Source: Actinacidiphila yanglinensis (GTDB lineage: Bacteria > Actinomycetota > Actinomycetes > Streptomycetales > Streptomycetaceae). Taken from it: a DNA stretch of 64,000 nt. Made by a program: the position numbers and the translations under genes. Positions 1 to 64,000 of this stretch are shown piece after piece; the first letter of the stretch is position 1, and each line of letters opens with the position of its first letter. A model generated the notes under the pieces. It ran no database searches. It worked only from the letters and a program-made list of their open reading frames with translations, and was not told the origin of the DNA. The stretch covers positions 1-64,000 of the forward strand of contig NZ_FNVU01000009.1 in the NCBI RefSeq assembly GCF_900107965.1, read 5' to 3'.

Positions 1-545
1 TCGGTGATCTCCAGATACGCGGCGAGTTCGGCCACGGTGGGCGGGGCGTCCAGCACCGTGGTGAGGTGGTCGCGGGCCTTGGCCAGCTCCACCCGCAGTT
101 CCTGGAGCCGGCGCGGTACATGGACGGCCCAGCTGGTGTCGCGGAAGAACCGCTTCATCTCGCCGACGATGTACGGCACCGCGAAGGTGGTGAACTCCAC
201 CTCGCGGCTCAGGTCGAACCGGTCGATCGCCTTGATCAGCCCGAGGGTGCCGACCTGGAGGATGTCCTCCAGCTCGTCCCGGCCCCGCCCGCGGAACCGC
301 CGGGCGGCGAACTGCACCAGCGACATGTTCATCTCGATCAACGTGCTCCGCGCGTACGAGTATTCGCGGGTGCCCTCCTCCAGGTCCCGCAGCCGGTCGA
401 AGAACAGCTTCGACAGTGTCCGCGCGTCCTTCGGGGGCGTCTTCCGCGCCTCTTCGATGAACGGCAGCCCACCTACGGTCGGAACGTCGCGGCCGACCTG
501 TGCCGGCCCTGTGGTTGTCCTTGCCCCGTACGTGGATACCGTCAT
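1..545 (-). CDS. RNA polymerase sigma factor, SigF/SigB family (partial)
   Basis: The reading frame starts with ATG at 543-545 on the minus strand and runs off the left edge, so only about 181 N-terminal residues are visible. It contains sigma region 2 (RGRGRDELEDILQVGTLGL, then IKAIDRFD, FTTFAVPYIVGEMKRFFRD) and the start of region 3 (VHVPRRLQEL). This pattern is typical of the SigB/SigF/SigG stress and sporulation sigma factors of Gram-positives, which lack region 1.1. Regions 3-4 lie outside the window, so the exact paralogue cannot be named. The RsbU-like phosphatase at 2.4 kb would fit partner-switching control of such a sigma factor, but this is inference from proximity only. Confidence 0.9.
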   Translation of the reverse strand, partial: MTVSTYGARTTTGPAQVGRDVPTVGGLPFIEEARKTPPKDARTLSKLFFDRLRDLEEGTREYSYARSTLIEMNMSLVQFAARRFRGRGRDELEDILQVGTLGLIKAIDRFDLSREVEFTTFAVPYIVGEMKRFFRDTSWAVHVPRRLQELRVELAKARDHLTTVLDAPPTVAELAAYLEIT

Positions 546-797
546 GCGATCGCCTCACGCCGCCGAGTATGTCCAACAGCGCCTGCCCGCGATCGCGGTC
601 CGAACACACCGGGAGCGGAATCCGACGGGTTGGTGACGGGGCTTCAGGGCACCTGCCCAGCCCGCTCGGTGCGCCGGCTCCTCCTGAACAGCACGTGGGC
701 ACCGCGCGGCTCCATCACCTTGTCCGGGCAACTCCCGAGCTCGTGCGGCAGGGTGGAAAGAGTTCACTGCCTCCTCGTCGAGGTACCCCGGTCCCGG

Positions 798-1649
798 TCA
801 CGCCGCCCTGGCGTCCTCACCCGCCAGGAACGGAAGCAGCAGCGCGAGCAGGGCCTGCGGCCGGTGCAGCGGGATGATGTGGCCGCAGTCCTCGATGACA
901 TGTCCGACGAGATCATCGGAGATGGGGCGGAGTTGGCGTTCCAGCGCGGCACCGACCGGACGGGCGCCCAGCGCCATCGTGGGCACTGTCAGGCGGGCCG
1001 TGGTGACCGCCCGCCCGATCTGTACCGCGCTCTCGGGCAGCGAGCGGTAGTACGAGAAGGCGCAGCTCAACGCCGGACGGCCGGTGTAGGCGCGGACGAA
1101 GGCGTCCCGGACGTCGGGGTGCACCCCGTCGCCGAGTGTGCCGGTGCGCAGAAACCAGTCGACGTAGGTCCCTTCATGTCCCTCCAGCACGGTCTCGGCG
1201 AGGCCGGCCGCAGCGGAATGGAAGCCGAACCACCATGGAGGCCCGTCGGCAAGGAAGTCCTCGGCGCCAGGCAGCCTGCCCAGCAGGGACTCCATGACGA
1301 CCAGGCGCCGAACGAGACCGGGACGGCGCAGGGCGAGGAGGAAGGCCGGCGCGGTGCCGGCGTCGATGCCCACGACCGCGGCCGAGGACACGCCGAGTGC
1401 GGCGAGAAGGGCTTCGGCGTCGTCGGCAAGAGTGCTCGCGTCGTACCCGGAGGCGGCCCGGCTGCTTGCGCCGAATCCGCGCAGGTCCGGCGCGATCACA
1501 CGGTAGCGGCCGGACAGGTCGGCCATGACGTCCGTCCACAGCTCCCAGGTGTGCGGGAAGCCGTGCAGCAGCAGGACGGCCGGGCCGGATCCGGCGAGGG
1601 CGACGTTCAGTTCGACACCGTTGACAGGTATGCATCGCAGCTCGGGCAT
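798..1649 (-). CDS. alpha/beta hydrolase, epoxide hydrolase-like
   Basis: A 283-residue alpha/beta-fold hydrolase. The oxyanion motif HGFPHTW is at about residues 29-35, the nucleophile elbow GIDAG puts Asp at about 96, and the catalytic His lies in CGHIIPL at about 257. An Asp nucleophile is typical of epoxide hydrolases and dehalogenases rather than Ser esterases. An upstream in-frame start at 1691 exists, but the ATG at 1649 has a GGAG box 7 nt before it and is preferred. The gene is divergent from an HxlR regulator at 1752 with a perfect palindrome between them, which suggests local control. Substrate unknown. Confidence 0.85.
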   Translation of the reverse strand: MPELRCIPVNGVELNVALAGSGPAVLLLHGFPHTWELWTDVMADLSGRYRVIAPDLRGFGASSRAASGYDASTLADDAEALLAALGVSSAAVVGIDAGTAPAFLLALRRPGLVRRLVVMESLLGRLPGAEDFLADGPPWWFGFHSAAAGLAETVLEGHEGTYVDWFLRTGTLGDGVHPDVRDAFVRAYTGRPALSCAFSYYRSLPESAVQIGRAVTTARLTVPTMALGARPVGAALERQLRPISDDLVGHVIEDCGHIIPLHRPQALLALLLPFLAGEDARAA

Positions 1650-1703
1650 GGAGGGACTCCGGGCGGTGGTGAGCGGAAGTGACGAGGTCACGTTAGGGAA
1701 CTA

Positions 1704-1715
1704 GGCTGATCAGCC
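1704..1715. promoter_or_regulatory. candidate operator between hydrolase and hxlR genes
   Basis: GGCTGATCAGCC is a perfect 12-bp palindrome in the roughly 100-bp divergent intergenic region between the hydrolase start (1649) and the HxlR-family start (1752). HxlR proteins bind dyad operators near their own genes, so this is a plausible site; binding is inferred from position and symmetry only. Confidence 0.45.
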
Positions 1716-1751
1716 CAAGACGGCACTTTCCCTTCAGGTGGTGAGCCCCGG

Positions 1752-2168
1752 GTGACCACATCGAGGCCCGGCGGACGTGACCGGCCGCCCGGTGAGCGCG
1801 GCGACCTGCTGGATCCGCGCTGCCCGACCCGCCAGTTGCTCGACCGCATCGGCACCAAGTGGACGTCGATGGCCGTGAAGGTGCTGGCCGAGCAGGCTCC
1901 GGGCGAGGTCCGGTTCGCGGAGCTGCGGCGCCGTATCCCGGGCATCTCGCAGAAGATGCTGTCCGTCACCCTGCAGAGCCTGGCCCGCGACGGCCTGGTC
2001 GCGCGCCGCGTCGAGCCCACCGTGCCGCCCGCCGTCCACTACCGGCTCACCGAGCTCGGCCGGTCCCTCGAAGGACCGCTCTCCGCCCTGCGGGTCTGGG
2101 CCGAGACACACATGCCGGAGATCGACCGCAACAACCAGCTCGCCGACGAGCCACCCCCAACCGGCTAG
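1752..2168 (+). CDS. HxlR-family winged-helix transcriptional regulator
   Basis: 138 residues, GTG start. The conserved HxlR features are visible: the CPTRQLLDRIGTKWT segment, FAELRRRIPGISQKMLS (recognition helix region), LARDGLVARRV and VHYRLTELGRSL (wing). These proteins are redox- or ligand-responsive repressors or activators, often of a divergently transcribed enzyme gene. Here that neighbour is the epoxide hydrolase-like gene with a palindrome between them. The ligand is not evident; the Cys in the N-terminal CPTR could be a redox sensor, as in some family members (inference). Confidence 0.88.
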   Translation: MTTSRPGGRDRPPGERGDLLDPRCPTRQLLDRIGTKWTSMAVKVLAEQAPGEVRFAELRRRIPGISQKMLSVTLQSLARDGLVARRVEPTVPPAVHYRLTELGRSLEGPLSALRVWAETHMPEIDRNNQLADEPPPTG

Positions 2169-2434
2169 CTCCAAAATCCGCTCAATCGTCGGCGTCCGTC
2201 GGCTCGACCCGGCAACCGGCGGCTCGTCCGGGGGCCGCGCCCTTCCGGAACCTCGGCGCCGGGCGCTCGACAGCCGGCCCGCCAGTTCCACCGTCTCAGC
2301 CAGTCTCGTGGCCACGCCGGCCGGCAGTTCGGCGCGGCCGGCATCGTTCGGGTGCTCGACCTGCCCCTGCCGATCCTCGCCGCGCCACGCTCGGCAGACG
2401 AGAAGGATGCGGGGCACGGCGGTACGTTTGAGCC

Positions 2435-3584
2435 ATGAAGTCGAGCGGCGCCGACGGGCGGCCGGTCGGTTGGAGGGCGCTGAAGTCCCGGCCGATCCTG
2501 CTCACCGCCGCGCTCGTGGCGCTCGCCGCGCTGCTCGGCGTGGACCTGATCGGCGGCGGCAGGATCCGTATCGGCGGTCTGATGGTCGCGGTGCCGGCGC
2601 TGGCCGCGGTGTTCCTCGGCCCGCTCGATGTCCTGATGCTCAGCGTCCTGACCGTCGGTGTGGTCGTCTGGGCCTCCGCGGACAACGACATCCTCGGCAC
2701 GGCGAACTTTCCCGTGGTGCTGGCGACCGCGGTGCTGGTCGGCGCCGGGTCCGTGCTGGCCGCACGCATCCGCGCGCGCCGCGAGCGCCAGCTGGCGAAG
2801 GTCAGGAAGGTCGCCGAGGCCACCCAGCGGGCGCTGCTGCGCCCGCTGCCGGACCGGCTCGGCCGGGTGACGATCTCCTCGATGTACCTGGCCGCGGAGG
2901 AGGAGGCGGCGATCGGCGGCGGACCTCTACGCCGCCGGGGTCGACGAACGAAGCGACACCCGCGTGCTCGTCGGCGACGTCCAGGGCAAGGGCATGGCCG
3001 CTGTGGAGGTGGTGGGACTGCTGCTCAGCTCGTACCGCCGGGCGGTGCGCTCCGGCGTGCCGCTGGAGTCGCTGCCGGGCTACCTCGACGAGGGCCTGCG
3101 TGAGGACCTGGTCGACCTGGAGGAGAACGGCGCGCCGGGCACGGTCGACTCCCGCCCGGTCGAGACCGAGTTCCTGGAGCGGTTCGTGACCGCCGTCGTG
3201 GTGGACATCGTCGACGACGGGGGAACGGTGCGTATCGCGAACTGCGGGCACCCCCCGCCGCTGCTCATCCGTGGCGATCGTGTCATCCCGCTGCTGCCGG
3301 ACGTGCCCGAGCTGCCGCTCGGCCTGGGCGACCTGTGCCGGGGCGGCCACCACGTCGACAGCTACGACCTGGCGCTCGGCGACATCCTGCTGCTCTACAC
3401 CGACGGCGTGATCGAGGCCCGCAACGCCGAAGGTGCCTTCTACCCGCTCGCGGACCGTCTCGCGTACTGGACCCGGGACACCCCCGCCGTCCTGCTGGAG
3501 GACGTCCGCAACGACCTGACCATGTACTCGCCGACCGGGCTCGGCGACGACATCGCGATGGTCGCGCTGCAACGGGTCGCCTGA
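2435..3584 (+). pseudogene. RsbU-like membrane PP2C/SpoIIE phosphatase, single-base frameshift
   Basis: Two overlapping frames together encode one protein of about 382 residues. The first (from ATG 2435) has two or three hydrophobic segments at about residues 20-90, then a cytosolic part reaching AAEEEAAIGG. The second (readable from about 2923) continues DLYAAG, VLVGDVQGKGMAAVEVVG, LYTDGVIEAR and GLGDDIAMVAL, the complete metal-binding Asp set of SpoIIE/PP2C phosphatases. The shift falls in a G-rich run near 2915-2922 and equals one extra base. It could be a genuine inactivating mutation or a sequencing error in a GC-rich tract. If intact, it would dephosphorylate an anti-anti-sigma factor in a partner-switching pathway. 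Confidence 0.82.
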
Positions 3585-3658
3585 GGGAGACGGGCCGGCG
3601 CTTGGACTTTCACCGATACACCTTGGCGATTCGACGGCATCGTCACGTGGGCCCGCAT

Positions 3659-4000
3659 TCACCAGAGTCTGGGTGAACTCCTGTCCTGCAGGGCACGCCG
3701 AACTGCGGCGTTGTGCTTCGCCGCGAAGTCCCCGGCCGGTGACGCGAAACCGTCGTCGTCGTACATGAGGACGGTGAAGTATTCAGTCCTGACAGCCGCG
3801 GCGAGCGGCGGTGTTCCGCTCTCGATCAGCTGCGCGATCGCGTCGTACGCGCGGTTGCCGGCTCCGACCATGCGGAGGCGCGTGACGAGCTGATCGCGCG
3901 CGCTCGCGCCTGAGTAGTGGGGCCGCGGAGAGCGCATGACCACCCTGACGCCCCCGGTTCGCGGGTTGACCTCGGACCAGACCCATCCCCACAGCTCCAT
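3659..4000 (-). CDS. hypothetical protein
   Basis: 113 residues from ATG 3998-4000, preceded by a purine-rich GAGGGGG box. Contains MELWGWVWSEVNPRTGGVRVV near the start and LMYDDDGFASPAGDFAAKHN near the end. No recognised domain. A longer in-frame start at 4183 lacks the same support. It converges on the frameshifted phosphatase gene with a 74-bp gap. Could be a small accessory protein; function unknown. Confidence 0.5.
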   Translation of the reverse strand: MELWGWVWSEVNPRTGGVRVVMRSPRPHYSGASARDQLVTRLRMVGAGNRAYDAIAQLIESGTPPLAAAVRTEYFTVLMYDDDGFASPAGDFAAKHNAAVRRALQDRSSPRLW

Positions 4001-4201
4001 CCGGATCCCCCTCGTCGACGGCCGAGGGCAGCCCGTGTCTGCCCGGCCCCGCCCGCCGCCTGGAAACACCGCGCAGCGACCGTAGCTCCGGCCTTGGCTG
4101 AAGCAAGATTGCTCCGCTGCCTGCGAGAATGGGAGAGGCGCCGATCCTTCCACCACTACCCACGGGTGGGGCCGAACAGTCACTCCCAGGACCGATGGGA
4201 C

Positions 4202-4230
4202 GGCCCGTCCCCAGGAGCGGTGGACGGGCC
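4202..4230. terminator. hairpin, possible terminator
   Basis: GGCCCGTCC, an 11-nt loop and GGACGGGCC form a perfect 9-bp stem. No U-tract follows. It lies between the RraA-like operon end (4569) and the hypothetical gene (start 4000), so it could stop minus-strand operon transcripts; weak evidence. Confidence 0.35.
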
Positions 4231-4269
4231 ATGGCGCTGAGGCGCCGTGGCCGGGACCGGAGGAGGCGG

Positions 4270-4417
4270 CGCTGGACCGGCGATGGACTCACCGGCCTCC
4301 CAATGCGCGCTGGCGAGGGTGTGGCGCAGGACGTGGAACATGTCCGGCCGTGAGCGCTCGTGGACGGGGTGCAGCCGGGCACGGGCGCCGTAGCTCTCCG
4401 CCTTCTTGCCCACCTGA
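4270..4417 (-). pseudogene. tyrosine integrase remnant (C-terminal fragment)
   Basis: On the minus strand the frame through the ATG at 4341 reads MFHVLRHTLAS then EAGESI, the HxLRH catalytic box region of tyrosine recombinases. Before it comes QVGKKAESYGARARLH and VHERSRPD. After ESI the similarity is lost, so the true C-terminus with the catalytic Tyr is missing. The fragment begins at a 13-bp sequence (4405-4417) repeated in the same frame at the end of another integrase fragment at 34.0 kb. The 4001-4568 stretch holds no other convincing gene. Confidence 0.55.
4405..4417 (+). repeat. 13-bp direct repeat, left copy (possible insertion duplication)
   Basis: CTTGCCCACCTGA occurs here and at 34011-34023 in the same orientation. 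Both copies encode QVGK in the same frame of integrase-like fragments that would join into one protein. See findings. Confidence 0.55.
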
Positions 4418-4568
4418 GGGCACGGGCCTGGACGCCGGCGTCTCCGGGGCGTCCGCTGCCGTAGATGCTGCGGATCGGTGATCGACCGGCTTGGCGGTTG
4501 CGTGCCGATGGCCCGTCTTGCTGATCCGGCTCGGTCCGTACCGTTGCCCCCGGTGCCGGCGGCCGCGG

Positions 4569-5051
4569 TCAGGGCAGGAGGACGATGCCGTCCTCGTCGA
4601 CGCACACGGTGTCGCCGGGCCGGAACGTGACGCCGCCGAAGGTGACCTCGCCGTCGCGTCGGCCGGTGCCTTGTTTGCCGCTCCTGAGGGGGTTGGACCC
4701 CAGGGCTGCGACACCCAGGGGAAGCCGGCTCAGCGGGCCGACGTCGCGGATCGCGCCGTTCACGACGACCCCGGCCCAGCCGTTGTCGATCGCCAGCTCG
4801 GCCATCTGGTCGCCCATGAGTGCGCAGCGCAGCGAGCCGCTGCCGTCGACGACGAGCACGCGGCCCTCGCCCTGTTCGGACATCGCCCGGCGTGCCAGAA
4901 CGTTGTCCCCGTCGCACCGCACGGTGGCGACGATCCCGCGGAACGCGCGGTGCCCGCCGTACAGCGTGAACTGGATGTCGCAGGCGCTGATCGACCCCTC
5001 GTGCTCGTCGCACAGGTCGGCGGTGGACCAGGAGTTCGGGTCAACGGGCAC
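4569..5051 (-). CDS. RraA-like protein (HMG/CHA aldolase superfamily)
   Basis: 160 residues, the usual length. Contains the phosphate/Mg-binding GDQMAELA (about 80-87) and the NGAIRDVG motif (Arg102, Asp103) found in both RraA ribonuclease-E inhibitors and class II 4-hydroxy-4-methyl-2-oxoglutarate aldolases or oxaloacetate decarboxylases. It is the last gene of a minus-strand operon and overlaps the ThDP enzyme by 11 bp. That catabolic setting favours a 2-oxoacid aldolase or decarboxylase over an RNase E regulator (inference). Confidence 0.82.
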   Translation of the reverse strand: MPVDPNSWSTADLCDEHEGSISACDIQFTLYGGHRAFRGIVATVRCDGDNVLARRAMSEQGEGRVLVVDGSGSLRCALMGDQMAELAIDNGWAGVVVNGAIRDVGPLSRLPLGVAALGSNPLRSGKQGTGRRDGEVTFGGVTFRPGDTVCVDEDGIVLLP

Positions 5052-6738
5052 GGGTGCCTCCTTCGGTGACGGGGGAGCGGCGGCCGGTACCGGCCGGGAC
5101 CGGAATGCGGCGCCAGCGCAGGTGCCGGCTCTGGACGGTGCGGGAGGTGCGGATCTCGACCACGGCGGTGCGGGCCGCGAGCGCGTCGAGCGCGGCGTCC
5201 GGCAACTCGGCGAGTTCGGTCACCTGGTGGCCGAGCGCCCCCATCGCGGCGGCGACCTCGGCGATCCGGGGAGTCGGGACGACGGCGAGATCGCCTCGGC
5301 CCGGCCCCGGGCCCAGCCGGTGGTACTCGGTGCCCAGCGCCTCGTCGTTCAGGACGAACGCGGTGAGGTGTGCCCCGGCCCGCACCGCGGTGTCGAGGTC
5401 CTGGGCGTGCATCATGAACCCGGCATCTCCCTCGACGAGGACCACGTGCCGGTCGGGCGCGCCGAGCGCCACGCCGACCGCGGTGGTGAGTCCCTGCCCG
5501 ATCGAGCCGAAGCCCTGGGCCAGATGGAAGCTGCGCGGCGCGGCCGCGCTCAGCAGAGCCGACGCGAAGCCGGAGCAGTGGCCGTTGCTCACCACGATCA
5601 CCGCGTCGTCGGGCAGCAGCCGGTCGAGGGCGAGCACGGCGTACCGCGGGTCCACGGTTCCGGGCGCCAACTCTGGCTGGTAGTCCGCCAGTTCGGCGTT
5701 CCAGCAGTCGGGCAGCGGACGCGCGGGACGGAACCACGGCTCGGTCGGCGGTCCGGAGCGCAGCGCTTCGGCGACCGCGGTGAGGGTCGCGCGGGCCTCG
5801 CCTCGCAGCAGGGGGCCGTCGTCGGTGGCCCCTTCGTCGCCGGGCATGATGTCGAGTCTCACCAGGCGGGCGTCCGGGAAGAGCCGGCCGGAACGGGTGG
5901 TGCTCGCGCCGGCTCCGCTGCCGAGGGCGACGACGAGGTCGGCGTCGCGGAAGACCGGTTCCGCGTCCGGGTGGGACAGCCCGCCGGCGATACCGAGGTC
6001 GAGGGGGTGGCCGTCGAACAGACCCTTGGCCGGAAGGGTCGTGGCCAGCGCCGCACCGGTCAGCTCGGCGACCTCGGACATGAGCGCGGCCGATCCGCTC
6101 ACCATCACACCTCGACCGGCGAGCAGGATGGGGCGCTCCGCGCGTCGCAACTCGTCCAGGAGTTGCGACGCGGCGGCCGCCTCGGCGCCGTCGGGCAGGG
6201 TGGGAACGGGCGAGGAGACGGTTTGGGCCGTGACCGCGCCGGCCGCCTCCACGGACGACTCGATCAGGTCGGCAGGGATTCCGACCACGACCGGCCGCCG
6301 GTCGCGGGAAGCCTCGACGATCGCCGCCGCCACCACCGCGCCGGCGTCGTCGTCCGCGCTCACCGCCCGGTAGCGTGCCTCGCACGCCTCGACCAGGCGA
6401 CGCTGGTCGAAGCGCTGCGCTCCCTTGTAGCCGGTCGGGGTCTCACCGGCGAGCAGCACGAGCGGTGAGCGGTTTCGGGAGGCGACCAGCAGGGACGTGG
6501 CCGTGTGGCTCAAGCCGGGGCCGTGGGTCACCGAGCAGATGCCTACTCGTCCTGACGACCAGCCGTACCCCTCGGCCATGGCGACCGCGGCACTCTCGTG
6601 GCGCACCTCGACGGCCTCGACGCCCGCCTCGGCCAGCGCGAGCACGAGGTGCATGTTCCCGTCGCCCATGAGGGTGAACACATGTGTGCAGCCGTGGTCG
6701 GTGAGAGCGCGAGAGATGGATTGGGCATGAGTCTGCAC
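5041..6738 (-). CDS. thiamine diphosphate-dependent enzyme, acetolactate synthase-like
   Basis: 565 residues with the three-domain ThDP layout: N-terminal PYR domain with the ThDP-activating Glu48 in RHESAAVAMAEGYG, a central domain (about 190-320), and a C-terminal PP domain with GDAG (437-440) and ND (464-465), the metal-binding motif at the usual 27-residue spacing. Members ligate or decarboxylate 2-oxoacids; the sequence does not fix the substrate, and no small regulatory subunit is adjacent. The next gene downstream, RraA-like, overlaps it, so the two probably act in one pathway. Confidence 0.82.
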   Translation of the reverse strand: MQTHAQSISRALTDHGCTHVFTLMGDGNMHLVLALAEAGVEAVEVRHESAAVAMAEGYGWSSGRVGICSVTHGPGLSHTATSLLVASRNRSPLVLLAGETPTGYKGAQRFDQRRLVEACEARYRAVSADDDAGAVVAAAIVEASRDRRPVVVGIPADLIESSVEAAGAVTAQTVSSPVPTLPDGAEAAAASQLLDELRRAERPILLAGRGVMVSGSAALMSEVAELTGAALATTLPAKGLFDGHPLDLGIAGGLSHPDAEPVFRDADLVVALGSGAGASTTRSGRLFPDARLVRLDIMPGDEGATDDGPLLRGEARATLTAVAEALRSGPPTEPWFRPARPLPDCWNAELADYQPELAPGTVDPRYAVLALDRLLPDDAVIVVSNGHCSGFASALLSAAAPRSFHLAQGFGSIGQGLTTAVGVALGAPDRHVVLVEGDAGFMMHAQDLDTAVRAGAHLTAFVLNDEALGTEYHRLGPGPGRGDLAVVPTPRIAEVAAAMGALGHQVTELAELPDAALDALAARTAVVEIRTSRTVQSRHLRWRRIPVPAGTGRRSPVTEGGTRAR

Positions 6739-6793
6739 GGTCTGTGCACCTTCTTCGTGTCGGTCGGACGAGGGGTACGGGCGTCGGTTCGGG

Positions 6794-7543
6794 TCAGAAC
6801 TGGTAGCGCCTCAGGCCGCCGTCGCAGGCGATCACCGTGCCGGTGACGTAGGACGCGAGTGGCGAGCAGAGGAAGACCGCAAGTGCGGCCAGTTCATCCG
6901 GCCGCCCGTAGCGTCCGGCCGGGATCTCCTGCGCGTGCAGGGCACGCTCCTGGGGGGTGTAGTTGCGTGCCATCTGCTCGGTGAGGATGCGGCCGGGCGC
7001 GATGCAGTTCACGGTGACGCCGTGCGGGGCGACGTCGCGGGACAGTCCCTTGGACCAGGCGTGGACCGCGGCCTTCGCGGAGAACTCGGGGCTCATGCGG
7101 GGTGGTTCGGACTTGCCGGTGACGTTGACGACGCGGCCCCAGCCGCGAGCGGTCATGTCAGGCACCAGCCGCGCGGCCAGCCGGCGCTGCTGGGTGAAGT
7201 TGAGCCGCATGGCGCGGTCCCAGTCCTCGTCAGTGGCGGGGCCGCTGCTCGGCTTGTGTCCGCCGGCGCTGTTCACCACGATGTCGACCTCGCCCAGGCC
7301 CTGCCGCGCCTGCTGTGCGATGCGCTCGGCGGCGTCGCCGGCCAGGACGTCCTGGGCGATGACGACCGGACGGACGCCACTCGGCTGCGCGAGTTCGTCG
7401 GCGAGCAGGTCCAGCGACTCGCGGCGGCGGGCGACGAGCGCGAGCCGCACGCCTTCGGAGGCCAGGAGCGTGGCGACGGCGCGGCCGATCCCCGCGCTCG
7501 CGCCCGTGACGACCGCGGTCCTGTCCTTGAGGTGGTAGTCCAT
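6794..7543 (-). CDS. SDR-family protein lacking the catalytic Tyr
   Basis: 249 residues from ATG 7541-7543. The cofactor loop TGASAGIG (13-20), the NSAG motif (91-94) and C-terminal IAPGRILTEQM are classical for short-chain dehydrogenases. The usual YxxxK catalytic pair reads EFSAK (153-157): Lys is kept but Tyr is replaced by Glu, and the preceding Ser position is also altered (VNVTGK). This may be a divergent subfamily with another proton donor, or a non-dehydrogenase. It lies 35 bp after the ABC ATPase and 55 bp before the ThDP gene in the same operon. Confidence 0.85.
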   Translation of the reverse strand: MDYHLKDRTAVVTGASAGIGRAVATLLASEGVRLALVARRRESLDLLADELAQPSGVRPVVIAQDVLAGDAAERIAQQARQGLGEVDIVVNSAGGHKPSSGPATDEDWDRAMRLNFTQQRRLAARLVPDMTARGWGRVVNVTGKSEPPRMSPEFSAKAAVHAWSKGLSRDVAPHGVTVNCIAPGRILTEQMARNYTPQERALHAQEIPAGRYGRPDELAALAVFLCSPLASYVTGTVIACDGGLRRYQF

Positions 7544-7578
7544 GTCTTCCCTCTCTACGGCTCGGGGGCGGAGGCGGG

Positions 7579-8727
7579 TCAGCCGACCGGCTGCCAGCCG
7601 GGGGCCGACGCGGCGCGCTCCTTGCGCAGGGAGACGTTCACCATGTCGCCGCGTTCGATGCCGACGGGACGGCCGTCGAGGTCGATCTTGAACTCGCTGC
7701 CGCCGGCGGTACAGGTCACCTCGGTGCGGTTGCCGAGGAACTCCACGACCGTGACGGTGGCGGGGAACTCGTCGGCGCCGGGCAGGCCGGCCGGGGCCAG
7801 GGTCAGTGCCTCGGGCCTGACCAGGACCTCGATCTCGCGTCCGACGACCGCCTCGTGCGTGCCCGCCGCGATCGGGAAAGTGGGCGCGCCCTCGACGCCG
7901 GTGAGCTGTGCGGCCGGCGAGGTGCCGGCGCCGGTCACGACGGCGCGCAGCACGTTCACCGGGCCGAGGGCTTCGGCGACGAAGCGGTTGGCCGGCTTGT
8001 CGTAGAGCGTGCCGGGCGGGCCCACCTGCTGCACGACGCCCTCCCGCAGCACGATGACCCGGTCCGACAGGGCCAGCGCCTCGGCGCGGTCGTGCGTGAC
8101 GTAGAGGGTGGTCAGTCCGAGGCTGCGCTGCAGCGTGTGGATCTCGGTGCGCATCCGGCTGCGCAACTCGGAGTCGAGGTTGCTCAGCGGTTCGTCGAGC
8201 AGGAGCAGACGCGGGCGTGTGGCCAGGCCTCGGGCGAGTACGACGCGCTGCTGCTGGCCGCCGCTGAGCTGGCTGGCAGAGCGCTTGCCGTAGCCACCGA
8301 GACCGACGAGTTGCAGGACTTCCTCGACGCGGGGGCCGATCTCCTGCTTGTCGACCTTCTGCGCCTTCAGCCCGTAGGCGATGTTCTGCGCCACCGTCAT
8401 GTGCGGCCACAGGGCGTACGACTGGAACACCATGTTGAGCGATCGGTGCTCCGGCCGGACGTGGCTCCTGGCGTCGGCCACGAGGCGGCCGTCGATCGAG
8501 ATCGAGCCGCCGGAGGCCCGATGCAGGCCCGCGACGCAGCGCAGGGTCGTCGTCTTCCCGCAGCCGCTCGGACCGAGCAGGGTGACGAACTCCCCTTCCT
8601 GGATCCGGAAGGACACCCCGTTGACGACCCGGTTGGTGCCGTGGTCGGCGGTGAGACCGTCGACGTCGAGGATCAGCGGACTCGCTGATGCCGGCGGAAC
8701 CGCCGGCTCGAGGTGCTGAGACGTCAT
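7579..8727 (-). CDS. ABC transporter ATP-binding protein (Fbp/Pot type)
   Basis: 382 residues. Walker [11 protein letters not shown] at about 52-61, ABC signature LSGGQQQR at 154-161, Walker B LLLLDEP soon after, switch His in VTHDRAEAL, and a C-terminal TOBE-like regulatory region (about 280-370). The start ATG overlaps the stop of the permease gene (8724-8727, ATGA), indicating translational coupling. It energises the fused permease and lipoprotein upstream. Iron, polyamine, thiamine and phosphonate importers share this architecture, so the substrate is open. Confidence 0.92.
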
Positions 8728-10478
8728 GACTCTTTCTTCCTGTCGGGGTTGAGGACGAGCCGGAGGATGCCCATGCCGACGAACATGACCACGACCTGCA
8801 GCACGCCGACGGAGGCGGCTTTGGTCAGTGCGCTCTCGGAGTAGTTCCACGCGACGACCGACAGGACGTTGGAGTCGGGGGAGTACAGGACGACGGCGAC
8901 GTTGAGTTCGCGCAGTGCCAGCACGAAGATCAGGGTGAAAGCCGAGAAGATCGAGGGCCGGATCAGCGGCAGCAGCACCGACCGGACCGTCCGCAGGCGC
9001 GAAGCGCCGCAGACGAGCGAGGCCTCCTCCAGCGTCGGGTCGATCTGGTGGAATCCGTTGGAGATGAGCCGGACGGCGTGGGTCAGCGAGATCGACACGA
9101 GCCCGATGCCGATGATCGGCAGCGTCAGGTAGAGGGGCGTCCGGATGAAGAGCAGGAGGATGCCCATGCCCATGACGAGCCCGGGAAGCGCGAGCGGCGC
9201 GGTGGCGATGTACGACATGGCGCCGCTGGTCGGCATGTGCAGGCGGTCGGAGAGGTAGACGATCGCGAGGCCGATGACGATGCAGATGATCGGCACGGCC
9301 ACGGCCAGGACCAGGGAGTGGATCGTGGCGGTGCGAATCTCGGAGGTGTCGATGGTGTTCCACAGGTTGGCGAACGACAGGTGCATCTCGCCGATGGACG
9401 GCGCGAGGTACTTCGAGAGCGACATCAGCACCAGGGCCACGAAGGGCAGGACGAAGGCCACCAGACCGTAGGCGATCGTCAGGACCCAGACGACCGCCGC
9501 CGTGCCGCGCCTGACGCGGATGCGGTTCTCCCGGTGACCGCGGCCGCTGACGGAGACGTACCGGGCGCTGCTGCGGATGGTCCGCTGGTAGAGGTACAGC
9601 CCGACCATGCAGGTGATCAGGAGTTCCGCGCTGATGGAGGCGCCGAGGGGGATGTCCTGCACATCGCCGTACAGAGCCTTGTAGACCTCGACGGACAGCG
9701 GCTGGAAGGCGCCGCCCTGCCCGAGGATGCTCGGCACGGTGAACTCACCCATCGACAGGATCGCGACGAACAGCGCCGACGACAGGATCGACGGGCGGAG
9801 CATCGGGATCGAGATGCGCAGGCTCGTGGAGAGGATGTTGCGGCCGTTGACGAGCGAGGCCTCCTCCAGCGTGGGGTCCAGCCCCCGCATCGCCGCCGAG
9901 ATGAACAGGTAGGAGTAGGGCACGAAATGCGTGACGAGCACGAAGACCATGCCGCCCGCGGTGAGGATGTTCGGCTGCAGCCAGCCCGGGACGTGGGCGT
10001 CGTGCAGGTAGCGGTTCATGATGCCGGTCTGCGGGGTGGCCAGCCAGATCCACGCCACCGCGGTGACGAAGGGAGCGACGAACAGCGACCCGATGCAGAG
10101 CACTTCGCGGACGCGGCATCCTCGCATCTGCAGCCTTGTCGTGCTCCAGGCGAGCGCGGTGCCGATCACCGTGGTCAACGCCGCGACGACGAGCGCGAAC
10201 ACGATCGTCCGGCCGAGCAGCGTCAGCATGTGGGAGGTGGCGAAGACCTCCCGGATCGCGGAGAAGTCGAACCCCGACCCGAGGTCGGTGGGCCGGCTGA
10301 GTACCGATGCCACCAGGACGTAGGCAACAGGGGCCAGTACGAGCACAGCGAGCACGGCCCAGGTCACCGGCAGCAGGAACACACCGGCGCGCTTGGCACT
10401 CGTCGCCGGGGGCGGGCGATCCTGCGGCGGCGATGCCTGGGGGGTGCGCCGGCCGGTGAGTTCGGTGACCGAGCTCAT
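8724..10478 (-). CDS. ABC transporter permease, fused two-domain (FbpB-like)
   Basis: 584 residues with about twelve hydrophobic segments in two repeats, each carrying the EAA loop that contacts the ATPase: DPTLEEASLVNG in the first half and DPTLEEASLVCG in the second. Such duplicated permeases are typical of the Fe(III)/2-aminoethylphosphonate/thiamine importer group. ATG at 10476-10478 overlaps the stop of the binding-protein gene by 4 bp, and the gene overlaps the ATPase by 4 bp. Confidence 0.92.
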   Translation of the reverse strand: MSSVTELTGRRTPQASPPQDRPPPATSAKRAGVFLLPVTWAVLAVLVLAPVAYVLVASVLSRPTDLGSGFDFSAIREVFATSHMLTLLGRTIVFALVVAALTTVIGTALAWSTTRLQMRGCRVREVLCIGSLFVAPFVTAVAWIWLATPQTGIMNRYLHDAHVPGWLQPNILTAGGMVFVLVTHFVPYSYLFISAAMRGLDPTLEEASLVNGRNILSTSLRISIPMLRPSILSSALFVAILSMGEFTVPSILGQGGAFQPLSVEVYKALYGDVQDIPLGASISAELLITCMVGLYLYQRTIRSSARYVSVSGRGHRENRIRVRRGTAAVVWVLTIAYGLVAFVLPFVALVLMSLSKYLAPSIGEMHLSFANLWNTIDTSEIRTATIHSLVLAVAVPIICIVIGLAIVYLSDRLHMPTSGAMSYIATAPLALPGLVMGMGILLLFIRTPLYLTLPIIGIGLVSISLTHAVRLISNGFHQIDPTLEEASLVCGASRLRTVRSVLLPLIRPSIFSAFTLIFVLALRELNVAVVLYSPDSNVLSVVAWNYSESALTKAASVGVLQVVVMFVGMGILRLVLNPDRKKES

Positions 10479-11602
10479 GAACTCACCCCGAAAACGGAGT
10501 TCCACTTGGCGAGGAACGCCTGGAGTTCGTCGCCTTGCAGGCGCGGGTCGGTACGCCAATCCAGCCAGGGCTGCGCCACCGGCTTGTACCAGGACTCGTT
10601 GGCGTAACTGGCGTTCTCCGTCCACCCCTTGGCTGACGACTCACCGCCGGCGGACTTCGTCATCGCTTCCTGGCCGGCCACCGTGGCGGACCATTCGCTC
10701 CACAGTCGGGCCGCGGCCGGATGCGGCGCGGCCTTGGGTATGGCCTGCATGAACTGCGTCGCGTTCATCCGGGACAGTGCCGAGAACCGCACGGGGGCGC
10801 CTTGGACGGCGAGCGGGCCGAAGATGGACTCCTCGCCGAAGTTCGTCGCGTAATAGGTGCCGGCCGAGACCTGCTGTGAGATCGACGCGATGCTGTCGGT
10901 TATCGCGGGCTTCTGATCGGCCAGCTTCTGCAGGTACGGCCAGCCGTACTGATTTCCGAGGTTGTAGACCAGGTTGGCGTAGTAGGCCATGCCGGAGCCG
11001 CCGTTGGACGGGGAGATCAGCACGATCTTGCCCTTGAGGGCGGGGTCGAGCAGGGCGTTCCAGGGATCGGTGGCCAGTTCCTGCTGCACCGCGGCCGGGG
11101 TGACCTTGGTGTTCCACGCGATGCCGCCGTTGGACTGGTAGAGCGGGTACATGTAGCCGGCGACGACACGGTCGGAGGGGTAGAGGTTCGCGGCTTGCGG
11201 GGTGTATTCGGCGAGCCACTTCTGCTTCTGGAAGTCCTGGAGCTGGGAGAGGTTGCTGGTCTCCAGCAGATCCGCCTTGTTGCGGCCGGCCTGTTGCTGG
11301 GTCTGGAACGTCGTACCCAGCGTGGCGCTGGACAGGCGCAGGATCTTCACCTTCACGCCGTACTTCTTGGTGAACGCCTCCGTCCAGCCCTTCATCTGGT
11401 CCGCCTGGACCGCCGTGTAGATGGTGAGGGTCCCCTCGGACCTGGCAGTCCTGACCAGCGCGGCGAGGTTTGTCGTGGACGTCTGCTTGGCGGCCTTCGA
11501 GGACGCCGCGGACAGCCCCGAGCCACCGCATGCGGCAAGAACCGCCGAGCACACGGCCACCGCGACAGCCGTGAGGACGCGTCGTCTACAGAGTGTTGTC
11601 AC
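10475..11602 (-). CDS. ABC transporter substrate-binding lipoprotein
   Basis: 375 residues. N-terminal basic MTTLCRRR, hydrophobic core and lipobox LAAC (Cys25) mark an exported lipoprotein. The mature part (GTLTIYTAVQADQMKGWTEA, then KYGVKVKILR) resembles the Fe(III)/AEP-type extracellular binding proteins. It is the first gene of the six-gene operon running to 4569. The divergent region upstream contains a pair of inverted GCTGATCACCCC boxes. The ligand cannot be told; the enzymes downstream suggest an organic acid rather than iron (inference). Confidence 0.9.
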   Translation of the reverse strand: MTTLCRRRVLTAVAVAVCSAVLAACGGSGLSAASSKAAKQTSTTNLAALVRTARSEGTLTIYTAVQADQMKGWTEAFTKKYGVKVKILRLSSATLGTTFQTQQQAGRNKADLLETSNLSQLQDFQKQKWLAEYTPQAANLYPSDRVVAGYMYPLYQSNGGIAWNTKVTPAAVQQELATDPWNALLDPALKGKIVLISPSNGGSGMAYYANLVYNLGNQYGWPYLQKLADQKPAITDSIASISQQVSAGTYYATNFGEESIFGPLAVQGAPVRFSALSRMNATQFMQAIPKAAPHPAAARLWSEWSATVAGQEAMTKSAGGESSAKGWTENASYANESWYKPVAQPWLDWRTDPRLQGDELQAFLAKWNSVFGVSS

Positions 11603-11730
11603 GTGCGCTACTTCCCATCACTCAAGGTTTCGGGAGCGTTCCCTCCACGTTTCGGCGGAGCATGCGAGGAACGAAACCGCCGGTTTCCGGGTGCAGTCAA
11701 CTTAGAGAAACCGAAGGGGTGAGAAGCAGC

Positions 11731-11821
11731 GCTGATCACCCCGAGGCTGAGGCGACCCACCGCATCCCGCCCGCAGCGGTTCTTGGATGTCTGACATGCG
11801 CGTACCCGAGGGGTGATCAGC
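11731..11821. promoter_or_regulatory. paired inverted boxes in divergent promoter region
   Basis: GCTGATCACCCC at 11731-11742 and its exact reverse complement GGGGTGATCAGC at 11810-11821 lie 79 bp centre to centre between the divergent ABC operon (start 11602) and the CapA-family gene (start 11975). Each half contains the palindrome TGATCA. Spacing over several helical turns would suit a tetrameric or looping regulator, with the nearby LysR protein the obvious candidate. The 372-bp intergenic region holds no other visible feature. Confidence 0.5.
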
Positions 11822-11974
11822 GTGGCCTTTCACCTCATCAGCAAACGCTGCTTGACCTCCTCGTGGTGCACGCCCGTTGATTGATGAGGCAGCCGGCCTA
11901 CGAGCACCGAAACGGGGACTCGTCGGCGTTGCAGATATTCGAGCCGTTCCACCTAGAGGTCAACGAGGTCTCAG

Positions 11975-13369
11975 ATGACACGCAGCAACAAGTGGTCCGT
12001 CGCGCTCGCCGGAGAGTGCATGGTGACCCGTCCCTTCGCCATGCACGACGAGCCCCAGTTCCTGGCCGTCGTGGAGAAGCTCCGGTCCAGCGACGTGACC
12101 TACGCCCATGTGGAGACCAACTTCGGCCACTTCAGCGAGGTGGACGCGCCGTCGCGCGGCGACCAGGTCGGCAGCTACTTCCTCACCGACCCGCAGGTTG
12201 CCCACGACCTGCGATGGGCCGGCGTGGACATCGCATCGCTGGCGAACAACCACAGCTTCGACTTCGGGGCGAAGGGGCTGCTGTCCACCATCGGCCACTG
12301 CGAGGCCGCTGGTATCGCGCACGCCGGAACCGGCCGGGACCTGGAGGAGGCACGCGAGCCCGGTTATCTGGAGACGCGCAACGGCCGGGTGGCCCTCGTC
12401 TCCACGAGCTCGGGTAACAAGTCCCACGAGTGGGCGAGCCTTCCCAAGGCCGGCATCCCGGGCCGCCCCGGGGTGAACTCGCTGCGCCCGATCACCCGCT
12501 TCATCGTCGACAAGGACGCGGCAGGCAAACTGCGGGACATCGGCGGAAAGCTCGGCATCCTGCGCGAGGCCGGGATGAACGTCGAGGGGAGCAGCGGTCT
12601 GCTGATGAAGGCCGGTGAGGGCGAGTTCAGCCTGGCCATGCCGAGCGACCAGTCCACGACCGGATCCAACCTCTTCACGGTCTCGGATCACTTCGGCGTT
12701 GTCACCAGCGGCGACAAGCGGGATGTCGCCGGCAATATACGGGTGATCGAGGAAGCACGGGTAATGGCCGATCTCGTGCTGGTCGCGCATCACTGCAGCA
12801 TCTCCGAAGGCGGACGCGGCGACAAACCGCCGGCATTCATGCGGGACTTCGCGCACGCGTCCGTCGACGCGGGCGCGGACATATTCATCGGCCACGGCTG
12901 GCACAAGACACTCGGCATCGAGATCTACCGGGGCAAGCCGATCTTCTACGGCGTCGGAAATTTCTTCGCACAGTCCGAGTTCGTGCGCCGCGTGCCCTTC
13001 GACGCCTATGAGTCGTGGAACCATGACACCGAGCGGCTCCCCACGCTCACGCCTGCTGCGCACCCGTTGCACCCCGGGCTCACCGCTGGGAACGAGACCT
13101 GGTGGAGCTCGGCGGTGATCAACCTCGTGATGGAGGACGGCGAGGTGCGCGAGATCGAACTGCACCCGGTGGAGCTCGGCCGGGAGGTCAGCAAGCAGGC
13201 CCCGCTCCGCCGACCGGTCGGCGGCAGCGAGCGCTCGCTCACCGACGGTCGCCCCCTGCCCGCGACCGGCGCGGACGCGGAGCAGATACTGCAGCGCTAT
13301 CAGCGGCTGTCCGCGGACTTCGGTACCACGGTTGTCATCGACAACGGTGTCGGACGTATCAAGCTCTGA
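11975..13369 (+). CDS. CapA-family metallophosphoesterase-like protein
   Basis: 464 residues. CapA/YwtB-type fold features: AGECMVTRP near the N-terminus, a conserved Glu-Thr-Asn (HVETNF), NNHSFDFG (91-98), LVAHHCSISEGG, and GHGWHKTLG with YRGKPIFYGVGNFF. CapA was named from poly-gamma-glutamate capsule synthesis, but many homologues lack capsule genes nearby. No signal peptide is visible, so this one is probably cytosolic. It is divergent from the ABC/ThDP/RraA operon and followed by LysR, and may be a hydrolase of the same pathway (inference). Confidence 0.8.
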   Translation: MTRSNKWSVALAGECMVTRPFAMHDEPQFLAVVEKLRSSDVTYAHVETNFGHFSEVDAPSRGDQVGSYFLTDPQVAHDLRWAGVDIASLANNHSFDFGAKGLLSTIGHCEAAGIAHAGTGRDLEEAREPGYLETRNGRVALVSTSSGNKSHEWASLPKAGIPGRPGVNSLRPITRFIVDKDAAGKLRDIGGKLGILREAGMNVEGSSGLLMKAGEGEFSLAMPSDQSTTGSNLFTVSDHFGVVTSGDKRDVAGNIRVIEEARVMADLVLVAHHCSISEGGRGDKPPAFMRDFAHASVDAGADIFIGHGWHKTLGIEIYRGKPIFYGVGNFFAQSEFVRRVPFDAYESWNHDTERLPTLTPAAHPLHPGLTAGNETWWSSAVINLVMEDGEVREIELHPVELGREVSKQAPLRRPVGGSERSLTDGRPLPATGADAEQILQRYQRLSADFGTTVVIDNGVGRIKL

Positions 13370-13489
13370 CACCGTGACGCCCGACGTCCCGTCGGTATGG
13401 TGCATCGGTGCACCGCAACGTACTGTGCACACCAGTCTCGTGTGAACGACGTGGTCCGCAGCGGGCAGGCGGTGGTGAGGAAGGTGAGG

Positions 13490-14524
13490 ATGGCCGAGAA
13501 CCGGAGCCCCCACCGCCAGCAACTGCTGCGCGGCCTCACGTTCGACCAGCTGTTCGCCGTCCGGACGATCGCGAGCACGGGGTCGTTCCGTGAGGCGAGC
13601 AAGATCCTCTGCCTGACCCAGCCGGCCATCTCGCAGAGGGTCCAGCACATCGAGCACATCCTGGGATCACCGATCTTCGACCGGCACTCCGGTATCGGCG
13701 TCACCCTCACCGAGGCCGGCCGTACCTTCCTGGCCTTCTGCGACCGGGCGATGCTCGACCTGGACGGTCTGTGCGCCGACATGGCGCAGAGCGAGGACAG
13801 CGATGCCGAGACCACGCTTGGCATCACCGCCCCCTCGGACAGCATCCAGTACTTCATCATCCGGCTGTTGCCGCTGCTGCGGGCGCGCTTCCCCGATCGG
13901 CAGATCCGGGTCACCCAGTCCGGGTCGCGTGGCGAGAGCCTGCAGATGATGAGGAATGGCACGGCGGACGTGGCGTTCTACCGCGTGCCGCTCGATCCGG
14001 AGCTGTCCGTTGTCGCGCTCATGGACGAGCAGCTGCATCTGGTGGCCGCCCCGGGCCACGAGATCCTCCGCATCCCGGTGGAGGAACGACCGGGCGCCCT
14101 GGGTGTCTACCCGTTCGCCACCTACATCTCGTCCATGCGCTCACGACAGCTCGTGGAGCGCTGGTCTCTCAAGATCGGTGCTCGGCTGTGCGTCGAGATC
14201 GAGTCCCAGAGCCTGGATGTGATGAAGCAGGCCGCCGTCAGCGGCTCCGCGCTCACCGTGCTTCCGGACACGAGCATCGGCGAGGAGCTGAAGCAGGGCC
14301 GGCTGGTCATCGCGGACATCGACGGCATGCCGCTGGTACGGGCGACCGCGATCGCCGTACGTCCGGGCGATGAACGACGCCCAGCCATCCAGGAGTTCAT
14401 CGACCTGCTGGTCCGCATCAGCCGTGCCTCGACCGACAAGTCGATGCCCGGCTTCCGGTGGGCCACCGACACGAAGGTCGGCGGGGGCGCGGCGCCGCCC
14501 GCCGCTCCGGCGATCGTGGTGTGA
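13490..14524 (+). CDS. LysR-family transcriptional regulator
   Basis: 344 residues from ATG 13490, preceded by AAGGTGAGG; an upstream in-frame start at 13397 gives an atypical N-terminal tail. The winged HTH is clear: FDQLFAVRTIASTGSFREAS, then LCLTQPAISQRVQHIE and VTLTEAGRTFL. The effector-binding domain follows (TLGITAPSDSIQYF onward). It is 120 bp behind the CapA-family gene on the same strand. Likely regulator of the divergent ABC/catabolic operon, with an unknown small-molecule effector. Confidence 0.9.
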   Translation: MAENRSPHRQQLLRGLTFDQLFAVRTIASTGSFREASKILCLTQPAISQRVQHIEHILGSPIFDRHSGIGVTLTEAGRTFLAFCDRAMLDLDGLCADMAQSEDSDAETTLGITAPSDSIQYFIIRLLPLLRARFPDRQIRVTQSGSRGESLQMMRNGTADVAFYRVPLDPELSVVALMDEQLHLVAAPGHEILRIPVEERPGALGVYPFATYISSMRSRQLVERWSLKIGARLCVEIESQSLDVMKQAAVSGSALTVLPDTSIGEELKQGRLVIADIDGMPLVRATAIAVRPGDERRPAIQEFIDLLVRISRASTDKSMPGFRWATDTKVGGGAAPPAAPAIVV

Positions 14525-15150
14525 CCCTGCCACTCGGAGACACACAGGGGCTGGCGTAGTCACGAGTCGAGAGGCGTCTTGGCCGCTGTGACGGTGGCGA
14601 ACGTCGGCCTCCTGGAGGGCGCCGTCGGGCACGATCCGGCCGCGACGTGCCCACCGGAGGCGCCGCCATGGGCATCGAGCATCCCAGCGGGCGGCTCCTC
14701 GTCCGGATCGGCCTCGACACCGACGGCACTCTCCCGCGCGTGCGCCGCTCCAGCCCGGTGCGCACCGCGCGCAAGCCCGTCGACGGCACTGTCTTTCCCC
14801 GCCCCTCCTGACCCCCCGCATACCAGACTCCTCCGGGGCGGTCGCTGAGTCCGCCCGGTCGTACCGGGGGGTAGCGGCGTTTTCCGAATGTCGACCCCGG
14901 ATAGGACCTGCGTGCGCCGGAAGGGAGGGTGATAAGGCCGGCGCCAGATGGGGATAAGATATCGCGTCTTGACCGAGTACAGCAAACACGGCTACGTTTT
15001 TTCGGTGCGAGGTATTCCGGCGGACAAAAACGGCCGGCAGTCTCCATCGGCGCAGGCGGAAATGATTACGCGGGTCCCCCTGCTCTTACGCGGACGGACC
15101 GGCCATGTGCAGAACCTCCTTCGAGTTCACCGTGGAAATCGAGGCAGTCA
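14525..15150. other. 626-bp non-coding stretch with candidate promoter
   Basis: No supported gene. Its right part is less GC-rich (around 14948-15010). TTGACC at 14969-14974 and TACGTT at 14993-14998 (18-bp spacing) could be a promoter for the lipoprotein gene at 15151, giving a leader of roughly 145 nt. Frames on either strand here look like high-GC shadows. Confidence 0.35.
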
Positions 15151-16359
15151 ATGGAATTCACGCGTCGCCGTTTCCTTTCGGCAGCGAGCACCGTGGCGGT
15201 GGGAGCGGCCGGTGCCGTAACCATGAGCGGCTGCGGTTCCGACAAGAAGCCTGCCGCCGCTTCGAGGTCCGACGCCAAAGACCCGGAACTGAAGCTGACG
15301 GTCGCGGCCCGGTCGCCCTGGATGGCGAATCAGGTAGCTCTGACCAGGGCGAACACTCTGTTCCTCGGGCTGCCGCGTTTCCCCGGCCACGAGACGACTC
15401 CCTCGGTCGCCCGCCGGGAGTCCGATGGCAGCGTGGCGGCATTCCCCGGCAACACCTGGAACCAGTGGAAAGCGGGAGATGACGGGCGGAACGCCTTTGT
15501 CTACGTGAATTCCGTGCACATCTTCGCCGATGACACCGTGTGGTGTGTCGATCAGGGCGGTCTACGCGCCGATTCTGCGCCGAAGGAACTCTCCACCCCG
15601 AAGCCGGGTGCGCAGAAGATCGTCCAGTTCGATCCGCGGAGCGGGGAAGCGCTCCAGGTGCTGCGGTTCGGCGACGACATCCTCCCGCCCGGCGCGCAGA
15701 TGAACGACCTGCGCATACACGGTACGACCATGTATGTGACGGATTCGGGGCTCGGTGCCCTCATCGTCCATGACCTCTCGACGGGAAAGACGACGCGCCG
15801 CCTTTCCGGCTACAAAGAGATGCTGGGCGTGACGGCGCCGGCGCCGGCAACGGCCGCGCCCGGAAAGACCCAGAGCAAGCACAAGACTCCCAAGAGCGAC
15901 ATGATCGAACTCACCCGGGACGGCAAGTGGCTCTACTGGGCGGCACCCACCGGGCCGTTCTACCGGGTCGCCACCGACGTTCTGCGCGACACGAGCGTTT
16001 CGGACGCCCAACTCGCCACGCACGTCCAGCACGTGGCCGACATACCGTTGTCAGGCGGTTGCGCGATGGACACGCTCGGCAATCTCTACCTGTCGGACAT
16101 CGACAACAAGCGGATCGTGCTCATGCCGCCGTCCGGCAGGAAGACCGTTCTGGCGGCGAACACCGGACTCGTGAGCCCCGACGGATCGTTCCTCAGCGCC
16201 GAGCGCCGACTGTACGTTCCCGCGCCGCAGACGGAGCGGACCCAGCTCTTCGGCAACCCGAAGGACCTGACCGAAAAGCCCTTCCTCATCTACTCCCTGC
16301 CGTTGCCGGGAGAGTTCGACGGCGTGCAGTTGGGGAACGCCGTGACCGGTCAGTCGTAG
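15151..16359 (+). CDS. Tat-exported lipoprotein, major royal jelly/yellow-like family
   Basis: 402 residues from ATG 15151, with GAGG 6 nt upstream. Twin-arginine signal TRRRFLSA at 4-11, hydrophobic stretch, and a lipobox-like MSGC (Cys28). The mature domain has repeated beta-propeller-type blades, with LNDLRI-like QMNDLRIHGTTMYVTDSGLG and LIVHDLSTGKTTRRLSG, typical of bacterial MRJP/yellow homologues. Their function is mostly unknown; some bind small ligands or quinones. It stands alone and converges on the DUF6233-like gene. Confidence 0.75.
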   Translation: MEFTRRRFLSAASTVAVGAAGAVTMSGCGSDKKPAAASRSDAKDPELKLTVAARSPWMANQVALTRANTLFLGLPRFPGHETTPSVARRESDGSVAAFPGNTWNQWKAGDDGRNAFVYVNSVHIFADDTVWCVDQGGLRADSAPKELSTPKPGAQKIVQFDPRSGEALQVLRFGDDILPPGAQMNDLRIHGTTMYVTDSGLGALIVHDLSTGKTTRRLSGYKEMLGVTAPAPATAAPGKTQSKHKTPKSDMIELTRDGKWLYWAAPTGPFYRVATDVLRDTSVSDAQLATHVQHVADIPLSGGCAMDTLGNLYLSDIDNKRIVLMPPSGRKTVLAANTGLVSPDGSFLSAERRLYVPAPQTERTQLFGNPKDLTEKPFLIYSLPLPGEFDGVQLGNAVTGQS

Positions 16360-16537
16360 GCGCTCGGCCCGGATCCGGCCCACCAGCTCATCGGACCTCG
16401 TTCGGCGCGATCCCCTCCGCGTACGGGAGCGCCTCGGCGGATAACCCCCGCCCCAACTCACACCGGGGCGCCGCCTTGCACGCGCCTGAACCTGCCCGGA
16501 CTCCACGATCGCCGCCAAGGGTTTCAGCGGTCTGCGC

Positions 16538-17035
16538 CTACGCAGCGGTGCTCAGAGGCAGGTCGGGTCGGCAGACCTCGCATGGGCCGGCGTTGTCGCG
16601 CTCGAGGACCGCGCGGGCTTGTTCGGTGGTGGCGGGGCGGGCGAGGTCGCGGATGGCGCGGCAGTCACCGCGGTGCACGATGCGGGCCGGGCCGATATGG
16701 CCGGTGAAGTAGACGGGCTCTTCGATCTTCCAGGGCGGGGTGGCGCCGGCGCGCCTTGTGGGGATCCGGTCGTAGTGCTGGCCGTCGATCGGCGCGCACG
16801 CGTCGGCGGGGGCTCGGAAGTCGATGGCGGCGGGAACGGCGAGGAGCCGGCCCCGGTCGCTGACCTGGGACGGCAGGTGTATCTGCAGGTCGTACCACCA
16901 TGTGCCGTCCGGCTCTTTCCGGCGCGCTTTCACTACGGCGTACAGGTGCTGCCCGTCGGGGAGGATGACGTCGACCAGCGGGCCGTCGGCCGGCGGCAGG
17001 GGAGCCGGCGGCTCCTGATCCTCTTCGCTACTCAC
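16538..17035 (-). CDS. DUF6233-like streptomycete protein
   Basis: 165 residues, Pro/Asp-rich N-terminus. Contains VDVILPDGQHLYAVVKARR, a central GHIGPARIVHRGDC and the C-terminal CEVCRPD, which match the pattern I associate with DUF6233, a family common in Streptomyces with a CxxC-type end. No known function. Family assignment is from memory of the motif order and moderate in confidence; the coding status is well supported. Confidence 0.6.
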   Translation of the reverse strand: MSSEEDQEPPAPLPPADGPLVDVILPDGQHLYAVVKARRKEPDGTWWYDLQIHLPSQVSDRGRLLAVPAAIDFRAPADACAPIDGQHYDRIPTRRAGATPPWKIEEPVYFTGHIGPARIVHRGDCRAIRDLARPATTEQARAVLERDNAGPCEVCRPDLPLSTAA

Positions 17036-17138
17036 CCCTCCAATCTAGTTCGATTGTCCGTTCGATTCCACGTGTGGCGCCCGCAGCGGCAAAGAGGCTT
17101 GCGAGGGAGGCGTGAAGGCGGGGAGGAAGCCGCCGCCG

Positions 17139-19109
17139 TCATGTGCGTCTGATGATCAGCATGGCGACGTCGTCGAGGTGGTTCACCGCGGCCGCCGCGT
17201 CGAGGACGCGGTCGGCGGTCGCCTCGGCACTCAGCCCGTCGTGGACCGCGTGGGCGGCCAGCATTCCCGCGCGCTCCAGTCCGGCGTCCAGTGTCAGCGC
17301 CGGTCCTTCGACCACGCCGTCGGTGACCATGATCAGCGCGGTGTCCTTGTCCAGCCTGAAGGTCTCTTCGGAGTACTCGGCGTCGGGGAGGACCCCGAGC
17401 ACCGGGCCGCCGGGCAGCTCGCGGATGTCGTGGCTGCCGTCGCCGTGTGCGCACAGCAGTGGCACGTGGCCGGCACTGGCACCCGTGACCCGTCCGTCGC
17501 CCGGGTCGATACGCAGCATGGTGCAGCTGGCGAACCGTGCTGCGTCCATCGAGACGAGCAGTTCGTTGGTGCGTGTCAGCACGGTTGCGGGATCCGGTTC
17601 ATGGGCGGCGATCGCGCGCATGGAGGCGCGCACCTGTCCCATCGCTGCTGCGGCGTCCACATCGTGGCCTTGGGCGTCGCCGATCTCCAGGACGATGGCT
17701 CCATCGGCCGTGACGAAGGCGTCGTACCAGTCCCCGCCGATGTCGAGTCCGTCGCGGCTCGGTCGGTAGCGGGCGGCGACCTCCAGGCCCGGTAGGCGTT
17801 CCGGGAGTGTGGGGAGCATGTTCTGCTGGAGCACCGCGGCCAGTTCGATGCGTGCCTCATGCAGGCTGACGCGTTTCAGTGCCTGCCCGGCAAGATCGGC
17901 GAGAGTATCCATGAGGGCCTGCTCATCGGGGGACGACCGGTGTTCGCCGTTGTAGGTCACCAACCAGGCTCCGAGCGGCTGATCGCCGATCGGGCTGAGG
18001 GAGGCTATCGAAATGGCGAAGCCGGAGTCGAGCTGGTCCAAGTAGGGCAGCATGACCCCGCGTGGCCAGCGGCGGAGGTAGTCCTCCTGGCTGGAGATGA
18101 ACTGCGGTTCGCCGGTGCGGATCACATAGGGCAGCGCGCTGGAGGCGTCCAGTGGCAGGTCGTGCACGGCGGCGACCGGGATCGGGATGCCGGCATCGGA
18201 GGAGACGCGCAGGCGACCGTCGGCGACGAGCGCGAGTGCGGCACCGGTACCACCGAAGGTCGGGGCGAGCCGGGTCAGGACGACCTGCTGTACTTCTTGC
18301 TCGGTGACCGCGGTCATCATGGCGGACGAGAACGCCGCGATCTCGTCAGCGCGCTGACGTTCCGCGCTGAGCGCGACCAGCGCTCTGCGTCGGCGGGCTT
18401 CTCCCGCGGTGTCGTCGCGGATCGCGCCGAAAACCCGCTCCGGGCCGCCATAGCCCAAGATGATCCGACGGGCCCGGCAGACCAGGTGGTGCCAGCCATC
18501 GCGCTCGGTGGAAAATCGCAGCCTGGTCCAGGGGGACCGGGCTGTGGAGGCCGTCGCACGCATCAGCCGCCGTAGGGCTCCGCGGTCATCGGGGTGGACT
18601 CGTCGAACCACCTCGGCCATCGACATGGAGGCCTGCGGGAACAGTGCCTCCAAGGCGGGGGCGTCACCCAGCCATTCCAGCTCGCGCGCCTGGGGTGAAT
18701 ACGTGCACAGACCGAGGTTGGCGGCCTTGGCCGCCAGACGGAACGGGATGAGCAGGCCGCCCCGGTCATTTCCCGCATCCAGCGAGTGCACCCACACCAG
18801 ACGCCCGCCACCCGCGGGGTCGTTGACCGATCGCGCCTGGACAAGGCAGATGACCGATGCCGCACCGGGCCCGGGGAACTCCAGCACCCTCATCGCAACC
18901 GACTTCGTCGCCGCGGCGTGGGCCACCAGACTCTCGGCCGCAGTCAGTTGGCCGGCGGGAAGCAGGTCACCGAAGCCACGAGCAACGCACTGCTCCACCG
19001 ACCTGCCGAGCGTCCTGGCCATCGCCGCGTTGAGGCTGCGGACAACTCCGTCCGGGGCCAGAAGAGCCGAAGGCGCATCCATCTGGAGAAGCTCGTCCGA
19101 GGCGTCCAT
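17139..19109 (-). CDS. PAS-GAF-SpoIIE serine phosphatase
   Basis: 656 residues. N-terminal PAS (about 1-110), a second PAS-like domain (about 125-240), GAF (about 260-420), and a C-terminal PP2C/SpoIIE phosphatase. All metal-site motifs are intact: GGDWYDAFV, VLEIGDAQGHDVDAAAAMGQ, MVTDGVVEG and LDDVAMLII. It should dephosphorylate an anti-anti-sigma protein (STAS domain) in response to a PAS/GAF-sensed signal. No partner kinase or STAS gene is adjacent; the SigF-type gene is 17 kb away. Confidence 0.9.
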   Translation of the reverse strand: MDASDELLQMDAPSALLAPDGVVRSLNAAMARTLGRSVEQCVARGFGDLLPAGQLTAAESLVAHAAATKSVAMRVLEFPGPGAASVICLVQARSVNDPAGGGRLVWVHSLDAGNDRGGLLIPFRLAAKAANLGLCTYSPQARELEWLGDAPALEALFPQASMSMAEVVRRVHPDDRGALRRLMRATASTARSPWTRLRFSTERDGWHHLVCRARRIILGYGGPERVFGAIRDDTAGEARRRRALVALSAERQRADEIAAFSSAMMTAVTEQEVQQVVLTRLAPTFGGTGAALALVADGRLRVSSDAGIPIPVAAVHDLPLDASSALPYVIRTGEPQFISSQEDYLRRWPRGVMLPYLDQLDSGFAISIASLSPIGDQPLGAWLVTYNGEHRSSPDEQALMDTLADLAGQALKRVSLHEARIELAAVLQQNMLPTLPERLPGLEVAARYRPSRDGLDIGGDWYDAFVTADGAIVLEIGDAQGHDVDAAAAMGQVRASMRAIAAHEPDPATVLTRTNELLVSMDAARFASCTMLRIDPGDGRVTGASAGHVPLLCAHGDGSHDIRELPGGPVLGVLPDAEYSEETFRLDKDTALIMVTDGVVEGPALTLDAGLERAGMLAAHAVHDGLSAEATADRVLDAAAAVNHLDDVAMLIIRRT

Positions 19110-19515
19110 TCGCGCTCACTACCCATCGTCGAGCGATGCGACCTCGTCGTCCCTCATCAGTATCTGCTGCCCAGCATGCGGCGTCCACCGGCAGCGACAT
19201 GCGCCAGTGTGCAGGACCGGACGCCGGCCGACAGGAGGCCGTCGGTGGGGAGAATTCCGCAATCGCGATCTCGTTCCACCTGCTGCTGGATGATGCGATT
19301 CGGTGATCGGCGTGCCGGCGCCAGGCTGCGGTGGCTTCCTTTCCGAAGCCGGGATCATGTGGGCGCCCGTACTGAGTTCGGCGCCGGGAGTCGCGTCGAA
19401 ATGTTCCTTCGAACACCCGAGAGCGTGTCAACCGATCGAACGTTCGCCTACGCCCTAGAGTTGCCGCAGAGGCGGAGCCGGAACAGGGGATTTGCGGTGC
19501 AACCAGGAGGCGACT
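19110..19515. other. 406-bp intergenic region, candidate operator
   Basis: No gene supported. CGAACGTTCG at 19437-19446 is a perfect 10-bp palindrome about 70 bp before the MFS start, and TAGAGT at 19455-19460 could be a -10 hexamer. This arrangement would suit repression of the pump, but no regulator gene is adjacent. Confidence 0.3.
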
Positions 19516-21018
19516 ATGCGGCCGAAATTCCACACGATGGCCTCCTCCTTGGGGCGAATTCCACTTGCGGGAAAATATCCGCCCGCGGCCGCCCTCGCGC
19601 TCCTGGCCCTGAGCCCGTTTCTGATTGTCACCACCGCTCTCTCGTTGATGACGCCTCAACTTGTTCACGACCTCCATGCGACTCCTTTTGGTCTGCAATT
19701 GACGAACATTCTATCGAATGCAGCCTATGCATTCGGGACCATCGTCACCGCGGATCTCCTTCAGCGTTTCTCGGCGCGACGCGTGTATGTGATGTCCGAG
19801 GTCGGATTCGTAGTGAGTTCGATCCTCGTGCTCAGTGCACGAGAGATCGGCTTGTTCTCGGCGGGTGTCATCATGCAAGGGCTCTTTACGGGAATTCTTC
19901 TGATCGCGGCCTTTCCTCCGCTGCTCTCAGGGCATGGACCGGAACGTTTCCCTACGACGGGTGCCATCGCCACCGTCGGCGTGCTCGGCGTGGGGGCCAT
20001 CGGGCCCTTGGTCGGCGGCACGGTCGGCAGTCTCGGTGGCTGGCGTCCGCTGTACGGTGGCATTGCCGTTCTGGCAGGGGTCGGCCTGATCATCGGCACT
20101 CTGACATTCGAATCCAATGAGCCGACTGCGCAGGGGGCGCGGTTTGACTGGTCGGCCATTCCGCTGGCATTCGGAGCCACGGCCCTGCCCTTCTTCGGCG
20201 TCTCCTGGTTGGATCGGGGATCCTTTGCGGATCCACAATTTATTGTGCCAGTCGTAGTCGGGCTTCTCCTGTTGGTTCTGCTCGTCGTGGCTCAATACAG
20301 GAGAGCCAACCCGCTCGTGCCGGTACGCACGTTCAGTAACACCTTGCCGGTCACGGGGACCGCGACATCGATGCTCGGTGGTGCCGCCTTCACCACTCTC
20401 CTGGAGTTGACGGAGGTCCATCTCCTCCAGGTATCCGGATATTCTCCCGTGCGGACTGGTGCGCTTTTTACTCCGGCGGTTCTGGGTGTCGCGGTGGCTG
20501 CTCTGCTGTTCCGCCGGTCCCTGCCTACACGCTGGACTCCTTATCTTGCTCTATCGGGTCTCGCCAGTCTCCTGGTCGGCGGCATCATCCTCCTTTTCCT
20601 GTCCGCCACAAATGGCTCGGTAATCGTTCCGATCGTTTCCGTCTTTCTGGGTTACGGCGCTGGTGCAGGCGTGGTGCCCGGACTCTTCCTGGCCGGCTTG
20701 GCGGTCTCGGCAGCCCAACTCGGCCCAGCTTTGGCCCTGGTCGAGCTACTCCGCGCCGAGGGCACGTTCTTGATCGGTCCGGTTGTGCTGCATCTGGCGA
20801 TCACCCGGTCGACTTTCGAGCATGGATTTGAGATCGCAGTAGTGATCGTATTGATCTTGATTCTCGCCGGGGGTCTATTTCTGATCTCCGTGTGGCGGCT
20901 CGGGGGTGTCCGCAATGAAGCTCCCGACCTCGACGCGTGGCTGGAAGGCACCGCCACCGCATATCACTCCCCTCCGCTGGGCGCCGCTGTCCGAAAAATG
21001 TGCCGGATTGGTCAGTGA
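19516..21018 (+). CDS. MFS transporter (drug-exporter type)
   Basis: 500 residues from ATG 19516 with a strong AGGAGG box at 19505-19510. About 12-14 hydrophobic segments. RFSARRVYVMSEV fits the MFS motif A region between helices 2 and 3, and GVGAIGPLVGGTVG resembles the antiporter motif C. Codon use is visibly more AT-rich than neighbours (many ATT, GTT, TCC), suggesting recent acquisition. Substrate unknown; a multidrug or metabolite exporter is likely. A hairpin terminator follows the stop. Confidence 0.88.
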   Translation: MRPKFHTMASSLGRIPLAGKYPPAAALALLALSPFLIVTTALSLMTPQLVHDLHATPFGLQLTNILSNAAYAFGTIVTADLLQRFSARRVYVMSEVGFVVSSILVLSAREIGLFSAGVIMQGLFTGILLIAAFPPLLSGHGPERFPTTGAIATVGVLGVGAIGPLVGGTVGSLGGWRPLYGGIAVLAGVGLIIGTLTFESNEPTAQGARFDWSAIPLAFGATALPFFGVSWLDRGSFADPQFIVPVVVGLLLLVLLVVAQYRRANPLVPVRTFSNTLPVTGTATSMLGGAAFTTLLELTEVHLLQVSGYSPVRTGALFTPAVLGVAVAALLFRRSLPTRWTPYLALSGLASLLVGGIILLFLSATNGSVIVPIVSVFLGYGAGAGVVPGLFLAGLAVSAAQLGPALALVELLRAEGTFLIGPVVLHLAITRSTFEHGFEIAVVIVLILILAGGLFLISVWRLGGVRNEAPDLDAWLEGTATAYHSPPLGAAVRKMCRIGQ

Positions 21019-21026
21019 AGTTGAAT

Positions 21027-21049
21027 CGTGATGCCGTGCCGGCATCACG
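21027..21049 (+). terminator. hairpin terminator after MFS gene
   Basis: CGTGATGCCG, loop TGC and CGGCATCACG make a perfect 10-bp stem starting 9 bp after the MFS stop. No U-run follows, as is common in streptomycetes. Confidence 0.6.
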
Positions 21050-21166
21050 CCCCGGGCTGCGCCGAGGGGGAGCTGCGCCAAAGCGTCACAGCGCGTGTGC
21101 GCAAACTGCCCGGCGGCAACCGCGCGGGGGTGATCCTGGGTCCTTCTGTGGTGGCGGAGACTGTAG

Positions 21167-21182
21167 TGGACCTTATAGTCCA
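21167..21182 (+). promoter_or_regulatory. TGGAC-N6-GTCCA operator, site A
   Basis: TGGACCTTATAGTCCA, perfect 5-bp arms, 105 bp before the GNAT start. A TATAGT hexamer (21174-21179) lies inside it, so binding would occlude a possible -10. One of six perfect copies in 12.5 kb. Confidence 0.7.
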
Positions 21183-21218
21183 AGACATGGCACACTTGGC
21201 TGTAGTGAGATGACATGA

Positions 21219-21234
21219 TGGACTTGATGGTCCA
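21219..21234 (+). promoter_or_regulatory. TGGAC-N6-GTCCA operator, site B
   Basis: TGGACTTGATGGTCCA, perfect arms, 52 bp after site A (about five helical turns, same face) and 53 bp before the GNAT start at 21287. Confidence 0.7.
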
Positions 21235-21286
21235 AATTCGGGGCTGTTGAGCAGGACGGTGCAACGACACGTTGGAGCGTGAGCCG

Positions 21287-21655
21287 ATGAGCTACGACGA
21301 ACAGATCCGGGTGGCTGAGCAGCTGACCGACAACATCGATCACGGCCGGTTCGAGCTCTACCGCGACGGGGACCTCATCGGGTGGCTCTACTACACCCAC
21401 CTGAGGCCCAACCGGTACGCACTGCGGCACACTGAGGTCGAGTCGAGTCACCAGCACCAGGGCGTGGGGGACGTACTGGTGCGGCGGGTGCTCGACGAGA
21501 TCCGCACGCGCGGGGGCACGATCACCGCGATCTGTCCCTTCGTGGTGGGTTATCTCTCCCGAACGACCGGCTATGCGGATCTGGTCGACGCTCGACACCC
21601 GGGGTATTCCGATCGTGCTGCCGCCGAGGCGGCGCTTGCCGGGACCAATGGCTGA
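21287..21655 (+). CDS. GNAT acetyltransferase, YjdJ/NATD1-like
   Basis: 122 residues. Short GNAT variant: IGWLYYTHLRPNRYALRHTEV, then the acetyl-CoA loop HQHQGVGDVLVRRVL and the C-terminal ICPFVVGYLSR. The ATG at 21287 follows GGAGCGTGAG; the in-frame start at 21272 is less likely. Two TGGAC-N6-GTCCA sites lie just upstream, so it appears to be a member of the proposed TetR regulon. A second GNAT of the same small type is at 28469. Substrate unknown. Confidence 0.85.
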   Translation: MSYDEQIRVAEQLTDNIDHGRFELYRDGDLIGWLYYTHLRPNRYALRHTEVESSHQHQGVGDVLVRRVLDEIRTRGGTITAICPFVVGYLSRTTGYADLVDARHPGYSDRAAAEAALAGTNG

Positions 21656-21853
21656 GACCCTCTCCCCGCAGTCAAGGGTCTTCTCCCGCGAACACCTCAC
21701 AGCCATACGAAGCGCCGCCCGAAGCTCGCGCCGGAAACGGCGCGACGGGCGAGCGCTCCCTCGGCACCCGCATCGAGGTGACTCCTGGCGGGAAACTCCA
21801 AGAGACCCCCGACCGCGGAACTGCCGGAACCAACAGCCGATGTTCGGCCTCGT

Positions 21854-22501
21854 CTACAGGAAGGTGAAGAGCTGGTCGGAATCGAACCGTGAGACCGGGC
21901 TGGCGTACACCTTCGCGGGGTCGGGGTAACCGAGGGCCATGAGCACGGTCGTGGTGTGGCCGGTCTCGCGGATCTTGAAGGCCCGGTCGACGCTGGTCGG
22001 GTCGAACCCTTCGAGCGGCATGGCCTCGATACCGAGTTCGGCGGCCGCCATCATGGTCAGACCCAGGGCCAGGTAGGTCTGCTTCTCCATCCAGTGGTAG
22101 ACGTCCTTGTACTGGTAGTTCCGCAGGTTGAGGAAGTCGCGGGTCATCGATTCCCACAGCTCGTGCTTGGCCGGGTCGGGGAACCGGCCGTCGGCCCTTT
22201 CCTTGGCGAACACCGCGTCGAGGTGGCTCCCGGGAAGATCCGCCCTGGTGGTGAGGATGACGGTGTGTGAGGCGTTGAGGATCTTCTCGCTGTTGTCCTG
22301 GAACCGTTCGCCCAGGTTGTCCGCGAGCCGCTGCTTGCCTTCGGGCGTGGCGAGGACATAGAAGTGGTTGGCCTGGATGTTCGTCGACGACGGCGTCGAG
22401 CGGAGGAACGCCAGCAGCTGTTGGAGCTTCTCCTCCGGGATGGTCCTCCCTCCGTCGAAGTACCGGGTGAGGTGCTTGCTCATGAGCTTGTCGAGATTCA
22501 T
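21854..22501 (-). CDS. NAD(P)H nitroreductase, NfsB-like
   Basis: 215 residues, close to the usual 217 of NfsB. Start ATG 22499-22501 (MNLDKLMSKHLTRYFDGGRT); an in-frame ATG at 22558 would extend into the upstream gap. FMN-family signatures: STNIQANHFYVLATPEGKQ, YHWMEKQTYLALGLTMMAA, LGIEAMPLEGFD and MALGYPDP. Reduces nitro groups or quinones with FMN. It is the last of three minus-strand genes (AhpD-like, ICL/PEPM-like, nitroreductase) that share an imperfect TGGAC operator near 24200. Gap to the preceding gene is 53 bp. Confidence 0.88.
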   Translation of the reverse strand: MNLDKLMSKHLTRYFDGGRTIPEEKLQQLLAFLRSTPSSTNIQANHFYVLATPEGKQRLADNLGERFQDNSEKILNASHTVILTTRADLPGSHLDAVFAKERADGRFPDPAKHELWESMTRDFLNLRNYQYKDVYHWMEKQTYLALGLTMMAAAELGIEAMPLEGFDPTSVDRAFKIRETGHTTTVLMALGYPDPAKVYASPVSRFDSDQLFTFL

Positions 22502-22554
22502 TTCGATCTGTCCTGTTCGTGCGTTCCGTACGGGGAGCGGGTGAATCGTGGGGG

Positions 22555-23382
22555 TCACTGGTTCGTTGTGCGGCTGAGCAGTTCGTTGATGCGGTCGAAG
22601 CCCATGCCTGTGGTCGCGGAGGCGAGATCGCCTGCGACGAGAGCTCGGGAGGCGTTCTCGAGTGCTTGCGCCGCGTGGGTGTAGAGCGCCGGCCCCAGGC
22701 TGATGCGCTTGACCCCGGCCTTCTGCAGCTCAGGGACGGTCAGGACGTGGTCCGATGGCGAGATGAGGACATTGACCGGTTTCGGGGCGACCGCGGTGAC
22801 GACCGCCACGAGTGCACCCAGGTCCGGCAGGAGCGGCGCGTACAGCACGTCGGCGCCCGCCTCCGCGAAGGCCGTCAGGCGGCGGATGGTGTCTTCGAGG
22901 TCGGGCCGACCCTGAAGGAAGTTGTCGGTGCGTCCGGTGACGACGATGCGTCCCTTGGCGGCGTCGGCGGCGCTGTGTACGCGCCTGACTGCTTCGTCGA
23001 AGTCGCGGATCGGCTGATGGGGATGACCCGAGGTGTCCTCGATCCCGATCCCCGCCAGGCCGTATGCGACGGCGGCTTCCACGGTCGTGGCGACGTCCTC
23101 GGACGTGCGGCCGTACCCGTCCTCGAAGTCTCCGTTGACCGGGAGCCCGGCGACGCGGCCGAGCAGCCGCGCGTGTTCGAGGTGCTCCTCGCGGGTGATG
23201 TGGTGGCGTCCGTCGAGGCGGCCCAGCGTCGCGGCCAGTGCAGCTGACGACGTTCCGATCGCCTCGAAGCCGGCATCGGCCAGAACCAATGCCGAGAGGC
23301 CGTCCCACGCGTTCGGCATGACGAAGCCACCCTCGCGAGTGTGCAGCGTCATGAACTTCTCGTAGAGCTCGGAGCCTGGCAT
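22555..23382 (-). CDS. isocitrate lyase/PEP mutase superfamily protein
   Basis: 275 residues from ATG 23380-23382 with AGGAAAGG upstream; a longer in-frame start exists at 23466. The TIM-barrel signature is present: FVMPNAWDGLSALVLADAGF, VNGDFEDGYG (metal-binding acidic motif), GIGIEDTS and VVTGRTD. The Cys-containing catalytic loop of true isocitrate lyase is not evident, placing it with PEP mutase-like or oxaloacetate-hydrolase-like members. It sits between AhpD-like and nitroreductase genes and is presumably co-transcribed with them. Substrate unknown. Confidence 0.85.
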   Translation of the reverse strand: MPGSELYEKFMTLHTREGGFVMPNAWDGLSALVLADAGFEAIGTSSAALAATLGRLDGRHHITREEHLEHARLLGRVAGLPVNGDFEDGYGRTSEDVATTVEAAVAYGLAGIGIEDTSGHPHQPIRDFDEAVRRVHSAADAAKGRIVVTGRTDNFLQGRPDLEDTIRRLTAFAEAGADVLYAPLLPDLGALVAVVTAVAPKPVNVLISPSDHVLTVPELQKAGVKRISLGPALYTHAAQALENASRALVAGDLASATTGMGFDRINELLSRTTNQ

Positions 23383-23462
23383 GTCGCACCTTTCCTGGTG
23401 ATCGTTCCGGAGCAGGGCGGAGTCGACCGGCTGTGTCCGTCTCCTCGACGGGGGTTCGGCGC

Positions 23463-24011
23463 TCAACCGGGCTCACCGGGGGACCCGACGTCGGGGATGT
23501 CCATGTCGGTCTGGTTGACGTTGTTGAGGAAGTTCGTGAGCAGGGCCTGCACGGCGACCGTGACGAGCGCCAAGATCTCCGGGTCCGTGTAGCCGGCGCC
23601 GCGGACAGCCGCGAGGTCCTCGTCGCCGACTCGCCCGCGGCTGGCGACCACCTGCTGGGCGAAGCGGGCTGCTGCGGCGCGCTTGCGGTCGACCGAGCCG
23701 CCTGCGCGCGACAGTTCGATGTCGCGGCTCGACATGCCGCCGAGTTCCGAGGACACGTATGTGTGCATCGCCAGGCAGTAGGCGCAGCCGTTGGCTTCCG
23801 AGACCGCGAGCGCGATGGTGTGTCGCGTCTTCGCGTCCAGCACGCGACTCATGGTGCTCTGCAGGTTCACGACGGCGTCGAGAACAGCCGGGTTCGAGGC
23901 GATGGTCTTGAACATGTTCGGGACGAAGCCGAGCTGTGCGCCCAGCCTGTCCAGGTTCCGGGTCGCTCCGTCGGGGACATCTTCCGGGGCCGGAGTGTTC
24001 AGTCGTGACAC
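23463..24011 (-). CDS. AhpD/carboxymuconolactone decarboxylase-like peroxidase-related protein
   Basis: 182 residues from GTG at 24009-24011, preceded by GGAGG at 10 nt. The AhpD active-site pattern E-x3-C-x2-C-x3-H is intact in EANGCAYCLAMH (about 73-84). Such proteins reduce peroxides or act as decarboxylases with a redox-active CxxC. First gene of the three-gene minus-strand operon. An upstream leader of about 190 nt leads back to a promoter with TATAGT overlapping the imperfect operator at 24195-24210. Confidence 0.85.
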   Translation of the reverse strand: MSRLNTPAPEDVPDGATRNLDRLGAQLGFVPNMFKTIASNPAVLDAVVNLQSTMSRVLDAKTRHTIALAVSEANGCAYCLAMHTYVSSELGGMSSRDIELSRAGGSVDRKRAAAARFAQQVVASRGRVGDEDLAAVRGAGYTDPEILALVTVAVQALLTNFLNNVNQTDMDIPDVGSPGEPG

Positions 24012-24194
24012 GGCGGATCTGCCTCCGTTGGGGGAGTGGCCGGTTGTGGGGCCCAGGTCGGGCCCTTGGTCCTCTGGAGCCCTGCCGCGGGCGTGATCGC
24101 GTTGGCCTCGGTCCGGCCGCGCCTGGTGGCTCGCATCGTGACCGGGACTCCGTCGGTGCCCGTTTCGGATCGCCTTGCAGCGGAACACCGTAAT

Positions 24195-24210
24195 GAGACT
24201 ATACAGTCCA
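24195..24210 (-). promoter_or_regulatory. imperfect TGGAC-type operator (site C) and promoter of AhpD-ICL-nitroreductase operon
   Basis: On the minus strand the sequence is TGGACTGTATAGTCTC: left arm perfect, right arm two bases off. A -10-like TATAGT lies within it, with TTGGTG 17 bp upstream as a possible -35. This ties the three minus-strand genes to the same regulator as the six perfect sites. Confidence 0.5.
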
Positions 24211-24408
24211 AAACTGGCGACACCAAGCGCCCGCCGCAGGTCCTGTCCTGGCCAGGCAGGGTGCATGCGGATCCGCGTGGTCCCGGATGGGCAAACATCC
24301 ATTTCAAAGCCCTGGGTGACGGCCTCGTCGAGCTGCGGAATCGATGGGGAGCCGCAGCTTTGGGACGCCCGAGAGGGACGGTGACGGCTGCGCTCGATTG
24401 ACATTGGT

Positions 24409-24424
24409 TGGACGAAGTAGTCCA
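24409..24424 (+). promoter_or_regulatory. TGGAC-N6-GTCCA operator, site D
   Basis: TGGACGAAGTAGTCCA, perfect arms, about 80 bp before the DNA glycosylase start. A consensus TTGACA (24398-24403) sits immediately upstream, so the operator would fall in or next to the promoter spacer. Confidence 0.7.
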
Positions 24425-24503
24425 CTTCAATGGTAGGGCTTCACTCGGAGCCCATCTGTCATCGAGAGGTCTGTGTGCTCGCCGACCCGGAGGGAGGGGA
24501 CAC

Positions 24504-25418
24504 ATGGAAATGCCGCCGGACCGCTCGCTGCACTGGCAGCCCAGATTTCCCGTGGACGCGAAGCTGACGCTCAAGAGCCTTCAGCGCGGCCGCCATGACC
24601 CCACCCACCGGCTGGAACCCGACGGAACCCTGTGGCGGACGGCCCTGACCTCGTCAGGGCCGGTCACCTACCGGATTCGGCAACACCGCCTGGACGACCT
24701 GGACATCGACGCCTGGGGGCCGGGCTCCGACGCGCTCATCGGGAACATCCGCACCGAGCTCGGCGAGCACGACCACCCCGAGGACTTCCGGCCCGCACAT
24801 TTCGTACTGGAGCGGGCGTGGAGACAACTGCCCGGCCTCCGCGTGCCGCGTACCGGGCGCCCCTTCGAGGCCCTCGTCCCCGCGATTCTCGAACAGCGCG
24901 TGGTCGGCCTGGACGCCCAGGCGGCCTGGACCCGCCTCGTGGGCGCCCACGGTACCCAGCCGCCGGGTCCGGCGCCCGCTGCGATGCGCGTCCTACCCTC
25001 ACCCGCGGCGTGGGCCCGGATCCCGAGTTGGGAATGGCGACGAGCCGGGGTCGACCTGCACCGATCGAGGACCGCCATCACCGCGGCGCGGCATGCGGCA
25101 AAGCTCGATCGTGCCGCCGCGGACCCCGCCCGTGCCTATGACCTGATGTCGGCGATGCCCGGTGTCGGTGTGTGGACCGCCGCACAGGTCGGACACCGTG
25201 CCCTCGGCGATGCCGACGCGCTTCCGCTCGGCGACTTCCACCTCGCCCGTGTGACCGGCATGGCCTTGCTCGGTCATCCGCTGGCCGACCAGGAGATCGA
25301 GTCGTTCTACCTGCAGTGGCGGCCGCACCGCTACCGGGTGGTCCGCATCCTCGAACTCACCTCGCGCTTGGCGCCGCGTCGCAGCCCCCGCGCGCGCCGC
25401 GCGCCGCGCCTTGCCTAG
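24504..25418 (+). CDS. DNA-3-methyladenine glycosylase II, AlkA-like
   Basis: 304 residues from ATG 24504 with a GGAGGGAGGGG box upstream. The helix-hairpin-helix AMPGVGVWTAAQVGHRALGD (about 215-234) is followed by the HhH-GPD catalytic Asp in LPLGDFHLARVTG. The region FEALVPAILEQRVVGLDAQAAW is the conserved glycosylase core entry. Excises alkylated bases. The operator at 24409 makes it a likely member of the TetR regulon, coupling base-damage repair to detoxification enzymes. The IS5-like remnant follows the stop at once. Confidence 0.9.
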   Translation: MEMPPDRSLHWQPRFPVDAKLTLKSLQRGRHDPTHRLEPDGTLWRTALTSSGPVTYRIRQHRLDDLDIDAWGPGSDALIGNIRTELGEHDHPEDFRPAHFVLERAWRQLPGLRVPRTGRPFEALVPAILEQRVVGLDAQAAWTRLVGAHGTQPPGPAPAAMRVLPSPAAWARIPSWEWRRAGVDLHRSRTAITAARHAAKLDRAAADPARAYDLMSAMPGVGVWTAAQVGHRALGDADALPLGDFHLARVTGMALLGHPLADQEIESFYLQWRPHRYRVVRILELTSRLAPRRSPRARRAPRLA

Positions 25419-25424
25419 GGCGGT

Positions 25425-26010
25425 GTCTCCTTGATCTGCTCGTCGGTTGATCAGGTGTGTCCGTCCGGTGGGTGATCAGTGGTGCGATGTCCACTGGCTC
25501 GCCCTGGCGGGATCTGCCGGACGGGCTGGGCTCGTTCCGGACCGCTCACAAGCGGCTGCTCAGGTGGGCTGTGGACGGAACCTGGGAACGGATCCTTGCC
25601 GCGCTCTTGGCGGCGGCTGACGGTGCTGACGACATCGGTTGGACCGAGTCGGTGGACTCCACCGTCTGTCGGGCTCACCAGCACACCCCCGAGCCAGGAA
25701 AAAGGGGCACCGTTTTCGGGCTGATCCCGATGACGACGCGCTCGGACGTTCCCGCGGCGGCCTGAGTACGAAAGCCGTCCTGGCAGACCGCGCGTACCCG
25801 TCCCCTGCGATCCGTGAGCATCGCCGGCGGCGAGGTATCCGCGCCGTGATCCCGCAGCCCGCCGACCAAAACGGTCACCGACTGCGGCGAGGCCGCGCCG
25901 GTGGCCGCCCGCCCGGCTTCGACGCTAGAGGCGTACAAGCAGCGCAACGCCGTTGAACGGTGCATCAATCGGCTCAAGCAGTGGCGTGGTCCGGCCCTGC
26001 GAAGACGAAA
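25425..26010 (+). mobile_element. degenerate IS5-family transposase remnant
   Basis: Pieces of an IS5-type transposase appear in shifting frames: SPWRDLPDGLGSFRTAHKRL and WTESVDSTVCRAHQHTP near 25500-25700, then GRSRGGLSTK joined directly to AVLADRAYPS near 25745-25800, and finally EAYKQRNAVERCINRLKQWR near 25930-25990. The usual block between GLSTK and the DDE region's LADRAY is missing, so there is an internal deletion as well as frameshifts. It lies between the AlkA-like gene and the PAS/GAF protein and is inactive. Terminal repeats were not recognised. Confidence 0.75.
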
Positions 26011-26091
26011 CGCGCGGCCCCGACCTCACCAGATGATTCCCGACCGGCATCAACGGGGATGGTGGGGCACGCTGGAAGTGGAGGTGGTCAC

Positions 26092-28425
26092 GTGCCTTCC
26101 GATGATCTCCTGATGATGGTGGACGGGATGGGGCTCGTCGTCGAGTGGAGCCGTCCGGCCGAGGAACTGCTGGGCCGGAGCGGGGAAGAGGTAGTGGGCC
26201 GCCCGGCCGCTGTCCTCGTGACCGACACGGACCCGGACCCCGGGCAGGACGCTCCGGCGCTGCGCCATCGAGACGGCCACCCCGTGGCGACCGAGCTGCG
26301 GGTGCGACCGGTGGTGCGGCCTGATTCCTCTGTCCTCTGGGCAGTCCATCGGGCAGCGGACAGCGAGGGTTCCCCCACCGATGGGACGGCGCTCCTGGAG
26401 GCCCTGTTCGCCCGGTCGCCCGCCGGCCTGCATATTCTCGATGCCGACCTCAGGATCATCCAGACGAACACCGCCGCCCAGACCCTGTGTGCGGAGCCCG
26501 CCGAGCGGTTGCTCGGGCATCGCATCACGGACGTGTACGACCTCTTCAGCCCGTCCCGCGTGGATGCGATGCTCCGCGAGGTACTCGAGAGTGGCGCACC
26601 GGCTCCGGAGCGTCCGGAGGCCGCCCACTCGAAGGCCAGACCGGGACGGAGGTGCATGCTCTCGCTGTCCGCCTTCCGGTTGCAAGATCCGCAGGGGACC
26701 GTCCTGGGAGCGGCGGTGATCGTACGCGACGTCACCGCGGTCCACGCGGCGCGCGACCGGACACGGATTCTGGAAGCAGTCCGGGACAGGGTCGGACAAA
26801 CCCTCGACGTCGTGGCCACCTGCGAGGATCTGGCGGACTCACTGGTGCCGTCCTTCGCCGACGTCGCCGTCGTCGAAGTGGTTGATTCCGTCGTCCGCGG
26901 CGAGGAACCCCCTCTCGGATCAGCGGCTCGCGGGGTGCCGCTCCGCCGCGCGGCTGCCTGCTCCGGCAGCAGACAGTACGACGTCCGCGCACATCCAGTG
27001 GGTGATGTCCGTAGTCTCCCGGCACCCACCCCCTACTCTCAGTCCCTTACCGACCTGCGACCACGCCTGGTTGCCTTGGGCCCGCAGACTCCCTGGCTGG
27101 AGGCTGATCCAGCGCGCGCCGAGGCCATTCGCGCGGGAGGCGCGCACTCCCTCATCGTCGCCCCGCTGAGCCTTCGCGGGATGGTGCTCGGCCTGGTCAG
27201 CCTCTACCGGACCGAAAGGGGCGCTGGCTTCGACGAGGATGACGTCGACCTGGCCCTCCTGGTGGCCTCCCACGGCGCGCTCTCGATCGACAATGCCCGC
27301 CGTTTCACGCGTGAGCACACCGTCGCCACCACGATCCACCAGCATCTACTGCCTCAGCGCCCTGCCTCGCAGACCACCGTGGAGACCGCCCACGCACAGG
27401 AATTCGGTGAGAGCGGCGGCGGGGGCTGGTTCGACGTCTTCGGTCTGTCCGGGGGCCGCACCGCGCTGGTCGTGGGCGAAGTCAGCGGTCAGACCATCCA
27501 CACGGCCGCAGCCATGGGGCAACTGCGCACCGTCATCCGCTCCCTGTCAGCGCTCGATCAGGAGCCCGACGAACTGCTCGCGCGCGTCAACGACACCGTG
27601 AACCAGCTGGCCGCGGAGCGCACTGCCCTCCCGCCAGGCGACCCGCTGCGTCGCGAAGCACTCACCGCCAGCTGCCTGTACGCGATCTACGACCCCTTCA
27701 CCTGCAGCTGCACGATCGCCCGAGCCGGCCATCCCTCTCCGGTGATCGCACATCCCGACGGCAGCGTGGAAATCCCCGATCTTCCGAAGCGGGCTCCGTT
27801 GGGTGCCGACGAAGGGCTGCCTTTCAGTGCCACAACCCTGAACCTCGCCGACGGAAGCGTCCTGGGTTTCTACACCCCTGCACTCCTGGAGGCCCGGCCA
27901 CACTCGCTGGAAATACTCCGGCAGACCCTTGCCGGCGCCGACCGGTCACTGCAAGGCCTGTGTGACGACGCCCTTTACCGTCTGAGGGCCAGCACCACCC
28001 ACACCGACGCGCTTCTTCTTCTCGCCCGCATCCACCCCTTCCCCGCTTCCGTCACAGCCGACTGGCCACTCCAGGACTCACTTGAGGCCGCAGCCACCGC
28101 CCGCGCCCTGGTTCGCCGTCGACTCACCGACTGGAACCAACCGGCCGAAACCGTGGACTCCACTGAACTGATCGTCAGCGAACTCGTCACGAACGCCGTC
28201 CGATACGGACGCGCTCCACGACGACTGCGCGTCATCCGCGACCACGTGCTCACCTGTGAGGTGCATGACAGCAACGACACGGCGCCGCGCATGCATCACG
28301 CCCATACCGTCGACGAGGGTGGGCGCGGGCTGTTCATCGTCGGCCAGGTCGCCGACAACTGGGGCACCCGCTACACGGAAGAAGGCAAGGCCGTCTGGAC
28401 CGAGCAGATCCTCCCGGACACGTAG
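26092..28425 (+). CDS. PAS-GAF-SpoIIE-like-HATPase protein with degenerate phosphatase site
   Basis: 777 residues from GTG 26092 (GGAGGTGG box upstream). Two PAS domains (about 1-100 and 105-225), GAF (about 235-410), a SpoIIE/PP2C-like domain (about 420-640) and a C-terminal anti-sigma-type HATPase (about 650-775) with N-box ELIVSELVTNAVRYG and GGRGLFIVGQVADNWG. The phosphatase metal ligands are largely lost: GGDWYD is GGGGWFD, GDVVGHG-type is GEVSGQT, and YTDGL is YTPALLE. It may therefore be a kinase or regulatory anti-sigma protein with a dead phosphatase domain. The IS5-like remnant abuts its 5' end. Confidence 0.85.
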   Translation: MPSDDLLMMVDGMGLVVEWSRPAEELLGRSGEEVVGRPAAVLVTDTDPDPGQDAPALRHRDGHPVATELRVRPVVRPDSSVLWAVHRAADSEGSPTDGTALLEALFARSPAGLHILDADLRIIQTNTAAQTLCAEPAERLLGHRITDVYDLFSPSRVDAMLREVLESGAPAPERPEAAHSKARPGRRCMLSLSAFRLQDPQGTVLGAAVIVRDVTAVHAARDRTRILEAVRDRVGQTLDVVATCEDLADSLVPSFADVAVVEVVDSVVRGEEPPLGSAARGVPLRRAAACSGSRQYDVRAHPVGDVRSLPAPTPYSQSLTDLRPRLVALGPQTPWLEADPARAEAIRAGGAHSLIVAPLSLRGMVLGLVSLYRTERGAGFDEDDVDLALLVASHGALSIDNARRFTREHTVATTIHQHLLPQRPASQTTVETAHAQEFGESGGGGWFDVFGLSGGRTALVVGEVSGQTIHTAAAMGQLRTVIRSLSALDQEPDELLARVNDTVNQLAAERTALPPGDPLRREALTASCLYAIYDPFTCSCTIARAGHPSPVIAHPDGSVEIPDLPKRAPLGADEGLPFSATTLNLADGSVLGFYTPALLEARPHSLEILRQTLAGADRSLQGLCDDALYRLRASTTHTDALLLLARIHPFPASVTADWPLQDSLEAAATARALVRRRLTDWNQPAETVDSTELIVSELVTNAVRYGRAPRRLRVIRDHVLTCEVHDSNDTAPRMHHAHTVDEGGRGLFIVGQVADNWGTRYTEEGKAVWTEQILPDT

Positions 28426-28468
28426 CCGCCATCACAAGACGATGATGATGTGCGGGCCGCGAGTGGTG

Positions 28469-28819
28469 TCAGTGCCCGCCGGCCGTGTCCCGCGTGGTGC
28501 GAGTGGCGATGAACGCCGAGCGGTTGATGTCGACGGCCGCATGCCACTCGGGGTGGGCTTCAACGTAGTCGGCAACAAAACCGCAGTGGACGGCGATCTT
28601 GGATGTGCCGTGACTCAGGTCTTCCAGTGCGTAGCGTGTGATTGCCGACGCGATGCCCCGATGCCGCTGGTCCCGGTCCACGTACGAGTGGGTGAGTGAG
28701 AAACGTCCGCCGGTGGTCTCGTAAGCCAGCGTCCCGACGACCTGGTCACCGATCAGTGCCTCGTAGAGGTGGGTCGTCTCATCCTTGCGCACCGTAACGT
28801 CCGGGGGTGTTGCTTCCAT
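28469..28819 (-). CDS. GNAT acetyltransferase, small YjdJ/NATD1-like
   Basis: 116 residues. VVGTLAYETTGGRFSLTHSYV, then the acetyl-CoA motif RDQRHRGIASAITRYAL and AVHCGFVADYVEAHPEW; the C-FVxxYxxxHP ending is typical of this short family. It converges on the PAS/GAF gene (43-bp gap) and lies downstream of the two reductases, about 100 bp after the first. No TGGAC operator is seen directly upstream. Substrate unknown. Confidence 0.85.
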   Translation of the reverse strand: MEATPPDVTVRKDETTHLYEALIGDQVVGTLAYETTGGRFSLTHSYVDRDQRHRGIASAITRYALEDLSHGTSKIAVHCGFVADYVEAHPEWHAAVDINRSAFIATRTTRDTAGGH

Positions 28820-28921
28820 GCTCTCGTCTCATTCCGCTACCTGTATCAGCCGGCCGCCTCGCGGACCGCGTGATGTCCCTGATCGAGGCGTGCTTTGCGC
28901 CTTGAACCCCTCGGAGTCCTT

Positions 28922-29866
28922 TCAGGCGCGCACGCGGATGACCGTCTTCCCCTTGATCCGCTCGGTCGGGTTGAAGGCGGCGACAGCATCGTCGAGGGTC
29001 GCGACCTGGCCGATGTGCGTCCGGAGCCGGCCGTCCCGCACCCGTCGTGCGAGCTCACCCAGCTGTGCGCGGTCGGACACGACAACGAAGTCGACCACCA
29101 CGCCGTCCGCCGGCGGTACCTCCGGGGGGCCGGCGACGCTCACCAGCGTTCCGCCGGACCGGACCAGACCCGCGGATCGCTTCCCGATGTCACCGCCGAA
29201 GACGTCGAATACCAGATCGACCTTGCCGACATCCTCAAGGGTGTCGTCGTCAAGGGCGACGAACTCCTGCGCGCCGAATTCGAGGGCCGCCGGACGCTGG
29301 GCGGAGCGTCCGGTACCGATGACGTAGGCACCCCGCTCGCGTGCGAGCTGGGTCACCGCCGAACCGACCGCGCCGGCCGCGCCGTGCACGAGGACGCTCT
29401 GGCCCGGCTGAAGGCGGCCGTGCTCGAACAGCCCCTGCCAGGCGGTCAGGCCTGTCATCGCGATGCCCGCGCCGACCGTGAAGTCGACGTCGCCCGGCAG
29501 CGGAGCGAGGTTGCGCGCCTCGACGACGACGTACTCCGCCAGGGTGCCGTCACGGGTCCAGTCCGTAAGGCCGAATACTCGCTGTCCCACCGACAGCCCC
29601 GTGGAGCCGTAGCTGAGGGAGGTGACCACTCCGGCCACCTCGTGGCCGGGGATCGAAGGGGTCCGGTCACGGCCGAGGCGATCTGTCCAGGTCGAGGGCC
29701 ACTCCAGCTCGTTCCCGGTGAAGCCCGAGGCGTGAACCTCGACGACGACATCGCCGTAGTTCGCGCCTTCCTCACTGGCGAGCCTCGCCGTATCCGGCCC
29801 GGGCCGTTCCGCGAGCGTCATCCCTGCCGTCCCGGCGTCCCGGTCCGTCACCACAATCGCCTTCAT
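28922..29866 (-). CDS. NADP-dependent quinone-type oxidoreductase, copy 1
   Basis: 314 residues from ATG 29864-29866 (GAGAGG upstream). Zinc-free MDR/quinone oxidoreductase: PGHEVAGVV, FGLTDWTRDGTLAEY, and Rossmann VHGAAGAVGSAVTQLA. It is a tandem paralogue of the gene at 29976 with long identical blocks. The 109-bp gap to the upstream copy has no terminator, so the two are probably one operon under site E. Likely substrates are quinones or enones; inferred from family. Confidence 0.9.
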   Translation of the reverse strand: MKAIVVTDRDAGTAGMTLAERPGPDTARLASEEGANYGDVVVEVHASGFTGNELEWPSTWTDRLGRDRTPSIPGHEVAGVVTSLSYGSTGLSVGQRVFGLTDWTRDGTLAEYVVVEARNLAPLPGDVDFTVGAGIAMTGLTAWQGLFEHGRLQPGQSVLVHGAAGAVGSAVTQLARERGAYVIGTGRSAQRPAALEFGAQEFVALDDDTLEDVGKVDLVFDVFGGDIGKRSAGLVRSGGTLVSVAGPPEVPPADGVVVDFVVVSDRAQLGELARRVRDGRLRTHIGQVATLDDAVAAFNPTERIKGKTVIRVRA

Positions 29867-29975
29867 CTGACTACCTCTCACTGCAACAGTGGTTGTCCAC
29901 TCCCATCGCGAAACGGCGGGGAGGGTTCTTCGCTTTCCTGGCGCCCTGAGGGGTCAGGGGAAAGGCGATCAGCTG

Positions 29976-30893
29976 TCAGGGGCGAACGCGGATGATCGTC
30001 TTTCCCTTGACCCGCTCGGTCGGATTGAACGCCGTAACGGCGTCGTCGAGGGTCGCGACGTTGCCGATGACCGTCCGCAGGCGTCCGTCCCGCACCCGCT
30101 GGACGACCTCGCCCAGTTGGGCGCGATCGGACACCACGACGAAGTCGATCGCCAGTCCGCCCGCGGGGCGTGCCTCGGGCGGGCCGGCGATCGTCACCAG
30201 GGTTCCTCCTGCCCGAACCAGCTGGGCGGACCGCTTCTGGATGTCGCCGCCGATCACGTCGAAGACCAGGTCGACCTCGCCGACGTCCTCCAGCGGGTCG
30301 TTGTCGAGATCGACGAACTCCTTCGCCCCGAAGTCAGTTGCGGTCTGCCGGTCGGCGGCGCGTCCGGTGCCGATGACGTAGGCACCGGCCTCACTCGCGA
30401 GTTGGGTCACCGCCGATCCGACGCCGCCGGCGGCACCGTGCACGAGGACGCTCTGGCCCGGCTGAAGGCGGCCGTGCTCGAACAGTCCCTGCCACGCGGT
30501 CAGGCCCGAGATCGGCAAGCTCGCGCCGACCGTGAAGTCGACGTCGCCCGGCAGCGGAGCGAGGTTCCGCGCCTCGACCGCCGCGTACTCCGCGAGGGTG
30601 CCGTCGCGCGTCCAGTCGGTGAGGCCGAACACCCGCTGGCCCACCGACAGTCCCGTCGTTCCGTAACCGAGTGCGCTGACCACACCGGCCAGTTCGTGCC
30701 CGGGGACCGACGGCGTGCGGTCACGGCCGAGGCGATCGGTCCAGTTCGACGGCCACGACAGCTCGCCTGGGGTGAATCCCGAGGCGTGAACCTCAACGAG
30801 GACGTCGTTCCCCGCAGGCTCCGGCTCGGGACGATCGGCCAGGGTCATCCCCGCCGTCCCCGCGGCCTGATCCGTCACCACAATCGCCTTCAT
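29976..30893 (-). CDS. NADP-dependent quinone-type oxidoreductase, copy 2
   Basis: 305 residues from ATG 30891-30893 with GGGAGG upstream; a longer in-frame start at 31079 would read through the operator and is rejected. Motifs: PGHELAGVV, FGLTDWTRDGTLAEY, VHGAAGGVGSAVTQLA and DFVVVSDRAQLGE. It lies first in the pair, directly behind the TGGAC operator at 30947-30962. Copy 1 carries an insertion of about nine residues near position 30 relative to this one. Role: NADPH-dependent reduction of electrophilic carbonyl compounds (family inference). Confidence 0.9.
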   Translation of the reverse strand: MKAIVVTDQAAGTAGMTLADRPEPEPAGNDVLVEVHASGFTPGELSWPSNWTDRLGRDRTPSVPGHELAGVVSALGYGTTGLSVGQRVFGLTDWTRDGTLAEYAAVEARNLAPLPGDVDFTVGASLPISGLTAWQGLFEHGRLQPGQSVLVHGAAGGVGSAVTQLASEAGAYVIGTGRAADRQTATDFGAKEFVDLDNDPLEDVGEVDLVFDVIGGDIQKRSAQLVRAGGTLVTIAGPPEARPAGGLAIDFVVVSDRAQLGEVVQRVRDGRLRTVIGNVATLDDAVTAFNPTERVKGKTIIRVRP

Positions 30894-30946
30894 CTGGGAC
30901 CTCCCTGCACCGAGCCACGACCTGTGCGGCGTAGCGGCGTCACAAC

Positions 30947-30962
30947 TGGACGTTTTAGTCCA
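30947..30962 (-). promoter_or_regulatory. TGGAC-N6-GTCCA operator, site E, with promoter
   Basis: On the minus strand TGGACTAAAACGTCCA, perfect arms. TAGACT, sharing its last T with the operator, and TTGCCA 16 bp further upstream form a plausible -10/-35, so the operator covers the start-site region of the reductase pair. Confidence 0.72.
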
Positions 30963-31054
30963 GTCTAGCGACGTCGTCGCGCATGGCAAGCGGTGGGCGC
31001 CCGGCGCTGCGTCGCACAAGCCGGCGAGCCTGCGCGCGGGGGAGCGCAGTGAGG

Positions 31055-31120
31055 GTCGATGGGACGCCTCGCGGCACATCCGTGCTTCGCCCCATCGACA
31101 CGAAAATCGTCTCGATGGGG
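31055..31120 (+). promoter_or_regulatory. alternative hairpins upstream of alpha/beta hydrolase
   Basis: CCCCATCGA (31090-31098) can pair with TCGATGGGG (31112-31120), and the nested ACGA/TCGT extends this dyad. The same strand can instead pair with GTCGATGGG at 31055-31063. Two mutually exclusive stems suggest an attenuator-like leader or an operator with a spare half. The 477-bp region 30894-31370 also holds site E and no gene. Confidence 0.35.
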
Positions 31121-31370
31121 TGGATGGCCGGCCCCACCTTCGTCACTGCCACTATCACGCCGGCCGCGCATCCCTGCAACCTCCCTGGATTACGTCCGAG
31201 ACGCCCCCCGTCGTCGCAGGTCAGCGGCGCCGTCCACTTCTTTGCTCAAAAGTCGAACAGGACACCCAGTTAATGGAGGCTACGCTTGAAGATGTCGGTG
31301 AATGGGTTGCTTCACCGTGCGCAATCGTCTGGTGACACATGTCAAGATACTGACTCCAGGTGGGAGAGAA

Positions 31371-32402
31371 ATGAGCATCCGAGCGGGCAATGGAAGCAGG
31401 ATTTTCATGCTCATGGCGGCTCTGGCGGCTCGCCACATGGTATCCGCGACATCTACGTCGCACTCCACATCGGAGGACAAGGGCGGCGAGGCCGACTCGG
31501 AGGGGGCGCGTTCACCGTCGTCCTACCCCCAGTCGAATCCGCCCGACGGTTTTCACTCCGAGTATGCGGAAGTACACGGCTTTCGTATGCACTATCTGCG
31601 CGGAGGCTCGGGATCACCCGTGGTGCTGATCCACGGATTCCCCCACTGCTGGGCCGAGTGGCGGAAACAGATGGGCCCACTCTCCAGGGATCACACGGTG
31701 ATCGCCGTCGACCTGCGTGGTACCGGTAACTCCCAGGTCACCGAGGAGGGCTACCATGCTGCGCAGTTGGCGGGGGACGTGCATCAGCTGCTCAAGCAAC
31801 TGGGGCTCAACGAGGGCGTCCAGATAGTCGCCCACGACATCGGTGTGTGGGTGGCCTACAGCTACGCGGCGCAATGGCCCTCAGAGGTGCGGCGCATGGC
31901 GGTGATGGAAGCTCCCCTTCCGAACGAGAGCGTCTACAGCTTCCCCGCTCTCAGCGCTGATCCGGGCAAACCTGCGCCATGGCACTTCGGTATGTTCCAG
32001 CTGCCGCTCGCGGAACATCTCATCGCCGGTCACGAGCGTGTCTTCATCGAGGAAATGATGGATTCGTACCTGGCGGGAAACCCGTCTCCGTTCACGGCGT
32101 CGGACTATGATTTCTACGCACACTACCTGAAGGAGCCTGGCCGCACGACGGCTTGGATGAACGTATATCGCGAGCTCCGTACGAACATCCGGCAGAATCA
32201 GGAATTCCGGGCTCAGGGAAAACTGAAGATGCCCATCCTCGCGATCGGCGCCCAGGGCGCCTTCGGTGAAATGGTCGAAAGCCAATGGCGTGACTACGCG
32301 GAGAACGTCCAGGGACGGCTCCTGAAGAATTCCGGGCACTTCGTGACGGAGGAGAAGCCCCAGGAAGTGACGGAACTCCTGCAATCCTTCCTGCAGAAGT
32401 AG
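31371..32402 (+). CDS. alpha/beta hydrolase, epoxide hydrolase/dehalogenase-like
   Basis: 343 residues from ATG 31371 (GGGAGAG upstream); an earlier in-frame start exists at 31302. The N-terminal 45 residues have a basic, then hydrophobic stretch (RIFMLMAALAA), followed by a Ser/Glu-rich linker, perhaps an export signal or anchor. Catalytic features: IHGFPHCWAEW, nucleophile Asp in VAHDIGVWVAY, and C-terminal His in NSGHFVTEE. Base composition is lower in GC than neighbours. It is divergent from the reductase pair and 55 bp before the tetR operator; a detoxifying epoxide hydrolase fits the setting (inference). Confidence 0.87.
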   Translation: MSIRAGNGSRIFMLMAALAARHMVSATSTSHSTSEDKGGEADSEGARSPSSYPQSNPPDGFHSEYAEVHGFRMHYLRGGSGSPVVLIHGFPHCWAEWRKQMGPLSRDHTVIAVDLRGTGNSQVTEEGYHAAQLAGDVHQLLKQLGLNEGVQIVAHDIGVWVAYSYAAQWPSEVRRMAVMEAPLPNESVYSFPALSADPGKPAPWHFGMFQLPLAEHLIAGHERVFIEEMMDSYLAGNPSPFTASDYDFYAHYLKEPGRTTAWMNVYRELRTNIRQNQEFRAQGKLKMPILAIGAQGAFGEMVESQWRDYAENVQGRLLKNSGHFVTEEKPQEVTELLQSFLQK

Positions 32403-32456
32403 GCACAGGTCGCGGGTCGTCTCCACGCGTGCCGGGCGGTGCAAAGGGCCATGAAA

Positions 32457-32472
32457 TGGACTATGTAGTCCA
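32457..32472 (+). promoter_or_regulatory. TGGAC-N6-GTCCA operator, site F (tetR promoter)
   Basis: TGGACTATGTAGTCCA has perfect 7-bp arms (TGGACTA, TAGTCCA), the most symmetric copy in the window. TGAAAT ends on its first T and GTGCCG lies 17 bp upstream, a weak -10/-35. Position 155 bp before the TetR start suggests autoregulation. Confidence 0.75.
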
Positions 32473-32626
32473 ACCAGTGTGATAGCATACGAGGATGGCA
32501 ACGACTGGCTGGAGCATTGGATGAGAGGGCGCCGCGTGGGTGCGGTGGCGCGCGAAAGTACTCGCCCGGCTGGAGCCACCAACGGTGCGGGAGCATGCAG
32601 CCCGTCAAGACGCACATGGAGCCGTG

Positions 32627-33280
32627 ATGACGACCACTGAAGCTCCCGACGGCAGGCGCTTGACGACGCGCGGTGCGAAGACGCGGGCAAGGATCGTCAC
32701 CGCGGCAGCCGAGCTGATGTACGTCAAGGGAGTCGGGGCGACAACGCTCGACGACGTGCTGGCGGCGAGTGGGGTGAGCAAGTCGCAGCTGTACCACCAC
32801 TTCGCGGGCAAGGACGCGCTCGTACGGGCCGTCGTCGCACATTTCGGAGAGCACGTCATCCAGCGTGAGCGCGACGCTCTCGGTCATGTCTCGACGATCG
32901 CCGGGTTGCGACGCTGGCGGGACGCGCTGGTACAGAACAACTCCCTACGGCACGGTGCCTACGGCTGTGCGCTCGGCTCGCTGGCCTCCGAGGTCTCGGA
33001 TCACGACGACCTCGCCCGTCGGGCGCTGGCTGAGCTCTTCACTGAATGGCAGAAACTCCTGACCGGCGTGTTGCGCAGGCTTCAAGACGGTGGTGCGCTT
33101 CCGCCCGAGGTGGCGGTCGACCAGCTTGCGACCGGGCTCATGGGCGCCCTTCAGGGCGGGTATCTGCTGGCCCAGACGGCGCGCGATGTCACGCCGATGG
33201 CAACGTCCATCGACATGGCTCTGGCACATATCGAGAGCCTCGCCGCCGGCCATGTCGAAAGTCAGGAGCGGCGGTCGTAG
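32627..33280 (+). CDS. TetR-family regulator, LmrA/NemR-like
   Basis: 217 residues from ATG 32627 with GGAG 5 nt upstream. N-terminal HTH: RARIVTAAAELMYVKGVGATTLDDVLAASGVSKSQLYHHFAGKDALVRAVV. The C-terminal domain with GAYGCALGSLASEV and QGGYLLAQTARDVTPM resembles the group of TetR proteins that respond to electrophiles or aromatic compounds. Their known operators are short-spaced dyads with TAGAC-like half-sites, close to the TGGAC half-sites found here. It is the only TetR gene in the window and carries the best operator, so it is the likely regulator of the set. It overlaps the YjbR gene tail-to-tail by 19 bp. Confidence 0.88.
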   Translation: MTTTEAPDGRRLTTRGAKTRARIVTAAAELMYVKGVGATTLDDVLAASGVSKSQLYHHFAGKDALVRAVVAHFGEHVIQRERDALGHVSTIAGLRRWRDALVQNNSLRHGAYGCALGSLASEVSDHDDLARRALAELFTEWQKLLTGVLRRLQDGGALPPEVAVDQLATGLMGALQGGYLLAQTARDVTPMATSIDMALAHIESLAAGHVESQERRS

Positions 33281-33645
33281 GTGCGCGGATCCACGGGCTG
33301 CTGGGACGTGGGGAGACCGCCGACCACGAGACGGTAGGAGTCGATGACGAGTTCCTTCACCAGCTTCTCGTCGATGCTCCCGCCGCCCGCCAACGTGATC
33401 CAGTGCCGCTTGTCCATGTGATAGCCAGGGGTGATGTGTGGGTGCTGCTCGCGGAGAACGGCGGCCTCATCCGGATCTGCCTTCAGGATCACGACCGGAT
33501 GCCCCGGCATGCTGGTCATGAGCATGAACACCTTCCCGTGCACCTTGTAGACCTCCCAGTCGGGGTCGACGCGAGGCTCGAACTCGGCGTCCGGCAGTTC
33601 CGCGGCACGCCGGCCGGCGACCTTCTGCAGCTCCTGGCCATCCAT
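33262..33645 (-). CDS. MmcQ/YjbR-family protein
   Basis: 127 residues from ATG 33643-33645, with GGAGGAG 9 nt upstream; the ATG at 33663 lacks a ribosome site. Family features: KVHGKVFMLM, VILKADPDEAAVLREQHP, PGYHMDKRHWITL. A small DNA-binding-like fold of unknown role. It has the TGGAC operator G 44 bp upstream and so appears to be regulon-controlled. Convergent overlap with tetR. Confidence 0.85.
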   Translation of the reverse strand: MDGQELQKVAGRRAAELPDAEFEPRVDPDWEVYKVHGKVFMLMTSMPGHPVVILKADPDEAAVLREQHPHITPGYHMDKRHWITLAGGGSIDEKLVKELVIDSYRLVVGGLPTSQQPVDPRTYDRRS

Positions 33646-33688
33646 GGTGATCAACTCCTCCATCGATCCGGCGGGCCATCGACACGGC

Positions 33689-33704
33689 TGGACTAATTCG
33701 TCCA
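33689..33704 (-). promoter_or_regulatory. TGGAC-N6-GTCCA operator, site G, with promoter
   Basis: On the minus strand TGGACGAATTAGTCCA. TAGAGT shares its last T with the operator and TTGCCG lies 18 bp upstream, the same arrangement as site E. Controls the YjbR gene. A single-mismatch copy (TGGAC-N6-GTCCC) is at 33878-33893. Confidence 0.7.
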
Positions 33705-33979
33705 CTCTATGATGCCCTGGCGTCGATCGGCAAGCGGCGTTCGCTCCAGGTCTCCGGCTGTCCCTTGGTGAGAGATGCCTCCGAAAACAGGCGGCTTGAC
33801 GAGGTGATCCAGGGCTCGTCCTCCACTGTGCGCACTCCGCCACCGTCCGCGACGAGCGCTTCTGATTGAGTTGCATCTGGACTCTATGGTCCCGTTGTGA
33901 GTGGGCATGAACCAGCGTCTCGTCGAGGGATCTGAGTGGTACCGGTCGACCCGCGGTCCAATCGGACCTGTCGCACGTC

Positions 33980-34011
33980 CCATGCGCTGGAGGATGGGCG
34001 GAGCCGCGTAC
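33980..34011 (+). repeat. 32-bp direct repeat of the hbd 3' region
   Basis: 31 of 32 bases match 44132-44163 inside the 3' part of the 3-hydroxybutyryl-CoA dehydrogenase gene, same orientation (mismatch at 33996 versus 44148). It abuts the 13-bp integrase repeat. On the minus strand it reads YAAPPILQRM, the same peptide as in the intact gene. Confidence 0.65.
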
Positions 34012-34023
34012 TTGCCCACCTGA
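34011..34023 (+). repeat. 13-bp direct repeat, right copy
   Basis: CTTGCCCACCTGA, identical to 4405-4417, at the junction between the hbd-like repeat and the integrase fragment. Confidence 0.55.
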
Positions 34024-34196
34024 CGGAGTACCCCTGCCTTCACGAGCGCCGGCTTCCAGCCGCGCTTGTTCCAGGTTCCGGAGTTGATCCGCAGCCCGTG
34101 GGAGGTGCTCAGCGCGAGCAGGACGGTGATCGGCTTGCGCTGGTTCCTCTCCAGTTCGGTCGCCGGGGGCTCCGGGTGCCGCCACGGCAGAGTGTC
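34011..34196 (-). pseudogene. tyrosine integrase remnant (central fragment)
   Basis: Minus-strand frame reads TLPWRHPEP, ITVLLALSTSHGLRINSGTW, NKRGWKPALVKAGVL and QVGK, matching the segment just before the HxLRH box in streptomycete tyrosine recombinases. The frame then enters the hbd-like repeat and loses similarity. The missing following part (MFHVLRHT) is found at 4.3 kb after the same QVGK codons. The 33646-34268 stretch otherwise holds operators and this remnant only. Confidence 0.55.
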
Positions 34197-34210
34197 CGGC
34201 CCGTCGGCCG

Positions 34211-34247
34211 CCCGTGTGCCCTGCCGGTGGACGGCAGGGCACACGGG
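34211..34247 (-). terminator. strong hairpin terminator after GH27 gene
   Basis: A perfect 16-bp stem (34211-34226 with 34232-34247) and 5-nt loop, 21 bp beyond the GH27 stop. No U-run. Confidence 0.75.
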
Positions 34248-34268
34248 CGGTGGCGGAGAGCAGGAGCG

Positions 34269-36557
34269 TCAGCTGGTGGCGAAGCCGTCGAAGTCGACCT
34301 CGCTGGTGGCGCCCGACTGGTGCGCGGTGGCGAAGACCCCCACGTCCTGGGTGGCCGTGGCCGACGGGACGCTGACGGCGGCCACTTCGGTCCACGTGGC
34401 GTCGTCGGTGGAGTAGTAGCCGGTGTAGGTGGTGCCGGTGCGGACCAGTTTCAGCCAGCTGGGATAGGCGGCGGTGCCGATGCCGGTGTTGTTCGGGGCG
34501 CTGTTGGAGTCCAGCTGCCCGTCACCGTTGGCGTCCCACTGGATGACGTAGCCCTTGCCGGGGGCCTCGACCAGGATCAGGAATCCGGGCGAGGTGTTGG
34601 TTCCGGTGATGTCGTTGCGGACCATGATGCCCGCCTTGGCCCACGCGTTGGTGTTCGTCTGCGAGTCGATCTTCACGACGGTCGTCGAGCCGTCGTGCTC
34701 GGCGCCCGCCTGGTAGATGGCGCCGTACTGGTTGGTGCTGCCGTAGACGTCGGACCCCTGGGCCCTTACGCCCAGCCGGGTGCCCTCCTGGCTGAAGCTC
34801 GCGGTCGTCGAGGCGAACGTCTTGTCAGGCGCCGTGACCGGCTGGTTGACGGTGAGGACACCGCTGGCGGTGTCCTTCGCGGGGACGACCAGGAGCCAGT
34901 CGTACGCCGCGCTCGCGTCGACCGTCTCGGCCGCGAACAGTCCGGTGCTGGCCGGTGTGTTCACCGTGAACGTGGCCGACACGCCGGCGCCGGACCGCAC
35001 CGCGGCGAATCTGGTCTGCGAGGTCGCCTCGACGGTGACGCCCGCGGGCGCGGTGAGGGTCAGCCGAACATCGGTCGCCGCGAGCGCACCGTTGTTGGTG
35101 AACGTCTCGGTGACGGTGTTCTGCCCGCCGTCGGACGCCCCGGCAAGGCCGGCCAGGGTCACGGTGGTGCTGGGCGCGGTGAGCAGGGCCGCGGCGTGGT
35201 GCAGCGGCCTGATGCGCAGGAGCGCCACGCCGTGTGAAGGGACGGTGGCCGCGACCGTGCCGGTGGAGGTCTCGGTGGTGCGGTGGCTCCACAGGTCCTG
35301 GAGCGAGTAGTCCGCGGACGCGGGAAGGCCGAGGGCGGCCGCGGTGGAGGAGACCGTCTGCCCGTTCGCCGAGGTGTTGAACAGGCCGACGACCACGTCG
35401 CCGTTCTGCTCGGTCTTCGCAAAGACCTGGGTGTTCGCGTCGCTGCTGATCCGCTTCGCGTCGATGGCGTCCTGGTCGACCGCGAGGACGGAGCGGTTCT
35501 TGAGCAGCGCGAGGTCGGTCGGGTCGAGCCTGGTCAGGTCGGTGCCGAGGATGAGGGGCGAGGCGGCCAGCGACCACAGGCTCATCTGGGTCTTGCGCTC
35601 ATCGAGTGTCAGGCCGTCGTCCGACCCGTTGCCGACCTCCAGCGAGTCGTAGTCGTTGAACGCGCCGGGACTGCCGTAGGGCGCCCAGTTGGCGACCTGG
35701 TTGAAGCGCGAGGACACCGACGACCACGCCGTCAGCGGGAAGCTGCTGCCGTTGGACTCGCAGCTGTAGCACTCGATGTCGCCGCCCGTGCGCCATCCGT
35801 TGGACAACTTCGCCCAGGTCGAGGCGTTGTTGATGTCGAGGCTGTTGGACAACTCCAGGTGGACCGGGCGCCCGGTCTGCTTCAGGGCGTCCGACCAGGC
35901 CTGCACGTCGGGGACGTCCGGGGTGCCGACGCCGTCGATCTTGACGTAGTCCACCCCCCAGCCGGCGAACTGGTCGGCCCAGGAGTTCACGAAGTCCTGG
36001 GCGCCGGGCTTGGTGTAGTCGATTCCCACCATGCCCTTGCAGTTGTAGTTCTTCTCCGTCGCCGTGGTCGCGATGTCGGCCGCGTGGTATGGCGTTCCCT
36101 CGATGGCCGTGTTCTGCGCGACGGCCTGCTTGGAGATACCCGGGGTGACGTAGAGGCCGAACTTCAGACCGAGGGAGTGCACGTAGTCGGCGACGACCTG
36201 GATGCCGTTCTCGTCGCCCTTCGGCGGGAACTTGGTCTCGTCGGTGACCCAGCGGCCGTACTGGTCGACGTCCGGGCCCTGGCTGCCGGGGCAGTGGTAC
36301 CAGAAGTCGTCGATGTTGACGTAGAGGTAGCCGGCCTTTGCCAGGCCGCTGTCCTTCATGGCCTTCGCGGTGGCCTCGATGTTCTCGGCCGTCGGGTTGT
36401 GCCGGACGGCGCTCCAACTGCTCCAGCCCAGCGCAGGGGTGGCCCCGACGCCGTTGCCCTCGGCGACGGCCGCCGGAGCGTTGGTCGCCGCGATGCCCGT
36501 GGTGAGCAGCACGGCTCCGACGAGCGCGGCCAGCAGGCCGCGCACGGGTCTCTTCAT
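34269..36557 (-). CDS. secreted GH27-family alpha-galactosidase-like enzyme
   Basis: 762 residues from ATG 36555-36557 (AAGGAG upstream). Signal peptide with basic MKRPVRG and a hydrophobic core, then the GH27 barrel: GWSSWSAVRHNPT, VNIDDFWYH, the nucleophile Asp in DYVKIDGVG, the acid/base region RTGGDIECY, and ILGTDLTRLD. Next comes a NEW3-like beta domain (about 480-560), then a C-terminal concanavalin-like module (about 590-760). Removes terminal alpha-galactosyl or related residues from extracellular glycans. It is near other glycan-active genes, with its own promoter and terminator. Confidence 0.88.
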   Translation of the reverse strand: MKRPVRGLLAALVGAVLLTTGIAATNAPAAVAEGNGVGATPALGWSSWSAVRHNPTAENIEATAKAMKDSGLAKAGYLYVNIDDFWYHCPGSQGPDVDQYGRWVTDETKFPPKGDENGIQVVADYVHSLGLKFGLYVTPGISKQAVAQNTAIEGTPYHAADIATTATEKNYNCKGMVGIDYTKPGAQDFVNSWADQFAGWGVDYVKIDGVGTPDVPDVQAWSDALKQTGRPVHLELSNSLDINNASTWAKLSNGWRTGGDIECYSCESNGSSFPLTAWSSVSSRFNQVANWAPYGSPGAFNDYDSLEVGNGSDDGLTLDERKTQMSLWSLAASPLILGTDLTRLDPTDLALLKNRSVLAVDQDAIDAKRISSDANTQVFAKTEQNGDVVVGLFNTSANGQTVSSTAAALGLPASADYSLQDLWSHRTTETSTGTVAATVPSHGVALLRIRPLHHAAALLTAPSTTVTLAGLAGASDGGQNTVTETFTNNGALAATDVRLTLTAPAGVTVEATSQTRFAAVRSGAGVSATFTVNTPASTGLFAAETVDASAAYDWLLVVPAKDTASGVLTVNQPVTAPDKTFASTTASFSQEGTRLGVRAQGSDVYGSTNQYGAIYQAGAEHDGSTTVVKIDSQTNTNAWAKAGIMVRNDITGTNTSPGFLILVEAPGKGYVIQWDANGDGQLDSNSAPNNTGIGTAAYPSWLKLVRTGTTYTGYYSTDDATWTEVAAVSVPSATATQDVGVFATAHQSGATSEVDFDGFATS

Positions 36558-36866
36558 GGGGTCTCCTTGATGACCGCACCCCGACAGCATGGCGGCCAGG
36601 GTGGGGTGGGTTTCCGTCCGGAGGGGCGTCTCGGCCCCGGCTCGCGCGGGTGGCGGCCAAGGGACGAACCACCGCTGAACCTTCGCGATTTCACACACGA
36701 TCCAACGTGAACGAGCAGATATCACCGTGCGATTCTCTGTATGTCAATAGTTCTCACCATCGAGACCGCGGTCATGCCACGAACTTGACCCGTATCCACC
36801 TCATATCGACGTAAAGGGCGTCAATCATCCTGCCGTCGATTCTTGGGGATCCGGGCATGTGCCATT
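36558..36866. other. intergenic region upstream of GH27 gene
   Basis: About 310 bp, AT-richer around 36690-36830. Should hold the GH27 promoter. No convincing gene or operator was found. Confidence 0.4.
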
Positions 36867-36893
36867 GCGCCCCGCCCACCGTGGGCGGGGCGC
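36867..36893 (-). terminator. hairpin terminator after beta-helix gene
   Basis: GCGCCCCGCCCA, loop CCG and TGGGCGGGGCGC form a perfect 12-bp stem 14 bp beyond the stop of the beta-helix gene. Confidence 0.75.
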
Positions 36894-36907
36894 GGTCGGG
36901 CAAGGGC

Positions 36908-39544
36908 TTACGCCGCCGGGGTCGTGCCGGTGACCGTGGCGGAGGGACCGGTGCCGGCCGGGGTGACGGTGGCGACGGTGACGGTGTACGTGGTTGCCGG
37001 AGTCAGACCGCCGAGCACGCGGAACATCGGGTGCGCGGAGGGCTGGGTGACCAGGACGTCGCGCCCGGAGACGTCGACCGTACGGCTGCCCGAGGTGTCG
37101 GTGACGACGATCCGGTAGCCGATGACCGGCGAGTCGCCGGTGGTGGTCGGCGGCGTCCAGTTGATCGTCGCCGCGGTGGGCTGGGCCTTCAGCTTCAGTC
37201 CGGTCGGCGCCGGCGGCAGCACGGTGGCGGCTTTCGGGGCGAGCGGCGCTGAGGGCAGGGAAGGCGCGCTGCTTCCATGGGAGTTGACCGCCGTCACGGT
37301 GACCTTGTAGGGGACGCCGTCGGTGAGGCCGGTGAGCCGCACCAGGGCCGCGGACGTGAAGTCGGCGGCGGAGACGAAGGTGGTCGCGGCGGTGCGGCCC
37401 GCGGGGTCGACGGCCGTCGCCCGGTAACCCAGCAGCGGTGAACCGCCGTCCACCCACGTCGGGTTGAAGGCGACCATCAGCGTGCCGTCCTCGCCGGCCG
37501 CGGTGGCGACCCGGCTGGGCGCCACCGGTACCGAGGCGGGGGTGAACCGCCGGCCGAGGATGCCGCGGTAGACCGGCTCCAGGCCCGCGGCCGCGACCAC
37601 GTCGGCGGGGGCGTCGGAGGGGGAGGCGATGATGTGGTTGTCCTGGGTCACCACGCCCTTGTTGCTGCCGTTGGCGTCGCCCTGCTCCCACCAGTTGCCG
37701 GAGATGAGCGTCGGGTCGTTGTTGTGGAGGGTGTCGCGGTAATCGACGTGGGTGCTGAAGACGTTGGCGTACGACGCCCCGTACAGCACGTTCCCCGAGA
37801 CCGTCTCGTAGGTGCAGCCGTTGTCGGTGTAGACGCTCTTGCCGAGGCCGAACTGGCCGTGGATGACGTTGCCGGTGACCTTCTCACCGGCGGCCATCGA
37901 CGTGCCGGTCAGGCCCTGGGTGTAGATGCCGCCGCCGTCGTCGAGGCCCTGCATGTAGTCGGTGATCAGGTTGTCGCTGACGGTGTTGTCGTGGCTGTCG
38001 TTGGGGGTGGCGGGCGAGCCGATCTTGTCCGGCCAGCCGCCCCAGCCCATGGAGATCGCCGAGTAGCCGACGTGGTCGATCTGGTTGTGGGAGATCAGGT
38101 CGTGCTGCGTGTAGCCGTTGACGATGGGGACGCCGCCGCTGAACTCCCTTGGCAGGTCGTAGAGGTGGTTGTCGGTGACCTGGACGTTGCGGGTGACGTC
38201 GGCGTCGTCGGTGGGCAGCGGCTTGTCGACGCCTCCGACCTCCACGCCGTTGCCCGAGATGTCGGTGAAGACACTGCCGCGCACGGTGGCGTTCTGTGCG
38301 CCGTCGCCCAACTCCAGTCCAGCGGCGCCGAGATGGACGAAGGCGTCGTCACTGAAGTCGAGATCGCGGCCGTGGTCGATCGCGACGTTGCCGGGCTCCT
38401 TGGTCCACGCACCGAAGGGGCAGTCACCGCCCGGACTGAAGCCGCACAGGCCCTCGGTGGCGTAACCGGTCGGCCCTGAGATGGTGTAGCCGGCCTGGAT
38501 CTCGGAGAAGCCCTCGTCGGAGGAGGGCGTCAGCCAGGTGGCATAGGAGAACTGAAGCCCTCGGAAGGCGATGTCGTGCAGGGGTGCGGCGGCCGTGCCC
38601 AGTCCGTCCACCAGTTTCTCGAGCGCGGGTGCCTCGACGTCGGCACGGCGCAGGTCCTCGCCCTTTCGGGGCATGTAGTAGACGGTGTGCGAGGCGCGGT
38701 CCAGATACCACTCGCCGGGGGTGTCCAGAAGTTCCCTGGCGTTCTCCATGTACGTCACGTGGGCGCCGTTGGTCAGCGCGCCGGGGCCGACCATGCTCAC
38801 GGTGCGGCCCGGGATGTCAGGGAACTCCACCCGCTTGGTGGAGTTGTCCCAGCAGGGCTGGACCATCGTGACGGACGTGCCGGAGGCGGAGGCGATGTCG
38901 CAGCGTGGCTGCGTCCACTGGCCGAGGCCGTCGCGTACGAAGTTCCACAGCGACTCACCGCTGGTGTAGACGAATTCGGCGCCGGCGATGTCGGGCCAAC
39001 CGGCGAGGGTGCCGTCGGCTGCGGTGTAACCGGTCGCGGTCTTGGTGAGGGTGACGGGCACCTCGCCCGCGGCACGGTCGGCGCGCACCCCGTCGACGTA
39101 CAACTGGCGTGTGTTGGACAGTCCTTGGGGCGCCGGGGCGGCCCACAGGCCGGAGTGGCCGGGGACCTGGTGCCAGCCGGTGACCTGCTTGCCGCCGCTG
39201 ATCACGGTGTCCCCGGTGCCCTGCCAGACCACTCGGTGGCCGTTCGAGCCCGAGTCCCGGGAGTCGAGGGTGAGCGGCTTCGACAACCGGTAGGTGCCGC
39301 TCGCAATACGGACGGTGAGGTCCGCGGTGAGGTTCCGGTCGCTGTCCCGGACGAGGTCCTGGGCGCGTTCCAGGGTGCGGACGGGGTGGCGGGCGTCGCC
39401 CTGCGCGTGGTCGTTGCCGTACGGCGAGACGTACACGTCGTGGGACGGCGGCGAGGCATTCGCCGTGGGTGCGACGGCCAGCCCGGTGAGCGCCAGGGCG
39501 AGAGCCGCCAAGGACGGCAGGAGCGGTTTTCCGGACACGATCAA
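36908..39544 (-). CDS. secreted right-handed beta-helix protein with two FN3 domains (GH141-like)
   Basis: 878 residues. Signal peptide (LLPSLAALALALTGLAVAPTANA), then VYVSPYGNDHAQGDARHPVRT, the opening typical of beta-helix glycan enzymes such as GH141 and pectate-lyase folds. Many short Asn/Gly/Asp repeats of helix coils fill about 330-660 (HNQIDHVGYSAISMG, DGGGIYTQG). Two fibronectin type III domains follow (about 690-780 and 785-878; PPAPTGLKLKAQPTAATINW). Probably a fucosidase or polysaccharide-cleaving enzyme; the family number is tentative. Partner of the neighbouring GH95-like pseudogene. Confidence 0.8.
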   Translation of the reverse strand: MIVSGKPLLPSLAALALALTGLAVAPTANASPPSHDVYVSPYGNDHAQGDARHPVRTLERAQDLVRDSDRNLTADLTVRIASGTYRLSKPLTLDSRDSGSNGHRVVWQGTGDTVISGGKQVTGWHQVPGHSGLWAAPAPQGLSNTRQLYVDGVRADRAAGEVPVTLTKTATGYTAADGTLAGWPDIAGAEFVYTSGESLWNFVRDGLGQWTQPRCDIASASGTSVTMVQPCWDNSTKRVEFPDIPGRTVSMVGPGALTNGAHVTYMENARELLDTPGEWYLDRASHTVYYMPRKGEDLRRADVEAPALEKLVDGLGTAAAPLHDIAFRGLQFSYATWLTPSSDEGFSEIQAGYTISGPTGYATEGLCGFSPGGDCPFGAWTKEPGNVAIDHGRDLDFSDDAFVHLGAAGLELGDGAQNATVRGSVFTDISGNGVEVGGVDKPLPTDDADVTRNVQVTDNHLYDLPREFSGGVPIVNGYTQHDLISHNQIDHVGYSAISMGWGGWPDKIGSPATPNDSHDNTVSDNLITDYMQGLDDGGGIYTQGLTGTSMAAGEKVTGNVIHGQFGLGKSVYTDNGCTYETVSGNVLYGASYANVFSTHVDYRDTLHNNDPTLISGNWWEQGDANGSNKGVVTQDNHIIASPSDAPADVVAAAGLEPVYRGILGRRFTPASVPVAPSRVATAAGEDGTLMVAFNPTWVDGGSPLLGYRATAVDPAGRTAATTFVSAADFTSAALVRLTGLTDGVPYKVTVTAVNSHGSSAPSLPSAPLAPKAATVLPPAPTGLKLKAQPTAATINWTPPTTTGDSPVIGYRIVVTDTSGSRTVDVSGRDVLVTQPSAHPMFRVLGGLTPATTYTVTVATVTPAGTGPSATVTGTTPAA

Positions 39545-40704
39545 CGTCCTCCCGGAGTCGGTATCGGTATCGGTGCGAGGGTTGCGGGGCGCCGGCGGGC
39601 GGGTCGGCCCGGCCAGGGACCGGGACGGAACTCGCGGTCAGGAGGTGGGCAGGCCCCAGCGTGGGCCGGCGCGTTGGCTGCCACGGGAGCCAACCCGGTG
39701 GAGGGACGGCTGCCCCGGGGGTAGAGCCACGCCTCCTGGCCGCGGTCCAGTTCGACACGCAAGGTGCCGCCCCCGAGGTCGGTGTAGGGCAGCGCGCGGC
39801 CCGCGCCGTCGCGTACCTCAAGGGGCCCGGCCAGGTCGGTGCGCACCACGCAGGGCGCCCCCGCCTCGCTGTACAACATGAACCCGTTGGTGTCGGTCGG
39901 TGGTGCCACCAGCCGCAGCAGCACGTCGCGCCAGCGCGGCGCCAGCGGGTCGTCGACGCCGAGGATCCGCGCGGACTCCAGCAGCGTGGTGCAGCCCCAA
40001 CGGATCAGCGCCAGGTCGTAGTTGGTGTCGGGGGTGTTGACGCCGTACTCGGGCGAGAAGGTCGTCGGCAGGTGCAGCCTGCCGTCGCTGCCGGGCTCGA
40101 GGAAGTGCAGGTAGTAGTTGATCGACTGGCGCAGCAGCGGGAAGACGACGTCCCGCAGGATCGACTCGTCCATGGTGTGGCGGTAGGAGAGCCATACGTT
40201 GTGCAGCGCCCAGGTGAGGTTGCCGACCTCGGGAGTGGGTGCGTCCTGGCCGGGGATGCCGCCGCCGGTGCCGTCGGGCCCGGCGTCCGCGCCGTGGCTG
40301 AGCGTGGTGTCGTTGGAGCGGGCGATGACCAGCGAGTCGGAGCGGTAGGCCGGCGCGGTCTGCGTTCTGACGTTCTCCCGGAACTCGCTCAACGACCGTG
40401 TCAGGCCGTCGAGTTCGAGGTGGTTGGAGCCGTGGATGAGCCAGTACTCGAGCTGGACGTTGAGGTTCCACCAGGAGGCGGGCCACGGGGTCGGCTCCAG
40501 CCAGGGACCGGTGGTGGCCATGACGGGGGCGTCCCTGCGGGCCGCCGAGGCGACCTTGTACCGCGCGGCCTCCGGCGTGGCCGGCGATCCCGACACGGGC
40601 GGCGCCGCTGCCGCCGCCGTGTCCGCCACGCCGGTGCCCACCGCCGCACCGGCCACAGGTCCGCCCAGCACCGTACGCCGGGACACACCGCTTCTGCTGC
40701 CCAT
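39541..40704 (-). pseudogene. GH95-like glycoside hydrolase, internally deleted and frameshifted
   Basis: 387 residues from ATG 40702-40704 (GGGAGG upstream) with Tat-type signal SRRTVLGG. The core resembles a GH95-type all-alpha barrel (WWNLNVQLEYWLIHGSNH, LPTTFSPEYGVNTPDTNYDL). After TDTNGFM the frame jumps directly to SEAGAPCVVRTDLAGPLEV, a C-terminal beta-domain segment, so the catalytic centre's second half (a few hundred residues) seems deleted. Near 39661 a one-base change moves the expected ending HAWGLPTS and its stop (39638) out of frame, so the tail is read into the next gene and creates an accidental 4-bp overlap. Likely inactive. Confidence 0.65.
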
Positions 40705-40960
40705 ACCGCCTCCCGAGCATCCGGCTTGCGTTCATCCGCCCGTGTTCACGCGCTGTGCTTGCCTGCAGGCGCTCACCGCATCCATCCGATCTATCGGCGG
40801 TCGGACGCTAGACCCGGCTCACAAGAGTCGTCAAGGAAGAGCGCAGAGTTTGATTGTGTTACCTATTGGTTCAACTTGAAGCGTTGATTCATCGGACCAT
40901 TTGGTTGACGTGTACGCGACCGGAGGTGTACCACGGTGCTTACGACCGGACCGTGCTTCA

Positions 40961-41323
40961 GTGACCGGAACGCCGAGGAGCAGCACGACGCGACCGGCCG
41001 GACGTCACCTGATTCCCGGCCTGGCGCTCGTGGCGGCCGGCGCGGGGACCCTGCTCGCCGCACCGACGGGAAACGCGGCGGACGGCGAAGAATGTGATGG
41101 CACCCTGACCGTGCCGGTCGCCGGGGCGTACAGGACCCGGGTGCGGCGGCGGCCTCTCATTTGGCCGTTGACGAGAATCACCCAGCGTCATAGAAGACCG
41201 GGGTGTCGGTGTCCTTCGACGTCCAGCGCGCAGCACCGCCCGTGGCCGGCGCCGCCGCACCGCTGCCCGGTGCTGACCCCCGCCCCTTCGCGGAGCCGCG
41301 CGACACCGGCCTGCTGTGCCTGA
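40961..41323 (+). pseudogene. remnant of a secreted protein gene
   Basis: From GTG 40961 the frame gives a plausible signal peptide (HLIPGLALVAAGAGTLLAAP) and then DGTLTVPVAGAYRTRVRR, like the start of a carbohydrate-binding beta domain. The remainder is Arg/Pro-rich and looks out of frame. It is divergent from the GH95-like pseudogene, consistent with a decayed glycan locus. The rest of 40705-41389 shows nothing else coding; AT-rich 40840-40900 may hold promoters. Confidence 0.3.
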
Positions 41324-41389
41324 TCTGCATATGGAAGTGCCTGCGCCCCCTGTGAACGGTGGCCGGAGCGGGCTGGTGAGACGTGTCGG

Positions 41390-42634
41390 TCAGTCGGCGA
41401 GCTGGTCGCGGCGGCGGGTGAGGTAGGCCCGTTCCGCGGGGTTGCCGGCGAGACCGATGGCCCGGTCGTACGCCGCCCGCGACTCGTCGCCGCGCCCGAG
41501 TCGACGCAACAGGTCGGCGCGCGCGGCGTGGAAGGCGTGGTAGCCGCCGAGGACATCGCCGAGCCGGTCGATCTCGGTGAGCCCGACCCCGCAGCCGTCG
41601 ACCTCGGCGACCGCGACCGCGCGGTTGAGCCACACGATCGGGGAGGGGTCGATCAGTGCCATGTGGTCGTAGAGGGCGACGATCGCGGACCAGTTGGTGT
41701 CGCGGGCGGACGGGGCCGCCGTGTGGACCGCGTTGATCGCGGCCTGCAGCTGGTAGCGCCCGGGTGGGCCACCGCCCGCCGCCACCGCCTCGATCCGCTC
41801 CCGGACGAGGGCGTTGCCCTCGGCGATGAGGGTGCGGTCCCATACGCCCCGGTCCTGCTCGCCGAGCGTCACCAGTTCCCCGGTGCGGGACACGCGTGCC
41901 GGTCGCCGGGCGTCGGTGAAGAGCATCAAGGCGAGCAGGCCGGCTACCTCACCGTCGTCCGGGAGGAGCGTCCGGAGCAGGCGGCCGAGGTGGATCGCCT
42001 CGTCGGTGAGGTCGACGCGCACCGGGTCGTCCCCCTCGCCGGCCAGATAGCCCTCGTTGAAGACGAGGTAGACGACCGCGAGCACACCGGCGAGCCGCTC
42101 GCGAAGGTCGTCGGCCGAGGGAACCCGGTAGGGAATGTGTGCCGCCTTGATCTTCGCCTTGGCACGGGTGATCCGTCGCGCCATCGTGGTCTCCTGCAGC
42201 AGAAAGGCGCGGGCGATCTCGGGGACGGAGAGGCCGCCGAGCAGGCGCAGGGTGAGCGCCACCCGGGCCTCCATCGCGAGCGCGGGGTGGCAGCAGGTGA
42301 AGACCAGCCTGAGTCGGTCGTCCTCGACCGGGCCGGTCGGCTCCGGAGGAGTGTCGTCATACACGATTCGAGCCGCCTGGTGCCTGGCGTCGCGCTGGGA
42401 CTCGCGACGGAGCCAATCGATCGCCTTGCGGGTCGCGGTGGTGGCGAGCCAACCGCCAGGATTGGGCGGTACGCCGTGGCGCGGCCACCGCTCCGCGGCC
42501 GCTGCGAACGCCTCGGCCGTCGCTTCCTCGGCGATGTCGAGATCGCCGAAACGGCGTGCGAGGAAGGCGACCACCCGCGCCCACTCCTTGTGGTGGGCAC
42601 GGGTGATCGCCTGCTCGACGGTGGGACCGATCAC
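41390..42634 (-). CDS. ECF sigma factor, ECF42-type with C-terminal extension
   Basis: 414 residues, GTG start at 42632-42634. Sigma region 2 (ARRFGDLDIAEEATAEAFAAA, GGWLATTATRKAIDWLR) and region 4 (LGGLSVPEIARAFLLQETTMARRITRAKAKI), followed by a long helical C-terminal extension with TPR-like repeats (DRLRLVFTCCHPAL is also typical). ECF42 members are genetically linked to DGPF/YCII proteins and lack an anti-sigma factor. Here two such genes precede it with 4-bp overlaps. A second example is at 52602. Confidence 0.9.
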   Translation of the reverse strand: MIGPTVEQAITRAHHKEWARVVAFLARRFGDLDIAEEATAEAFAAAAERWPRHGVPPNPGGWLATTATRKAIDWLRRESQRDARHQAARIVYDDTPPEPTGPVEDDRLRLVFTCCHPALAMEARVALTLRLLGGLSVPEIARAFLLQETTMARRITRAKAKIKAAHIPYRVPSADDLRERLAGVLAVVYLVFNEGYLAGEGDDPVRVDLTDEAIHLGRLLRTLLPDDGEVAGLLALMLFTDARRPARVSRTGELVTLGEQDRGVWDRTLIAEGNALVRERIEAVAAGGGPPGRYQLQAAINAVHTAAPSARDTNWSAIVALYDHMALIDPSPIVWLNRAVAVAEVDGCGVGLTEIDRLGDVLGGYHAFHAARADLLRRLGRGDESRAAYDRAIGLAGNPAERAYLTRRRDQLAD

Positions 42635-43026
42635 GGCTCCGGCAGCTCTCGTACCGGTACCTCGGTTCGGAAGGGGCGCGCCTCGACCGCGCAGCGGCAC
42701 GCTTTCGACCCCTCGGCGGCGAGCGCCAGTGCCACGTCGAGGTCGGCCGCCTCGACGACCCAGAAGCCGCCCAGGTACTCCTGCGTCTCCAGATAGGGCC
42801 CGTCGGTGAAGGCCGGCCTCTCACCCTGCCCGTCGACGGTGGTGGCGGTCGTCGCGGGCTCCAGGCCGCCGGCGAAGACGAAGTGACCGTCCCTTCGAAG
42901 CCTCCCGTTGAAGGCGCCGGTGTCGGCGAACACCCGCAGCATTGCCTCCTGAGAGGGGTGGGTGCCCGACTCGGTGCGCTCGGCCGGCCCGTGGACGGAC
43001 AGCAGGTACCTGGGCACCGGGCTCAC
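42631..43026 (-). CDS. DGPF/YCII-domain protein
   Basis: 131 residues, GTG start, overlapping both neighbours by 4 bp. Contains the signature FTDGPYLETQEYLGGFWVVEA. These proteins accompany ECF42 sigma factors and are thought to take part in signalling or metabolic sensing; no enzymatic role is proven. Middle gene of a three-gene operon. Confidence 0.87.
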   Translation of the reverse strand: MSPVPRYLLSVHGPAERTESGTHPSQEAMLRVFADTGAFNGRLRRDGHFVFAGGLEPATTATTVDGQGERPAFTDGPYLETQEYLGGFWVVEAADLDVALALAAEGSKACRCAVEARPFRTEVPVRELPEP

Positions 43027-43403
43027 GTCTGCCCGGAGCCGTCACGCCGGGCCGATCCGGAACCGCGGAACCGGTGTACCTCCTGCGGCCAGTCGAGGAC
43101 GGTCGCGAACCGGCCGGCCCAGTATCGCGCCGCATCGTCGTCGGGCACGTCCACGACGGCGAAGCCGCCGAGGTGCTCCTTGGTCTCGGCGTACGGCCCG
43201 TCGGTGAAGACGGGCTTGCCGCCGACCAGTTCGACACTGCACACCGCGGTGGACCGGTCGAGCCCGCCGTTGGTGAAGATCAGGACATCTGCAGCCAGCA
43301 TCTCCTCGCACACGGCCCGGACGGCCGTACCCTTCGCACGCAGTTCCTCCGCCGTATGGTCAGGCACCCATTCGTCGTTGAAGGTGATCAGATACTCCGG
43401 CAT
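43023..43403 (-). CDS. DGPF/YCII-domain protein
   Basis: 126 residues from ATG 43401-43403, with GGAGGAG upstream. MPEYLITFNDEW at the start and VFTDGPYAETKEHLGGFAVVDV in the core. First gene of the ECF42 operon; its stop overlaps the next start by 4 bp. Confidence 0.87.
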   Translation of the reverse strand: MPEYLITFNDEWVPDHTAEELRAKGTAVRAVCEEMLAADVLIFTNGGLDRSTAVCSVELVGGKPVFTDGPYAETKEHLGGFAVVDVPDDDAARYWAGRFATVLDWPQEVHRFRGSGSARRDGSGQT

Positions 43404-43816
43404 GCTCGTCTCCTCCTGGTCCTCGGGGGCGAGGGCCTGTTCCGGCTCCTCGTGTCCGGCCGCCCGACGGGCCGCCGCACACCAATTCCACGAACGGCTG
43501 CGCCCTGATACGACACCATCTCGGAAATTCCCCTTCACGGCAGCCCTGGCGTAGCGACCGAGGAGTGCGCACATCTGCCGCTGCCCGGCCAAGGGAACTC
43601 ACGGTTTCGGCGCCTCTGTCCTGATCGTCCTGTCCGCCGCGGTGGTTCAGGGTGTATGCCACTCCGCCAGCTCGGCCCCGGCCGTGATCCGTAGGTCCGG
43701 TCGCGCCCTGAGCGACTTTGAGGTTCGTGCTGAGGCCATGGTGGCTGAGCCCCCTCACCGGCCGGCGCAGGCACGTGACCACCGAAGGGGGCAGTGTCGC
43801 CCGCGGTGGGTGCGCC
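43404..43816. other. non-coding region upstream of DGPF operon
   Basis: About 410 bp with no supported gene; a long minus-strand frame spanning it reads as arginine/proline-rich shadow. It should contain the promoter of the DGPF-ECF42 operon, but no sharp hexamers were recognised. Confidence 0.35.
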
Positions 43817-43867
43817 AGGGACTTTTCAGGGACTTTCAGTTCTGTCGGAGGGACATCCGAGGGACTT
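43817..43867 (+). repeat. four phased direct repeats AGGGAC(T/A)T
   Basis: AGGGACTT at 43817 and 43828, AGGGACAT at 43849, AGGGACTT at 43860. The start-to-start spacing is 11, 21 and 11 bp, so all copies lie on the same DNA face. This resembles binding arrays of SARP or response regulators. Located between the hbd gene end and the DGPF-ECF42 operon; the regulated promoter is not clear. Confidence 0.5.
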
Positions 43868-44078
43868 CGCGCCGTGCAAGCAGGGAAGGCTCGGACGGCG
43901 CGGAAAGGCTCCGGGCGACGGCGCGCCAGCTGCGTGGCGAGCTGCTCGGCGGGGCGCTCAGGCGCCGTCACCGGGAGTGGACGACGCAGCACTGGACCGC
44001 CCGCACGTCGTCCGACCTCGGCGTATATGCGACGACGGGCCCGGCGGCAGCTGCCGCCGGGCCCGCCTCGGGTGCACC

Positions 44079-44936
44079 TCAGTACGTGTAGAACCCCGCG
44101 CCGGACTTCCGGCCCATGCGGCCCGCGTCCACCATGCGCTGGAGGATCGGCGGAGCCGCGTACAGGGGCTCCTTGTACTCCGCGTACATCGAGTCCGCGA
44201 TGGCCGCGACCGTGTCCAGGCCGATCAGGTCGGAGAGCTTGAGCGGGCCCATCGGGTGGGCGCAGCCCATCTCCATGCCGTTGTCGATGTCCTCGCGGGT
44301 GGCGATGCCGGACTCGTACATCCGGATCGCCGAGAGCAGGTAGGGCACCAGGAGCGCGTTCACCACGAAACCGGAGCGGTCCTGCGCGCGGATGGGGTGC
44401 TTGCCGAGCACATCGGTGACCAGGGCCTCGGCGCGCTTGAGGGTGTCGCTGCCGGTGGTGAGGGCCGGGATCAGCTCGACCAGGCGCTGCACGGGCGCCG
44501 GGTTGAAGAAGTGGATGCCCAGCACCTGGTCCGGGCGGGAGGTCGCCACGGCGAGCCGGACCAGCGGGATGGAGGAGGTGTTCGAGGCGAGGATGGCGTC
44601 GGGGCGGGTGACGACCTGGTCGAGCGTCTTGAAGATGTCCAGCTTGACCTGCTCGTTCTCCACGACCGCCTCGATCACGAGGTCGCGGTCGGCGAACTCG
44701 GCCAGGTCGGTGGTGAAGGTGAGCCGGTCCAGCGCCGCGTCCCGCTCGGCCTCGGTGAGCTTGCCCCGTTCGGCGGCCTTGCCGAGGGAGTTCGCCAGCC
44801 GGGCGCGGCCCAGCTCCAGCGCCTCGCCGGTGGTCTCGGCGACGCGGACGTCGAGCCCGGCCTTCGCGCACACCTCGGCGATGCCCGAACCCATCTGGCC
44901 CGCGCCCACCACTCCGACGCGCTGGATGTCACTCAC
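44079..44936 (-). CDS. 3-hydroxybutyryl-CoA dehydrogenase
   Basis: 285 residues, GTG start. Rossmann motif VGVVGAGQMGSGIAE (about 7-21), catalytic Ser/His/Asn region in SNTSSIPLVRLA and IHFFNPAPVQRLVE, and the C-terminal dimer domain ending GAGFYTY. Oxidises (S)-3-hydroxybutyryl-CoA with NAD(P) in butyrate or ethylmalonyl-CoA-type metabolism. Its 3' region (44132-44163) is duplicated at 33980-34011. Divergent from the GHL10-type gene. Confidence 0.93.
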   Translation of the reverse strand: MSDIQRVGVVGAGQMGSGIAEVCAKAGLDVRVAETTGEALELGRARLANSLGKAAERGKLTEAERDAALDRLTFTTDLAEFADRDLVIEAVVENEQVKLDIFKTLDQVVTRPDAILASNTSSIPLVRLAVATSRPDQVLGIHFFNPAPVQRLVELIPALTTGSDTLKRAEALVTDVLGKHPIRAQDRSGFVVNALLVPYLLSAIRMYESGIATREDIDNGMEMGCAHPMGPLKLSDLIGLDTVAAIADSMYAEYKEPLYAAPPILQRMVDAGRMGRKSGAGFYTY

Positions 44937-45186
44937 TCGTCAGCCTCCCGACCGCGGGCCGTGCCGGCCCTGCCGCTGCGTCCACCTGATCACGTACCGG
45001 ACAGACGTTACCGCCCACCGGGGTGCCGGAACCCGGCGCCCTGCCCCTCCAGTGGACTAGACCATTTCGCGGTTGCCGCCATGGCCGCCGCGCACCATCA
45101 TCGGCGGATCTGAACGGTGCTTCAGGCGCCTTGCGGGCTGCGGCGATTCGGCGGCCCGGGCGGCTCTGGCAGATCAGGAGGACGGA

Positions 45187-46479
45187 ATGGACCCACTCTC
45201 CCGCAGGACCTTCACGGTGGCGGCGGCCGGCACGCTCGCCTCGGCCGCGGCGGCCGGCACCGCGCAGGCGGCCGCTCCGGGGGCGGCGCCCCGGGCCGGG
45301 TCCGGCGTGGCCGTGCCGGGCGGCCGGACCGGCGCGCACCGGCCGGCCACCGCGCGCCGCGAGCTGCGCGGCATGTGGATCGCCACCGTCACCAACACCG
45401 ACTGGCCGTCCGCCCCCGGGCTGTCCCCGGCGGAGCAGCGCGCCGAGCTGATCGACCTGCTCGACATCGCCGTCGAGCGCCGCCTGAACGCGGTGATGTT
45501 CCAGGTCCGCCCGACCGCCGACGCGTTCTGGCCGTCGCCGTACGAGCCGTGGTCGCAATATCTCACGGGCACCCAGGGCCGCGACCCGGGCTGGGATCCG
45601 CTGGGCACCGCCGTGCACGAGGCACACCGCCGGGGACTCGAACTGCACGCCTGGTTCAACCCGTACCGGGTCGCGATGACCGAGGACCCGAGCACGCTGG
45701 TCCCGACCCACCCGGCCCGGCTGCACCCGGACTGGGTGCTGCCCTACGGCGGCAAGCTGTACTACGACCCCGGGCTGCCCGAGGTCCGCCGCTTCGTCGA
45801 GGACGCGATGCTCGACGCCGTACGCCGCTACCCGATCGACGCGGTGCACTGGGACGACTACTTCTATCCGTACCCGGTGGCCGGTCAGACCTTCGCGGAC
45901 GATGCGAGCTTCGCCCGCTACGGCGCCGGCTTCCCCGACCGCGACTCCTGGCGGCGGCACAACACCGACCTGCTGGTCAGCGAGATGGCCGCCAGGATCA
46001 AGCTGATCCGGCCCCGTACCCAGTACGGCATCAGCCCGTTCGGGGTGTGGCGCAACGCGGCCAACGACCCGCTCGGCTCGGCCACCCAGGCGGGCGTGCA
46101 GACCTACGACGACCTGCACGCCGACACCCGCGGCTGGATCAAGCGCGGCTGGCTGGACTACATCGCCCCGCAGATCTACTGGAACATCGGCTTCGCCGCC
46201 GCCGACTACGGGATCCTGGTGCCCTGGTGGTCGGACGTGGTGGCCGGCACCCGGGCGAAGCTCTACGTGGGGGAGGCGCTCTACAAGGTCGGCGTCGCGG
46301 GCCAGCCCGCCCAGTGGCAGGACCCGGCCGAGCTGTCCCGGCACCTCACCTTCGACGCCGATCACCCTGAGGTGCGCGGCAACATCTACTTCTCCGCCAC
46401 GCAGGTCACCGCGGACCCGCTGGGCGCGATGACCGAGGTGGTCGCCGACCACTACCCGACCCGGGTGCGCACGCCGTGA
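45187..46479 (+). CDS. exported GHL10-type putative glycoside hydrolase
   Basis: 430 residues from ATG 45187 with AGGAGG just upstream. Tat-type signal DPLSRRTFTVAAAG, then the DUF187/GHL10 barrel: LRGMWIATVTNTDWPS, LNAVMFQVRPTADAFWPS, LHAWFNPYRV, VHWDDYFYPYP, GISPFGVWRN and YIAPQIYWNIG. Family members are predicted glycosidases acting on cell-wall or exopolysaccharide glycans; substrate unknown. Single gene with its own promoter region (250 bp, divergent from hbd). Confidence 0.88.
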   Translation: MDPLSRRTFTVAAAGTLASAAAAGTAQAAAPGAAPRAGSGVAVPGGRTGAHRPATARRELRGMWIATVTNTDWPSAPGLSPAEQRAELIDLLDIAVERRLNAVMFQVRPTADAFWPSPYEPWSQYLTGTQGRDPGWDPLGTAVHEAHRRGLELHAWFNPYRVAMTEDPSTLVPTHPARLHPDWVLPYGGKLYYDPGLPEVRRFVEDAMLDAVRRYPIDAVHWDDYFYPYPVAGQTFADDASFARYGAGFPDRDSWRRHNTDLLVSEMAARIKLIRPRTQYGISPFGVWRNAANDPLGSATQAGVQTYDDLHADTRGWIKRGWLDYIAPQIYWNIGFAAADYGILVPWWSDVVAGTRAKLYVGEALYKVGVAGQPAQWQDPAELSRHLTFDADHPEVRGNIYFSATQVTADPLGAMTEVVADHYPTRVRTP

Positions 46480-46617
46480 GCTGACGGTCCCTCACCTCCC
46501 GTGCGCGGCCGCGTGCCGCGCACGGGATGTCCCGGCCCGGTCCTGGCCCGGTCACGGCCCGGTAGCGGCCCGATAATCCGCTCGAACGACCACCGGCCGC
46601 GCTGTTACGTTCTGCGG

Positions 46618-47352
46618 GTGGCGAAACTCAACCAGATCATCGCGGTCGAGAAGGGCGTCAAGTCCAAGGCGCAGCAGGAACTGACCGCGGCCCATCACGA
46701 CCTCCAGAAGCCCGCACTGCTCTCCGGCATCGCCCGGACCTACCAGCCCAAGGACGAGGAGGGCGAGCAACTGCCGCCCGAGTCGACCCGGGTGCAGTTG
46801 CAGGCGGAGCAGGTGCTGAAGTCCACCGCGGCCGTGCTGACGCGGCTGTTCGACGTGACCGCCACCAAGGACTGGGCCAACTGCGAGGCGCGCGCCCACG
46901 TCACCGTCGACGGCCGGGAACTCGTCCGCGACGTGCCGGTGTCCTACCTGCTCTTCCTGGAGAAGCAACTCACCGACCTGCACACCTTCATCCGCAAGCT
47001 GCCGGTGCTGGACGCCGCCGAGGCGTGGAACCTGGACGCCTCCACCGATGCGTGGAAGACCGAGCCGGTGCGGACCAACCGCACCCGCAAGGTGCCCCGC
47101 AACCACGTGAAGGCCGAGGCGACCGAGAAGCACCCCGCGCAGGTGGAGGTGTACTACGAGGACGTGGCGGTCGGTTACTGGACCACCGTGAAGTTCTCCG
47201 GCGCGCTGCCCGCCCGGCGCGTCAACGAACTGCTGGAGCGGGTCGAGAAGCTCCAGCAGGCCGTGAAGTTCGCCCGCGAGGAGGCGAACGGCGCCGAGGT
47301 GACCGACCAGCGGGTGGGTGACGCGGTGTTCGGCTACCTCTTCGGGTCCTAA
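46618..47352 (+). CDS. conserved hypothetical protein, probably leaderless
   Basis: 244 residues from GTG 46618. Highly charged and mostly helical, starting MAKLNQIIAVEKGVKSKAQQ; later YWTTVKFSGALPARR and coiled-coil-like LLERVEKLQQAVKFAREEAN. It looks like a widely conserved actinobacterial protein of unknown function (possibly DUF7873). There is no ribosome-binding site; TACGTT at 46606-46611 is 6 nt before the GTG, where a -10 would place the transcript start on the start codon. Confidence 0.75.
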   Translation: MAKLNQIIAVEKGVKSKAQQELTAAHHDLQKPALLSGIARTYQPKDEEGEQLPPESTRVQLQAEQVLKSTAAVLTRLFDVTATKDWANCEARAHVTVDGRELVRDVPVSYLLFLEKQLTDLHTFIRKLPVLDAAEAWNLDASTDAWKTEPVRTNRTRKVPRNHVKAEATEKHPAQVEVYYEDVAVGYWTTVKFSGALPARRVNELLERVEKLQQAVKFAREEANGAEVTDQRVGDAVFGYLFGS

Positions 47353-47365
47353 CGGACCACAGACT

Positions 47366-47386
47366 CCCTCCGCCCAGTGCGGAGGG
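47366..47386 (+). terminator. hairpin terminator
   Basis: CCCTCCGC, 5-nt loop, GCGGAGGG: perfect 8-bp stem 13 bp after the preceding stop. It separates that gene from the tRNA-like genes. Confidence 0.65.
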
Positions 47387-47432
47387 TGCGCGAGGAGCGC
47401 AAAGCTGAAGCTGAAGCTTGTCGTGACCGACG

Positions 47433-47505
47433 CGGTTCCCGTGGGGGTTCGAATCCCTCTCCCGGCACCACCGGCCGGGGTAGCCCAACCGGCAGAGGCA
47501 GACCG
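47433..47505 (+). tRNA. circularly permuted tRNA-like gene A
   Basis: The 3' half (47433-47470) comes first: anticodon 3' strand CGGTT, 5-nt variable loop CCCGT, T-arm GGGGG-TTCGAAT-CCCTC, acceptor TCCCGGC, discriminator A, encoded CCA. After three bases (CCG) the 5' half follows (47474-47505): acceptor GCCGGGG, TA at positions 8-9, D-arm GCC/GGC with a GG-containing loop, and anticodon 5' strand GACCG. Acceptor strands pair 7/7 (one G-U) and anticodon strands 5/5 (one G-U), and the halves plus a 7-nt loop give a normal 77-nt tRNA. Beyond the stem, CGGT (47506-47509) can pair with ACCG (47426-47429) across a 3-nt bulge. The anticodon cannot be read. Confidence 0.62.
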
Positions 47506-47576
47506 CGGTAAACCTCAGACTCTCGCTCCAGACTCAGCATTCGCCGCCGATCGCCGGATCGACCGGCCACGGGCTG

Positions 47577-47682
47577 CGTCGTCAGGTGCCGGTTCGACTC
47601 CGGTCCGCCGCTCTCCTCCCGCACCGCGCGGTCCACGCGCGGTGCGGACCGTGCGGCGGTAGCTCAATGGCAGAGCGCGACG
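47577..47682 (+). tRNA. circularly permuted tRNA-like gene B
   Basis: The 3' half (47577-47612) precedes the 5' half (47653-47682). The 3' half has anticodon strand CGTCG, variable loop of about 6 nt, T-arm GCCGG-TTCGACT-CCGGT, acceptor CCGCCGC and discriminator T, without an encoded CCA. The 5' half has acceptor GCGGCGG, TA at 8-9, D-arm GCTC-AATGGCA-GAGC and anticodon strand CGACG. Acceptor (7/7) and anticodon (5/5) strands are perfect complements. The 40-nt spacer contains a 12-bp hairpin (47619-47647). The U73-like discriminator and D-arm recall tRNA-Gly, but the anticodon is split and unassigned. Confidence 0.62.
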
Positions 47683-47738
47683 ACATCAAGGTGACCTGTG
47701 GCCTCAAGCGTGCCGGCGTGCGCACGTGGCGGCATCGA

Positions 47739-47780
47739 GGGGCCCGGAGACTGGACACGTCTCCGGGTCCCGCTCCTTTT
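47739..47780 (+). terminator. intrinsic terminator after tRNA-like genes
   Basis: A 13-bp stem (47739-47751 with 47759-47771, one G-U) and 7-nt loop, followed by GCTCCTTTT. One of few hairpins here with a T-run, fitting the end of a stable RNA transcript. Confidence 0.75.
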
Positions 47781-47801
47781 CCCGGTTACCCTGGGCGCAC
47801 G

Positions 47802-48968
47802 ATGCACCGATTCAGCTCGCCGTGGGGCGACCTCGACCTGACCCGATTCCCGGCCGAGCCGCGCGAGCAGCTGCGGGCCTGGGACGCCGCCGACGCCTAC
47901 GCGCTCCAGCACCTGGCCGAGACCGGCGCCGTCACCGCGACGGGGCCCGGCGGCCCCGCTACCACCGTCGTGGTCGGCGACCGCTGGGGCGCCCTGACCA
48001 CCGCGCTCGCCGCCCACGGCGGTACCCGCCCCACGCTCGTCACCGACTCCTACCTCGCGCGGCAGGCCACCGAGGCGAACCTGCGCCGCAACGCCCCGGC
48101 CGCGCAGATCACCCTGCTCACCACCCGCGACGCACCGCCGCCCCGGGTCGACCTGCTGATCGTCCGGGTGCCCAAGAGCCTGGCCCTGCTGGAGGACCAG
48201 CTGCACCGGCTCGCGCCCGCCGTGCACTCCGGTACGACCGTGCTCGGCACCGGTATGGTCAGCGAGATCCACACCTCCACGCTCAGGCTCTTCGAGCGGA
48301 TCATCGGCCCCACGACCACGTCGCTGGCCGTACGCAAGGCCCGGCTGGTCTTCTGCACGCCCGCGCTCGGCCTCGCGCCCGGCCCGAACCCGTGGCCCCT
48401 GCGGTACGCGCTGCCCGAGGACATCGGCGTGATGTCGGGGCGCACCGTGGTCAACCACGCCGGGGTGTTCTGCGCGGACCGGCTCGACCTCGGCACCCGG
48501 CTCCTGCTCGGCCATCTGCCGCGGCGCACCGGTCCTGACCGGGTGGTCGACCTCGGCTGCGGCAACGGCGTCGTCGGTACCGCCGCGGCGCTGACCAACC
48601 CCGCGGCGGAGGTGCTGTTCACCGACGAGTCGTACCAGGCGGTGGCCTCGGCGGAGGAGACGTTCGCGGTGAACGTCCCTCCGGGGGTGAAGGGGGAGTT
48701 CGCGGTCGGGGACGTGCTGTCGGATGTGCCGCCCGAGAGTGTGGATCTCGTGCTCAACAACCCGCCGTTCCACTCCCACCGTGCGACCACGGAGGCTGCG
48801 GCCCGCCGCATGTTCGGTGCGGCGAGGGCCGCGTTGCGCCCGGGGGGCGAGCTCTGGGTGGTCGGCAATCGTCATCTCGGCTACCACGTGCGGCTGCGGC
48901 GCCTCTTCAGCGCGTGCGACGTCGTCGCCTCCACCCCGAAGTTCATCCTCCTCCGCGCCACCAAGTAG
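47802..48968 (+). CDS. class I methyltransferase, RlmG/RsmC-like
   Basis: 388 residues from ATG 47802. Two Rossmann-like halves as in RsmC/RlmG: a degenerate N-terminal half ([15 protein letters not shown]) and an active C-terminal half with the SAM motif [12 protein letters not shown] and the guanine-N2 catalytic signature LNNPPFHSH. Probably modifies a guanine in rRNA. No ribosome site; TACCCT (47787-47792) lies 9 nt before the ATG, suggesting leaderless expression. Longer in-frame starts would run through the tRNA-like region and are rejected. Confidence 0.87.
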
Positions 48969-49026
48969 CCGCTCCGGTGGGGTTGTTGCTGTCGTGCCCG
49001 GTCCACCGGCCGGTGGCCGGTTGCTC

Positions 49027-49067
49027 GCGCAGTTCTCCCCCAGCCTGGCGGCTGGGAGGTGCCCCCA
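49027..49067. repeat. streptomycete dispersed repeat, copy 1
   Basis: Carries GCGCAGTTC and a 24-bp core, beginning CCTGGCGGCTGGGAGG and ending TGCCCCCA, that matches 55430-55453 exactly. This core is a well-known intergenic repeat type in Streptomyces. Only the right arm is present here. Confidence 0.7.
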
Positions 49068-49189
49068 CGCGCCCCTGAGGGTGGACGTTCGTCCGTGTCC
49101 GTGTGGGTGTCCCGGGCCGCCGACGGGTGGACGTTTCCGTGTCGGCGGCCCGGACCGCTGGGAGGTGGACGTCAGTCCGGGGAGACGGG

Positions 49190-51409
<2,220 letters not shown>

Positions 51410-51440
51410 CGGTTGCTCTCCGTTCCAGTCTCCAACATTG

Positions 51441-51452
51441 CTTGATATCAAG
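51441..51452. promoter_or_regulatory. candidate operator upstream of icd
   Basis: CTTGATATCAAG is a perfect 12-bp palindrome, followed by a further GATATC, 32 bp before the icd start in the divergent region. AT-rich in a GC-rich context. The regulator is unknown. Confidence 0.45.
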
Positions 51453-51641
51453 ATATCCCGTGGCCGCCGCTTCCTCGAACAAGCCCCCGGATCCGCCGGG
51501 TCCCGGGCCGGACTCCAGCGATCTCGATCCGTGATCGCTGCTGGTGCGAGCTGCTTCTTGGTCGGCCGCGGGCCCGCCGGTTGACTGTGAAGGCGGGGGA
51601 GGGACCGCCCCCGGACCGACCGACGGAGAGGCGTCACCACC

Positions 51642-52109
51642 ATGACCGGCAACGACCCCCTGACCACCGAGCGCCTGATCCCCGAGCCCGGGACCTCCGA
51701 GACCCGTACCGCCGGGCCCAAGGACGTCGTGCGCCGCTACTTCGCCGCCCTCGCGTCCGGTGACCAGGACGCGGTCCGCGACTCCTGGGCCGAGGACGGC
51801 AGCTGCTGGTACGCGGGTGACCTGCCGATCTCCGGCACCTGGCAGGGCCGTGACCAGGTGATCGACGGCTTCCTCGGCACGGCCTTCGCCCACCTCGACC
51901 CCGATCGGGAGATCGGCGTCCGGGTCACGAACCTCTTCGGCGAGGGCGAGCAGGTCTTCGTGGAGTGGGACTCCTGGGCCACCGGCCTGACCGGGCGGGC
52001 GTACGACCAGAAGAACTCCGGCGTCTTCACGGTGCGGGACGGCCGGATCGCCGAGATGCGGGAGTACTCCGACACCCAGCACTGGCGGTGGGCCCTGATC
52101 GGTGACTGA
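51642..52109 (+). CDS. SnoaL-like/NTF2-fold protein
   Basis: 155 residues from ATG 51642 (GGAGAGG upstream). [30 protein letters not shown] and [14 protein letters not shown] are typical of the SnoaL/NTF2-like cone fold, used by small isomerases, dehydratases and limonene-epoxide-hydrolase-like proteins. Function unknown. Separate from the DGPF-ECF42 pair by 127 bp. Confidence 0.82.
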
Positions 52110-52236
52110 CCCCGGCGCCGGGCGCCGAACCGTCCGCCGTCCCCGACCCGGATACCGTGCGAGCGTCGATCCGCGGCCGGCCCGTTCGTCGTACGGGTGA
52201 TCGGGCCGGACGGGCCCCAGCGAGAGGAAGTGCGCG

Positions 52237-52605
52237 ATGGCGAAGTACCTGTTCCTCATCTACGGCGACGAGCGGACCTGGGAGGCGTTCTCGGCGCAGG
52301 ACCGCAAGGAACTGGAGGCGGGGCACGCCGCGTTCGTCGCCGCCGCCGGTGACGCGGTCCTCGGCACCCACGAGCTCCGGCCGACCGCGACGGCGACCAC
52401 CCTGCGCGGCAGCGCCGGCCGGACGAGCGCCGGGAAGCCGACGCCGACCGACGGGCCGTTCCTGGAGTCGAAGGAGGTCCTCGGCGGCTACTACCTGATC
52501 GAGGCCCCCGACCTCGACGCGGCGATCGCGCTCGCCGGGCTGCTGCCCGAGGTCTCGGCCGCGCACAGCGGGGTCGAGATCCGGCCGGTCGTGGAGCCGG
52601 TTTGA
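52237..52605 (+). CDS. DGPF/YCII-domain protein
   Basis: 122 residues from ATG 52237 (GAGAGGAAG upstream). MAKYLFLIYGDERTW at the start and PTDGPFLESKEVLGGYYLIEAPD in the core. Overlaps the ECF gene by 4 bp (TTGA), the same pairing as at 42.6 kb. Confidence 0.88.
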   Translation: MAKYLFLIYGDERTWEAFSAQDRKELEAGHAAFVAAAGDAVLGTHELRPTATATTLRGSAGRTSAGKPTPTDGPFLESKEVLGGYYLIEAPDLDAAIALAGLLPEVSAAHSGVEIRPVVEPV

Positions 52606-53861
52606 CCGCGAACGCCGACGTCGGCGAGGCGGTGGCGCAGGCGCACCGTCGCGAGTGGGCCCACGTGCTCGCCGCGACGGTGCGCGTGACCCGCGACCTC
52701 GACCTGGCCGAGGAGTGCACCCAGGACGCCTACGCGCGGGCGCTGCGCACCTGGGCCGCGGACGGTGTGCCGGCCCGGCCCGGCGCCTGGCTGACCACGG
52801 TGGCGCGCAACCGCGCGCGGGACGTCCTGCGCCGCGAGTCGGCCTTCCGGACCGCGCTGCCGCTGCTCGTCATGGACGACGCGGTGGCCGGCCCGGAGGA
52901 GGGCGACGAGCCGCCGGTGGTCGGCGACGACCGGCTGCGGCTGATCTTCACCTGCTGCCACCCGGCGCTGTCCCACGACGCGCGGGTGGCGCTGACCCTG
53001 CGGCTGGTCTGCGGCCTGTCCACGGCCGAGGTGGCCCGGGCGTTCCTGGTCCAGGAGCCGGCAATGGCGGCCCGGATCACCCGGGCGAAGAAGAAGATCA
53101 GCGCCGCCCGTATCCCGTACCGGGTGCCGTCGCGCGGGGACCTGCCCGAGCGGGTCGGCGCGGTGCTCGACGTGGTGCACCTGGTGTTCACCGCCGGCCA
53201 CACCGCGCCGGTCGGCGAGCACCTGGTGCGCCGGGACCTGGTGGACGGCGCGATCCGCCTCGCCCGCACGCTGCGCAAGCTGCTGGCACCCGACGACGGC
53301 GAGGTCACCGGCCTGCTCGCCCTGATGCTGCTCACCGACGCCCGCCGCGACACCCGGCTGTCCGGCTGCGGGCACCTGGTGCTGCTCGCCGACCAGGACC
53401 GGACGCGGTGGGACCGCCGGCAGATCGCCGAGGGCACCGCACTGCTCGGGGAGGCGCTGCGGCGCCATCCCCCGTCGCGCCACGCCGTCCAGGCCGCCAT
53501 CGCCGCGGTGCACGCCGAGGCCGCCGGCCCCGAGGACACCGACTGGACGGAGATCGTCGGCCTCTACGAGGTGCTGCGCGGCCTGTGGCCCTCGCCGGTG
53601 GTCGAGCTCAACCGCGCGGTCGCGGTCGGCTTCCGCGACGGACCCCGGGCCGGCCTGGACGCGCTCGCGCCGCTCCTGGACGAGCCGGCGCTGGCCACCT
53701 ACGGCTACCTCAGCGCGGCCCGCGCGGACTTCCTGCGCCGCCTGGAGCGCTGGGCACCGGCGGCCGCGGCGTACGAGGAGGCGCTGGCGCTGGCCGGCAA
53801 CGACGTGGAACGCGTCTTCCTGGCCGGCCGGTTGGAGGAGGTCCGCGGCAGCATGCGCTGA
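52602..53861 (+). CDS. ECF sigma factor, ECF42-type
   Basis: 419 residues, TTG start overlapping the DGPF stop. Region 2 DLDLAEECTQDAYARALRTW, region 4 GLSTAEVARAFLVQEPAMAARITRAKKKI, the linker LRLIFTCCHPALSHDARVAL, and a long C-terminal extension with TPR-like helices. It is a paralogue of 41390-42634 with an otherwise parallel DGPF partner. Signals controlling either are unknown. Confidence 0.9.
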   Translation: MTANADVGEAVAQAHRREWAHVLAATVRVTRDLDLAEECTQDAYARALRTWAADGVPARPGAWLTTVARNRARDVLRRESAFRTALPLLVMDDAVAGPEEGDEPPVVGDDRLRLIFTCCHPALSHDARVALTLRLVCGLSTAEVARAFLVQEPAMAARITRAKKKISAARIPYRVPSRGDLPERVGAVLDVVHLVFTAGHTAPVGEHLVRRDLVDGAIRLARTLRKLLAPDDGEVTGLLALMLLTDARRDTRLSGCGHLVLLADQDRTRWDRRQIAEGTALLGEALRRHPPSRHAVQAAIAAVHAEAAGPEDTDWTEIVGLYEVLRGLWPSPVVELNRAVAVGFRDGPRAGLDALAPLLDEPALATYGYLSAARADFLRRLERWAPAAAAYEEALALAGNDVERVFLAGRLEEVRGSMR

Positions 53862-54117
53862 GCGGTGCCGTGACGGCCACGCCGCCCTGTCCCGCCTCCC
53901 GGTTCCGGACTCCCGTGTCCCTGGTGCCGGTTCACGGTTCCCGGGCGGGCCGGACCGCACCCGGGCCCAGCTCCGCGCACAACCGGCGGTTGTGCGTCCC
54001 CGGTGGGGCGGTTGTTTGCCGCCGCGTCCCGCCGGTCGCTTTGATGCCGGTGGCCGGTGGCCGGCGTGCGGGTTGGCCGGCGCACGGGGGTCCGGTGCGG
54101 CGAGAGGTGCGTGCGGT

Positions 54118-56632
<2,515 letters not shown>

Positions 56633-56681
56633 GCGAGGTCGTCTCCCGGGCGGAAGCCCCGGTGGAGAACAGGAGCAAGGC

Positions 56682-57836
56682 GTGAGTGTGACGGCAGCGA
56701 AAGGGTTCACGGCGGCGGGGGTCGCCGCCGGGATCAAGGAGAGCGGCGGAGCGGACCTGGCCCTCGTGGTCAACGCCGGCCCGCGCCGCGCCGCCGCGGG
56801 CGTCTTCACCTCGAACCGGGTGAAGGCAGCTCCCGTGCTCTGGTCGGAGCAGGTCGTCAAGGGCGGCGCCGTGACCGCGGTGGTGCTCAACTCCGGTGGC
56901 GCCAACGCCTGTACGGGTCCGAAGGGCTTCCAGGACACGCACGCGACCGCGGAGCGGGTCGCGGAGGTGCTGGGGCACAGCGCGGGCGAGGTCGCGGTCG
57001 CGTCGACCGGGCTGATCGGCCTGCCGCTGCCGATGGACAAGCTGCTGCCGGGCATCGACGCGGCCGCGGCCGAACTGTCCGTGTACGGCGGCGAGAAGGC
57101 CGCCATCGCCATCAAGACCACCGACACCGTGCACAAGACGTCCGTCGCGACCGGCCCGTCCGGCTTCACCGTCGGTGGGATGGCCAAGGGCGCGGGGATG
57201 CTCGCGCCGGGTCTGGCCACGATGCTGGCGGTGCTGACCACGGATGCCGATCTCGACGCGGGCACCCTGGACAAGGCGCTGCGGGAGTCGACCCGGCAGA
57301 CCTTCGACCGGATCGACTCCGACGGGTGCATGTCCACCAACGACACGGTGCTGCTGCTCGCTTCGGGCGCGTCCGGCGTCGTCCCGGAGTACGACGCGTT
57401 CGCCGAGGCGGTGCGCGCGGTCTGCGCGGACCTGGCCCGGCAGCTGATCGGCGACGCCGAGGGCGCGGCCAAGGACATCCGGATCGAGGTGGTGAACGCC
57501 GCGACGGAGGACGACGCCGTCGAGGTGGGGCGTTCCGTCGCCCGCAACAACCTGCTCAAGTGCGCGGTGCACGGGGAGGACCCGAACTGGGGCCGGGTGC
57601 TGTCCGCGATCGGCACCACCTCCGCCGCGTTCGAGCCCGACGCCCTGAACGTCGCCATCAACGGGGTGTGGGTGTGCCGCAACGGCTCGGTCGGCGAGGA
57701 TCGCGACCTGGTCGACATGCGCTTCCGCGAGGTCGTCATCACCGCCGACCTCGCCGCCGGGGACGCCTCCGCCGTCATCTGGACCAACGACCTCACGGCC
57801 GACTACGTCCACGAGAACAGCGCGTACAGCTCATGA
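56682..57836 (+). CDS. argJ: bifunctional ornithine acetyltransferase/N-acetylglutamate synthase
   Basis: 384 residues, GTG start, 49 bp after argC. The self-cleavage site Ala-Thr lies in [13 protein letters not shown], and the conserved [10 protein letters not shown] and STGLIG motifs are present. Recycles the acetyl group between acetylornithine and glutamate, giving the cyclic pathway. Overlaps argB by 4 bp (ATGA). Confidence 0.97.
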
Positions 57837-58839
57837 CCGACACGCACACGGAGACGGACGCGACCACGGACGCGACCACGGAAGCGACGACGGACATGGA
57901 CCCGAACTCCCGGCCCGGCGGCATCCCGCGCAAGCACACCGCGCTGCCCAAGGCCCAGGTCCTGGTCGAGGCGCTGCCCTGGCTGACCCGGCACCACGGC
58001 AAGACCGTGGTGGTGAAGTTCGGCGGCAACGCCATGGTGGACGACGCGCTGAAGGCGGCGTTCGCGCAGGACGTGGTGTTCCTGCGGCACGCCGGGCTGA
58101 AGCCGGTGGTGGTGCACGGCGGCGGCCCGCAGATCAGCGCGCAGCTCGACCGGCACGGCCTGGTCAGCGAGTTCAAGGCGGGGCTGCGGGTCACCACGCC
58201 CGAGGCGATGGACGTGGTCCGGATGGTGCTGGCCGGGCAGGTGCAGCGCGAACTGGTCGGCCTGCTCAACCAGCACGGCCCGCTGGCCGTCGGCCTGACC
58301 GGCGAGGACGCCCACACGATCAGCGCGGTCAAGCACTACCCGACGATCGACGGCGCACCGGTGGACATCGGCCGGGTCGGCGAGATCACCGCGATCGACA
58401 CCGGCGCGATCGAGGCGCTGCTCGCGGACGGCCGGATCCCGGTGGTGTCCTCCATCGCCCGCGCCGACGACGACGGCCACATCTACAACGTCAACGCCGA
58501 CACCGCCGCGGCCGCGCTCGCCGCCGCGCTCGGCGCCGAGACGCTGATGGTGCTCACCGACGTCGAGGGCCTGTACGAGGACTGGCCGAACAGCGACGAC
58601 GTGATCAGCAGACTGACCGCCACGGAGCTGGAGAAGCTGCTGCCCGCCCTGTCCAGCGGCATGGTGCCGAAGATGGAGGGCTGCCTGCACGCGGTACGCA
58701 ACGGCGTGACCACCGCCCGCGTCATCGACGGGCGGGTCCAGCACTCGATCCTGCTGGAGATCTTCACCGACGAGGGCATCGGCACCATGATCGTCCCCGA
58801 CCCCGTCGCCATTCCGGACACCGCAGAAGGGGGAGCACT

Positions 58840-58843
<4 letters not shown>
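57833..58843 (+). CDS. argB: acetylglutamate kinase
   Basis: 336 residues. Core motifs [48 protein letters not shown] and [11 protein letters not shown] are standard. The N-terminus carries about 30 additional residues of Thr/Asp/Ala repeats ([14 protein letters not shown]) encoded by a 12-bp unit, absent from usual streptomycete ArgB; a start at 57896 would remove most of it but lacks coupling. Phosphorylates N-acetylglutamate and is typically inhibited by arginine. Confidence 0.95.
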
Positions 58844-60045
<1,202 letters not shown>

Positions 60046-60061
60046 CGGAGATCCGTACGCG

Positions 60062-60595
60062 ATGAGCGAGCCGCAAGCGCAAGGCGGGGGCCAGGCAGTC
60101 CCGCAGACCCGTACCGCACGTCACCGCAGGATCGTGGACCTGCTGGGGCGGCAGCCGGTGCGGTCGCAGAGCCAGCTCGCGAAGCTGCTCGCCGACGACG
60201 GGCTGAGCGTCACCCAGGCGACGCTCAGCCGGGATCTCGACGAGCTCGGCGCGGTCAAGATCCGCACCAACGACGGTGAGCTGATCTACGCGGTGCCCTC
60301 GGAGGGCGGGTTCCGCACCCCCCAGGCGCCGCTGGGGGAGTCGGTCAAGGAGGAGCGGATGCGGCGGCTCGCCGCCGAGCTGCTGATCTCCGCGGAGGCG
60401 TCGGCGAACCTCGTGGTCGTCCGCACGCCGCCCGGCGCGGCCCAGTTCCTGGCGTCCGCCATCGACCAGGCCGAGGTCTACGACATCCTCGGCACCCTCG
60501 CGGGCGACGACACGGTCATGCTCATCTCCCGTGACCCCACGGGCGGCCAGAAGCTCGCGGACCACCTCCTCCGCCTCGCCCAGGGCGAGGGCTAG
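60062..60595 (+). CDS. argR: arginine repressor
   Basis: 177 residues. N-terminal winged HTH ([38 protein letters not shown]) and C-terminal hexamerisation and arginine-binding domain ([28 protein letters not shown] with the GDD motif). Binds the ARG boxes at 55552 and 60669 when arginine is present. Last gene of the first arg transcript. Confidence 0.96.
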
Positions 60596-60649
60596 CAACC
60601 CCTTCCGCGCACGACCCGCACCCCCCCGACAGCGCGCAGACCTGCCCCT

Positions 60650-60686
60650 TTGACGTTTCATGCGCCGCAGTGCATACTTATGCCAG
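60650..60686 (+). promoter_or_regulatory. argG promoter with ARG box
   Basis: TTGACG (60650-60655), 17 bp, CATACT (60673-60678). The ARG box AGTGCATACTTATGCCAG (60669-60686) covers the -10, and further box-like TGCAT/ATGC elements flank it. Repression of argGH by ArgR is expected. Confidence 0.8.
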
Positions 60687-60704
60687 ACAGAGAATGCATC
60701 GTAA

Positions 60705-63365
<2,661 letters not shown>

Positions 63366-63371
63366 ACCGGG

Positions 63372-64000
63372 TCACTCCGGTTTGTAGGAAGGGCCGGGGG
63401 GCGGCACGAAGGACTTCGCGTCCGCCCCCAGCCACTGCTTCTCCAGGCCGGTCAGCGTGCCGTCCTGCCGCATCTGCTGCAGCACCCCGTTGACGAAGCG
63501 GACGAGGTCGGTCTGGTCCTTGCGCATCGCGATGCCGTGCGGCTCCTTGGTGAAGCGCGGGCCGATCAGCTTGGTGTTCGGGTCCTGCGCGGCCAGCCCG
63601 ATCAGGATCGTGTCGTCGGTGGAGACCGCGTCGACCTTGCCGACCTGCATCAGCATCAGGCAGTCCGTCCAGTCCTTGACCGCCACGGGCACCACCGGAT
63701 GCTTCTTCAGTCCCTTGAGGGTGTCGATGGACGTGGTGCCGGAGGCGGCGCACACCCGCTTGCCGCCGAGGTCGTCGATGGACGTCGCGGTCGAGGACTT
63801 GGGCACCAGCACCCGCTGGCCGGCGTCCATGTAGTCGGTCGAGAACGCCACCGACTTCCAGCGGTCGCAGTTGATCGTCATCGAGTCGATGACGATGTCC
63901 ACGGACGACCGGTGGGTCGTCTTGTCGGGCTGGAGCACCGCGAGCCGGGCGTTGGAGGAGATCGTCTTGAACTGGATCCGGTCGGGCGAGCCGAACAGCG
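63372..64000 (-). CDS. amino-acid ABC transporter substrate-binding protein (partial)
   Basis: The C-terminal part of about 209 residues of a family 3 binding protein, running off the right edge. Seen: DIVIDSMTINCDRWKSVAFS, DDLGGKRVCAASGTTSIDTL, AVSTDDTILIGLAAQ and GIAMRKDQTDLVRFVNGVL, matching the glutamate/polar-amino-acid binding group. The N-terminus and any signal or lipobox lie outside the window. Confidence 0.88.
   Translation of the reverse strand, partial: LFGSPDRIQFKTISSNARLAVLQPDKTTHRSSVDIVIDSMTINCDRWKSVAFSTDYMDAGQRVLVPKSSTATSIDDLGGKRVCAASGTTSIDTLKGLKKHPVVPVAVKDWTDCLMLMQVGKVDAVSTDDTILIGLAAQDPNTKLIGPRFTKEPHGIAMRKDQTDLVRFVNGVLQQMRQDGTLTGLEKQWLGADAKSFVPPPGPSYKPE

What the first reader, a model, noticed from the sequence alone, without database searches (positions are those of the whole stretch)
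47433..47682. Two tandem circularly permuted tRNA-like genes
Both units place the 3' half (variable loop, T-arm, acceptor 3' strand) upstream of the 5' half (acceptor 5' strand, D-arm). In A, GCCGGGG pairs with TCCCGGC and GACCG with CGGTT; in B, GCGGCGG pairs with CCGCCGC and CGACG with CGTCG. T-loops TTCGAAT and TTCGACT, TA at 8-9 and D-loops are normal, and summed halves give 76-77 nt. Permuted tRNAs are known from archaea and algae; I know of no described bacterial case, though I cannot search. They might act as two-piece RNAs, like split tmRNA, or need an unknown ligation. Unit A has an additional 4-bp helix and 3-nt bulge at the break, like half of a bulge-helix-bulge.
Basis: partly seen in the sequence, partly recalled or inferred. 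Interest (0 to 1): 0.88.

Follow-up and report, generated by a model that had tools for sequence, protein, structure and literature searches.

The report
Double tRNA-mimic RNA beside DUF7873 gene
Right after a gene of unknown function lies one long, folded non-coding RNA that carries two back-to-front imitations of tRNA; the same gene-plus-RNA pair occurs in many actinobacteria and in phages of very different hosts, so it looks like a widespread but undescribed RNA-protein system rather than two odd tRNA genes.

Summary
Both units have the order T-arm, acceptor 3' strand, loop, acceptor 5' strand, D-arm, and covariation supports both. They are not two tRNA genes but modules of one structured RNA (about 47366-47781) that begins 13 nt after the stop codon of a DUF7873 gene (46618-47352).

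Such modules lie within 1 kb downstream of DUF7873, same strand, at 149 of 157 loci (controls: 1 of 157 upstream, 2 of 157 antisense, 7 of 3140 shuffles). They also follow DUF7873 in 10 of 11 phages examined, from seven host genera. In 35 genomes of the window's genus, RNA and DUF7873 occur in the same 23.

There is no anticodon loop, so they are not decoding tRNAs. The bacterial precedent is YrlA-type Y RNA, whose tRNA-like domain is circularly permuted. This RNA is longer, often has two modules, and occurs without Ro60: TROVE is missing from 10 of 11 phages and 11 of 23 genomes.

Most likely a tRNA-mimic scaffold or tether RNA working with DUF7873; partners and function are inferred. No paper in the held library mentions DUF7873.

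The parts
46618..47352 (+). DUF7873 (PF25283) gene, 244 aa, GTG start inferred from relatives; the mechanical ORF begins at 46501
   Evidence: Pfam E 1.1e-119, 399 bits; AlphaFold mean pLDDT 92.2; no NCBIfam, PADLOC or PHROG hit
47366..47781 (+). Whole structured RNA: two leader hairpins, arm A with module A, arm B with module B, terminal hairpin and short T-run. Transcript ends not measured
   Evidence: RNAalifold on 44 sequences; helices with counts and slid controls; terminator-like site
47366..47400 (+). Leader hairpins: 47366-47373/47379-47386 and 47388-47391/47397-47400
   Evidence: First: 90% paired with 42 double changes. Second: 93% paired, no double change, and slid versions reach 77-84%, so it is weakly supported
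47404..47538 (+). Arm A scaffold: 47404-47417 with 47525-47538, and 47424-47426 with 47515-47517; the 5' strand carries hexamer repeats AAGCUG-AAGCUG-AAGCUU
   Evidence: 95% and 100% paired against 24-30% and 33-53% slid, but 1 and 0 double changes; hexamer repeat 5' of module A in 44 of 47 genome and 17 of 34 viral RNAs, shuffled mean 0.1 and 0.0
47431..47507 (+). Permuted tRNA-like module A: anticodon-type stem 47431-47436/47502-47507, T-arm 47443-47459, acceptor 47460-47466/47474-47480, D-arm 47483-47485/47497-47499
   Evidence: CM R1 81.4 bits (this sequence is in the model). RNAalifold on the 44 close sequences draws another D-stem (47483-47485/47491-47493); the wider set A2 supports the tRNA-like one with 10 double-changed cells in its three pairs
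47467..47473 (+). Loop closing acceptor A; begins ACCA, i.e. discriminator plus CCA
   Evidence: NCCA at this place in 34 of 82 A and 24 of 82 B modules of two-module loci
47543..47733 (+). Arm B scaffold: 47543-47548/47728-47733, 47552-47557/47713-47718, 47565-47573/47695-47703
   Evidence: 92-100% paired, 7, 21 and 70 double changes against 0-23 when slid
47579..47683 (+). Permuted tRNA-like module B: anticodon-type stem 47579-47583/47679-47683, T-arm 47588-47604, acceptor 47605-47611/47653-47659, D-arm 47662-47665/47673-47676; 41-nt loop with its own GC hairpin
   Evidence: CM R2 65.7 bits (this sequence is not in that model), R1 (built from A modules) 38.4 bits; Rfam YrlA 26.9 bits, below its cut-off 69
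47739..47781 (+). Terminal hairpin with loop UGGACAC and a T-run, terminator-like
   Evidence: 98% paired, 75 double changes; (1 such site found in 1.5 kb, 0.7 expected from shuffles)

Best explanation
One non-coding RNA of about 405 nt, probably co-transcribed with and released from the 3' end of the DUF7873 mRNA, folds into a two-armed scaffold. Each arm presents a circularly permuted tRNA-like body: T-arm, D-arm and acceptor stem capped by a loop, with the anticodon stem fused to the scaffold. Shown by comparison: the fold, its covariation, its linkage to DUF7873 and its occurrence without Ro60. Inferred: DUF7873 binds the scaffold (perhaps the hexamer-repeat arm and the terminal hairpin), and the tRNA-like bodies dock proteins that recognise the tRNA elbow or acceptor stem, such as TruB, Dus, PNPase, RNase P or EF-Tu. 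The particle would thus tether or sequester tRNA-handling machinery, as Y RNA does for Ro60 and PNPase, and be useful to phages and hosts when tRNAs are damaged or attacked.
For: Same-strand downstream linkage of modules to DUF7873: 149 of 157 loci against 1 of 157 upstream, 2 of 157 antisense, 7 of 3140 shuffles; 1 of the 231 modules is a tandem-tRNA junction (L105), and leaving it out does not change the 149. RNA and DUF7873 in the same 23 of 35 genomes. Modules clear of ARAGORN tRNAs beside DUF7873 in 10 of 11 named phages of seven host genera. Covariation of modules and scaffold. No anticodon loop. Terminal hairpin with T-run. Tether precedent for the same module shape: YrlA binds Rsr by its stem and PNPase by its tRNA-like domain and is a DusA/TruB substrate (PMC8394870, passages).
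Against: No transcript, binding or phenotype data. DUF7873 has pI 6.4 and no clear fold match, so its RNA binding is a guess. One of 11 phages has a TROVE gene and one viral contig has both systems side by side. Module A is replaced by a plain hairpin in some relatives (L017, L020, L021), so two modules are not essential. 8 of 157 loci and one named phage gave no module.
Confidence: 0.55

Rival explanations
1. Decoy or counter-defence RNA: the tRNA-like bodies soak up host or competitor enzymes that attack or process tRNAs, with DUF7873 as stabiliser or carrier.
For: Phage spread over unrelated hosts; cassettes lie among tRNA genes in several phages; NCCA kept at the acceptor end.
Against: No anticodon loop, so a decoy for anticodon nucleases is unlikely; no PADLOC hit for three DUF7873 proteins; also common in chromosomes (184 of 392 genomes).
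Confidence: 0.2
2. Cis-acting 3' element of the DUF7873 mRNA: DUF7873 or a tRNA-binding enzyme binds the tRNA-like 3' UTR and controls the message.
For: Starts 13 nt after the stop codon in the window and lies on the same strand at nearly every locus; no sigma-70-type promoter match in 46400-47900 (a weak test in this group).
Against: Size and elaboration (about 405 nt, two modules, two arms) exceed known autoregulatory mimics (recalled, no call); in phage PA-SR01 (L051) the first module lies about 600 nt after the gene.
Confidence: 0.15
3. A Y RNA that serves the cell's Ro60/Rsr protein in trans.
For: Same permuted module; Rfam YrlA hits of 26.9, 37.1 and 32.9 bits on the window, Phendrix and Racecar RNAs; own genome has a TROVE gene with two YrlA-like RNAs; a recalled Ro-motif occurs between the modules in 13 of 47 genome RNAs, shuffled mean 1.9.
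Against: TROVE missing in 10 of 11 phages and 11 of 23 DUF7873 genomes of the genus; that motif is absent between modules in 34 of 34 viral RNAs and from the window RNA; CGAAGN0-1G 5' of the module in 6 of 231 DUF7873 modules against 10 of 31 TROVE modules, a post hoc choice; hexamer repeats in 71 of 231 against 0 of 32.
Confidence: 0.07
4. One reading: permuted tRNA genes that yield functional or two-piece tRNAs.
For: Complete T, D and acceptor elements; NCCA kept in 58 of 164 modules.
Against: No anticodon loop, U33 in 26 of 129; stem continues beyond 5 bp in 91 of 129; bulge-helix-bulge half not conserved.
Confidence: 0.02
5. Junction of two tandem ordinary tRNA genes or their remnants, which mimics a permuted tRNA.
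For: Module model R2 hits such junctions elsewhere (tRNA-Asn-Asn, Val-Val, Glu-Glu), and one of 231 modules of the survey is one.
Against: ARAGORN finds no tRNA in the window; acceptors co-vary across 104 distinct sequences inside a conserved scaffold. May explain the evolutionary origin, not the present state.
Confidence: 0.01

Closest known systems
YrlA-type bacterial Y RNA (RF02553; PDB 6CU1) with Ro60/Rsr
   Same: A circularly permuted tRNA-like domain (T-arm, capped acceptor, D-arm) on a stem made by the RNA's own flanks; gene next to a protein gene; TROVE genes with such modules also occur in viral contigs
   Different: YrlA is 90-150 nt (PMC8394870), one tRNA-like domain each; this RNA is ~405 nt, often with two modules, a hexamer-repeat arm and a terminal hairpin, sits 3' of DUF7873 and occurs without Ro60
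Circularly permuted tRNA genes of algae and archaea (recalled)
   Same: Gene order 3' half before 5' half
   Different: No anticodon loop and no conserved splice motif; strands run into a scaffold
Two-piece (permuted) tmRNA (recalled)
   Same: Acceptor strands closed by a loop in the precursor; CCA often encoded
   Different: No tmRNA Rfam hit at this locus, Ala pair G3-U70 in 3 of 83 rows, D-arm present
DUF7873 (PF25283)
   Same: The protein is a full member (399 bits, cut-off 27)
   Different: Pfam gives no function; 0 papers in the held library

Membership tests
YrlA / bacterial Y RNA | Circularly permuted tRNA-like module (T, capped acceptor, D) | tested here: met
   compared with 6CU1 as described in PMC11472068 (passages)
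YrlA / bacterial Y RNA | Rfam RF02553 gathering score (69 bits) | tested here: not met
   26.9 bits; no YrlA match at cut-off in 20 further DUF7873 loci. Weak criterion: the YrlA-like RNAs beside the own TROVE gene also fail it, 42.7 and 38.1 bits
YrlA / bacterial Y RNA | Gene beside, and function with, a Ro60/Rsr (TROVE) protein | tested here: not met
   Adjacency and co-occurrence only, binding not testable: TROVE on another contig, absent in 10 of 11 phages and 11 of 23 DUF7873 genomes
YrlA / bacterial Y RNA | Ro60-binding motif in the basal stem (consensus recalled, no call) | tested here: inconclusive
   Absent from the window RNA; between modules in 13 of 47 genome RNAs (shuffled mean 1.9) and 0 of 34 viral RNAs; 5' of module A in 3 of 47 and 3 of 34
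Permuted tRNA gene | Anticodon loop formed after joining, with U33 | tested here: not met
   U33 in 26 of 129; extra pairs beyond the 5-bp stem in 91 of 129
Permuted tRNA gene | Bulge-helix-bulge at the junction | tested here: not met
   Extra helix of unit A not conserved
tmRNA (two-piece) | Ala identity pair G3-U70 | tested here: not met
   1 of 49 A and 2 of 34 B rows
DUF7873 (PF25283) | Score above Pfam cut-off over the whole domain | tested here: met
   399.1 bits against 27, profile 2-242 of 244
Solved protein folds for DUF7873 | Clear structural match in PDB | tested here: inconclusive
   Foldseek none at E 0.001 or better; VIA-align best Z 7.3 with rmsd 10.4 over 146 residues to TolC, in the background range

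The most novel reading that the evidence does not exclude
DUF7873 and its ~400-nt double tRNA-mimic RNA form an undescribed class of ribonucleoprotein, shared by actinobacteria and phages of actinobacteria, proteobacteria and cyanobacteria. It would be a Ro60-independent counterpart of the Ro60-Y RNA particle that uses two permuted tRNA bodies to capture tRNA-handling enzymes.
Probability: 0.6. Interest if true: 0.9.

Novelty: new variant of a known kind. Interest (0 to 1): 0.82.

Why it matters
It gives an orphan protein family, found in 184 of 392 sampled genomes of one large actinobacterial genus and in 73 phage records, duplicate records included, an RNA partner that goes with it almost everywhere looked. 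It also shows that the permuted tRNA body is not peculiar to Ro60-Y RNA but a reusable module. Both parts are small and the structural model is explicit, so binding partners and function can be tested directly.

Tried and rejected
Functional permuted tRNAs, tmRNA-like Ala charging and tandem-tRNA artefact: see rivals and membership rows.

The first descriptor missed unit A; its D-stem rule was relaxed and the controls were run with the relaxed form. Of the 160 loci viral ones with under 500 nt downstream were dropped. 8 of 157 gave no module: L113, L125, L133, L147, L151, L160, L166, L191. Reading seven of them (L125 not read) shows by eye tRNA-like pieces that break a rule in several, none in L133; in L166 the two modules counted as the upstream control hit lie before the gene. 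Microcoleus phage L056 gave none.

Tandem-tRNA check, made last: of 231 modules 211 are clear of ARAGORN tRNAs, 1 is a tandem junction (L105, a locus that also supplies one row of A2), and 19 in genome loci have their T-arm inside an ARAGORN call (see noticed in passing). 147 of 157 loci have a module with no overlap at all.

Single-sequence folding of unit A is not clearly better than shuffles (z 0.87, 0.22 and -1.61 for three cuts); unit B is (z -3.88, -4.21). Support for A is comparative. RNAalifold chose a different D-stem for module A in the close set.

A search for neighbour conservation found the window's downstream methyltransferase beside 0 and its upstream GHL10 gene beside 1 of 80 genome loci (protein ends approximate, flanks at most 2.5 kb).

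Fold searches of DUF7873 gave nothing above background in PDB or BFVD; an unlisted family is not evidence that the fold is new. PDB sequence search gave only E 0.17 or worse.

A lenient Ro-motif pattern did not separate TROVE from DUF7873 modules well (10 of 32 against 47 of 231); a stricter form chosen afterwards did (10 of 31 against 6 of 231).

Papers: searches (listings), with passages of five papers that bear on it and one on a phage. The primary Y RNA papers are not held, so whether they list DUF7873-linked RNAs among YrlA relatives is unknown to me.

Full report
What is there. Both units lie just downstream of a gene of 244 codons (46618-47352) that belongs to Pfam DUF7873 with 399 bits. 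Between 45000 and 50500 the only Rfam trace of them is a sub-threshold match of unit B to YrlA, a bacterial Y RNA (26.9 bits, cut-off 69).

The genome. The window is contig C16 of a 9.59 Mb genome. Two relatives of its genus have contigs whose lengths equal those of named Actinacidiphila records (421153 bases, A. alni; 240013 bases, A. paucisporea), so the genus is probably Actinacidiphila, in the Streptomyces family. This is inference.

One RNA, not two genes. I aligned the window and 43 of the 47 two-module genome loci (near-duplicates dropped). Their RNAalifold consensus contains both modules plus a scaffold: two leader hairpins, an arm around module A, an arm around module B, and a terminal hairpin. 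Helix by helix, the three main arm-B stems and the terminal hairpin carry double changes (7, 21, 70 and 75) and far exceed slid controls. The arm-A scaffold is 95-100% paired but nearly invariant, so it is supported by pairing more than by covariation, and the second leader hairpin is weak because slid versions pair almost as well. A terminator-like hairpin with a T-run closes the RNA.

Linkage. With DUF7873 alignment A1, 166 viral and at least 568 genome loci were found; the best 80 of each were kept. Modules lie within 1 kb downstream on the same strand at 70 of 77 viral and 79 of 80 genome loci (two modules at 35 and 47). Controls: 1 of 157 upstream, 2 of 157 antisense, 7 of 3140 dinucleotide shuffles. 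One of the 231 modules is a junction of tandem tRNAs; without it the locus counts stay 70 and 79 (two modules at 34 and 47). The loci are related to each other, so these are not independent events, but 195 distinct modules use 104 distinct acceptor strands. In the window's genus the RNA (DNA match at E 7.7e-18 or better) and DUF7873 occur in the same 23 of 35 genomes; five further genomes have only weak partial DNA matches (E 4.7e-7 or worse) and no DUF7873. In the larger genus around G162, 184 of 392 genomes have DUF7873; in a draw across the phylum, 6 of 296.

Phages. tblastn finds DUF7873 in 73 phage records, duplicates included, named for Vibrio, Gordonia, Rhizobium, Klebsiella, Serratia, Arthrobacter, Pseudanabaena, Rhodococcus and Microcoleus. 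Of 11 phage loci examined, 10 have one or two modules within 1 kb downstream, none of them overlapping an ARAGORN tRNA: two in Phendrix, Racecar, NiceHouse, PA-SR01 and KpLz-2_45, one in Fryberger, two Rhizobium and two Vibrio phages; Microcoleus has none. In one search a further hit in Phendrix (L032 7951) is the junction of two annotated tRNAs.

Module structure. Covariation counts on A modules (49 rows) and B modules (34 rows) show 99.2% and 99.6% of cells paired, 144 and 147 double-changed cells against shuffled means of 33 and 41, and 0 of 500 shuffles at the observed covariation score. One measure for B, pairs with a change on both sides, is reached by 13 of 500 shuffles. Since rows were picked by a descriptor that requires these stems, the independent test is the anticodon-type stem, which it does not require: 129 of 195 modules are 5/5 paired against 13.6% with swapped halves. 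T-loops, U8 and the G18-G19 analogue are kept (the descriptor also asks for them), so a tRNA elbow is likely.

Not decoding tRNAs. The position of U33 is U in 26 of 129 modules and the stem continues past five pairs in 91 of 129. NCCA follows the acceptor strand in 34 of 82 A and 24 of 82 B modules, far above 1 in 64. This may be a relic of tandem phage tRNAs, or be selected, for instance for RNase P; I cannot tell.

Relation to Y RNA. The closest known thing is the tRNA-like domain of bacterial Y RNA, which superposes on tRNA with a circular permutation (PMC11472068, passages) and tethers PNPase while the basal stem holds Rsr (PMC8394870, passages). The own genome has such a system on another contig: a TROVE protein (548 codons in the longest ORF on its strand) with two YrlA-like RNAs upstream. 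In viral TROVE loci, modules lie upstream in 20 of 31. The DUF7873 RNA differs in position, length, number of modules, hexamer repeats (71 of 231 modules against 0 of 32), and occurrence: TROVE is absent from 10 of 11 phages and from 11 of 23 DUF7873 genomes, present in 3 of 12 without DUF7873. Against a clean split, a recalled Ro-binding motif occurs between the modules in 13 of 47 genome RNAs (shuffled mean 1.9) though in 0 of 34 viral ones.

The protein. DUF7873 is predicted with confidence (pLDDT 92.2, pTM 0.77) as long helices with extended beta strands. No PDB or BFVD model matches clearly, and PADLOC and NCBIfam are silent for three members. Its pI is 6.4.

Mechanism. Established by comparison: an RNA under selection to fold into permuted tRNA bodies on a scaffold, tied to DUF7873. 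Inferred: co-transcription, DUF7873 binding, and capture of tRNA-recognising proteins. By analogy with Y RNA a tether or decoy is likeliest. Module A can be replaced by a plain hairpin (L017, L020, L021), which suggests that the arms are separable docking sites. Where the descriptor sees one module, it lacks the A-type D-arm in 25 of 32 genome and 29 of 35 viral cases by a crude rule, though a second module may be missed.

Novelty. The module is known; the RNA and its protein partner are not, as far as the held library goes: 0 papers for DUF7873, 0 for Streptomyces with Y RNA and Ro60, and nothing like it in the listings and passages I saw on permuted tRNA or tRNA-like RNA in bacteria and phages. 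The key Y RNA papers were not readable, which limits this claim.

Noticed in passing
L001 (G000:C22:306342-309563), YrlA-like RNAs at L001 2648-2715 and 2851-2955, minus strand: A TROVE/Ro60-like gene of the same genome has two tandem YrlA-like RNAs just upstream, below Rfam's cut-off (42.7 and 38.1 bits); Rfam's YrlA model may miss actinobacterial members.
   Followed up: partly
IMGVR_UViG_3300026078_000021, loci L146 and L269: One viral contig carries DUF7873 with its RNA and, next to it on the same strand, further permuted modules and a TROVE gene.
   Followed up: partly
47404-47421 and relatives: Hexamer repeats of the type ARRCUN run along the 5' strand of arm A (44 of 47 genome and 17 of 34 viral RNAs) and recur in AU-rich phage RNAs where pairing partners are not obvious by eye; possibly a protein-binding register.
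   Followed up: partly
47739-47771 and relatives: In viral RNAs the stretch after module B often holds GGATATG or GGAYAYG (15 of 34, shuffled mean 1.1), as the loop of the terminal hairpin where read by eye: more than a plain terminator needs. In the window the loop is UGGACAC.
   Followed up: no
47612-47652: The acceptor loop of module B holds an extra 12-bp GC-rich hairpin in the window and in L003 only, among the 14 aligned sequences.
   Followed up: no
L176, L178, L180, L183, L185, starting about 25 to 35 nt after DUF7873: ARAGORN reports an ordinary-order tRNA (Phe, Ser or ???) that overlaps the RNA's 5' part and module A; 19 modules in genome loci have their T-arm inside such a call. Probably spurious, but an alternative fold is not excluded.
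   Followed up: partly
L258, L259, L260, L264: Junctions of tandem identical tRNA genes (Asn-Asn, Val-Val, Glu-Glu) score 33 to 61 bits with permuted-module model R2; any survey must exclude them.
   Followed up: yes
Control genome Deinobacterium chartae: It has both a DUF7873 and a TROVE match, so DUF7873 also occurs in a bacterium outside actinobacteria.
   Followed up: no
L032 1212-1740: Gordonia phage Phendrix has a tmRNA match (89 bits, cut-off 47) with no feature annotated there in its record, inside a dense tRNA array.
   Followed up: no
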